This document shows, one piece after another, positions 1 through 35,884 of a DNA stretch of 35,884 nucleotides. The stretch spans positions 1 through 35,884 of the forward strand of contig JADLAB010000580.1 of assembly GCA_020848455.1 (NCBI GenBank). Direction: 5' to 3'. Positions within the stretch are counted from its first letter, which is position 1, and each line of letters begins with the position of its first letter. Source of the stretch: Polyangiaceae bacterium. GTDB taxonomy: Bacteria > Myxococcota_A > Polyangia > Polyangiales > Polyangiaceae. A program made the position numbers and the translations under genes. Below the pieces are notes generated by a model, which was not told the origin of the DNA, ran no database searches, and was given only the letters and a program-made list of their open reading frames with translations.

Positions 1-581
1 ACCTCGCCCGCGAGCACCGTGCCGCGGGCGAACAGGCCCCCCACGGTGGTGGCGGCGCGCGCGAGCGCGTCGGCGTACGCGAAGCCGTGAAAGTCGGGCG
101 GCAGGGTGCTCGGGACCGAGCGGTACGCGGCGCCCACCACCCGCGGCGCCAGATCGGTGCAGCGCAGGGCCTCGGGCGGTGTACCCGCCGTGAGCGCGCG
201 CAGGGCGTCCTCGAAGTGCGCCATCTCGGGCGCGGCGGTGATGAGCGCGGGCACGTAGGTGTCGCGCAGGGAGCACGCCTCGTCGCTGTAGTGGTGCAGC
301 TGGCAGCGCACGAAGCCCGCCCGCGCTGCGAGCTGCCGGCCCATCACGTGGTACATGGCGCCCGGCTGGCCGGTCGAGGGCAGCTCGCGCCCGAGGCCCT
401 TCACGTCGTCCGGCGAGAGCCACTTCTGCTCGCTCCAGCCCGTGCGCCGCAGCAGGCGTGCGTCGACGACGAGCGCCGCCAGCCGCTCGACCTCGAAGGG
501 GTCGCCGTCCGGCAGCGCGAGGCCCCGCGCGCGGGCGAGCTCGACGCTCGGGAGCAACGGAGCGGGGCGCAGCTCGGACAT
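1..581 (-). CDS. Hypothetical protein, 3' end beyond the window
   Basis: The frame opens at an ATG at 581 and stays open to the window edge, giving about 193 residues with strong G/C third positions throughout. I do not recognise the family. Around residues 85-105 there is a His/Cys-containing stretch (RCQLHHYSDEAC). There is no signal peptide or membrane segment, so the product is probably cytoplasmic. The start lies 18 bp after the stop of the Old Yellow Enzyme gene on the same strand, so it is probably the last visible gene of a three-gene operon (SDR, OYE, this gene). That suggests, without proving, a role linked to the reductases. Coding status is well supported by composition and operon spacing; function is unknown. 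Confidence 0.7.
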   Translation of the reverse strand, partial: MSELRPAPLLPSVELARARGLALPDGDPFEVERLAALVVDARLLRRTGWSEQKWLSPDDVKGLGRELPSTGQPGAMYHVMGRQLAARAGFVRCQLHHYSDEACSLRDTYVPALITAAPEMAHFEDALRALTAGTPPEALRCTDLAPRVVGAAYRSVPSTLPPDFHGFAYADALARAATTVGGLFARGTVLAGE

Positions 582-599
582 GGCTCGACTCGCCAGGTA

Positions 600-1664
600 T
601 TAGCGGCGCGCGCGCAGGTACTGCTTCGGCCAGTCGATCTCGGCGCCGAGCACCTCGGCGGCGTGGAGCGGCCAGTACGGGTGCCGCAGGAGCTCGCGCG
701 CGAGCAGCACGGCGTCGGCCCGGCCCGTCGCGACGATCTCCTCGGCCTGCTTCGGCTGGGTGATGAGGCCGACGGCGCCCGTCGGGATGCCGGCCTCGAG
801 GCGCACCGCCTCGGCGAAGGGCACCTGGAAGCCGGGCCCCGCCGGCACCGTGGCGTGCGGCGCGAGCCCGCCGCTCGAGCAGTCGACCAGATCGACGCCG
901 AGGCCGCGGAACGCCTTGGCGAGCTCGATGGTCTGCGCGAGGTCCCACCCCCCCTCGACCCAGTCGGTGGCCGAGAGCCGCACGAAGAGCGGCAGGCGCG
1001 CCGGCCACGCCTCGCGCACGGCCCGCGCCACGCGCAACGGCAGCCGCGTGCGGTTCGCGAAGCTGCCGCCGTAGTCGTCGTCGCGCTGGTTCGAGAGCGG
1101 CGACAGGAACTCGTGCAGCAGGTAGCCGTGCGCCATGTGGAGCTCGACGAGCTCGAAGCCTATCGCGAGCGCGCGCCGTGCCGCGGCCACGAAGTACGCC
1201 ACCACGGCGTCGATCTCCGCCGCGTCGAGCGCGCGCGGCGTCGGGTGGCCGGGCGCGAAGGCGACGGCGCTCGGGGCGACCGGCTCCCAGCCCCCCGCCT
1301 CCTTCGGCACGGGCGCACCCCCGTCCCAGGGCGCCGCGGTCGAGGCCTTGCGCCCGGCGTGGGCGAGCTGGATCCCGGGCACCGCCCCCTGCTCGCGCAC
1401 GAAGGCCGCCGTGTCGGCGAGCGCCTCGGCGTGGGCGTCGGACCAGAGCCCGAGGTCCCCGGGCGAGATGCGCCCCTCGGGACACACCGCCGAGGCCTCG
1501 GCGAGCACGGCCGCCGCGCCACCGACCGCGCGGCTGCCGAGGTGCACGAGGTGCCAGCGCGTGGCGAGCCCGTCCACGCACGAGTACTGGCACATCGGCG
1601 AGACGAAGATGCGATTGCGGAAGGTGGTCTCGCGCAGGCGCAGCGGAGAGAACAGCTTGCTCAT
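600..1664 (-). CDS. Old Yellow Enzyme family NAD(P)H:flavin oxidoreductase (YqjM/XenA-like)
   Basis: This 354-residue protein has the full length of the YqjM/XenA branch of the FMN-dependent Old Yellow Enzymes, which reduce activated C=C bonds of enals, enones and nitro compounds using NAD(P)H. Visible marks are SPMCQYS (Cys25 and Tyr27, the class-specific redox-tuning Cys and active-site Tyr), QLAHAGRKAS, and HMAHGYLLHEFLSPLSN with the substrate-binding pair His176/His179 and Tyr181. YGGSFANR and the C-terminal phosphate-binding region of the TIM barrel follow. No signal peptide is present, so it is cytoplasmic. It starts 24 bp after the SDR stop and ends 18 bp before the next gene, consistent with one operon. 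The physiological substrate cannot be read from sequence. Confidence 0.95.
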   Translation of the reverse strand: MSKLFSPLRLRETTFRNRIFVSPMCQYSCVDGLATRWHLVHLGSRAVGGAAAVLAEASAVCPEGRISPGDLGLWSDAHAEALADTAAFVREQGAVPGIQLAHAGRKASTAAPWDGGAPVPKEAGGWEPVAPSAVAFAPGHPTPRALDAAEIDAVVAYFVAAARRALAIGFELVELHMAHGYLLHEFLSPLSNQRDDDYGGSFANRTRLPLRVARAVREAWPARLPLFVRLSATDWVEGGWDLAQTIELAKAFRGLGVDLVDCSSGGLAPHATVPAGPGFQVPFAEAVRLEAGIPTGAVGLITQPKQAEEIVATGRADAVLLARELLRHPYWPLHAAEVLGAEIDWPKQYLRARR

Positions 1665-1688
1665 GGGGCTTCGACCTTCGACGGCACG

Positions 1689-2405
1689 TCAGATGTACTG
1701 ACCCGCGTCCACGCGCAACACCTCGCCGGTGATGGCGCGCGCCGCGTCGGAGAGCAGGAACAGGACCGCGTGGGCAATGTCCTCGGGCGCGGCGAGCTCG
1801 GGGAGCACCGCCTCGGCGCGCGCGCGCGCCCGCACGTCCTCGGGCAGCTCGCGCGCCATGTCCGTCATGACCATGCCCGGGGCGACCGCGTTGACGGTGA
1901 TGCCCTTCGGCCCGAGCTCGCGCGCCGCCGTCTTCGTGAGGCCGACGAGGCCGGCCTTCGCCGCGGCGTAGTTCGCCTGGCCGAACTTTCCGCGCAGGCC
2001 GTTGATCGAGGTGATGTTCACGATGCGTCCACCGCCCGCCTCGCGCATGCCGGGTGCGAGCGCGCGGATCAGGCGGAAGGCGCCGGACAGGTTCACGTCG
2101 AGCACCGACTGCCACTCGTCGTCGCTCATCTTGAGCAGGCTCTTGTCGCGCGTGATGCCCGCGTTGTTGACGAGCAGGGTCGCGGGCCGCGGCAGGCTCC
2201 CGGCCGCCGCGGCGACGCTCGTCGTGACGCCGATGTCGACCGCGTGGAAGCGGAGCGACGGGTCGGGGTCGCCAAGGGCGCGATCGAAGACGTGGGTCTC
2301 GGCCCCCGCCGCCGCGAGCGTGCGCGCGATGACGCGCCCGATGCCGCGCCCGCCGCCCGTGACGACCGCCACCTTGCCCGTGAAGTCCCAGCCGGGGGCT
2401 GCCAT
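1689..2405 (-). CDS. SDR family oxidoreductase, FabG/PhaB-like 3-oxoacyl reductase
   Basis: A 238-residue classical short-chain dehydrogenase. The N-terminal Rossmann motif is TGGGRGIG, followed by NNAG, and the catalytic Ser133-Tyr146-Lys150 set sits in TSINGLRGKFGQANYAAAK. The spacing is that of beta-ketoacyl-ACP or acetoacetyl-CoA reductases, and the stretch around GITRDKSLLKM is typical of FabG/PhaB. It probably reduces a 3-oxoacyl thioester with NADPH in the cytoplasm. It is the first gene of an apparent operon with an Old Yellow Enzyme and an unrecognised protein. That context hints at an accessory reductive role rather than the primary fatty-acid FabG, since no other fab genes are nearby. 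The start is the ATG at 2405. Confidence 0.93.
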   Translation of the reverse strand: MAAPGWDFTGKVAVVTGGGRGIGRVIARTLAAAGAETHVFDRALGDPDPSLRFHAVDIGVTTSVAAAAGSLPRPATLLVNNAGITRDKSLLKMSDDEWQSVLDVNLSGAFRLIRALAPGMREAGGGRIVNITSINGLRGKFGQANYAAAKAGLVGLTKTAARELGPKGITVNAVAPGMVMTDMARELPEDVRARARAEAVLPELAAPEDIAHAVLFLLSDAARAITGEVLRVDAGQYI

Positions 2406-2430
2406 GGTTCCGTCGTAGACCGGCCGCGGG

Positions 2431-2454
2431 CGTCCGGCTACCCCGCGCCGGACG
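2431..2454. terminator. Hairpin between kinase and SDR genes, possible terminator
   Basis: A perfect 8-bp inverted repeat (CGTCCGGC/GCCGGACG) with an 8-nt loop lies in the 65-bp gap after the kinase stop. There is no T-tract, so it would not be a classical intrinsic terminator. It may only mark the end of the kinase transcript. Confidence 0.35.
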
Positions 2455-2470
2455 AGCGCGAGGCTCGGCG

Positions 2471-4675
2471 TCAGCGGTCGGGCACGGCGGACGCCGCGTC
2501 CCCCGCGGCGGGCTTGGGCTCGGGGGGCGCACGTCGGGTGGCCACCCAGTCGCAGGCCTTCTTGTGGCCGTCGATGCCCCAGGTCTGCCCGTCACACGCG
2601 GCCTTCGCGAGCGAGAGCGCCCGCGCCTCGTCCTTCGGGACGCCCCGGCCGTACTGGTAGAGGACGGCGAGGTCGTAGCAGCCCCAGATCGAGCCCCGGT
2701 CGCAGGCCTTCCGATACAGCTCGGCCGCGCGCTCCTGGTCGGCCGCGACGATGCGTCCGTCGCGGTAGAAGTCGCCGAGGTAGTTGCAGCCCAGCATCTC
2801 GCCGCCGTCGCAGGCGCGGCGGTAGAGCGGGAGCCGCTCTGCGGTGTCGTCGAGGACCTCGCCGAGGCGGCGACAGCCCATCATGTCGCCGCGCTCGCAG
2901 CTCTGCTCGTAGAGCTCGGTCGCGCGCTTGCGATCGCGCTCGACGCCATTGCCATGGCGGTAGGCGTTGCCGAGATCGACGCACGCCCGTGGGACGCCGG
3001 CGCCGCACGCCTGGTCGTACAGCGCGACGGCGCGCTCCGGGTCCTTGCGCACGGCCGAGCCCTCCGCGTACATGACGCCGAGCTGCGCGCAGCCGAGCTC
3101 CGAGCCGTCGCGGCAGGCGCGGTCCAGCGTCTCGAACGCGCGGCGGACGTCCTGTGGGAGACCCCGCCCGATGCGCAGGGCGTCCCCCACGACGGCACAG
3201 CCGTCGGCGTTGCCCGCGCGGCAGCTCGCCTCGGCCTCGCGCACACCGGTCGCGAGGTTGTCGATCTCGGTCTCGTCGTCGTAGAGGTGCCACGCGAGCC
3301 GAGCGTGCTCGGGCGTCCCCGGCGACGGGCGCGTGGCGCTCGAGACCGGCGCGAGGCTCGCCGCCGATGGCGACGACGGGGCCGAGGCCGACGGGTCGGC
3401 AGGCCCACCGGCGCTCGTCGCCGCGCGCTCGTCGCCTCGGGTCGCGCTGCCGTCGACCCGCGGACCCGTCGCGGCGGCGTCGCGTCCCGCCGACAGCGCC
3501 CACACGACCGCGACGACCGAGACCGCCGCGGCCGCCACGCTCGCGGCGAGCCAGGGCGCGCCCAGCCGACGTGCCGGCACGCCGGGCGGGGCCGAGGGCA
3601 GAGGGACCGTGCCCTCCGTCCTCGGATGGTGCGCGAGCTCGCCGGCGCGCGGCTCGAGGGCCGGTGGCGCCACGCCGGGCCGCGCGTCGAGGAACGCCGC
3701 GGTGTCGAGCGCCTCGCTGTGCGCGTCGATCTCGGGCGGAGCGGACGGCGCGGCGGGCGCGTCGCCCGACTCGAGCCCGCGCAGCGCGGCGAGCAGCTCG
3801 GCCGCGCTCGGGCGGGCCTTCGGCTCGACCGCCGAGGCGCGCAGGCAGAGCGCCGCGAAGGCGTCGGAGACGCGCGCGCCGCGGCTGCGTGGCGAAGGGC
3901 GGTCGTCGGACGTCGACGCGACGAAGAAGTCGCCGACCTCGTCGCCCACGAACATGCGCGTGCCGGTCGCGAGCTCGAACAGGAGGAGCCCGAGCGCGTG
4001 GACGTCGGTCCACGGCCCCGTGGCGCCGAAGAGCTTGGGGCGAAACTGCTCCGGCGCCCCGTAGGGCGGGGAGAACGCGTGGAAGCCGCTCGAGGTGTGG
4101 GTCACCTGCTCGGTGTGGGTCTCGCCGTCGCTCATCGCCTTGGCGATCCCGAAGTCGAGGAGCTTCGTCGTCTCGCCCCGGGCCGTGCGGGCGCGAAAGA
4201 CGTTGGCCGGCTTGATGTCGCGATGGGCGATGCCGAGCTCGTGCGCGAAGCCGAGGGCGTCGATCGCGGGACCGAGCATGTCCACGATCGCGCGCTCGTC
4301 GAAGGGGCCCGCTCCCGCCCGGAGGCGCTCGGCGAGCAGGGCGTCGAGCGAGGTGCCCTCGAGCCACTCGAGGACGAGGTAGGGCACGGGCTCGCGCGGA
4401 TGCTCGGCGATCCCGAAGTCGAGCACGCGCACGATGTTCGGGTGCAGGGAGAGCTTCGAGAGCATGCGCCCCTCGTTGCGAAAGCGCTCGAGCATGAGCT
4501 CCCGCGCCTCGGGGACGAAGTGGGCCGGGAGCTTGAGGCACTTGATCGCGACGGGAGTGGCGAGCTCGCGGTGATGCGCTCGGTAGACCAGGCCGAACCC
4601 GCCCTCTCCGACCACGGCCTCGACCTCGTAGCGCTTCTCGACGAGCGTGCCGACCCAGCCGAAGACGTCCCTCAT
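2471..4675 (-). CDS. Membrane Ser/Thr protein kinase with C-terminal Cys-paired Sel1 repeats
   Basis: The 734-residue product has an N-terminal Hanks-type kinase domain (about residues 16-295). It shows GEGGFG (P-loop), Lys45 in VAIKC, HRDIKPAN (catalytic Asp153), DFG (Asp174) and YGAPEQF. A Pro/Ala-rich juxtamembrane region and one transmembrane helix (about 371-392) follow, then a Ser/Ala/Pro linker and about seven Sel1/TPR-like repeats (about 460-715). Each repeat carries a Cys-x7-Cys pair such as ACRDGSELGC, as in the disulfide-bridged Helicobacter Hcp proteins. That fits an extracytoplasmic sensor half. I chose the ATG at 4675, with GGAG about 10 nt upstream, over an in-frame GTG at 4735 that lacks a ribosome binding site. 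It phosphorylates unknown targets; the lipoprotein gene upstream may be functionally linked. Confidence 0.93.
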   Translation of the reverse strand: MRDVFGWVGTLVEKRYEVEAVVGEGGFGLVYRAHHRELATPVAIKCLKLPAHFVPEARELMLERFRNEGRMLSKLSLHPNIVRVLDFGIAEHPREPVPYLVLEWLEGTSLDALLAERLRAGAGPFDERAIVDMLGPAIDALGFAHELGIAHRDIKPANVFRARTARGETTKLLDFGIAKAMSDGETHTEQVTHTSSGFHAFSPPYGAPEQFRPKLFGATGPWTDVHALGLLLFELATGTRMFVGDEVGDFFVASTSDDRPSPRSRGARVSDAFAALCLRASAVEPKARPSAAELLAALRGLESGDAPAAPSAPPEIDAHSEALDTAAFLDARPGVAPPALEPRAGELAHHPRTEGTVPLPSAPPGVPARRLGAPWLAASVAAAAVSVVAVVWALSAGRDAAATGPRVDGSATRGDERAATSAGGPADPSASAPSSPSAASLAPVSSATRPSPGTPEHARLAWHLYDDETEIDNLATGVREAEASCRAGNADGCAVVGDALRIGRGLPQDVRRAFETLDRACRDGSELGCAQLGVMYAEGSAVRKDPERAVALYDQACGAGVPRACVDLGNAYRHGNGVERDRKRATELYEQSCERGDMMGCRRLGEVLDDTAERLPLYRRACDGGEMLGCNYLGDFYRDGRIVAADQERAAELYRKACDRGSIWGCYDLAVLYQYGRGVPKDEARALSLAKAACDGQTWGIDGHKKACDWVATRRAPPEPKPAAGDAASAVPDR

Positions 4676-4806
4676 GGTGGCGCGACTCCGCGGACGCGCC
4701 GCGCGTCCCGTCGGGGTCTGCTGTGGCTCGCGCACGCGCCCATGGCCCGCGTCACGCTACCGCCGACGGCATCGACCCGCAACGCGGTGCCCGGGCGGCG
4801 CGAGGA

Positions 4807-5676
4807 CTACCGGCGGCGCGCGCCTCGACTCCCATCCATGGCGCGGAAGACGTCTTCGCGCGTCGCGCGCCGGCAGGTCGCGCCGTCGATGTCGCGCCGC
4901 AGCTCCCCGTGCCCCGCGACCTCGAAGGTCCAGAGCTGGGGCGGGCCCTCCCAGAAGCCGTAGGTCGCCGTGGCGACGGCGTTCTCGGGGACCCCGCTCG
5001 CGTGCGCGGCGCGCCAGGCGTCGGCCAGGGAGCATGCCGGCAGCGGCCGGGGCCTGGCGCCGAGCTCGAGTCGGCTCGAGTCTTGGAGCCGCCCGCGGAG
5101 GCACGGCGCCGGGACCTCACCGCAGAGGCTCGCGGAGCTCGTGATGGAGACGCCCACCTCGACGAGATCGGCGCCGGGGGCCTTCGTCGGGTCGAGCTCG
5201 TGGAAGCCGAAGCTGGCGTAGAGCGCCATGTCGCGGGTGAGGTCGACGCCACCGGCCGCGGTCATGTGCTCGACCCCGAGCGTGACGAGGCCGACGCGCT
5301 CGTCGAGCGACAGAGCGAGGGCCCTGGCCTGTTCGAGCACGCCTGCGAGCTCGGCGTTCGCGGCGTCGGGCACGGATATCGGTACGCTGCGCCCCGTGGG
5401 GTCGGCCGGGGGGTCGCTCGAGCGCACCGTCGGCGGGGCGGGCCGCGGGCCGGCGCTCCGCGACGGGGTGAAGTCCGGCCGGGGCGGAGCCAACGTGTTC
5501 GGCGCCTCGTTCGTGTCGGAGGGCCGCCGCTCCCGGTGGTGGTCATCGCAGCAGGGCAAGAGGAGCACGAGCGCGAGCGCGCCGAAGGACCGCGCCCGGC
5601 CGCGGCCGCGCCCGCGCGGCGGCCCGAGGGTCCCCGAGGACGCTCGCTCGGCTGTGGTGAAAAGGCACGCCATCAC
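4807..5676 (-). CDS. Putative lipoprotein of unknown function
   Basis: A 289-residue protein with a basic N-terminus, a hydrophobic core (GALALVLLLP) and a Cys pair (LLPCCDD, about residues 42-43) that resembles a lipobox. The leader is unusually long, so the true start may be an internal codon. A Pro/Ser-rich, low-complexity segment follows to about residue 95. The folded part contains several Cys (SLCGEVPAPCL, LPACSLADAW, ATCRRAT) that could form disulfides outside the cytoplasm. I do not recognise the family. It lies upstream of the kinase gene on the same strand with a 131-bp gap, so co-transcription is possible. Confidence 0.7.
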   Translation of the reverse strand: MMACLFTTAERASSGTLGPPRGRGRGRARSFGALALVLLLPCCDDHHRERRPSDTNEAPNTLAPPRPDFTPSRSAGPRPAPPTVRSSDPPADPTGRSVPISVPDAANAELAGVLEQARALALSLDERVGLVTLGVEHMTAAGGVDLTRDMALYASFGFHELDPTKAPGADLVEVGVSITSSASLCGEVPAPCLRGRLQDSSRLELGARPRPLPACSLADAWRAAHASGVPENAVATATYGFWEGPPQLWTFEVAGHGELRRDIDGATCRRATREDVFRAMDGSRGARRR

Positions 5677-5823
5677 CGAGCGAAGCTAGCATGGACGCGC
5701 GTGTCGCCGACGCCTCGCGGACGGCGGGCCCGCGCGCCGTCGCGTTCGTATACCCATACATGACGACCCTCCGTGGATGTCCGGATGGCCTCGGGCAAGG
5801 GGTGGTGGTATCGTTGTGGATAG

Positions 5824-6066
5824 GACGAGATCGTCATCCCGGAGGGCATCGCCGTCGGGGCGCGGCTGCTCGAAGGGGGCAGCCCCATCGACGCGGCGAC
5901 CGAGGTCGAGCTCACGCCGGCCGAGCCGTTCCTCGCCATCTACCCGACCGGCAAGCACGGCGAGATCGTCGTCTACGGGCTCGAGCCGGGGCAAACGGTC
6001 GTCCATGTCACGGTCGACGGCGAGGCGGCGTTCGACATCCCGGCCACCGTGTCGGCGCAGCCGTAG
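5824..6066 (+). pseudogene. 5'-truncated coding remnant
   Basis: The stretch 5677-6192 has no intact gene. Within it, the plus frame from 5824 to the TAG at 6064-6066 has coding-like composition: about 80 codons, nearly all ending in G or C. Its peptide is structured-looking, with alternating beta-like segments (AIYPTGKHGEIVVYGL, VVHVTVDGEAAFDI). The frame has no ATG, GTG or TTG and is closed upstream by a TAG at 5821-5823. The sequence before that loses the codon bias. I read it as the C-terminal end of a decayed gene, possibly an Ig-like or pilus-type beta domain. A very short gene with a non-standard start is the alternative. I see nothing definite in 5677-5820 or 6067-6192. Confidence 0.45.
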
Positions 6067-6192
6067 GCGCTCGGCGGGCCACCGCGGCGCGCCCGAGCAC
6101 CGGCGGATGTCACGGCACCGCCTCGTCGGGTAGCTCCCAGACCTCGAGCGCCCCCGCGGTGCGCGCCCCGCTCCCATGGTACGACGCGCGCC

Positions 6193-7035
6193 ATGGACAG
6201 GGACCTCGCAGGGCGCTTCATCGTCATCACCGGCGCCAACACGGGCATCGGCCTCGCAACGGCCGAGATCCTCGCCGCGCGCGGCGCCAAGCTGGCGCTC
6301 GCCTGTCGTTCGGAGGCGAAGACCCTGCCCGTCGTCGAGGCCCTGCGCAGGCAGGGCGGCGAGGCCGAGTTCGTCGCGCTCGACCTCGCGTCGCTCGCGA
6401 GCGTGCGCACCTGCGCCGCGGGCCTCCTCGGCACCGGGCGGCCGATCGACGTCCTGCTCAACAACGCGGGGCTCGCGGGCCAGCGTGGGCAGACCGCCGA
6501 CGGCTTCGAGCTCGCCTTCGGCACGAACCACCTCGGGCATTTCCTGCTCACGCTGCTCGTGATGCCGCTCCTGCGACAGGCGAAGGCCGCGCGCATCGTC
6601 CACGTCGCAAGCACTGCGCACTACGACGCCAAGGGCATCGACTTCGAGGCCGTGAGGAAGCCGACCGAGACCGTGACGGGCCTGCGGGAGTACGCGGTCT
6701 CGAAGCTCGCCAACGTGCTCTTCCCGCGCGAGCTCGCGCGCCGCGTCGGGCCGGAAGGCATCCACAGCTACGCGCTTCATCCCGGCGTCGTCGCCTCCGA
6801 CGGGTGGCGCCGCATCCCGTGGCCCATCCGCCCGCTGATGAAGCTCTTCATGCTCTCGAACGCGGAGGGCGCCGCCACGAGCGTCCACTGCGCCACCGCG
6901 CCCGAGGTCGCCGGCGACGACGGCCGCTACTACGACCGCTGCCGCGAGAAGCGGCCGAGCCCGCTCGCGCTCGACGACGATCTCGCGCGCAAGCTCTGGG
7001 CGCACAGCGTCGAGTGGACGGGCGTCGGGCTCTGA
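6193..7035 (+). CDS. SDR family oxidoreductase, retinol-dehydrogenase-like
   Basis: A 280-residue short-chain dehydrogenase. It has TGANTGIG for cofactor binding, CRS after the second strand (an Arg there often favours NADP), LLNNAG, and the catalytic Ser140, Tyr167 (YAVSK) and Lys171. The FGTNHLGHFLLT segment and the long interval between Ser and Tyr are typical of the RDH11-14/WWOX-like group common in bacteria. It probably oxidises or reduces a lipophilic alcohol/aldehyde; the substrate is unknown. It stands alone on the plus strand, after the 5824-6066 remnant and before a strong hairpin at 7046-7096. Confidence 0.92.
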   Translation: MDRDLAGRFIVITGANTGIGLATAEILAARGAKLALACRSEAKTLPVVEALRRQGGEAEFVALDLASLASVRTCAAGLLGTGRPIDVLLNNAGLAGQRGQTADGFELAFGTNHLGHFLLTLLVMPLLRQAKAARIVHVASTAHYDAKGIDFEAVRKPTETVTGLREYAVSKLANVLFPRELARRVGPEGIHSYALHPGVVASDGWRRIPWPIRPLMKLFMLSNAEGAATSVHCATAPEVAGDDGRYYDRCREKRPSPLALDDDLARKLWAHSVEWTGVGL

Positions 7036-7045
7036 CCGGCCTCGA

Positions 7046-7096
7046 CTCCGCCACAAGTCGGCCTACTTCGCCGAAGTTGCCGGGTTTGTGGCGGAG
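7046..7096. terminator. 51-bp compound hairpin between convergent genes
   Basis: Perfect 11-bp outer arms (CTCCGCCACAA at 7046-7056 and its complement at 7086-7096) enclose further pairing: CGGC with GCCG, then ACTTC-GCC-GAAGT at the tip. The element starts 11 bp after the SDR stop and ends 43 bp before the UspA stop on the other strand. A bidirectional terminator is the simplest reading. It lacks U-tracts, so a dispersed palindromic repeat is the alternative. Confidence 0.6.
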
Positions 7097-7139
7097 CCCG
7101 GCGCCTCGACGCACGTAGCGCCCGGAGCAGCGCGCGACC

Positions 7140-7982
7140 TCAGCGCGCGAGCATGATCGGCCGACGCGCGCGCTCGGCGAGTCGCGCGAGGGGTACGCCC
7201 GCCGCCCGTGCGCCGGCCGCGAGGACGAGGGCGCCACCCGGGACCTCGCCGAGCGCCATGAGCACCTCGCCGAGCGCCGGCCGCAGCACCGGGCGCACCC
7301 GGGCCGCGACGCCGAGCGCCGCGAGCCCTGCGCGCGCCTCCTCGGCCGTGCGCCGCGCCGCCGCCTCGGCGTCGCCGACCCCGAGCACCGTGACGACGCC
7401 GCCGTCGTGGCGCGCGAGGTACGCCGCCGCCGCGAGCGCCCGCTCGCCCTCCGGACTGCCGTCGTACACGACCGTGGGCCCCGAGAGCGCGTGCCCGGCC
7501 CGGATGAGCAAGACGGGGCGCTCGGCCTGCTCGCTCACGCGCCGGGCCGTCTCGGCCGCGACGTCGGGCCGGCCGAGCACCGAGACGCCGAGCGGCAGCA
7601 CGACGACGTCGACGCTCGCCGAGGCGGCCACCACCTCGTGCGTCACCTCGCCGCGCACGACGCGGAACGAGAAGGTGAGCTTCGCCCGCTCGGCGGCCTC
7701 CCGGACGGCCGCTCGGGCGCGGTCGCCGCGCGAGCGGAGCGCGCGCTCCATCTCGGCGACCTCCATGCCCTGCGGCCCCGCCCCTGCCGAGGTCACGACG
7801 CGCACCACGGGCGAGGCCGCGAGCCGCAAGAGCCCCGCGTCCTCGACGAAGAGCCCGACGAGCTCCGAGCGCGCGCGCTCGGCCAGGCGCGCCGCCGCCT
7901 CGAGCCCGGCGAGCCCGTGCGCGGAGGCGTCGAGCGCCACGAGCAGCCGCCGCGCGCGGAGCTCGAGCGGGTCTCGGCTCAC
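7140..7982 (-). CDS. Tandem universal stress protein (UspA) family
   Basis: The 280-residue protein has two UspA-like halves. The first (about 10-160) opens with LLVALDASAHG and closes with RPVLLIRAG. The second (about 168-280) opens with PTVVYDGSPEGERAL and closes with RRPIMLAR. The Gly-rich ATP-binding signature (G-x2-G-x9-G-S/T) is not evident in either half, so it is probably a non-ATP-binding type. The start is a GTG at 7982 that overlaps the TGA of the Lon-like gene (GTGA). This implies translational coupling and a shared stress-response transcript with the protease. Confidence 0.88.
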   Translation of the reverse strand: MSRDPLELRARRLLVALDASAHGLAGLEAAARLAERARSELVGLFVEDAGLLRLAASPVVRVVTSAGAGPQGMEVAEMERALRSRGDRARAAVREAAERAKLTFSFRVVRGEVTHEVVAASASVDVVVLPLGVSVLGRPDVAAETARRVSEQAERPVLLIRAGHALSGPTVVYDGSPEGERALAAAAYLARHDGGVVTVLGVGDAEAAARRTAEEARAGLAALGVAARVRPVLRPALGEVLMALGEVPGGALVLAAGARAAGVPLARLAERARRPIMLAR

Positions 7983-10405
7983 GGCTTGTCTCCGTTGCCG
8001 CGCACCTTGTCCTCGTCCTTGTCCTTGCCGAGGCGGAGGCGCAGCTTGGCGAGCGCCTCGAGCCGGGCCTCGACCCGGGCGTTCACGCTGCCCTCGGGGA
8101 ACTTCCCGGCGGCGTCGCGCGCCCCCGCGGGCACGCCCGAGAGCACCTCGATGCCCTCGTCGATGGACTCGACGGCGTACACGTGGAAGCGCCCGGCGCG
8201 CACGGCCTCGACCACGTCACCGCGCAGCATCAGGTGCTTGACGTTGCTCTTCGGGATGACGACGCCCTGCTCGCCGGTGAGGCCGCGGGCGCTGCACACG
8301 TCGAAGAAGCCCTCGATCTTCTCGTTCACGCCGCCGATGGGCTGCACTTCGCCGTGCTGGTTCACCGAGCCGGTCACGGCAAGGCTCTGCTTCAGGGGCA
8401 CGTCCGCGAGCGCCGACAGGAGCACGTAGAGCTCGGCCGACGAGGCGCTGTCACCCTCGACGATGCCGTACGACTGCTCGAAGACGAGCGTGGCCGCGAC
8501 CGACAGCGGCAGCTCCTGCACGAAGCGGGCGCCGAGGAAGGCCGAGAGGATGAGCACGCCCTTCGAGTGCAGCGGCCCGCCGAGCTCGACCTCGCGCTCG
8601 ATGTCGACGACCTCGCCGCGCCCGAGGCGCACCCGGGCGGTGATGCGGCTCGGCCGGCCGAAGGCGAAGCCCCCGAGCTCGAGGACGGCGAGCCCGTTGA
8701 CCTGGCCCACGCGCTCGCCCGTCGTCGAGACGAACAGCGTGCCGCGCTCGATCTGCTCGTAGAGCCGCTCGCGCACGCGCGCGACCCGCGTGACGCCGGT
8801 GTCGATGGCGCGCTCGACGTCGGCCGCCGTCACGAGCTCGACGCCGCGCTCGCCGGCCCAGTAGCTCGCCTCGCGCACGAGGTCGCAGAGCTTGCCCATG
8901 TGGGCCGAGAGCTTCGCCGCGTCGTCGGCGAGCCGGGCCGAGTGCTCGATGACGCGCGCGACGCCCGTGCGATCGAAGGCCCGGAGCTTCTCGTCCTTGA
9001 CGACGGTGGCGACGAGCCGCGCGTAGAGCAGGTCGTTGTCGCTCGAGCGGTCCACCTCGTCCTCGAAGTCGACCGCGACCTTGAAGAGCGCGCGGAACTC
9101 CGGGTCGAAGGCCGACAGGAGGTAGAACAGGCGCCGCTCGCCGAGCACCACCACCTTGACGTCGAGTGGCACGGGCTCGGGCTCGAGCGACACCGTGCTG
9201 CCGAGACCGAGCACGCGCCCCACCGACTCGATGCGGATCTGCTTCGACAGGAGCGCGCGCTTCAGGCCCTCCCAGGCGTAGGGCGCCAGCAGGACGTTGC
9301 GCACGTCGAGCAGGAGGTAGCCGCCATTGGCCTTGTGCAGGGCGCCCGGCTTGATGAGGTTGTGGTCCGTGAGCAGGGCGCCGAAGCGCGACAGGTGCTC
9401 GATGCGCCCGACGAGGTTGTCGTACGCGGGCGAGTCCTCGAACACGACCGGCGCGCCCTTCGTCTCCGAGTGGTCGACGAGCAGGTTCACCTGATAGCGC
9501 CGCAGCTGCGCGCCCTCGTCGCCCTCGAGCAAGGCGGCGACCCCCGCGGCCTCGTCGCGCTTCATGAAGGCGCTGGCGTTCTCGAGCACGTCCTGCTCGA
9601 TGCCAGCGAGGAAGGCGACGACCTCCGGCAGCTCGGCGTACTTCTTCTTCGCGTCCTCGAGCAGGTGGGCGACCGCCGTGCGCATCGCTTCGCGCACGAT
9701 CTCCTTCATCTTGTGGCGCGCCTCCTGCTCCCAGCGCGGCACCTTGGCCAGCATGGCCCGCACGTCCTCGCCGAGCGCCTGGATGTCCTCCTCGATGCGC
9801 TTGCGGTCCGCCTCGGGGAGCTTCGCGAAGTCGTCGGGCGGCACCACCTCGTCGTCCTTCACCGGGGCGAGCGCGAAGCCCATCGGCGTGTGCACGAGCG
9901 CGATCCCCTTCTTCGAGGCGCGCGCCCGGAGCTCGTGCAGGGACGACTCCTGCCGCCCCTTCAGCTCCTCGTCGAGCGCGTGCTTGCGCGTGCGGAACTC
10001 GTCGGTCTCGAGCGCGCCCGGGATCACGGTGCGCAGCTCCTCGACGAGCTGCTCGACGTCGCGCTTCAGCTCCTTGCCCTTGCCGGCAGGCAGGAGCATG
10101 TGGCGCGGCTTGTGCGAGGCCGCGAAGTCGTTGACGTAGCAGATGTCGCGCGGCACCGACTCCTGGGCCGCGCGCTCCTGCACCGTGGCGCTGACGGCCG
10201 TGAACTTGCCCGCGCCGGGCCGCCCCATGGCGTAGAAGTTGTAGCCGTCGTGCCGCATGCCCATGCCGAAGCGCAGGGCCTCGACGGCACGCTCCTGCCC
10301 GACCCGCGCCGACACGGGCTCGAGCTCGGCGGTGGACTGAAACTCGAAGCGACCGGGGTCGCACCGGGTGCACAGCTCTTCGGGCGAGAGCGGGCGAACG
10401 CTCAT
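7979..10405 (-). CDS. Lon-family ATP-dependent protease (AAA_32/S16, LonB/YcbZ-like)
   Basis: An 808-residue cytoplasmic protease without the classical Lon N-terminal substrate domain. The N-terminal part carries a P-loop (GRPGAGKFT, 61-69) interrupted by a long helical insertion (about 120-290), as in the AAA_32/YcbZ group. The C-terminal S16 domain has EGDSAS with catalytic Ser653 and GGVNEK with Lys696. Their 43-residue separation equals Ser679-Lys722 of E. coli Lon. In the P-loop, the usual Ser/Thr after Lys67 is Phe68, with Thr one place later. The ATG at 10405 has AAAGGTGG upstream; the open frame continues upstream only as non-coding antisense to the deformylase gene. It overlaps the UspA gene and probably degrades damaged or regulatory proteins. 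Confidence 0.93.
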   Translation of the reverse strand: MSVRPLSPEELCTRCDPGRFEFQSTAELEPVSARVGQERAVEALRFGMGMRHDGYNFYAMGRPGAGKFTAVSATVQERAAQESVPRDICYVNDFAASHKPRHMLLPAGKGKELKRDVEQLVEELRTVIPGALETDEFRTRKHALDEELKGRQESSLHELRARASKKGIALVHTPMGFALAPVKDDEVVPPDDFAKLPEADRKRIEEDIQALGEDVRAMLAKVPRWEQEARHKMKEIVREAMRTAVAHLLEDAKKKYAELPEVVAFLAGIEQDVLENASAFMKRDEAAGVAALLEGDEGAQLRRYQVNLLVDHSETKGAPVVFEDSPAYDNLVGRIEHLSRFGALLTDHNLIKPGALHKANGGYLLLDVRNVLLAPYAWEGLKRALLSKQIRIESVGRVLGLGSTVSLEPEPVPLDVKVVVLGERRLFYLLSAFDPEFRALFKVAVDFEDEVDRSSDNDLLYARLVATVVKDEKLRAFDRTGVARVIEHSARLADDAAKLSAHMGKLCDLVREASYWAGERGVELVTAADVERAIDTGVTRVARVRERLYEQIERGTLFVSTTGERVGQVNGLAVLELGGFAFGRPSRITARVRLGRGEVVDIEREVELGGPLHSKGVLILSAFLGARFVQELPLSVAATLVFEQSYGIVEGDSASSAELYVLLSALADVPLKQSLAVTGSVNQHGEVQPIGGVNEKIEGFFDVCSARGLTGEQGVVIPKSNVKHLMLRGDVVEAVRAGRFHVYAVESIDEGIEVLSGVPAGARDAAGKFPEGSVNARVEARLEALAKLRLRLGKDKDEDKVRGNGDKP

Positions 10406-10540
10406 GTCGTCTGCCACCTTTCGAGGCGGATGGCTCGTGGACGCGCGTACCCAGCATCTAGAAGGTGCGCCCGCCCAGGCACCCCCGCAAGCCCGACTCC
10501 GAAGGCTCCGGGGGCGGTGTGGTCCGTGGTAGGCAGGGTC

Positions 10541-10554
10541 GGGCGGCGCCGCCC
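10541..10554. terminator. GC palindrome after the deformylase gene
   Basis: A perfect 14-bp palindrome (GGGCGGCGCCGCCC) lies 6 bp beyond the deformylase stop, in the 155-bp gap before the Lon-like gene. It could be a weak terminator or attenuator. There is no T-tract, and such palindromes also arise by chance at this GC content. Confidence 0.3.
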
Positions 10555-10560
10555 CGCCGC

Positions 10561-11262
10561 TCACGGACCGAGCAGGCGCAGGATCTCCGCGGCGGGCTTG
10601 CCGCCGTAGAGCGCCCTGGCGAGGTCGGCGTTCGCGAAGGAGCGCGTGAGCATGCGATCCACGTAGAGCGTCCCGTCGAGGTGATCCACCTCGTGCTGCA
10701 GGATGCGAGCCGGCCAGCCGCGCACGCGCCACACCTGCTCGACGCCGTGCTCGTCGAGCCCGCTCACCTCGACCTCGAGGTGGCGCGCCACGACGCCCAC
10801 GTACCCCCGCACGCTGAGGCACCCCTCGAAGAACGAGGCCCGCTCCTCGCCGACGAGCCGCAGGACGGGGTTCACGAAGACGCGCGGCCCGAAGGCGACG
10901 CGCCCGCGCTCGGCCACCTCCTCGGGCGTGGCGCGGGCCATGAGCTCCGCCCGATCCTCGAGCACGATGACGCGCCACGGGACGCCGATCTGCGGGCCCG
11001 CCAGCCCGACACCGGGCGCCCGGCGCATGGTGTCGATCATGCGCGCGAAGAGCGCCTGAAACTCCGGGGTGGCGATGCGCTCCCGGGGCACCTCGGCGGC
11101 GCGCGTCCGGAGCCCCGGCGTCCCCGCCTGGACGATGTCGCCCGCCGCGGCGGCCGGCGCAGCGGGCCCGGGCGCGGTCGGCGCCGGCACGGCGGCACAG
11201 CCCGACAAGAGGAGCAAGCTCACGGCGGCGGCGAAGGCGAAGGGGCTCATGGGCGAGCTCAC
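10561..11262 (-). CDS. def: Peptide deformylase with lipoprotein signal peptide
   Basis: A 233-residue protein whose catalytic part (about 45-215) has all three deformylase motifs: GVGLAGPQIG (motif I), EGCLSV with metal ligand Cys148 (motif II) and QHEVDH with His190, Glu191 and His194 (motif III). The enzyme should remove the N-formyl group from Met peptides. The N-terminus is unusual: residues 1-22 form a lipoprotein signal (hydrophobic AFAAAVSLLLL, lipobox LSGC with Cys22), then a Pro/Ala-rich linker to about residue 40. No internal ATG, GTG or TTG near the domain start would give a cytosolic form. It therefore appears to be exported and lipidated, so it is unlikely to be the housekeeping enzyme. 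It is upstream of the Lon-like and UspA genes on the same strand. Confidence 0.93.
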   Translation of the reverse strand: MSSPMSPFAFAAAVSLLLLSGCAAVPAPTAPGPAAPAAAAGDIVQAGTPGLRTRAAEVPRERIATPEFQALFARMIDTMRRAPGVGLAGPQIGVPWRVIVLEDRAELMARATPEEVAERGRVAFGPRVFVNPVLRLVGEERASFFEGCLSVRGYVGVVARHLEVEVSGLDEHGVEQVWRVRGWPARILQHEVDHLDGTLYVDRMLTRSFANADLARALYGGKPAAEILRLLGP

Positions 11263-11381
11263 GCTAGTCCGATCCGCGCGCGGTGGCGCCAGCCGCGGCT
11301 CGAGGTGCGCGCGGAGCGACCTGCCCGGGAGCGCCAGCGAGACCGGCGCGTCCGTCCGGAAGACTGTACTAAGCTCCCGCC

Positions 11382-12401
11382 ATGCGCGCTCGAGGCCTGC
11401 CCGCCACCCTGCTCGGTCTGCTCGCGTGTGGAGCCGCCGTCGTCACCTGCCAGCGCCCGCCGGCCGCCACGCTCGGCGCCGGTGGCGCGGGCCCGGGCGG
11501 CTCCGTGATCGTCGTCGCCACGCCCGCGAGCGCGCCGCCCCCCCACGCGAGCGCGACCGCCTCCGGCGCGCCCGCACCGTCGGCGCCGACTTCGAGTGCG
11601 CCGGCGCGGGTCGAGGTCGCGCGCGTCGGGACGCGCACGCCGGGCAAGATCCAGTGCGGCGCCGCGAGCGAGGTGTGCGACACGCGCGGGCAGATCTGCT
11701 GCATCGACCCGCCGACGGGCCTCGGGAAATGCGCGCCGAAGCCGCTCACGCCGGAGGACGAGGTGACCGCGTGCCGCGCGGGTGGACAGCCCGTGAGGAT
11801 GGCCTGCGACGACTTCTCCGACTGCCCGAGCGGGCAGGGGTGCTGCATCCAGGACCTCTCGAGCGCCGATGTCACCTACCACGTCTACGAGTGCGCACCC
11901 CTGCCGTGCAACGTGAGCGAGGTGTGCATCCCGGGCGGGCCCTGCCACAGCCCGGAGCTCGCCTGCGTGTCCGACGGCGAGCTCATGTTCGGCGACACCT
12001 GCACGCGCGCCGAGCCGCGCGCGAGCTGCGGCGCCGAGACCTGCCGCGGCCCGACGAGCGTGTGCTGCTGGGACGCCAAGGCCAGAAAGGCGCACTGCGT
12101 CGCCTCGGACGACGCGTGCCTGAAGCCCGGCGACGACGGCCTGCCGACGGTCGAGGGCGCGGCCTTCGCGTGCAGCTCGCCCGCGGACTGCGTCGGCGAC
12201 CCGTGCGGCCGCAGCAGCATGATGTCGCCCGTGCCCTACTACGGCTGCGCCTCGCGCTGGGCCGCGGGCGACATGGGCTGGACGCTGCTCTGCCGGACCG
12301 CGGCCGACTGCCCGAGCTACCCGGGGCGGCGCGTGACGGGGTGCAAGGCGAGCGCGGAGCTGCCGCCGTTCGTCAAGGCGTGCGAGTACGAGTTTCGCTG
12401 A
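11382..12401 (+). CDS. Cys-rich secreted lipoprotein of unknown function
   Basis: A 339-residue protein with a short hydrophobic leader and lipobox LLAC (Cys16). A low-complexity Gly/Ala/Ser/Pro linker runs to about residue 80. The body has about 33 cysteines in recurring modules of the form C-x(n)-GxxCC (for example EVCDTRGQICC, DCPSGQGCC, TSVCC). This dense pattern implies many disulfides, so the folded part must lie outside the cytoplasm. Such proteins are common in Polyangiales and have no assigned function. It is divergent from the deformylase gene, with a 119-bp shared upstream region in which I see no clear promoter. Confidence 0.85.
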   Translation: MRARGLPATLLGLLACGAAVVTCQRPPAATLGAGGAGPGGSVIVVATPASAPPPHASATASGAPAPSAPTSSAPARVEVARVGTRTPGKIQCGAASEVCDTRGQICCIDPPTGLGKCAPKPLTPEDEVTACRAGGQPVRMACDDFSDCPSGQGCCIQDLSSADVTYHVYECAPLPCNVSEVCIPGGPCHSPELACVSDGELMFGDTCTRAEPRASCGAETCRGPTSVCCWDAKARKAHCVASDDACLKPGDDGLPTVEGAAFACSSPADCVGDPCGRSSMMSPVPYYGCASRWAAGDMGWTLLCRTAADCPSYPGRRVTGCKASAELPPFVKACEYEFR

Positions 12402-12414
12402 GCGCGCTGCGGCA

Positions 12415-12428
12415 GGGGCCAAGGCCCC
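12415..12428. terminator. Hairpin after the Cys-rich lipoprotein gene
   Basis: GGGGC-CAAG-GCCCC forms a 5-bp stem with a 4-nt loop, 14 bp after the stop at 12401. No T-tract follows, so this is only a possible terminator. Confidence 0.3.
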
Positions 12429-12484
12429 GGCTCGGGCGCGCGTTCCGCGTTGTCGCCCACGGGGCGCGCCGGTAGAGTGCGCGG

Positions 12485-14164
12485 ATGGCGCGCTTGCGCG
12501 GGGTGGCACACGGGCGTTCGGCCGGACACTCCTGGTGCCGGGTGCTCGTCCCGATCCTGTTCGCGAGCGGCGCGTGCGTCCTGCCCGCGGCGACGGCGGT
12601 CGATGGCGCCACCGGGGGGGCGGGCGGCTCGGGCGCGACCGGCGGCTCGGGGGCGGGCGGCTCGGGCGCGACCGGCGGCTCGGGGGCGGGCGGCTCGGGC
12701 GCGACCGGCGGCTCGGGGGCGGGCGGCGGCGTGTGTGGCTTCGGCGCGGGGGGTGAGGCCGGCCACACCGGCGAGGACCAGTGGAGCGGGCAGTACGGGC
12801 TCGCCAACTACGAGGAGGCCCTGTCGGTGGCGCTCGACGGGACCGGCAACGTGTTCGTCACGGGGGTCTTCAACACGACCACGAACCTCGGTGGCGGGCA
12901 GCTCGACTCGATCGGCAAGGGCGACGCCTTCCTCGGCAAGTGGAGCCCGGCGGGGGCGCCGCTCGCGAGCCGTCCGATCGGCTCGCTCGAGGACGAGTGG
13001 GGGTTCACCGTCACGGTCGGCCCGCTCGGCGGCGTGTACCTCGGCGGTAGCCACAGGGACGACCTCCTGCTCGGCAATGCCACGGTGCCCCATGCGTCGG
13101 CCGACGAGGACGCCTTCATCGTGAAGCTGAACGGCAGCCTCGTCGCCGACTGGGCCCTGTCCGTCGCAGGAACGGGCAGCCAGGCGACGATGGGGCTCGC
13201 GACGGACGCGGCGGAGAACGTCTACGCCTACGTCGTCTCGGACGGCGACATCGCGAGCCCCGTGGACTTGCCGGCCGGCGCGAGCGACATCGCAATCCTG
13301 AAGCTCGCGCCGGACGGCACCGTCCTCTGGGCCACGGCCTTCGGCGACGGCCAGGTTCAGAGCATGTGGGCCGGGACCGTCGTCGCGTTCGATCCCGTCG
13401 CGGCGAACGTGGTCGTCGGGGGCATGTTTCGCTCGCAAACGCAGACGTCCCTCGACTGGAATTTCCTCGGCGGCACCTGCCCGCCGCTCGCCAACGTCTC
13501 GGGCCAGCCGCTCGGCTTCGTCGCGCGGCTCGACGCCGACGGCCACTGTGTCACCTCGCGGCGCATCGGCACGCCGGGTGTCGCGGAGGTGCCGCGACTC
13601 GAGCTCGCGCTCGGACCGACCGGCGACGTCTACGTCGCCGGTCAGTTCCACGGCACGCTCGACTTCTCGGACGGCGCCGATCCATGCGCTCAGCTGGTGG
13701 CGGGACCCGCGAGCGCGGACGCCTTCGTCGCCAGGTTGGGGCCCGACGCCGGGTGGGTGCCGGGCGTGAGCTGGGCGCGCCGCATCGGTGAGCCCGGCGT
13801 GGGGGACAACGGTCAGACCTCCGCTGGCCTCCACGTCGACGATGCCGACCGCGTCACGGTCGCGTTCCTCACCTCGGGCACCGTCTCGGCGGGCGGCGAG
13901 ACCTTCTACGGCACCGGGGCCGAGGAGGACATCGTCATGGCGAAGTACGGCCCATCGGGCGAGCACCTCTGGAGCCACTTCTACGCCACGGCGGGGGACC
14001 TCCACGACACGCCGCGGGCCCTGGCCTGCCGCCAGGACGGCGTGTGCGCCCTCGTCGGCCGGCGCGGGACGGACGGCGCCGGCACGGGGTCGCTCGATTT
14101 CGGCAACACGGTGCTCCCGCCACCGAGCTGGTTCGACATGTACGTCGCACAGTTCGCGCCCTGA
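12485..14164 (+). CDS. Secreted beta-propeller (SBBP-like) lipoprotein with Gly-Ser-Thr linker
   Basis: A 559-residue protein with a leader ending FASGAC (Cys31, probable lipidation site). A linker of three identical 11-residue repeats (GGSGATGGSGA, 47-79) follows. The rest has repeats of about 45-60 residues with a motif like DAFLGKWSPAG, DAFIVKLNG, DIAILKLAPDG, GFVARLDADG, DAFVARLGPD and DIVMAKYGPSG. Each is followed by a V/A-V-D-x-x-G-N-V-Y segment, as in SBBP-type beta-propellers. It is likely displayed at the outer membrane or cell surface; ligand or partner is unknown. Start choice is the ATG at 12485. Confidence 0.85.
   Translation: MARLRGVAHGRSAGHSWCRVLVPILFASGACVLPAATAVDGATGGAGGSGATGGSGAGGSGATGGSGAGGSGATGGSGAGGGVCGFGAGGEAGHTGEDQWSGQYGLANYEEALSVALDGTGNVFVTGVFNTTTNLGGGQLDSIGKGDAFLGKWSPAGAPLASRPIGSLEDEWGFTVTVGPLGGVYLGGSHRDDLLLGNATVPHASADEDAFIVKLNGSLVADWALSVAGTGSQATMGLATDAAENVYAYVVSDGDIASPVDLPAGASDIAILKLAPDGTVLWATAFGDGQVQSMWAGTVVAFDPVAANVVVGGMFRSQTQTSLDWNFLGGTCPPLANVSGQPLGFVARLDADGHCVTSRRIGTPGVAEVPRLELALGPTGDVYVAGQFHGTLDFSDGADPCAQLVAGPASADAFVARLGPDAGWVPGVSWARRIGEPGVGDNGQTSAGLHVDDADRVTVAFLTSGTVSAGGETFYGTGAEEDIVMAKYGPSGEHLWSHFYATAGDLHDTPRALACRQDGVCALVGRRGTDGAGTGSLDFGNTVLPPPSWFDMYVAQFAP
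12623..12721 (+). repeat. Three tandem 33-bp repeats
   Basis: Three copies of a 33-bp unit, identical at the bases I compared, encode GGSGATGGSGA three times in the linker of the beta-propeller lipoprotein. The unit is a whole number of codons, so copy-number changes would shorten or lengthen the linker without a frameshift. Confidence 0.9.
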
Positions 14165-14195
14165 AGGCGGCCACCGCGGCACAGGAGTTCGCAGC

Positions 14196-16049
14196 ATGGC
14201 TACTGCCCTGGTCGAGTGCGTCCCGAATTTCTCCGAAGGGCGCGACCGCGCGAAGGTCAAGCTCATCACCGACGCCATCGAGGCCGTCGGCGGTGCGCGC
14301 CTGCTCAACGTCGAGCCGGGCGCCGACACGAACCGCACGGTCGTCACCTTCGTGGGCGAGCCCGCGGTCGTGGAGCAGGCGGCCTTCGCGGCCATCGCCC
14401 GCGCGGCCCAGCTCATCGACATGAGCCGCCACACGGGCGCCCACCCGCGCATGGGGGCGACGGACGTGTGCCCCTTCGTGCCGGTCGAGGGCGTCACCAT
14501 GGACGACTGCGTCGGGATCGCGCGCCGGCTCGGCGAGCGCGTGGGGCGCGAGCTCGCGATCCCCGTCTACCTCTACGAGGCGGCCGCGACGCGGCCCGAG
14601 CGCCGCAGCCTGTCCGACATCCGGCGCGGCGAGTACGAGGGCCTCACGAAGAAGCTCGCCGATCCCGCGTGGCAGCCCGACTTCGGACCGGCCCGCCTGC
14701 ACGCCGGCGCCGGGGCGACGGTGATCGGCGCCCGGGAGTTCCTCATCGCGTACAACGTGAACCTGAACTCGACGGACAAGGGCCACGCGAGCGATCTCGC
14801 GTTCGCGCTGCGCGAGAAGGGGCGCGTCGCGCGGAGCGGCCACACGCGGCCCTACTACGCGCGCGGCCAGAAGCTCTTCTACCGCGAGGGCGCCTTCCCG
14901 TGCGGCAGCTGCGAGCTCGTCCTGCCGAGCTACGAGGCCGTCCGCGAGCACTGCGCGAGCGCGCACGGCTACGACCTCGACGCCTTGCTTCGCTCGAACG
15001 ACCTCGCGCCGCCCGCCGTCGTCGGCAAGACCGTGTTCCGGCCCGGGCTCTTCCGGGCGTGCAAGGCGATCGGCTGGTACGTCGACGACTACCGGCGCGC
15101 GCAGGTGTCGATCAACCTCACCGACTACAAGACGACCCCACCCCAGGCCGTCCTCGAAGCGTCGCGCGCGCTCGCGGCCGAGCGCGGGCTCGTCGTGACC
15201 GGCAGCGAGATCGTGGGCCTCGTGCCCTACCAGGCGCTCCACGAGGCGGGCCGCTACTACCTCGCCAAGCAGGGGCGCACGCTCGGCCAGCCGAAAGGCG
15301 ACGTGCTCGCGACCGCCGTGAGCTCGCTCGGCCTCACGGACGTCGCGCCCTTCGAGCTCGACAAGAAGGTGCTCGGCCTGCCGGTCGTCTCCGCCCAGGC
15401 GCTCGTGCAGAAGACGGTGCTCGAGTTCACGGACGAGGTGTCGCGCGACTCGCCGGCACCGGGCGGCGGCTCGGTGGCCGCGCTCGCGGGCGCGCTCGGG
15501 GCCGCGCTCGCCTCGATGGTCGCGAACCTCACCTACGGCAAGGAGGGCACCGAGGAGCGCGACCCCGAGCTCGCACTCATCGCCGAGGAGGCGCAGCGCA
15601 TCAAGGACGAGCTCATCGCCGCGGTCGACGCCGACTCGGACGCATTCTCGGGCTTCATGGCCGCCCTGCGCATGCCGCAGGGCACGGCCGAGGACAAGGC
15701 GCTGCGCACGAAGAAGATGCAGGAGGGCCTCGTCGCCGCGGCCGACGTGCCCTGGGCGACCGCGCAGGCGAGCCTCGCGGCCATGCGCCTCGCACGCGCC
15801 GTCGCGGCCATCGGCAACCCGGCCTCGCTCTCCGACGGCGCGGTCGGCGTCCAGATCGCCTTCGCGGGCGTGCGCGGTGGGCTCTGGAACGTGCTCATCA
15901 ACCTGAAGGACATCACGGACCCGGCCTACGTCGCCGACAAGCGCGCCGCGTGCGAGGCCCTGCTCGCCGAGGCGCGCGCGCTCGCCGACGAGACGGGCGC
16001 GTTCGTCGACGGCAAGCTCCTCGCGGCGATCGAGCGGCGCTCGGGCTGA
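14196..16049 (+). CDS. ftcD: Bifunctional glutamate formimidoyltransferase / formimidoyltetrahydrofolate cyclodeaminase, with zinc-finger insert
   Basis: The 617-residue protein transfers the formimino group of formiminoglutamate (histidine degradation) to tetrahydrofolate, then deaminates it to methenyl-THF. The formiminotransferase part starts with ECVPNFSEGRD and has RHTGAHPRMGATDVCPF (His79 and His83 region). The cyclodeaminase part begins near residue 400 and has PAPGGGSVAALAGALGAAL. It is about 75 residues longer than the animal enzyme because of an insert (about 210-290). The insert holds a textbook C2H2 finger: Cys236-x2-Cys239-x12-His252-x4-His257, with hydrophobics at 243 and 249. 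The open frame extends upstream, but the ATG at 14196 begins the conserved domain and lies 31 bp after the previous stop. No other hut genes are nearby. Confidence 0.95.
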   Translation: MATALVECVPNFSEGRDRAKVKLITDAIEAVGGARLLNVEPGADTNRTVVTFVGEPAVVEQAAFAAIARAAQLIDMSRHTGAHPRMGATDVCPFVPVEGVTMDDCVGIARRLGERVGRELAIPVYLYEAAATRPERRSLSDIRRGEYEGLTKKLADPAWQPDFGPARLHAGAGATVIGAREFLIAYNVNLNSTDKGHASDLAFALREKGRVARSGHTRPYYARGQKLFYREGAFPCGSCELVLPSYEAVREHCASAHGYDLDALLRSNDLAPPAVVGKTVFRPGLFRACKAIGWYVDDYRRAQVSINLTDYKTTPPQAVLEASRALAAERGLVVTGSEIVGLVPYQALHEAGRYYLAKQGRTLGQPKGDVLATAVSSLGLTDVAPFELDKKVLGLPVVSAQALVQKTVLEFTDEVSRDSPAPGGGSVAALAGALGAALASMVANLTYGKEGTEERDPELALIAEEAQRIKDELIAAVDADSDAFSGFMAALRMPQGTAEDKALRTKKMQEGLVAAADVPWATAQASLAAMRLARAVAAIGNPASLSDGAVGVQIAFAGVRGGLWNVLINLKDITDPAYVADKRAACEALLAEARALADETGAFVDGKLLAAIERRSG

Positions 16050-16143
16050 CGCGCGGCGCGGTGCGCAGGGCCTCGCACCCGCGAGACCGAGCTCGCACCC
16101 CGCGCCCCTTGCGGCCCGCGCGACCCGCTGCTCGAATCCACCC

Positions 16144-16785
16144 GTGGCCAAGACGACCGTCCCCTGCTCCTGCGGTGAGCCCATCGCGCGCGGCGACGCC
16201 TTCTGCCAGGCGTGCGGCAAGGAGGTCGACAGCGACACGAAGGCGCGGCTCGTCGAGGCGCTCGACCGCCTGGCGGCGCAGGCCGCCGACGACGACCGGG
16301 CGATGGTGCTCCGCACCAAGGTGCGCAAGGCGGCGAACATGATCGCCATCCTCGGAGTCCTGTTCCTCGTGTCGGGCACGATCTTCTACGCCATCCAGAA
16401 GGGGCAGGCCGACAAGGCCCTCGCCGTGCTCCGCGACATGCCCGACGACGCCACCTTCCCGACGCCCATCGACGGCGTCACCTACAAGGTCGGCGCCCTG
16501 CGCGCCAAGGTCGCGGCCGAGCCCGTGCAGCTGCTCGTCGTCAACGTCGTGCTCGCGAGCCTGATGGGCGGGCTCTACCTCTGGGCGCGGAAATCGCCGT
16601 TGCCGGCGATCATCACGGCCTTCGCGCTCTTCTTCGTCGTGCACTTCGTCAACTTCCTCCTCGACCCGGCCACCATCGTGCAGGGCATCATCATCAAGGT
16701 GCTGGCGATCGCGGCCTTCGTCGCGGGCATCAAGGCGGCGCTCGAGGTGCGCGCCGCGAGCGCGCCCCCCGCGGGCACGGGGTAG
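16144..16785 (+). CDS. Zinc-ribbon membrane protein, four transmembrane helices
   Basis: A 213-residue protein starting with GTG at 16144. Residues 8-27 form a zinc ribbon (CSCGEPIARGDAFCQACG: Cys-x-Cys, then Cys-x2-Cys). A charged helical segment (about 30-60) precedes four predicted transmembrane helices (about 64-84, 119-139, 150-170 and 178-200). The loop between helices 1 and 2 (about 85-118) should face the periplasm. I do not recognise the family. It ends 1 nt before the GTG of the CPBP protease gene, which also starts with a zinc ribbon, so the two are almost certainly co-translated and may act together in the membrane. Confidence 0.85.
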   Translation: MAKTTVPCSCGEPIARGDAFCQACGKEVDSDTKARLVEALDRLAAQAADDDRAMVLRTKVRKAANMIAILGVLFLVSGTIFYAIQKGQADKALAVLRDMPDDATFPTPIDGVTYKVGALRAKVAAEPVQLLVVNVVLASLMGGLYLWARKSPLPAIITAFALFFVVHFVNFLLDPATIVQGIIIKVLAIAAFVAGIKAALEVRAASAPPAGTG

Positions 16786-16786
16786 C

Positions 16787-17731
16787 GTGCGCTGCCCGGC
16801 GTGCGGCGCCGACCACCGCCCCGGCGCCCGCTTTTGCCGGCGCTGCGGTGCGCCCTTCGACCCCGGCGACGCGCGGCCGGTGAGTGCGGGGGCGAGTGCG
16901 GGCGCGGGTGCGGGGGCGGGCGCGGGTGCGGGGGCGAGCGCGGGTGCGGGCGCGAGTGCGGGCGCGGGCGCGGGTGCGGGGGCGGGCGCGAGTGCGGGTG
17001 CGGGGGCGAGCGCGGGGGCGAGTGCGGGTGTGGGGGCGGGCGCGGGGGTGGGGGCGGGCGGGCCGGAGTCCGTCGCTTCGCCGAGCCGCCGGGCGCTCGC
17101 GGCTTGGCGCACGCTGACGCCGCTCTTCTGGCTCATGGTGCTCCTGCTCGGGAGCTCGGGGTTCGTCGTGTTCGCCGGTCGGGCCCACCCCGAGCACACC
17201 GCGAGCTACGAGCTCGCCGCGGCCCTCTTCGACGCCGCGGTCATCGCGGCCTTCGCGCTCGGCGAACGGCGCGCGCTCGCTCCGCTGCTCGGCAGGCTCG
17301 CCGCGCCCGGGCGGAGCGCGCTCTACGTGCTCGCGGCCGTCGGCTGCATCTTCGCCTTCATGGAGCTCTACTTCCTCGCGCTCGGCGCCTTCGGCGTCGA
17401 GGAGCTCCGCTTCCTCGAGCACTACGGCGCGGCGGGCTGGCCGACGTGGGCCGTCTTCGCCTTCGTGAGCGGCCTGCCGGCCGTGGTCGAGGAGCTCGCG
17501 TTCCGGGGCTACGTGTGGACACGCCTCGAGCGCGTGGTCGGGCCGCGCGACGCCCTCGTCATCCAGGCGGCGATGTTCTCGGTGCTGCACCTCATGCAGC
17601 TCGTGTTCCTGAGCCACTTCGCCATCGGTCTCGTGCTCGGGCTCCTGCGCCTGCGGACGAAGAGCCTCTACCCGGGCATGGCGGCGCACGCCGCGTGGAA
17701 CGCGATCGTGGTGCTCGAGGAGCTGCTGTGA
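16787..17731 (+). CDS. CPBP-family intramembrane glutamic protease with N-terminal zinc ribbon
   Basis: The 314-residue product begins with a zinc ribbon (CPACG...CRRCG, residues 3-20). A roughly 60-residue Ala/Gly/Ser/Val low-complexity linker (about 33-92) follows, then a multi-helix membrane domain. CPBP (Abi/Rce1-like) motifs are present: Glu235-Glu236-x3-Arg240 in EELAFRGY, FSVLHLM with His268, and HAAWN with His301 and Asn305. These form the catalytic and metal/water-binding site of the CAAX-protease-like family. The GTG start is 1 nt after the preceding stop. The substrate is unknown; other CPBP proteins act in prenyl-protein processing or bacteriocin immunity. Confidence 0.93.
   Translation: MRCPACGADHRPGARFCRRCGAPFDPGDARPVSAGASAGAGAGAGAGAGASAGAGASAGAGAGAGAGASAGAGASAGASAGVGAGAGVGAGGPESVASPSRRALAAWRTLTPLFWLMVLLLGSSGFVVFAGRAHPEHTASYELAAALFDAAVIAAFALGERRALAPLLGRLAAPGRSALYVLAAVGCIFAFMELYFLALGAFGVEELRFLEHYGAAGWPTWAVFAFVSGLPAVVEELAFRGYVWTRLERVVGPRDALVIQAAMFSVLHLMQLVFLSHFAIGLVLGLLRLRTKSLYPGMAAHAAWNAIVVLEELL
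16880..17062 (+). repeat. Degenerate GCGGGN hexanucleotide tract encoding an Ala/Gly/Ser linker
   Basis: About 180 bp of imperfect GCGGG(C/T/G)-type hexamers sit inside the CPBP protease gene between zinc ribbon and membrane domain. The reading frame holds Ala-Gly, Ala-Ser and Val-Gly dipeptides. Its composition makes it prone to slippage and to assembly error. Confidence 0.85.
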
Positions 17732-17759
17732 GCGACCCGCTCGGCTATCGTCGCGCGCC

Positions 17760-18560
17760 ATGAAGAGCGTGCTCGAACGGTTCAGGCTCGACGGGCGCGT
17801 CGCGCTCGTGACGGGCGCGGGGCGCGGGATCGGCCGGGCCACGGCACTCGCCCTCGCCGAGGCGGGCGCGGACGTGGTCGTGGCGGCGCGGCGCGGCGAC
17901 ACGCTCGACGCGGTCGTCGCGGGCATCGCGGAGCGCGGCCGCCGTGGGCTCGCCGTGCCGACCGACGTCACGGTGGGCGCCGAGCTCGATCGCCTGCTCG
18001 CGCAGACGCTCGAGGCCTTCGGGCGGCTCGACGTGCTCGTCAACAACGCCGGCGGTGCGCCACCCTGCATCGCGCTCGCCGTGCCCGACGAGGCGCTCGA
18101 GGCGGCCTACCACTTCAACGTCACGGCGGCCTTCCACCTGTCGCGCGAGGCCGCCCCACACCTGGCGAAGAGCCCGGGTGGGGGCGCGATCGTCCAGACC
18201 TCGAGCGCGCTCTCGCACCTCGTCGACGTCGGCTTCGTCGCCTACGGCGCGGCCAAGGCGGCCCTCAACCACATGACGCGCCTGCTCGCGGCCGAGTGGG
18301 CGCCGAAGGTGCGCGTGAACGCGGTCGCCGCCGGCGCGACGGTGACGGACGCGCTCGAGGCCTTCGTGGCCGTGGACGAGCTGCGCCAGCAGATGGAGGC
18401 TCGGACGCCCATGGCGCGCCTCGCCGAGCCCGAGGACGTCGCGGCGGCGATCCTGTTCCTGGCCTCGCCGGCCGCGAGCTGGATCACGGGCAAGATCCTC
18501 GAGGTCGACGGCGGCACCGTCGCCTCGAACTGGCCCTTCGTCATCCCGGGGGGCCTGTGA
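17760..18560 (+). CDS. SDR family oxidoreductase
   Basis: A 266-residue classical short-chain dehydrogenase with TGAGRGIG, VAARR after the second strand (suggesting NADP(H) preference), LVNNAGG, and the catalytic Tyr162 and Lys166 in AYGAAKAAL with the Ser of QTSSALSH. The C-terminal ITGKILEVDGG segment is typical of the FabG/7-alpha-hydroxysteroid-dehydrogenase group. No cofactor or active-site residue is missing. It begins 28 bp after the CPBP protease stop on the same strand, so co-transcription is possible, but there is no evident functional link. The substrate cannot be assigned. Confidence 0.92.
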   Translation: MKSVLERFRLDGRVALVTGAGRGIGRATALALAEAGADVVVAARRGDTLDAVVAGIAERGRRGLAVPTDVTVGAELDRLLAQTLEAFGRLDVLVNNAGGAPPCIALAVPDEALEAAYHFNVTAAFHLSREAAPHLAKSPGGGAIVQTSSALSHLVDVGFVAYGAAKAALNHMTRLLAAEWAPKVRVNAVAAGATVTDALEAFVAVDELRQQMEARTPMARLAEPEDVAAAILFLASPAASWITGKILEVDGGTVASNWPFVIPGGL

Positions 18561-18628
18561 CGCGGCGCACACCAGGAGCCGCTCCTGCGGGTGTAAGCTC
18601 GGCGCACCGTCCGCCGTTGGTTGCCCCG

Positions 18629-19186
18629 ATGCAGGCTCGATCCTCGCCCCGAGAGCTCCCCGCGCTCGCGCTCGGCCTGTGCCTCTGCGCGACCGGCTGC
18701 GCCTCGCTGCGCATCAACGTCGGGGCCACGAGCGATCTCCGGGCGCACGCCGGAGTCGAGGCGACGCTCGTCACCAACGTCCTCATCGACGCCGAGCCCG
18801 AGGACCAGGCCTTCGGCGGCCCGACGATCGTCACGGGGGTGGGGCTCGCGCACGACGGTCGCGGCCTCGAGGGCCAGCTCGGCCCCGGGCTCGACATGCT
18901 CCTCGCGCCGGACGACAAGCGCGTCGGCATCCGGGGCAGCCTGCGGGCGCCCCTGTACTTCGCAGAGCAGCGGCTGACGGCCGTCGGCTTCGGGGCCGAG
19001 GCCTCGCTGCCCTTCGTGGCCGCGGGCCGCGAGTTCGGCTCGGGGAGCCACGACGCGCGCCTGCTCGTCGGGCCCTACCTCGGCGCCCAGGTGGTCCTGC
19101 GCGGCTCGAAGACCGTGAGCGAGCCCGTCGGCTTCGCCCGCGGGTCGCTCGGCGTGAGCGTCGAGATGCTGTCGGCCGACGACTGA
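18629..19186 (+). CDS. Small envelope lipoprotein of unknown function
   Basis: A 185-residue protein. The ATG at 18629 was chosen because it directly precedes a lipoprotein leader (ALALGLCLCATGC, lipobox ATGC, Cys24); the open frame upstream is only a shadow of the SDR gene. The mature part has alternating hydrophobic/polar segments with many Gly and aromatic turns (GLAHDGRGLEGQLGPGLDMLL, RGSLRAPLYF, ARLLVGPYLGAQVVL). That would suit a small beta-barrel or beta-sandwich in the outer membrane. The family is not recognised. Confidence 0.75.
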   Translation: MQARSSPRELPALALGLCLCATGCASLRINVGATSDLRAHAGVEATLVTNVLIDAEPEDQAFGGPTIVTGVGLAHDGRGLEGQLGPGLDMLLAPDDKRVGIRGSLRAPLYFAEQRLTAVGFGAEASLPFVAAGREFGSGSHDARLLVGPYLGAQVVLRGSKTVSEPVGFARGSLGVSVEMLSADD

Positions 19187-19206
19187 GCCCTCCTACGCAC
19201 CTCGAT

Positions 19207-19242
19207 CGGAGCTGCACCCCGCCGGCTCCGTGCAGCGCTCCG
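19207..19242. terminator. Hairpin between convergent genes
   Basis: CGGAGCTGCAC pairs with GTGCAG-CG-CTCCG around a 12-nt loop: 11 base pairs with a 2-nt bulge. It lies between the stops of the lipoprotein (19186) and the methyltransferase (19284) and could terminate both. There is no T-tract. Confidence 0.4.
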
Positions 19243-19283
19243 TGCCTTGGCGTCTCCGTGGTGTGCGCTGCCACGTTCGGCGC

Positions 19284-20528
19284 TCAGCGCGGCACGCCCT
19301 CGAGGACCGCGATCGGCTGCGCCGCGAACACGCGCGCGAGCGAGAAGCCCGCCGACTCGAACAGGCGCGCGAACTCGGCGCGCGAGCGCTCGCGACCACC
19401 CGAGCAGACGATCATCATGTGCACGTCGGCGACCGGGCCGAGGCCGTGGGACTGGTTCGTCTCCACGATGTCCTCGACGACGAGGAGCTTGTGGCCGGGC
19501 TCCATGGCGCGGCGCACGTTGCCGAGCACCTGCACGGCGCGCGCATCGTCCCAGTCGTGCAGGATGTTCTTGAGCAGGTAGGCGTCCGCTCCCCGGGGCA
19601 CCGACTCGAAGAAGTTGCCGGGCGCGAGCGTCACGCGCTCGGCGACGCCGCGGCGCTCGAGCAGCGAGCGGGCCGAGGCGATGACGCCCGGCGAGTCGCA
19701 GAGCACGCCCGTGAGGTGCGGGTGACGCACGAGCAGCTCGGAGAGCATGGTGCCGCGCCCGCCGCCGACGTCGCACAGGCGACGCACCTCGGCGAAGGGG
19801 TAGAGCGAGGCCGCGATCGGGCCGTGCGCCGTCGTCATGCCCATCATGAACTGCGCGAACACCTCGCGGTCGTGGGGCCGCCCCTCGAAGAAGCGCCACA
19901 CGTCCGCGCCGTGCACCCGGTCGAAGGCCGGGCCACCCGTCTGGAGCGTGCGCTCGTAGTCGCACCACGCCGGGCCCATGGCGGGCGAGGCCATGTACTC
20001 GCAGCCCTCGCGCATGCGGTCGAGCCGCCCCGAGCAGAGCGCGCGCGACAGGCGCGTCTGCGAGAAGCGCCCCTCGGCGTCGAGCGCGAAGATGCCGTCC
20101 CACGCCGCGGCGCGCAGCGTGCGGTGCAGGGCGTCCGCGTCGAGGCCGGTGCGCCGGGCGAGCTCGGCCGCGGTCTGCGGGCCGTGCGCCTCGACGAGGT
20201 CGGCGATGCGGTGGCGCGCGATGGCGCCGACGATCTGCGTGCGACCGACGCCCACGGCGCGGTCGAACATCGCGAGCGCGGGCGGCGTGACGGCGTCGGC
20301 GAGCCGCAGGAGCATGCGGCGCAGGCCGAGCACGAGCGGCAGGCCCCAGCGCGGGGGCGGGCCCGGGAAGGCACGCGGCGACAGGCCGCGATCGTCGTGC
20401 TCGACGGCGTGGCCGTGCGAACGGGGCGCGTGGGCGGCGGTGCGCGCCGCCGCGGGCACGTGGCGCTCGGAGTCGGAGCTCTGTGCCACGGCGTCCACGC
20501 CGGGAATGCTGGGGCCGAGGTCGTTCAT
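19284..20528 (-). CDS. SAM-dependent O-methyltransferase (COMT/ASMT-like)
   Basis: A 414-residue protein with the architecture of plant caffeate and bacterial polyketide O-methyltransferases. A winged-helix dimerisation domain (about 85-180, AELARRTGLDADALHRTLRAA) precedes a Rossmann SAM-binding domain with CDVGGGRGTM. The catalytic His324 lies in LKNILHDWDD. The first 60 residues are low-complexity and may be disordered, or the true start may be internal (for example near the MLLRLADAV segment). It probably methylates a hydroxyl of a small aromatic or secondary metabolite. No biosynthetic cluster is visible around it; it stands alone, divergent from the M49-like gene. Confidence 0.92.
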   Translation of the reverse strand: MNDLGPSIPGVDAVAQSSDSERHVPAAARTAAHAPRSHGHAVEHDDRGLSPRAFPGPPPRWGLPLVLGLRRMLLRLADAVTPPALAMFDRAVGVGRTQIVGAIARHRIADLVEAHGPQTAAELARRTGLDADALHRTLRAAAWDGIFALDAEGRFSQTRLSRALCSGRLDRMREGCEYMASPAMGPAWCDYERTLQTGGPAFDRVHGADVWRFFEGRPHDREVFAQFMMGMTTAHGPIAASLYPFAEVRRLCDVGGGRGTMLSELLVRHPHLTGVLCDSPGVIASARSLLERRGVAERVTLAPGNFFESVPRGADAYLLKNILHDWDDARAVQVLGNVRRAMEPGHKLLVVEDIVETNQSHGLGPVADVHMMIVCSGGRERSRAEFARLFESAGFSLARVFAAQPIAVLEGVPR

Positions 20529-20707
20529 CCATCCTCCTGTGCGACGAGCCGCGCTCCCGCGTACTCGACCTCGGGCCCTGCGTCAGCTCGCGCGAGCGCG
20601 ACCGGACCCGGAAGGTCTTTACGCGCGCACCGCCCTCGACGAAAAGGGGCGCGCGCCGTGCCGTGCCGTGCTCGCGCGCGACCGCGCCAGCAACCCGAGG
20701 TTCCGCC

Positions 20708-22840
20708 ATGAACAAGGCCCTGCTCCTGCCGCTCCTGCTCGTGCCGCTCACCGCCTGCGAGGAGCCGTATCCCCCGAAAAAGACCCACGGCAAGCAGACC
20801 GAGAGCGCCTGGCCGACGGCGCTCGGCACGACCGCCGCGAGCGCAGAGAAGCCGCCCGCGTCGGCCGCGGCCTCGGTCGCCGCGAGCGTCGTCGCCGTGC
20901 CCGCCGGCAGCGCCAAGCCCGCGGGCGGGCGCGCCGCCCTGGCGCGCGCCGACTTCAACGAGCTCGCGGTCGAGCTGGCGCTGCCGCTCTTCTGGGTGGC
21001 GGACCGGAACGGGTCCGGGGCCGTCGATCCCGACGAGGTGGTGAGCCTCTGGGGCATCGGTCAGACGACGAAGTGGGTCGAGGACGGGAAGTTCACGCCG
21101 GCGTTCGACGACGCCTACGCCGCGCTCGAGAAGGCGAAGGCGGCGGGCGACGCGCGCTTCGACACGCCCGACGCCGCCGAGAAGAGGCGCCGCCTCGCCG
21201 TCGTGGCCGAGCTCCGGCAGGCGCGTCCGGCCGCCATCTACTCCGACTTCCGCGCGGCCTCGGCCGAGGACCGCGCCATCGTCGAGCACGTGCTCCGGGC
21301 GGCGATCGGCATCGAGGCGCTCTACGGCAAGCAGAGCGGCACCGACGGCCTCGCCGCCCAGATCCCGGCCGAGGACACCGCCAGCCGGATGCTCTTCTTC
21401 CGCAACCAGGGCCCGTGGTGCGAGGCCCCGAAGACCGGGAGCGACCCGGACTGCAGCGCGCTCGCGTCGCGCCCGCCCAAGGTGTCGGGCCTCTACCCGG
21501 CGAGCCTGCAGAAGGACCCGAAGTTCTGCGAGGCGCTCGACAAGCGCAAGGACCAGGACAAGCTCCTGCACCAGTTCGTGACGGTGGTCGAGAAGGACAA
21601 GGACCTCGCGCCGGTGCCCTACCACGTGGCCTACAAGGCCGAGATGGAGGCGGTGAGCCGCGAGCTCGCGGCCGCCGCCGCCGCGATCACGAGCCCCGGG
21701 GAGGCGGCCTTCAAGGCCTACCTCGAGGCCGCCGCCCAGGCCTTCCTCGACGACAAGTGGGAGCCCGCCGACGAGGCCTGGAGCAAGATGAGCGTCGACA
21801 ACTCCAAGTGGTACCTGCGCATCGGCCCGGACGAGACCTACCACGAGCCCTGCAGCCGCAAGGCGGGCTTTCACGTGAGCTTCGCGCGCATCAACCAGGA
21901 CTCGCGCCAATGGCAGGAGAAGCTCACGCCGCTGCGCGGCGACATGGAGAAGGCTCTCGCGGACCTCGCCGGCGCGCCGTACAAGGCGCGCGAGGTGAAG
22001 TTCCACGTGCCGGACTTCATCGACATCGTGCTCAACGCGGGCGACTCGCGCAGCGCCTTCGGGGCGACGATCGGGCAGAGCCTGCCCAACTGGGGCCCCG
22101 TCGCGAACGAGGGCCGCGGCCGCACCGTCGCCATGACGAACCTCTACACGGACGAGGACAACCGGCTCGCCTTCGTCGAGCAGACGAGCTCGCTCTTCTG
22201 TCAGGACGCGATGGCGAGCGTGAGCTTCGAGCCGGCCCTGCTCACGATGAGCACGGTGCTCCACGAGGCCGCCCACAACCTCGGGCCGTCGCACGAGTAC
22301 AAGGTCGACGGCAAGAAGGACACCGAGGTCTTCGGCGGCAAGCTCGCCAGCATGCTCGAGGAGCTGAAGGCGCAGACGAGCGCGCTCTACTTCGTCGAGT
22401 GGCTCGCTGCCAAGAACCTGCTCGACGACCCGAAGATGGCCGAGCGCTCGTACGCGCGCGACATCATCTGGGGCTTCGGCCACATCAGCCGCGGCATGTA
22501 CGACCCGCAGCACAAGCCGCAGCCCTACAGCCAGCTCGCCTCGATCCAGGTCGGCGCGCTCATGGACGCGGGCGCGATCGTGTGGCGCGCCGACGAGATG
22601 GCGGCCAACGCCAAGGACAAGGGCTGCTTCGCGTTCGCCTTCGACAAGACCGCCCCGGCCGTGGCGGCGCTCGAGAAGCGCGTGCTCGGCGTGAAGGCGC
22701 GCGGCGACAAGGCCGACGCCGAGAAGCTCGTGGCCGAGTACGTCGACAAGGAGGGCGCCTGGGCCGACCTCCGCAAGGTCATCACCGAGCGCCTTCTGCG
22801 CCTGCCGAAGACGTCGTTCGTGTACGCCATCGACCTGTGA
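20708..22840 (+). CDS. Lipoprotein metallopeptidase, dipeptidyl-peptidase III (M49)-like, with EF-hand loop
   Basis: The ATG at 20708, with GAGG 8-10 nt upstream, starts a 710-residue protein with a lipoprotein leader (lipobox LTAC, Cys17) and an Ala/Ser/Pro linker to about residue 75. A canonical EF-hand loop follows (DRNGSGAVDPDE, 99-110, ligands at positions 1, 3, 5, 9 and 12). The C-terminal half has HEAAHNLGP (zinc ligands His519 and His523, catalytic Glu520) and EELKAQT (third ligand probably Glu552). These resemble the HExxH and EExxA motifs of short bacterial M49 enzymes. It likely cleaves peptides in the periplasm or at the surface. The GST gene starts 14 bp after its stop, suggesting co-transcription. 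Confidence 0.88.
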   Translation: MNKALLLPLLLVPLTACEEPYPPKKTHGKQTESAWPTALGTTAASAEKPPASAAASVAASVVAVPAGSAKPAGGRAALARADFNELAVELALPLFWVADRNGSGAVDPDEVVSLWGIGQTTKWVEDGKFTPAFDDAYAALEKAKAAGDARFDTPDAAEKRRRLAVVAELRQARPAAIYSDFRAASAEDRAIVEHVLRAAIGIEALYGKQSGTDGLAAQIPAEDTASRMLFFRNQGPWCEAPKTGSDPDCSALASRPPKVSGLYPASLQKDPKFCEALDKRKDQDKLLHQFVTVVEKDKDLAPVPYHVAYKAEMEAVSRELAAAAAAITSPGEAAFKAYLEAAAQAFLDDKWEPADEAWSKMSVDNSKWYLRIGPDETYHEPCSRKAGFHVSFARINQDSRQWQEKLTPLRGDMEKALADLAGAPYKAREVKFHVPDFIDIVLNAGDSRSAFGATIGQSLPNWGPVANEGRGRTVAMTNLYTDEDNRLAFVEQTSSLFCQDAMASVSFEPALLTMSTVLHEAAHNLGPSHEYKVDGKKDTEVFGGKLASMLEELKAQTSALYFVEWLAAKNLLDDPKMAERSYARDIIWGFGHISRGMYDPQHKPQPYSQLASIQVGALMDAGAIVWRADEMAANAKDKGCFAFAFDKTAPAVAALEKRVLGVKARGDKADAEKLVAEYVDKEGAWADLRKVITERLLRLPKTSFVYAIDL

Positions 22841-22853
22841 CAAGGTGCGCACC

Positions 22854-23456
22854 ATGAAGCTCCACGGATTTCCGATGTCCCCGAACACGCGGCGGGCGCA
22901 GCTCGGCCTCGAGGAGGCGGCGCTCCCCTACGAGCTCGTGCCCGTCGATCTCATGAGCGCCGCCCACAAGCAGCCCGACTACCTGCGGCTCAACCCGACC
23001 GGGCGCGTGCCGGTGCTCGTCGACGGCGAGCTCGCCCTGTGGGAGTCGAACGCCATCCTGCGGTACGTCGCCGAGCTGGCGCCCGAGCGGCAGCTCGACG
23101 GCGACACGCCGAAGGGCCGCGCGCGCATCGCGCAGTGGATGTTCATGAACGCGGCCCACCTCTCGCCGGCGCTCGCGCACGTCTTCGCGCACACCATCCG
23201 CCTGCCGGAGGCGGACCGCATCCCGAAGCTCGTCGAGAACGGCCGCAACGAGATCGCCCGCTGCGTCGGCCCGCTCGATCAGCAGCTCACCGGGCGCGAG
23301 TGGATCGTCGACCGCTTCTCCATCGCCGACGTCTCCATCGCCGCCTCGCTCGCCGTCGCGCCGATGATCGGCGTCGACCTGACGCCCTACCCCAACGTGC
23401 TCGGCTGGCAGCGGCGCATCCAGGAGCGTCCGGCGTACCGGAAGATCTACGGCTGA
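22854..23456 (+). CDS. Glutathione S-transferase family protein
   Basis: A 200-residue cytoplasmic protein. The N-terminal thioredoxin-like domain (1-78) has LHGFPMSPNTRRA with a candidate active-site Ser, NPTGRVPVLVDG with the cis-Pro, and LWESNAIL (glutathione gamma-glutamyl contact). The C-terminal helical domain (about 85-200) has the FSIADVSIA capping motif. It conjugates glutathione or reduces electrophiles or peroxides; the class is close to theta/GstA. I prefer the ATG at 22854 over a GTG three codons earlier because it directly precedes the first strand. It is 14 bp downstream of the M49-like gene. Confidence 0.93.
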   Translation: MKLHGFPMSPNTRRAQLGLEEAALPYELVPVDLMSAAHKQPDYLRLNPTGRVPVLVDGELALWESNAILRYVAELAPERQLDGDTPKGRARIAQWMFMNAAHLSPALAHVFAHTIRLPEADRIPKLVENGRNEIARCVGPLDQQLTGREWIVDRFSIADVSIAASLAVAPMIGVDLTPYPNVLGWQRRIQERPAYRKIYG

Positions 23457-23534
23457 CGGCCGCGGCCCGCGGGGAAGATCCGTCGCTGGCGGGCGTAACA
23501 GCGGAGCGGCGGCGCCCCGTCGCCGCTGCTATCC

Positions 23535-23541
23535 GGAGGGG
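23535..23541 (+). promoter_or_regulatory. Ribosome binding site deciding the start at 23545
   Basis: GGAGGGG precedes two adjacent ATG codons (23542 and 23545). Spacing from GGAGG is 2 nt to the first and 5 nt to the second, favouring the second. Confidence 0.6.
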
Positions 23542-23544
23542 ATG

Positions 23545-24867
23545 ATGAGAGCTCGCTGGATCCTCGCACTCGGTGCCCTCGGCGCCGCGGGGTGCTCGAA
23601 GGCCGCGGACGACGCGGCGCCGGGCCCGACCGCCGTGACCACGCCCGAGCCGGCCCCCGCGGCCCCGAGCGCGACCGAAGCCGCGACCGCGACCGCGACC
23701 GCGACCGCGGCGCCGGACGCCTCGGCCTCGGCGAGCGCGGTCGCCTCGGCGGACGCCTCCGCGCGCGAGCTCGCGCGTCAGGCGGCGCTCAGGGACGCGC
23801 AGGAGTTCGGGTTGATCGGCCTGCTCAACGCCGGCAAGGGAGGCGATCCCGACGCGCCGACGGCACCCTGGGGTCGCGACAGCAGCATCGGCACCGACCC
23901 GCTCGAGGCCCGCGGCAACATGTGGGGCGACCAGATCGGCGAGTCCTTCGGCTCGGGAGGGCTCGGCCTCGCGGGCGTCGGCGAGGGGGGCGGCGGGCGC
24001 GGCGAGGGCATCGGCCTCGGAAGCGTCGGCGTCATCGGGCACGGCGCCGGCACGGGACAGGGCTACGGCTACGGCAGCGGCGCCGGGCGCGGCGGCACGG
24101 GCTCCCGCGCGACTCCGCCCCGGGTCCGGATGGGCACGCCGAGCGTGTCCGGGCGCCTGCCGCCGGAGGTCGTCCAGCGCATCCTGCGCCAGCACTTCGG
24201 GCGCCTGCGCCTCTGCTACGAGCAGGGCCTCGGGCGGGACCCGAAGCTCGAGGGGCGGGTCGTCGTCGGCTTCACCATCCAGCGCTCGGGCGAGGCGTCG
24301 GACCTCGCCACCGGGGGCGACCTGCCGGACGCGGGCGTGAAGAGCTGCGTCGAGCGCGCCCTCACCGGGCTCCACTTCCCGGCGCCCGAGGCCGGCGTGG
24401 TCAAGGTGAGCTGTCCCATCGCGTTCAGCCCGGGCGACGCGGGGCCCGCCGCCACGAGCCCCGCGCCTGCCCTGAGCACGGCCACCCCCGGGGGCACCGC
24501 GAGCGCAGCTGCACCTGCGGCGCCGAGCCCGGGCAGTCCGACGAGCGCGCGCATCGCCGGCAAGCCCGCCGCGTCCGTCACGGCGCGCGACCTCGCCGAG
24601 GCGTTTCGCGCGGCGGGCTGGAGCGACGTGACGACGACGACGCGCGGCCCGGTGTCGGTCCTCGAGCTGCGCCGCGGCGACAAGACGATCACGCTCTACT
24701 TCGTGCCCGCGTTCCGGCCGGGCGCGCTCGACGCCTTGACCGAGGCGGAGCGCGCGCGCCTCGCGAGCGAGGGCGCCGTCTGGCAGGAGGCGGGGATCTA
24801 CCTCGGCGTCGTGGCCGGGAGCCCGGCCGAGGCTCGGGCGCTGCTGCGGGCGCTCATGGCGAGCTGA
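23545..24867 (+). CDS. AgmX/PglI C-terminal-domain lipoprotein
   Basis: About 440 residues. The leader ends in a lipobox (GAAGC, Cys17 counting from 23545), followed by an Ala/Thr/Ser/Pro linker with a short (GCGACC)4 repeat at 23683-23706 and a Gly-rich segment (about 125-190). Residues about 205-296 form the AgmX/PglI C-terminal domain: LPPEVVQRILRQHFGRLRLCYEQGL, then GRVVVGFTIQRSGE, SCVERALTGLHFP and VSCPIAF. This domain resembles TonB C-termini and in Myxococcus occurs in gliding-motility proteins. A second, unrecognised domain (about 335-440) follows an Ala/Pro linker. It is probably an envelope protein; a motility role is only inferred. Confidence 0.9.
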   Translation: MRARWILALGALGAAGCSKAADDAAPGPTAVTTPEPAPAAPSATEAATATATATAAPDASASASAVASADASARELARQAALRDAQEFGLIGLLNAGKGGDPDAPTAPWGRDSSIGTDPLEARGNMWGDQIGESFGSGGLGLAGVGEGGGGRGEGIGLGSVGVIGHGAGTGQGYGYGSGAGRGGTGSRATPPRVRMGTPSVSGRLPPEVVQRILRQHFGRLRLCYEQGLGRDPKLEGRVVVGFTIQRSGEASDLATGGDLPDAGVKSCVERALTGLHFPAPEAGVVKVSCPIAFSPGDAGPAATSPAPALSTATPGGTASAAAPAAPSPGSPTSARIAGKPAASVTARDLAEAFRAAGWSDVTTTTRGPVSVLELRRGDKTITLYFVPAFRPGALDALTEAERARLASEGAVWQEAGIYLGVVAGSPAEARALLRALMAS

Positions 24868-24874
24868 TCGGTCC

Positions 24875-24899
24875 CGCGAGCGGCTCCGCGTAGAACCGC
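24875..24899. repeat. 25-bp direct repeat, left copy
   Basis: This segment is identical to 26304-26328. Read on the minus strand it encodes RFYAEPLA, the same peptide as near the C-terminus of the lipoprotein gene at 26271-27404. Eight further bases (CCCCACGC) are shared next to it after a 4-nt length difference. The pair brackets the DUF4143 ATPase gene and looks like an insertion or duplication scar. The wider region 24868-25092 holds no gene. Confidence 0.8.
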
Positions 24900-25026
24900 T
24901 CCCCACGCGAGGTCGCTCGCGGCTCGCTCGCCGCGCGGGGGGCGATTCGCGGTCACGATCGGTGCGACCACCAAGCGACCCTGCAGGTGGGGTCCGTCGC
25001 GGCGCTGCGGCGGCTCACCCGACCGC

Positions 25027-25076
25027 TGAGCGAAGTCTCGTGAAGCCAACTTTACTCATGAGCGAAGTAGTATAAA
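25027..25076 (+). promoter_or_regulatory. Upstream region of the DUF4143 ATPase gene with paired 10-mers
   Basis: TGAGCGAAGT occurs twice, at 25027-25036 and 25059-25068, 32 bp apart (about three helical turns). It lies just before an AT-rich TATAAA at 25071-25076 and 16 bp before the ATG at 25093. An imperfect inverted repeat (ACTTTACT with AGTATAAACT) also spans 25049-25078. This is the most AT-rich spot in the window and would suit a promoter with an operator. No good -35 box at 16-18 bp spacing is seen. Confidence 0.45.
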
Positions 25077-25092
25077 CTGTAATTCACTAAGA

Positions 25093-26226
25093 ATGCCCGA
25101 AGCCGCGAAGCGCTACCTGCACGACCCCATCGAGCGCGACCTCGAGGAGAAGATGGTGTTCATCAGCGGTCCGCGGCAGGTGGGTAAGACGACGCTCGCG
25201 CTCCGGCTCGCGGGGGCTCGCGACGCGCGCCACCCGGCCTACTTGAGCTGGGACGACGTCCGTGCGCGGCCGCGCATTCGGCAGGGCGAGCTGCCCGCGG
25301 CCGAGCCGCGCATCGTGCTCGACGAGATCCACAAGTACGCCCGCTGGCGCGGTCTCGTGAAGGGGCTCTTCGACACACGGGAGCCCGGGCAGTCGTTCAT
25401 CGTCACCGGCTCTGCGCGCCTCGACGTCTACCGGCGCGGCGGCGATTCGTTGCAGGGCCGCTACCACGCCTATCGCCTGCATCCCTTCTCGCTCCCCGAG
25501 CTCGGCGGGCACGCCGACTTGCTCGACGCGCTGCTGAAGTTCGGCGGTTTTCCCGAGCCGCTCTTCCGCGGTCAGACGACCCACTGGCGGCGCTGGCAGC
25601 GGGAGCGCATCGACCGCGTCGTGCGCGACGACGTCCGCGATCTCGAACGGGTGCGCGAGCTCTCGCTCATCGAGCTGCTCGTGGACGCTTTGCCTTCACG
25701 GGTCGGCTCGCCGCTTTCGGTCAAGAACCTGCGGGAGGATCTCGAGGTTGCGCACGCCACGGCGGAGCGCTGGCTCGGCATTCTCGAGAACCTCTACGTG
25801 TGCTTCCGCATCGCCCCGCTCGGCGCGCCCCGCATCCGGGCCGTGAAGAAGGAGCGGAAGCTCTACCTCTGGGACTGGTCCGCCGTCCCCGATGCGGGGC
25901 CGCGCTTCGAGAACCTCGTGGCCTGCCACCTGCTCAAGCTCTGCCACTTCCTCGAGGACACCGAGGGTCACCGCATGGAGCTGCGCTACCTGCGGGACAC
26001 CGACGGCCGTGAGGTCGACTTCGTCATCTTGAAGGCCGGCAAGCCAGAGCTCGCCGTGGAGGCGAAGAGCGCCGAGCGCGGTCCGAGCCCGGCGCTGCGC
26101 TACTTCAAGGAGCGCACGGGGATCCGGCGCTTCTACCAGGTCCACCTCGGTGCGACCGACGCCGTCGTAGACGGCGTGCGCGTGCTGCCCTTCGCGGCGT
26201 TGTGCCGCGAGCTCGGCATCCCTTGA
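25093..26226 (+). CDS. AAA ATPase of the AAA_14/DUF4143 family
   Basis: A 377-residue protein. The N-terminal AAA domain has Walker A GPRQVGKTT (Lys32) and Walker B IVLDE (Asp77-Glu78), and a sensor-like IVTGSARLD. A winged-helix-like linker (about 190-240, SVKNLREDLEVAHATAERWLGILE) follows. The C-terminal DUF4143 region looks like a PD-(D/E)xK nuclease fold: EVDF with Asp309, then AVEAK with Glu323 and Lys325. Family members are scattered by horizontal transfer and have no settled function. Its codons have slightly more A/T third positions than neighbours. It is alone in a cassette flanked by 25-bp direct repeats and has an AT-rich upstream region, which suggests acquisition as a unit. Confidence 0.93.
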   Translation: MPEAAKRYLHDPIERDLEEKMVFISGPRQVGKTTLALRLAGARDARHPAYLSWDDVRARPRIRQGELPAAEPRIVLDEIHKYARWRGLVKGLFDTREPGQSFIVTGSARLDVYRRGGDSLQGRYHAYRLHPFSLPELGGHADLLDALLKFGGFPEPLFRGQTTHWRRWQRERIDRVVRDDVRDLERVRELSLIELLVDALPSRVGSPLSVKNLREDLEVAHATAERWLGILENLYVCFRIAPLGAPRIRAVKKERKLYLWDWSAVPDAGPRFENLVACHLLKLCHFLEDTEGHRMELRYLRDTDGREVDFVILKAGKPELAVEAKSAERGPSPALRYFKERTGIRRFYQVHLGATDAVVDGVRVLPFAALCRELGIP

Positions 26227-26270
26227 AAGGGGGAGGTGTCGGGAAGGGGCACGACGGGAGCGGCACCTCG

Positions 26271-27404
26271 TCAGGGGCCCTCGGGGCGCGCCGCCGAGGG
26301 CGGCGCGAGCGGCTCCGCGTAGAACCGCGCCATGCCCCACGCCGTCCGCGTGAGCACGGAGCGGCCCACGCCGACCGGGCCCTCGTCGACCGCCGCGAGG
26401 TCGCGCAGCGCGAGCCCTACTCGCGGCCCGTCCGCGGTCGAGCGCAGCACCTGCCCCGCCGCGAGCCCGACCGTGCTCGGGACCTCCCTGCCCTCGCCGA
26501 GGCCCCCGTGCCCGCAGCCGTAGCCCGCCCCACCCTCGAGCGCCCGGAGCTGGAAGCTCGCGACGTAGCCGACGACCCGCCGCCATCCGTGGCACGGGAC
26601 CACGTAGGCGACCTTCGTGAACGAGCGGTCGGGCTCGCCGAGCGCCTCGACCCACGCAGTGTCGTCCACGCGCACGAGCGCGCCCGTGCCGCGCCCGCGG
26701 AAGAGGGTCGCGCCCGCCGCGAGCTCGTGGGTCATGCCCACGCCGAACTCCTTGGGCTCGACGACCGGGTCGAGCGCCGCGCTCTCGACCCACCCCTCGT
26801 CGTCGTCGAGGCGCACGCGCGCGAAGCCGTTGCGCTCCTCGAGGAGCTCGAGGCGCGCCCCGGGGGCGAGCCAGACGCCGGGCGCGTCGGGCTCGGGCGG
26901 GGGCGCGACCGGCTGCGCCGTGAGCAGCACCGGTCGGCGCGGCCACCGCCCGAGATCCGCGCGCTCGACCCAGGCGAGCAGGCCGAGCCCGGAGCGGCGC
27001 AGGACGAGCCGCACCTCGGCGCCGCCGTCCGCCACGACGACCAGCGGCTCCGGGAGGTCCGCCGGCTTGCCGCCGCCGTCGGCGACGGGCTCGCCGCCCG
27101 CCACGAGCCGTAGCTTGCCGAAGCGCGCGAGTCGCGCGCGCTGACGGAACGGTGCCTGCGCCTTCGTGTCGCGGAGCGCGGCGAAGGCCGGATCGTCGGG
27201 CTCGGGCACCGGCACGGGCGCGACCACCGTCGGGACCTCCGGCGGCGCGCTCGGGCTCGGGTCCGCGAGCGGCACGACGATCGGCGCCGCGGAGACGGAC
27301 GGCACGGGGGCCGGCGCGACGGGCTCGGACGCGGGTGGACACGCGACGAGCGCGAGCGCGAGCGCGAGCGCGGCGAGAGCGGGCGTGCGAACGGCACGGG
27401 ACAT
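26271..27404 (-). CDS. Envelope lipoprotein with SH3-like segments
   Basis: A 377-residue protein whose leader (LALALALALVAC, lipobox LVAC, Cys22) is followed by a Pro/Val/Ala linker to about residue 70. Three or four repeats resembling bacterial SH3 folds follow, for example residues about 180-215 (LAPGARLELLEERNGFARVRLDDDEGWVES) and TLFRGRGTGALVRVDDTAWVEA. Such domains bind peptidoglycan or proteins in the periplasm. Near the C-terminus the codons for RFYAEPLA (26304-26328) are repeated 1.4 kb away beyond the DUF4143 gene, so the present 3' end may have been reshaped by that insertion. It starts 36 bp after the stop of the 992-residue lipoprotein gene and is probably co-transcribed with it. 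Confidence 0.82.
   Translation of the reverse strand: MSRAVRTPALAALALALALVACPPASEPVAPAPVPSVSAAPIVVPLADPSPSAPPEVPTVVAPVPVPEPDDPAFAALRDTKAQAPFRQRARLARFGKLRLVAGGEPVADGGGKPADLPEPLVVVADGGAEVRLVLRRSGLGLLAWVERADLGRWPRRPVLLTAQPVAPPPEPDAPGVWLAPGARLELLEERNGFARVRLDDDEGWVESAALDPVVEPKEFGVGMTHELAAGATLFRGRGTGALVRVDDTAWVEALGEPDRSFTKVAYVVPCHGWRRVVGYVASFQLRALEGGAGYGCGHGGLGEGREVPSTVGLAAGQVLRSTADGPRVGLALRDLAAVDEGPVGVGRSVLTRTAWGMARFYAEPLAPPSAARPEGP
26304..26328. repeat. 25-bp direct repeat, right copy
   Basis: Identical to 24875-24899. This copy lies inside the 3' end of the lipoprotein gene on the minus strand, encoding RFYAEPLA. The start-to-start distance between copies is 1429 bp and the interval holds only the DUF4143 ATPase gene and its upstream region. 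Confidence 0.8.
27348..27371. repeat. (GAGCGC)4 repeat in a signal-peptide coding region
   Basis: Four perfect hexamers encode the alternating Ala-Leu core of the signal peptide of the lipoprotein gene at 26271-27404. A change of one unit would add or remove two residues from the hydrophobic core in frame. Confidence 0.8.
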
Positions 27405-27440
27405 GGCCGGGAAGCTTACACGAGGCCGCCCGGCGTCCGC

Positions 27441-30419
27441 CTACCGCCCGCACCTCGCCCGCGCCCGACCGTCCCCGGTGACGAGGCTCCCCACGAGCTC
27501 GCCGCCCCGGGCCTCGAGGTGCAGGTTAGCGCGTGGGTCGGGCGCGCCGAGCCCCGGCACCGGGAGCTCGAGCGCGCTGTCGAAGGCGGCGAGGCACGCG
27601 CCCGTCCCCGAGAGGTCGAGCGTGGCGATGCCCTCGAGCACACCGAGATCGTGCGCGATGCCGACGCGGGTCGCGCTCGCCGGCAGCCAGACGTGCGCGG
27701 CGCCGGGGCTCTTCGCGCCCGCGCCACCGGCGCCCGGCGCGCCGCAGCGCGGCACGCGCAGCGTCGCGAGCGTCGCGAAGGGCTCCGGCCCGGCCCCGAG
27801 ATCGCGCGCGAGCGGGTAGAAGTCGAGGCGCTCCGGGGCGTCGGGTGCGCTCGCCACGTAACCGGCGACGCCCTGGCGCTGCGCGAGGCCGGAGTAGCGG
27901 CGCGGGCGCTCCGTCCACGCGAAGGCGCGCCGGCCCGCGAGCGACCCGTCCGCACCGACGCGCAGCACGAGGTCGAGGCTCGGCAGGGCGATGCCGTCCG
28001 CGAGGCCGCTCGGGCGACTCGCGACGAGCAGGAGCGCGCCGCCGTCGGGCAGACCGAGCGCGACGACCGGGCTCGAGGTGTTGGGCGGCGCCGCGACCGC
28101 GGCGATGCGGGTCACGATCGTGAGCGCGTGCTCCGGCGTGCCGCGCAAGAGCTCGCAGGCGCGGTCGCCGCGTGCGCCGCTGCAGCGCGCGACGAGCGCC
28201 TGCTCGGCCTCCGCGCCGACGAGCGCGTAGCTCGCCGCGGCCGTGCCGACCGCGTCCTCTTCGGGGTGCTCGACGCCGACGGGCCAGGGCCCGGTCGCGA
28301 GCGGCTCGGCGGCGCCGAGCGGGCGCCACACGAGCTCGGCGCGCCAGTCGGGGCGCGGCACGATGTCGAGCCGCGCCCGCACGCCGCCGCGGCCGAGCTC
28401 GAGCACGCGGGCCTCGCGCGCGGCGCTCGGCGGGTAGGTCGAAGGCGGTAGCGGCTCGGGGTCGGGCGCGTCCGGCGTGGGCACCAGGTTGCAGGCAGGC
28501 GCGGCGGCGCTCCGCGACACCGGCTCGCCGTCGAAGTCGAGCTCGCCCTCGTCCGGGGGCGTCGGGGTCGGCGCGCCGCCCGCCGCGCGCGCGAGCGGGA
28601 GCGGCGGCGGGCTCGCGCCCGCCTGCGGCTCGAAGCGGACGTAGACGGCGCCGCTCACGCTGCAGCCATGCCCATCGCACACGATGTCGGGCGCACTGCG
28701 GGCGTCCGCGAGCCGAATGCCGTCGCTCGCCCCGTCCACGACGGCGGGCGTCGCGCGCCAGATCTGGCCGCCATCGCTCGTCGTCCAGAGCTCGGCCGCG
28801 GTCCGACCCGCCGCCACGCCGCGCTCGGCATCGACGAGCCCCACCGCGCGCGCACCCGGTGGCAGGGCACGGAGGGCGAGGGGCTCCTCGGGCCTGCCGA
28901 TCGCGAGGGAGCGCGCGGGGGCGGATGCGCCGGCGCGCACGACGGCCGCGACCACGTCCGCGGTGGCGAAGCTCGCGCGCTCGAGCTCGAGCGCGGGGCC
29001 GCCCTCGGCCTCGGCCTGCACGCGCAGCGGCAACAGCGTGCCGCCCTCGAGATCCACGACGCGGGCACTCGCGGCCCCGGCGTCGCCCGCGCCCGTCACG
29101 AGGGCACGCGCGCCGCGGACGGCCACGAGCTCGTCCGCTTCGAGGTCGAGCGCGAGCTCGCGCGTCGCGCCGCCCGCGTAGGCGCAGAGCTTGCGCGCAG
29201 CTCCTTCGCCCTCGACGGCGTCGCACGCGCCGAGCCAGGCGGCGTGCACGCCGTCGTCCGAGAAGGCGACGAAGGGCCCCGGCGCGAGCCCGGGCACGCG
29301 CGCGGGCGGGCTCGTGCCGTCGAGGCGCCACACCGCGCCCGGCCCGCGGTCGGCGTCGCACGCGGCGACGAGCCCGGCGCCGAAGCGGTGGATGGAGCAG
29401 CTGCGGTCGGCCGGCATGCCCTCCCCGAGCGGCAGGGTCGCACGCGCGCCCGTCGCGGGATCGAGCAGGACGAGCTCGCCCGGCTCGGAGTGAACGACGC
29501 GACCGTCGTGGAGGACGCCGTCCGGCGCCGCGCCCGCGAGCGCGGCGCTCGCGGGAAAACGCGCCCAGCGCGACGCGACGACCTCGAGCTCGCGCGCACG
29601 CGGGAAGAACGCGCGGCCCGGCCCGTGGTGCAGCGGCGCGGGCGGAAGCCACGAGACGCCCGTGTCGGCCACGAGGCCCGGCGGCACGGGCGCGAGCGCT
29701 CCCGCCTCCGTCACGACGTGCGCCCCGGCGGTCGTCGTCACGACGAGCGCGCGCCCCGCGAGATCGACCCGCCACGCCGCCTCGAGCCCGAGGGGCAGCG
29801 GCGCGAAGCTCGCCCCGCCGTCGGTCGTCGCGTACGCGGCGCCGCCCTCGGCGAGCACGACGCCGTGCCTCGCGTCGGCGAACGCGCCGCCCGTCGCACG
29901 CACGCCCTGCGGGAGCGGCGCCCGCGCGAAGTCGGCGCTGCCGTCGCTCGTGTAGAGGGCGCCCGAGGCGGTGACGAGACCCGCCCGGCCGGAGCCGAGG
30001 AGCGCCACCGCGACGGCCTCGGCCGGACCCCCGAGGCGCTCGAGCGGACCGAGGACCTCCGGCGCCCGCCCGACGGCACCGTCCGCGGCCGCGAACAGCC
30101 AGCCGCTCGCCACCCGCGTGGCGCCGACGATCGGCGTCGCGAAGCGCGCGCTCGCCCAGTCGGCGGCGCCCGCGCCGAGGGCCAGCCGATGCCCCCCGAG
30201 CACGAAGGCGGTGCGCCCGTCCGGGAGCACGCCCACGGCGGACGCGACGGCGGGGTCGATGGGCGGGTCGAGCCACACGCTCACGCCGGCGGCCTCGGTC
30301 GGACGGGGGAGCTCGGGATGGGCCGCGCCCGGCACGCATCCCGCCGCGAGCGCGAGGGCGCAGGCGGCCGAGCCCGTGTGCAGCGCCCGCAAACGCCGCG
30401 GGCGAGCGAGATCCGACAT
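27441..30419 (-). CDS. Large lipoprotein with BNR/Ycf48-like beta-propeller repeats
   Basis: A 992-residue protein with a lipoprotein leader (ALALAAGC, Cys28). The body holds recurring BNR/sialidase-type signatures: YTSDGSADFARAP, YATTDGGASFAPLP and LWTTSDGGQIWRATP. They are embedded in segments that read like sequential beta-propeller blades (GVLPDGRTAFVLGG, VLAEGGAAYATTDGG). A Pro-rich spacer (about 600-660) separates this from a C-terminal half with further strand-turn repeats. The catalytic residues of true sialidases are not evident, so a binding or structural role is more likely. It is envelope-attached and probably leads an operon with the SH3-like lipoprotein downstream. The 175-bp region upstream is divergent from the DUF296-like gene. 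Confidence 0.85.
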   Translation of the reverse strand: MSDLARPRRLRALHTGSAACALALAAGCVPGAAHPELPRPTEAAGVSVWLDPPIDPAVASAVGVLPDGRTAFVLGGHRLALGAGAADWASARFATPIVGATRVASGWLFAAADGAVGRAPEVLGPLERLGGPAEAVAVALLGSGRAGLVTASGALYTSDGSADFARAPLPQGVRATGGAFADARHGVVLAEGGAAYATTDGGASFAPLPLGLEAAWRVDLAGRALVVTTTAGAHVVTEAGALAPVPPGLVADTGVSWLPPAPLHHGPGRAFFPRARELEVVASRWARFPASAALAGAAPDGVLHDGRVVHSEPGELVLLDPATGARATLPLGEGMPADRSCSIHRFGAGLVAACDADRGPGAVWRLDGTSPPARVPGLAPGPFVAFSDDGVHAAWLGACDAVEGEGAARKLCAYAGGATRELALDLEADELVAVRGARALVTGAGDAGAASARVVDLEGGTLLPLRVQAEAEGGPALELERASFATADVVAAVVRAGASAPARSLAIGRPEEPLALRALPPGARAVGLVDAERGVAAGRTAAELWTTSDGGQIWRATPAVVDGASDGIRLADARSAPDIVCDGHGCSVSGAVYVRFEPQAGASPPPLPLARAAGGAPTPTPPDEGELDFDGEPVSRSAAAPACNLVPTPDAPDPEPLPPSTYPPSAAREARVLELGRGGVRARLDIVPRPDWRAELVWRPLGAAEPLATGPWPVGVEHPEEDAVGTAAASYALVGAEAEQALVARCSGARGDRACELLRGTPEHALTIVTRIAAVAAPPNTSSPVVALGLPDGGALLLVASRPSGLADGIALPSLDLVLRVGADGSLAGRRAFAWTERPRRYSGLAQRQGVAGYVASAPDAPERLDFYPLARDLGAGPEPFATLATLRVPRCGAPGAGGAGAKSPGAAHVWLPASATRVGIAHDLGVLEGIATLDLSGTGACLAAFDSALELPVPGLGAPDPRANLHLEARGGELVGSLVTGDGRARARCGR

Positions 30420-30582
30420 GCGCGACCCTTACCACGCCTCGCGCGAGCCGGGAGCCGCCGGGCTGGGCGGACGGGTCGCAGTTGCGGCCGCCACGGACTC
30501 GGGACAACCTGCGCCCCTGCCCCCGCGGCGCGAGTCCCGCGCGGCGGCGGGTGAGCCACGGCGGACCGCGGGTCCGCCTGCC

Positions 30583-30590
30583 GAGGTAGG
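30583..30590 (+). promoter_or_regulatory. Ribosome binding site supporting a GTG start at 30595
   Basis: GAGGTAGG lies 4 nt (8 nt from GAGG) before an in-frame GTG that starts at the conserved domain. The frame upstream has no comparable site and is antisense to the neighbouring gene. Confidence 0.5.
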
Positions 30591-30594
30591 CCCA

Positions 30595-31323
30595 GTGCGA
30601 CTCGTCGATGCGGACGCGATTTCACGGGGGATCATCCGGACCGATCCGGGAGAAGATCTCCTGGCTGCCCTCGCCACGCTGGCGCGCGCCGCCGGCTGGG
30701 AGGAGGCGCTCGTCTCCGGTGCCGGCGTGCTCGAGCTGTGCGAGCTGGCGGTCGCGCCCGGTGAAGCGACGACGCTGGAGAACGCGGCGGTCACCTGCCT
30801 CGCCGGCCGGATCACGCGGCACGAAGGCGGCGTCGAGGTCGCCCTGCACGCGACCGTGCTCGCGGCGGGCGAGGCGAAGAGCGGGCGCATCGTCGCTGCG
30901 GTCACGGGCCCGCTCAGTCTCGTCGTGGATGCGATCGCCGGCCGGCCGGCGGTCACCGCGCGCGCGCGACCCGCGCCCCAGCCGAGCCCGCCCGCGGCCC
31001 CGAGACCCGCGCCGGCCGAGTCGCCCGCGGCGCCGCCCGTCGCGCTCGGCTTCGGCCCGATCCCGGTGCCGAAGCGCCCCCCTGCGCCCGTGCCGGAGGA
31101 CGACGAGGAGGGCGGCGTGGAGTTCGTCAACGCCGGGGACTTCCTCGATCACCCGCAGTTCGGGCTCTGCGCCGTGCTCGGCGAAGATCCCTCGGGTGGC
31201 ACCCGCGTGCGCTCGCCGGCGGGCCGACTGCTCGTGCTTCGCCTCGAGGCGCTGCGCGTGCTGCCGGCGGCCACGGACGCCGAGGGTCACCAGATCTACA
31301 AGGTCGTCGGCCCGCGGCGCTGA
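30595..31323 (+). CDS. DUF296/PPC-like domain protein with C-terminal small beta-barrel
   Basis: A 242-residue protein starting at GTG 30595. Residues about 10-125 resemble the PPC/DUF296 fold: EDLLAALATLARAAGWEEALVSGAGVLELCEL, then CLAGRITRHEGGVEVALHATVL and IVAAVTGPLSLVVDAIAG. This fold occurs in plant AT-hook proteins and in stand-alone bacterial proteins that trimerise. A Pro/Ala linker (about 125-175) leads to a C-terminal segment (about 180-240). Its FLDHPQFGLCAVLGEDPSGGTRVRSPAGR stretch resembles the small beta-barrel (DUF3553/Tudor-like) tails of DNA-binding proteins. A nucleic-acid or transcription role is plausible but unproven. Confidence 0.78.
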   Translation: MRLVDADAISRGIIRTDPGEDLLAALATLARAAGWEEALVSGAGVLELCELAVAPGEATTLENAAVTCLAGRITRHEGGVEVALHATVLAAGEAKSGRIVAAVTGPLSLVVDAIAGRPAVTARARPAPQPSPPAAPRPAPAESPAAPPVALGFGPIPVPKRPPAPVPEDDEEGGVEFVNAGDFLDHPQFGLCAVLGEDPSGGTRVRSPAGRLLVLRLEALRVLPAATDAEGHQIYKVVGPRR

Positions 31324-31397
31324 GCGGCATCCGCCGGCCACACGGCGCGCGCCGGCCGACGCGGCAAGGGCGCGCGGTCCCGGCGGGGAGTACCCTC

Positions 31398-31754
31398 ATG
31401 AGCATGCGCCCCGAGTGCCTCCGCCCCCTGCCGCTCGCCACCGCGCTCGCGCTCGTCCTCGCGCTGCCGGCGAGCGCGGCCTGCACCCGCGCGACCCCCG
31501 CCAGCGCCAAGCCGCCCGCCGGCACGCTCGTCCACCGGGTCAACGAGTCGGTCGCCTGCACGCTGCAGCTCGATCAGGATCCGCAGAAGTGCGCGTCGAA
31601 GCAGGGCTGCGCGCTGCAGCCCGAGCTGCACTGCTCGGGCGCCGAGCCACCGCCCGGCCTCGTCGACGGCTGGCGCAAGGCCGCCGCCGACGGAACGGCC
31701 CCTTGCCAGTGCGTGTGCGCCGAGGACCAGGAGCACTGTTCCCAGGTGCCCTGA
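31398..31754 (+). CDS. Small Cys-rich secreted protein
   Basis: A 118-residue product with a clear signal peptide (ATALALVLALPASA). It may be cleaved after ASA or, less likely, lipidated at Cys29 in the following AACT. The mature part has eight further Cys (VACTL, KCASKQGC, LHCSG, CQCVC, HCSQ), so two to four disulfides are likely outside the cytoplasm. No family is recognised. It is 74 bp after the DUF296-like gene and 82 bp before the peroxiredoxin gene, so operon membership is uncertain. Confidence 0.7.
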   Translation: MSMRPECLRPLPLATALALVLALPASAACTRATPASAKPPAGTLVHRVNESVACTLQLDQDPQKCASKQGCALQPELHCSGAEPPPGLVDGWRKAAADGTAPCQCVCAEDQEHCSQVP

Positions 31755-31836
31755 CGGCGCTCGGCGTGCGTCGCCCGCGTTTTCTCGTATCCTCCCCGTC
31801 CGCTCCGGCCTAAGCCGCGAGCCCCGGAGGAACTAC

Positions 31837-32331
31837 ATGATCAAGATCGGCGACCAGCTCCCTGACGCAACCCTCACCGAGTCGACCGAGTTCGGCCCCG
31901 CCTGCCCCATCGCCCCGCAGAAGATCCAGGTGGCCGAGAGCGCGAAAGGCAAGCGCATCGTCATCTTCGGCCTGCCCGGCGCCTACACCCCGACCTGCTC
32001 GGCGCAGCACGTGCCGGGCTACGTGAAGCACCTGCCCGACCTCAAGGCGAAGGGCGTCGACGAGGTGTGGTGCGTGGCCGTGAACGACGGCTACGTGATG
32101 GCCGCCTGGGGCCGCGAGCTTGGCGCGATCGGCAAGGTGCGCATGCTCGGCGACGGCGCGGCCGTCTTCACGCGCAAGCTCGGGCTCCAGGTCGACATCC
32201 CGAACATGGGCGTGCGCTCGAAGCGCTTCTCGCTCCTCGTCGAGGACGGCGTCATCAGGCGCATCAACGTCGAAGAGGCCGGGAAATTCGAGGTGAGCGA
32301 CGCGGACACGATGCTGAAGCAGATCGGATGA
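31837..32331 (+). CDS. Peroxiredoxin, Prx5/type II family
   Basis: A 164-residue cytoplasmic peroxiredoxin. The active-site stretch GLPGAYTPTCSAQHVPGY holds the peroxidatic Cys54 with Thr51 and Pro47 and is diagnostic for the Prx5/PMP20 group. Arg127 in RSKRFSLL is the probable active-site Arg. Other Cys are at 23 and in VWCVAVND; none is an obvious C-terminal resolving Cys, so a 1-Cys or glutathione/thioredoxin-reduced mechanism is likely. It reduces hydrogen peroxide and organic hydroperoxides. The start is set by a strong GGAGG (31826-31830) 6 nt before the ATG. It is convergent with ppc. Confidence 0.96.
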   Translation: MIKIGDQLPDATLTESTEFGPACPIAPQKIQVAESAKGKRIVIFGLPGAYTPTCSAQHVPGYVKHLPDLKAKGVDEVWCVAVNDGYVMAAWGRELGAIGKVRMLGDGAAVFTRKLGLQVDIPNMGVRSKRFSLLVEDGVIRRINVEEAGKFEVSDADTMLKQIG

Positions 32332-32354
32332 CCGCGCGCCCGGGGGGGTCTCGC

Positions 32355-32371
32355 CCCGCGGCGACCGCGGG
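32355..32371. terminator. Hairpin between convergent peroxiredoxin and ppc genes
   Basis: CCCGCGG-CGA-CCGCGGG forms a perfect 7-bp stem with a 3-nt loop in the 81-bp gap between the two stops. It may terminate both transcripts; no T-tract is present. Confidence 0.4.
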
Positions 32372-32412
32372 CGCCCTCGTGAAGGTGGCCACGGCGCTCG
32401 CGCGCCGAGCAG

Positions 32413-34938
32413 CTACCCCGCGTTTCGCACGCCCGCCGCGATCCCGTGGATCGACAGCAGCAGGGCGCGCTCGAGCCCGACGTCGACCGGCTCGCCCGCG
32501 AGCGCGCGCGCCCGCGCGCGCCGCAGCAGCTCGACCTGCAGCCGGTGGATGGGCTCGACGTAGGGATTGCGGAGCGCGATGGAGCGCGCGAGGGCGGGCT
32601 CGCCCGCGAGCAGCGGCGCGAGGAGGACGCCCGCCACGAGCCGCTCGGTCCGCTCGCGCGCCTCGAGGATGCGGGCGCCGAGCGCGCTGCCGTCGGGCGC
32701 GAGCCCGAGGTAGGCGCGGAAGATCCCGGCGTCGCTCGTGGCGAGAGCCAGCTGCGCGTTGTCCAGCATCGCGCGGAACAGCGGCGCGCGCAGGTAGAGC
32801 TCGCGCGCGAGGGGCTCGCCGAGGGCGGCGAGCGCGGTGTCGAGGCCGTACCAGCCCGGGACGTTGGCGCGGTTCTGCGTCCACGCCATCACCCACGGGA
32901 TCGCGCGCAGGTTCTGGAGCGTCGCCGGGCCGGGGCGGCGCACGGGCCGCGACGCGATGCGCAGGCGCGCGATCTCGTTGATGGGCGTGACCGCCTCGAA
33001 GAACGGGAGAAAGCCCGGATCCTCGACCAGGGCGCGGTAGGCCTGCACGCTCGCCTCGGCCGCGCGATCGAGCGCCTCGACCCAGGCGTCGGGCAAGGGC
33101 TCGGGCTCGGCGGCGGCCGCGACGAGCAGGCCGTACAGCGCCTGCTCGAGGTTGCGGCGCGCGCGCTCGGGGTGGCTGTACTTGTCGGCGAGCGCCTCGC
33201 CCTGCTCGGTGATGCGCAGGCCGGCGCCGATCGTCCCGGGCGGCTGACCGAGCAGGCCCCGCACCATGGGCCCGCCGCCGCGGCCGATGCTGGTGCCGCG
33301 GCCGTGGAAGAAGCGGTAGCGCACCCCCGCGCCCCGGCACACCTCGGCCACGCGGCGCTGGGCCTGGTGGAGCGACCAGTGCGCCGCGAAGAAGCCGGCG
33401 TCCTTGTTGCTGTCGCTGTAGCCGATCATCACCTCCTGCACGTCGTCGCCGAGGTGCGCGCGGTACGCGCCGAGGGCGAGGACGGCGCGCAGCACCTCGG
33501 GCGCGCGCGCGAGATCTTCGCGCGTCTCGAAGAGCGGCACGGGTAGGACGCGCACCCCGGCCTCGCGCCCGAGCACGAGCACCTCGAGCAGATCGCTCAC
33601 GTCCTCGCTCATCGAGGTGACGTAGCGCCCGAAGGCGCGCGGGCCCGCGGCAGCCATGGCGTCGCGCGCCGCCCGCAGGGGCTCGAGCACCGAGCGCAGC
33701 GCGTCGGAGCCGACCTCGCCGACGGCGAGCAGCGGCCGGCGCGTCGCGAGCTCCGCCTCCAGCCACGTGCAGCGCGTGCGTTCGTCCGCCGCGGCGTAGC
33801 CGCCGCGGCCGGCCCGCAGGAAGAGCTCCGCGACGGCCGCGCCGGTCACGGCCGAGTGCTCGCGGATGTCGAGCGACACGAAGTGCACGCCGAGCGCGCG
33901 CGCCGTGACGCGCAGCGGGAGCGCGAAGCACTCGGCGCTGCGGTGCTGTCCGCACTCGTGGAGCGTGCGCTCGACCGCGGCGAGGCGCGGCGCCGGCTCG
34001 ACGGGCCCGTCGCCCCCGAGCTCCTCGTGCAGCGCGAAGAGCGCCGCGCGCCACGGCTCGGGCGGGCCGGCGAGCTCGGGCGGCACGCGCCCCAGGCGGA
34101 CGGCGTGCTGGCTCAAGCTGGCGTAGGCCTCGGTGATCGCCGCGCGGAGCAGCGTCCGGGCGCTCGCGGCGTGGTAGGCGAAGGTCTCGCGCGTGACCTC
34201 GGGCGTGACGTTCGGGTTGCCGTCCCGGTCGCCGCCGATCCAGGAGCAGAGCGCGAGCGGCAGCTCGAGCGCCGTCTCGCGGCCGAACACGCGCGGGAAC
34301 GCGGCCCGGAGCTCGCGCTCGAGCGCCGGGAGCACGGACGCGATGACCGCGACGTAGCCGAGCCCGCTCACGACCTCGTCGCGCACGGTCGGCTCCACGC
34401 GCTCGAGCTCGAGCGTGCCCCACAGGGCCTCGACGTGCGCCGTGATGCGCGCCTCGGAGGCGGGCGCCTCGAGCGTGCCGAACTCGCGCGCGATCGCGGC
34501 GAGGTGCTCGCGCACGGTGCGCCGCCGCATCTCGGTCGGGTGCGCCGTGAAGGTGAGCCCGAGCTCGACCCCCGCGACGAGCGCCTCGGCCGCGTCCGCC
34601 GAGAGGCCGCGCGCGGCGAGCTGCCGGAGCGCGTCCTCGAGCCCCTGCCGGCGCGGGCCCGGGGCCTCGGCGACGCGCCGCAAGCGCTCGTGATCCTCGG
34701 CGAGGTTCACGAGCTGGAAGTAGAGCGAGAAGGCGCGCACGAGCCCCTCGGCCTCGGCGAGCGACACCCGGGCGAGCCGCGCCTGGAGCGGCGCCGTGTC
34801 GAGCCCGGCCTCGCGCAGCGCCTTGGTCTGCGTGCGCACGTCCTCGAGCAGCTCGAAGAACGCCGCGCCCTGCTGCTCCTGCACCACCCGGCCGAGCAGG
34901 CGGCCGAGGCGGTTCACGTCGTCGTGGAGCGTCGCCAT
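32413..34938 (-). CDS. ppc: Phosphoenolpyruvate carboxylase
   Basis: An 841-residue enzyme, close to the bacterial PEPC length, which carboxylates PEP to oxaloacetate with bicarbonate as an anaplerotic step. Key sites are TFTAHPTEMRRRT (catalytic His133), GYSDSNKDAGF (Lys512) and HGRGTSIGRGGGP (Arg553). The Lys-Arg separation of 41 matches E. coli Lys546-Arg587. RAIPWVMAWTQNR is also present. The C-terminus reads GIAAGVRNAG, where most family members end in NTG; the change is conservative but touches the active-site-facing C-terminal carboxylate region. The start is the ATG at 34938; the frame open further upstream is antisense-type shadow of the next gene. It begins 19 bp after the delta-60 gene stop. 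Confidence 0.97.
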   Translation of the reverse strand: MATLHDDVNRLGRLLGRVVQEQQGAAFFELLEDVRTQTKALREAGLDTAPLQARLARVSLAEAEGLVRAFSLYFQLVNLAEDHERLRRVAEAPGPRRQGLEDALRQLAARGLSADAAEALVAGVELGLTFTAHPTEMRRRTVREHLAAIAREFGTLEAPASEARITAHVEALWGTLELERVEPTVRDEVVSGLGYVAVIASVLPALERELRAAFPRVFGRETALELPLALCSWIGGDRDGNPNVTPEVTRETFAYHAASARTLLRAAITEAYASLSQHAVRLGRVPPELAGPPEPWRAALFALHEELGGDGPVEPAPRLAAVERTLHECGQHRSAECFALPLRVTARALGVHFVSLDIREHSAVTGAAVAELFLRAGRGGYAAADERTRCTWLEAELATRRPLLAVGEVGSDALRSVLEPLRAARDAMAAAGPRAFGRYVTSMSEDVSDLLEVLVLGREAGVRVLPVPLFETREDLARAPEVLRAVLALGAYRAHLGDDVQEVMIGYSDSNKDAGFFAAHWSLHQAQRRVAEVCRGAGVRYRFFHGRGTSIGRGGGPMVRGLLGQPPGTIGAGLRITEQGEALADKYSHPERARRNLEQALYGLLVAAAAEPEPLPDAWVEALDRAAEASVQAYRALVEDPGFLPFFEAVTPINEIARLRIASRPVRRPGPATLQNLRAIPWVMAWTQNRANVPGWYGLDTALAALGEPLARELYLRAPLFRAMLDNAQLALATSDAGIFRAYLGLAPDGSALGARILEARERTERLVAGVLLAPLLAGEPALARSIALRNPYVEPIHRLQVELLRRARARALAGEPVDVGLERALLLSIHGIAAGVRNAG

Positions 34939-34957
34939 CCGGGGAGCGTACCCGCCT

Positions 34958-35884
34958 TCAGGGCCAGACGCGCGCGGCGACGACCTCCGCCGCGCCGCCC
35001 TCGTCGGCGCTCGACAGGTAGCCCACGAGCACCAGGCGCCCGTCGGGCGCGAGCGCCGAGGTGCCGAGCAGGCTCTCGCCCTTGCCGGCCCTGAACAGGC
35101 GCGTGCCGTCGGGCGGCCAGGCGCCGACGTCGGCGGCGCCCGCGGCCGTGAGGCGCACGAGCGCGAGCGTCGCCTGGGCGTCGCCGCCGGCCCGGGCGAA
35201 GCCCGTGCCCACGACCGCCCCGTCCGCGAGGGCGTGCAGACCATAAAGCTGAAGCTCGCCTTCGCGACGGCGCAGCACGACCGAGCCGCGACCCCCGCCG
35301 AAGGACTCGTCGAGCGCACCCGCGCGCGTGAGCCGCACGACCGCCGGCGACGCCACGCGCCCGAGCTCGCTGTGGCCGCCGAGGAGGATCTTGCCGTCGG
35401 GTGCGACGGCGAGCGCCCAGCCGATCTCGTCGCCGCCGAGATCGACGACGCGGTAGCCGCGCTCGCCGAAGCCGGTGTCGAGCGACAGATCGGGCCCGAG
35501 GCGGGCCGCGAAGAGGTCGTAGCTCGTGCCCGGCGCCGGCTGGCGCGAGCTCGTGTAGCCGCCGATGACGAGCCCGCCGTCGGGCGCCCGCGCGAGGCGC
35601 GTCGGGAAATCGCGCTGCGCGCCGACGTCGATCTGCTGCTTGCGGAGCTGCCGCCCGTCCACGCCGTGGTGCACGACGACGATGCCGTAGTGGGTCGGCG
35701 CGAGCCGGTGCCCGCCGCACGGCTCGCAGCGGATGCCGACCGTGAGCGCGCCCCCGTCCGCGAGCGCCACCACCTGACCGCCGCGATCGTCGCGCGAGCC
35801 GTAGTCGGTCTCGACGACGCCACCCTTGCCGAAGCGCTCGTCGAGCGTGCCGTCGGGGCGGAACCGCACGAGCACGGCGTCGTC
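34958..35884 (-). CDS. Delta-60 repeat protein, 5' end beyond the window
   Basis: At least 309 residues, open to the right edge of the window. Three or more delta-60 repeats are visible: RFRPDGTLDERFGKGGVVETD, then RLGPDLSLDTGFGERGYRVVD and RLTRAGALDESFGGGRGSVVL. Between them are LADGG / APDGG / APDGK turn motifs about 50 residues apart, which is typical of a beta-propeller in secreted myxobacterial proteins. A signal peptide would lie outside the window. A Cys pair (CEPCGG) sits in the first visible third. The gap to ppc is only 19 bp, so the two may share a transcript despite unrelated roles. Confidence 0.85.
   Translation of the reverse strand, partial: DDAVLVRFRPDGTLDERFGKGGVVETDYGSRDDRGGQVVALADGGALTVGIRCEPCGGHRLAPTHYGIVVVHHGVDGRQLRKQQIDVGAQRDFPTRLARAPDGGLVIGGYTSSRQPAPGTSYDLFAARLGPDLSLDTGFGERGYRVVDLGGDEIGWALAVAPDGKILLGGHSELGRVASPAVVRLTRAGALDESFGGGRGSVVLRRREGELQLYGLHALADGAVVGTGFARAGGDAQATLALVRLTAAGAADVGAWPPDGTRLFRAGKGESLLGTSALAPDGRLVLVGYLSSADEGGAAEVVAARVWP

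What the first reader, a model, noticed from the sequence alone, without database searches (positions are those of the whole stretch)
24875..26328. DUF4143 ATPase cassette bracketed by a 25-bp direct repeat
Identical 25-bp copies at 24875-24899 and 26304-26328 flank only the ATPase gene and its upstream region. The right copy is part of the lipoprotein gene (RFYAEPLA). The left copy, read on the same strand, encodes the same peptide and continues to its own stop (GPISSP then TGA at about 24858), overlapping the end of the AgmX-domain gene. Homology continues as GCGTGGGG with a 4-5 nt deletion. The layout suggests that the ATPase unit entered at the 3' end of the lipoprotein gene and duplicated the target, so the left copy may be the original gene end.
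Basis: partly seen in the sequence, partly recalled or inferred. Interest (0 to 1): 0.6.

Follow-up and report, generated by a model that had tools for sequence, protein, structure and literature searches.

The report
Mobile ATPase gene with flanking repeats
A lone candidate virus-defence gene that spreads between very distant bacteria with its own control switch sits here between two copies of a 25-letter sequence, the kind of long, irregular target duplication so far described for restriction-modification genes.

Summary
The 25-bp direct repeat is real, unique in the genome and above chance. It brackets an AAA_14+DUF4143 ATPase gene (PADLOC candidate PDC-S01). The one same-genus genome (G001) has the ATPase in the same place, a diverged left copy and no lipoprotein gene, so no empty site is known here and the event is old. 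Wider evidence still shows a mobile single gene: between the two genomes silent divergence drops from about 18% to 5% over just operator plus ORF; for three other G001 copies the sister genome holds exact empty sites (one insert is only 1191 bp); and direct repeats flank 11 of 78 homologues against 1 of 110 solitary control genes, several duplicating a neighbour gene's 3' end. The clean inserts show no duplication, so target changes are variable, as proposed for restriction-modification genes. Also found: a palindrome near ACTTTACTCATGAGTAAAGT covers the promoter of this subfamily across phyla and occurs almost nowhere else. Best explanation: a probably self-regulated NTPase-nuclease gene spreading by illegitimate or template-switch insertion with variable target duplication, without transposase or terminal repeats. 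Mechanism and function are inferred.

The parts
24875..24899 (.). left copy of the 25-bp direct repeat, just after the AgmX-domain gene; minus strand reads RFYAEPLAGPISSP-stop
   Evidence: a diverged counterpart is present in G001
26304..26328 (.). right copy of the repeat, in the 3' end of the lipoprotein gene
   Evidence: absent with the whole gene in G001
25049..25068 (+). operator-like palindrome ACTTTACTCATGAGCGAAGT, with a TATAAA at 25071-25076
   Evidence: same motif upstream of nearly all homologues; with 2 mismatches allowed only one other place in the genome, before a truncated second copy
25093..26226 (+). AAA_14 + winged helix + DUF4143 ATPase, 377 aa, PADLOC PDC-S01
   Evidence: Pfam, PADLOC, alignment, structure model
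25030..26243 (+). low-divergence core (operator plus ORF), the likely mobile unit; borders approximate
   Evidence: 2.3% against 9-12% divergence to G001; fourfold sites 5.1% against 17-23%
26271..27404 (-). lipoprotein gene carrying the right copy; missing in G001
23542..24867 (+). AgmX/PglI C-terminal domain gene whose end the left copy's reading frame overlaps
   Evidence: NCBIfam; conserved in G001

Best explanation
The feature is the footprint of a mobile single gene. The unit is a promoter with an overlapping palindromic operator plus one ORF for a STAND-like AAA ATPase with a winged helix and a PD-(D/E)XK-like domain (candidate defence gene PDC-S01). I found no transposase and no terminal repeats. 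SHOWN: the gene occurs across phyla with its own operator motif; sister genomes differ by presence of little more than the gene; homologues of this ATPase are flanked by direct repeats far more often than controls; the operator-plus-ORF segment has diverged less than its flanks. INFERRED: the gene enters by illegitimate joining at staggered breaks or by replication template switching, which can duplicate the target (here 25 bp at a gene end), delete a few bases, or do neither. At this locus it entered between the AgmX-domain gene and the lipoprotein gene before the two sequenced species separated; G001 later lost the lipoprotein gene with the right repeat; the cassette itself was exchanged later, probably by recombination within it. 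Autoregulation through the palindrome by the protein's own winged helix is inferred.
For: Repeat real and genome-unique. Three exact occupied/empty pairs for other ATPase copies: 1191 bp (0 bp change), 1456 bp (17 bp replaced), 1962 bp (14 bp replaced). Direct repeats at homologues: 11 of 78 loci against 18 of 2347 same-contig frames and 1 of 110 solitary genes; 8 of 77 after removing this locus and two with dispersed repeats (p 7e-7; 0.004). Duplicated gene 3' ends in L138, L097, L100. Divergence dip over operator+ORF. Operator conserved across phyla. No conserved sequence after the stop codon. Homologues at 55-75% identity in many phyla.
Against: No empty site is known for this locus. The three clean insertions, all of more distant ATPase copies, show no target duplication; direction (insertion, not exact deletion) is inferred. 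The low-divergence core does not reach the repeats: 130 nt on the left diverge at the normal rate. The 25-mer is identical in G000 while the orthologous left copy in G001 differs at several sites, which also fits local gene conversion. About 85-90% of homologous loci have no detectable repeat. Most sequences are MAGs.
Confidence: 0.55

Rival explanations
1. The repeat is unrelated to the entry of the ATPase: a short local duplication or gene conversion copied the lipoprotein gene's end next to the AgmX-domain gene in the G000 lineage, around an ATPase already there.
For: The 25-mer is perfect in G000 while the orthologous left copy in G001 differs; the segment 24868-24912 is unusually divergent between the genomes (27%); the low-divergence core stops short of the repeats.
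Against: G001's left copy still shares 15 consecutive bases with the right copy, and flanking repeats are enriched around homologues in other phyla.
Confidence: 0.25
2. The repeats are functional or dispersed sequence (REP-like elements, terminators) unrelated to insertion.
For: In L093, L110 and L152 the repeat has further copies in the locus, and the L100 repeat contains a terminator-like hairpin.
Against: The window 25-mer has only two copies in the genome; most other cases have exactly two copies in their contigs; solitary control genes show such repeats in 1 of 110 cases.
Confidence: 0.08
3. Site-specific integration by a tyrosine or serine recombinase at the 3' end of a gene, the 25-mers being attachment sites.
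For: Copies at a gene's 3' end, one orphan copy, as in integrative elements.
Against: No integrase within the unit: the 1191-bp insert at G001:C299 holds only the ATPase ORF, and repeat sequences, lengths and distances differ from locus to locus.
Confidence: 0.04

Closest known systems
Insertion with long and variable target duplication of restriction-modification genes (Nobusato et al. 2000, as cited in PMC1643837, PMC4978471, PMC3031569)
   Same: Gene-sized unit without its own transposase, flanked by long direct repeats of variable length; candidate defence gene; presence/absence between related genomes.
   Different: Here one ATPase-nuclease-like gene with its own operator; the repeats are mostly shorter and older; three clean inserts have none; no empty site for this locus.
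PDC-S01, single-gene phage defence candidate (PADLOC-DB)
   Same: The window protein matches PDC-S01 models over its length (E 4e-49); single gene; wide, patchy distribution.
   Different: No defence test exists for it; operator and mobility were not mentioned in the passages read.
Archaeal STAND-like ATPases PABY2304 (2qen) and SSO1545 (2fna)
   Same: Same AAA plus winged-helix arrangement over residues 1-267 (Z 14.6, rmsd 3.2, 236 aligned; Z 13.8, rmsd 3.5, 240 aligned).
   Different: Here a C-terminal domain with invariant E-x-D...E-x-K follows; the fold search barely tested that part.

Membership tests
AAA_14/DUF4143 ATPase (PDC-S01) | AAA_14 and DUF4143 domains above the Pfam cut-offs; PDC-S01 profile match | tested here: met
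   84.1 and 85.7 bits against cut-offs 27 and 28.1; PDLC04790 E 4e-49 over 3-370
AAA_14/DUF4143 ATPase (PDC-S01) | Walker A/B and nuclease motif intact | tested here: met
   GPRQVGKTT, D77-E78, E307-x-D309, E323-x-K325 invariant or nearly so in 40 sequences
AAA_14/DUF4143 ATPase (PDC-S01) | Anti-phage activity | not testable with these tools
   unvalidated candidate according to PMC12988326
Insertion with long target duplication | Direct repeats flanking the gene, two copies only | tested here: met
Insertion with long target duplication | Empty allele with a single copy of the repeat | tested here: inconclusive
   no ATPase-free allele of this locus found
Insertion with long target duplication | Presence/absence of the unit between related genomes | tested here: met
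   met for three other, more distant ATPase copies, without duplication; not for this locus
Classical transposon or IS | Transposase and terminal inverted repeats | tested here: not met
   only the ATPase ORF in the unit; no conserved sequence after the stop codon
Integrative element with attachment sites | Integrase gene in the unit and a common attachment sequence | tested here: not met
   the 1191-bp insert holds only the ATPase ORF; repeats differ between loci

The most novel reading that the evidence does not exclude
The ATPase-nuclease moves its own gene: its winged helix recognises the operator palindrome, which doubles as the left border of the unit, and its nuclease domain opens staggered breaks, giving a one-gene mobile element with variable target duplication and no transposase.
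Probability: 0.1. Interest if true: 0.88.

Novelty: new variant of a known kind. Interest (0 to 1): 0.6.

Why it matters
PDC-S01 is reported as the fourth most common defence system or candidate across prokaryotes (PMC12988326), yet its function and its way of spreading are unknown. These data suggest that it travels as a near-minimal gene with its own operator, give occupied/empty pairs that fix the unit's borders, and would extend the long-target-duplication mode of gene mobility beyond restriction-modification systems. An operator conserved across phyla gives a direct biochemical handle on the protein.

Tried and rejected
Empty site for this locus: 59 and 108 genomes searched with the lipoprotein, ATPase and 992-aa proteins; only G001 is syntenic, G128 is not. 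Empty sites for L100 and L138: relatives lack the ATPase, but L100's neighbours differ too and L138's gene has paralogues, so no clean junction. Phages and viral contigs: no relatives; plasmids hold only distant ones, best about 38%. PDB by sequence: nothing by phmmer, only short RecA P-loop matches by profile. Longer homology around the repeat by gapped alignment: not above the GC-rich background. Strings printed are shifted by a script error (lengths are right); searches are the correct version. Purifying selection alone as the cause of the ATPase's high identity: not favoured, because fourfold sites show it too. The 'prev' row is an alignment artefact and was not used. Control frames overlap and are not independent; one search is the stricter but smaller control. 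Direct repeats around the 25 mostly more distant copies in G000 and G001: no convincing case.

Full report
OBSERVATION. The exact 25-mer CGCGAGCGGCTCCGCGTAGAACCGC is present at 24875-24899 and 26304-26328 and nowhere else in the 9.2-Mb genome, even with three mismatches allowed. It is the longest non-tandem exact repeat of the window; simulated windows do not exceed 23 nt. The continuation CCCCACGC is there, but gapped extension does not rise above the GC-rich background.

THE CLOSE RELATIVE. One same-genus genome is held (G001; its contig appears as JACRDA010000346.1, a Myxococcales groundwater MAG). It has the AgmX-domain gene, the ATPase (98% amino-acid identity) and the 992-aa gene in the same order, but the lipoprotein gene is missing: the sequences matching window 26258 and 27440 are 63 nt apart there. 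What differs between the two genomes is therefore the lipoprotein gene, not the ATPase. The G001 junction keeps a 36-nt stretch like the lipoprotein gene's 5' end (7 of 1000 shuffles as good), which makes loss in G001 more likely than gain in G000. G001 also has a left copy, diverged (CGAGCGGCTCCGCGTGGCGCCGA...). The pair of repeats is older than the species split, or was homogenised later in G000.

THE UNIT. Along the alignment of the two genomes, divergence is about 9-12% upstream and 2.3% within the ATPase ORF. The low stretch starts near 25030, just before the operator, and ends shortly after the stop codon. At fourfold sites it is 5.1% against 17-23% in three neighbouring genes (p 2e-7). 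The operator-plus-ORF segment thus appears to have a younger common ancestor than its surroundings. I infer cassette-limited exchange; stronger constraint on silent sites is a less likely alternative.

MOBILITY. Related ATPases are numerous in both genomes (11 matched stretches in G000, 18 in G001), but only three copies are shared in place. A search of G000 with the flanks of the other G001 copies found three exact empty sites. At G001:C299 the insert is 1191 bp: about 34 nt of promoter, the ORF, and one or two bases after the stop, joined without loss or gain. At G001:C228, 1456 bp stand in place of 17 bp. At G001:C32, 1962 bp, which also hold a Uma2-family gene, stand in place of 14 bp. Three more G001 copies have shrunken remnants in G000. 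That these are insertions rather than exact deletions is inferred from the gene-precise borders. The C299 protein is a full AAA_14+DUF4143 protein and also matches PDC-S01.

DIRECT REPEATS AROUND HOMOLOGUES. In loci of homologues from many phyla I compared sequence upstream of the operator with sequence downstream of the stop. Ungapped matches of score 15 or more occur in 11 of 78 loci, in 18 of 2347 frames of equal geometry elsewhere in the same contigs (these frames overlap), and in 1 of 110 solitary genes. Leaving out this locus, for which the question was raised, and two loci with dispersed repeats gives 8 of 77 (p 7e-7, 0.004). Examples: L156 about 105 nt, L100 74 nt, L120 37 nt, L097 27-30 nt, L138 23 nt, L144 23 nt. 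In L138 and L097 the duplicated piece is the upstream gene's 3' end; in L100 it is a gene end with a terminator-like hairpin. This is the pattern seen in the window. Lengths and positions vary, and no conserved sequence follows the stop codon, so this is not an ordinary transposon.

THE OPERATOR. Upstream of most homologues lies a palindrome close to ACTTTACTCATGAGTAAAGT, often followed by a -10-like sequence, with further half-sites about 32 bp before and 25 bp after its centre. Its outer arms covary (arm position 11: 48 of 76 complementary against 20 expected, all four pair types). With one mismatch allowed it occurs at 16 places in 14 of 20 other genomes; 15 lie just upstream of a close homologue and one near a distant relative. 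In G000 it occurs, with two mismatches allowed, only here and in front of a second copy that runs off the end of contig C40. In many loci the start codon lies 27-31 nt from the centre, about where transcription would start, which suggests leaderless messages (inference). Several more distant copies in G000 and G001 have other dyads in the same position (not tested statistically).

THE PROTEIN. AlphaFold gives a confident model (mean pLDDT 90.8, pTM 0.92): AAA ATPase, winged-helix-like region (about 188-260), and a C-terminal alpha/beta domain with invariant E307-x-D309 and E323-x-K325, as in PD-(D/E)XK nucleases (general knowledge; not tested by fold). The best structural neighbours of residues 1-267 are the archaeal ATPases 2qen and 2fna (Z 14.6 and 13.8), then STAND proteins such as plant NLRs, CED-4 and Avs5. 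PADLOC lists the family as PDC-S01, reported as very common and unvalidated (PMC12988326; PMC13356809).

INTERPRETATION. The most economical account joins three facts: near-minimal inserts with 0, 14 and 17 bp of target replaced, an excess of long direct repeats around homologues, and absence of any transposase or conserved ends. Insertion by illegitimate joining at staggered breaks, or by replication template switching, can give duplications, deletions or neither. The same mode, insertion with long and variable target duplication, was proposed for restriction-modification genes by Nobusato and colleagues (cited in PMC1643837, PMC4978471, PMC3031569).

Noticed in passing
L226 (G001:C182), about 815-940 in gene orientation; G000 hits (query 660-783): A dispersed repeat of roughly 120 bp with more than 20 places at 84-95% identity in G000; looks like a repeat family of this genus.
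   Followed up: no
L227 (G001:C32), 6046-6627 minus strand: A Uma2-family putative restriction endonuclease gene (Pfam E 9e-26) lies in the same 1962-bp insert as an ATPase copy.
   Followed up: partly
G000:C40:1-313 (L165): Second, truncated copy of this ATPase with its palindrome, running off the contig end.
   Followed up: partly
upstream of ATPase copies L226, L234, L241, L244, L246: Other ATPase subfamilies also show AT-rich dyads just before the start codon, with other sequences; each subfamily may have its own operator.
   Followed up: partly
26271-27404: The lipoprotein gene (weak SH3-like match) has only distant relatives in a few family members and is missing in the sister species.
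   Followed up: partly
12616-12761 and 16886-17062: GC-rich tandem repeats in the window; the second resembles a stretch of G001:C223 near another ATPase copy.
   Followed up: no
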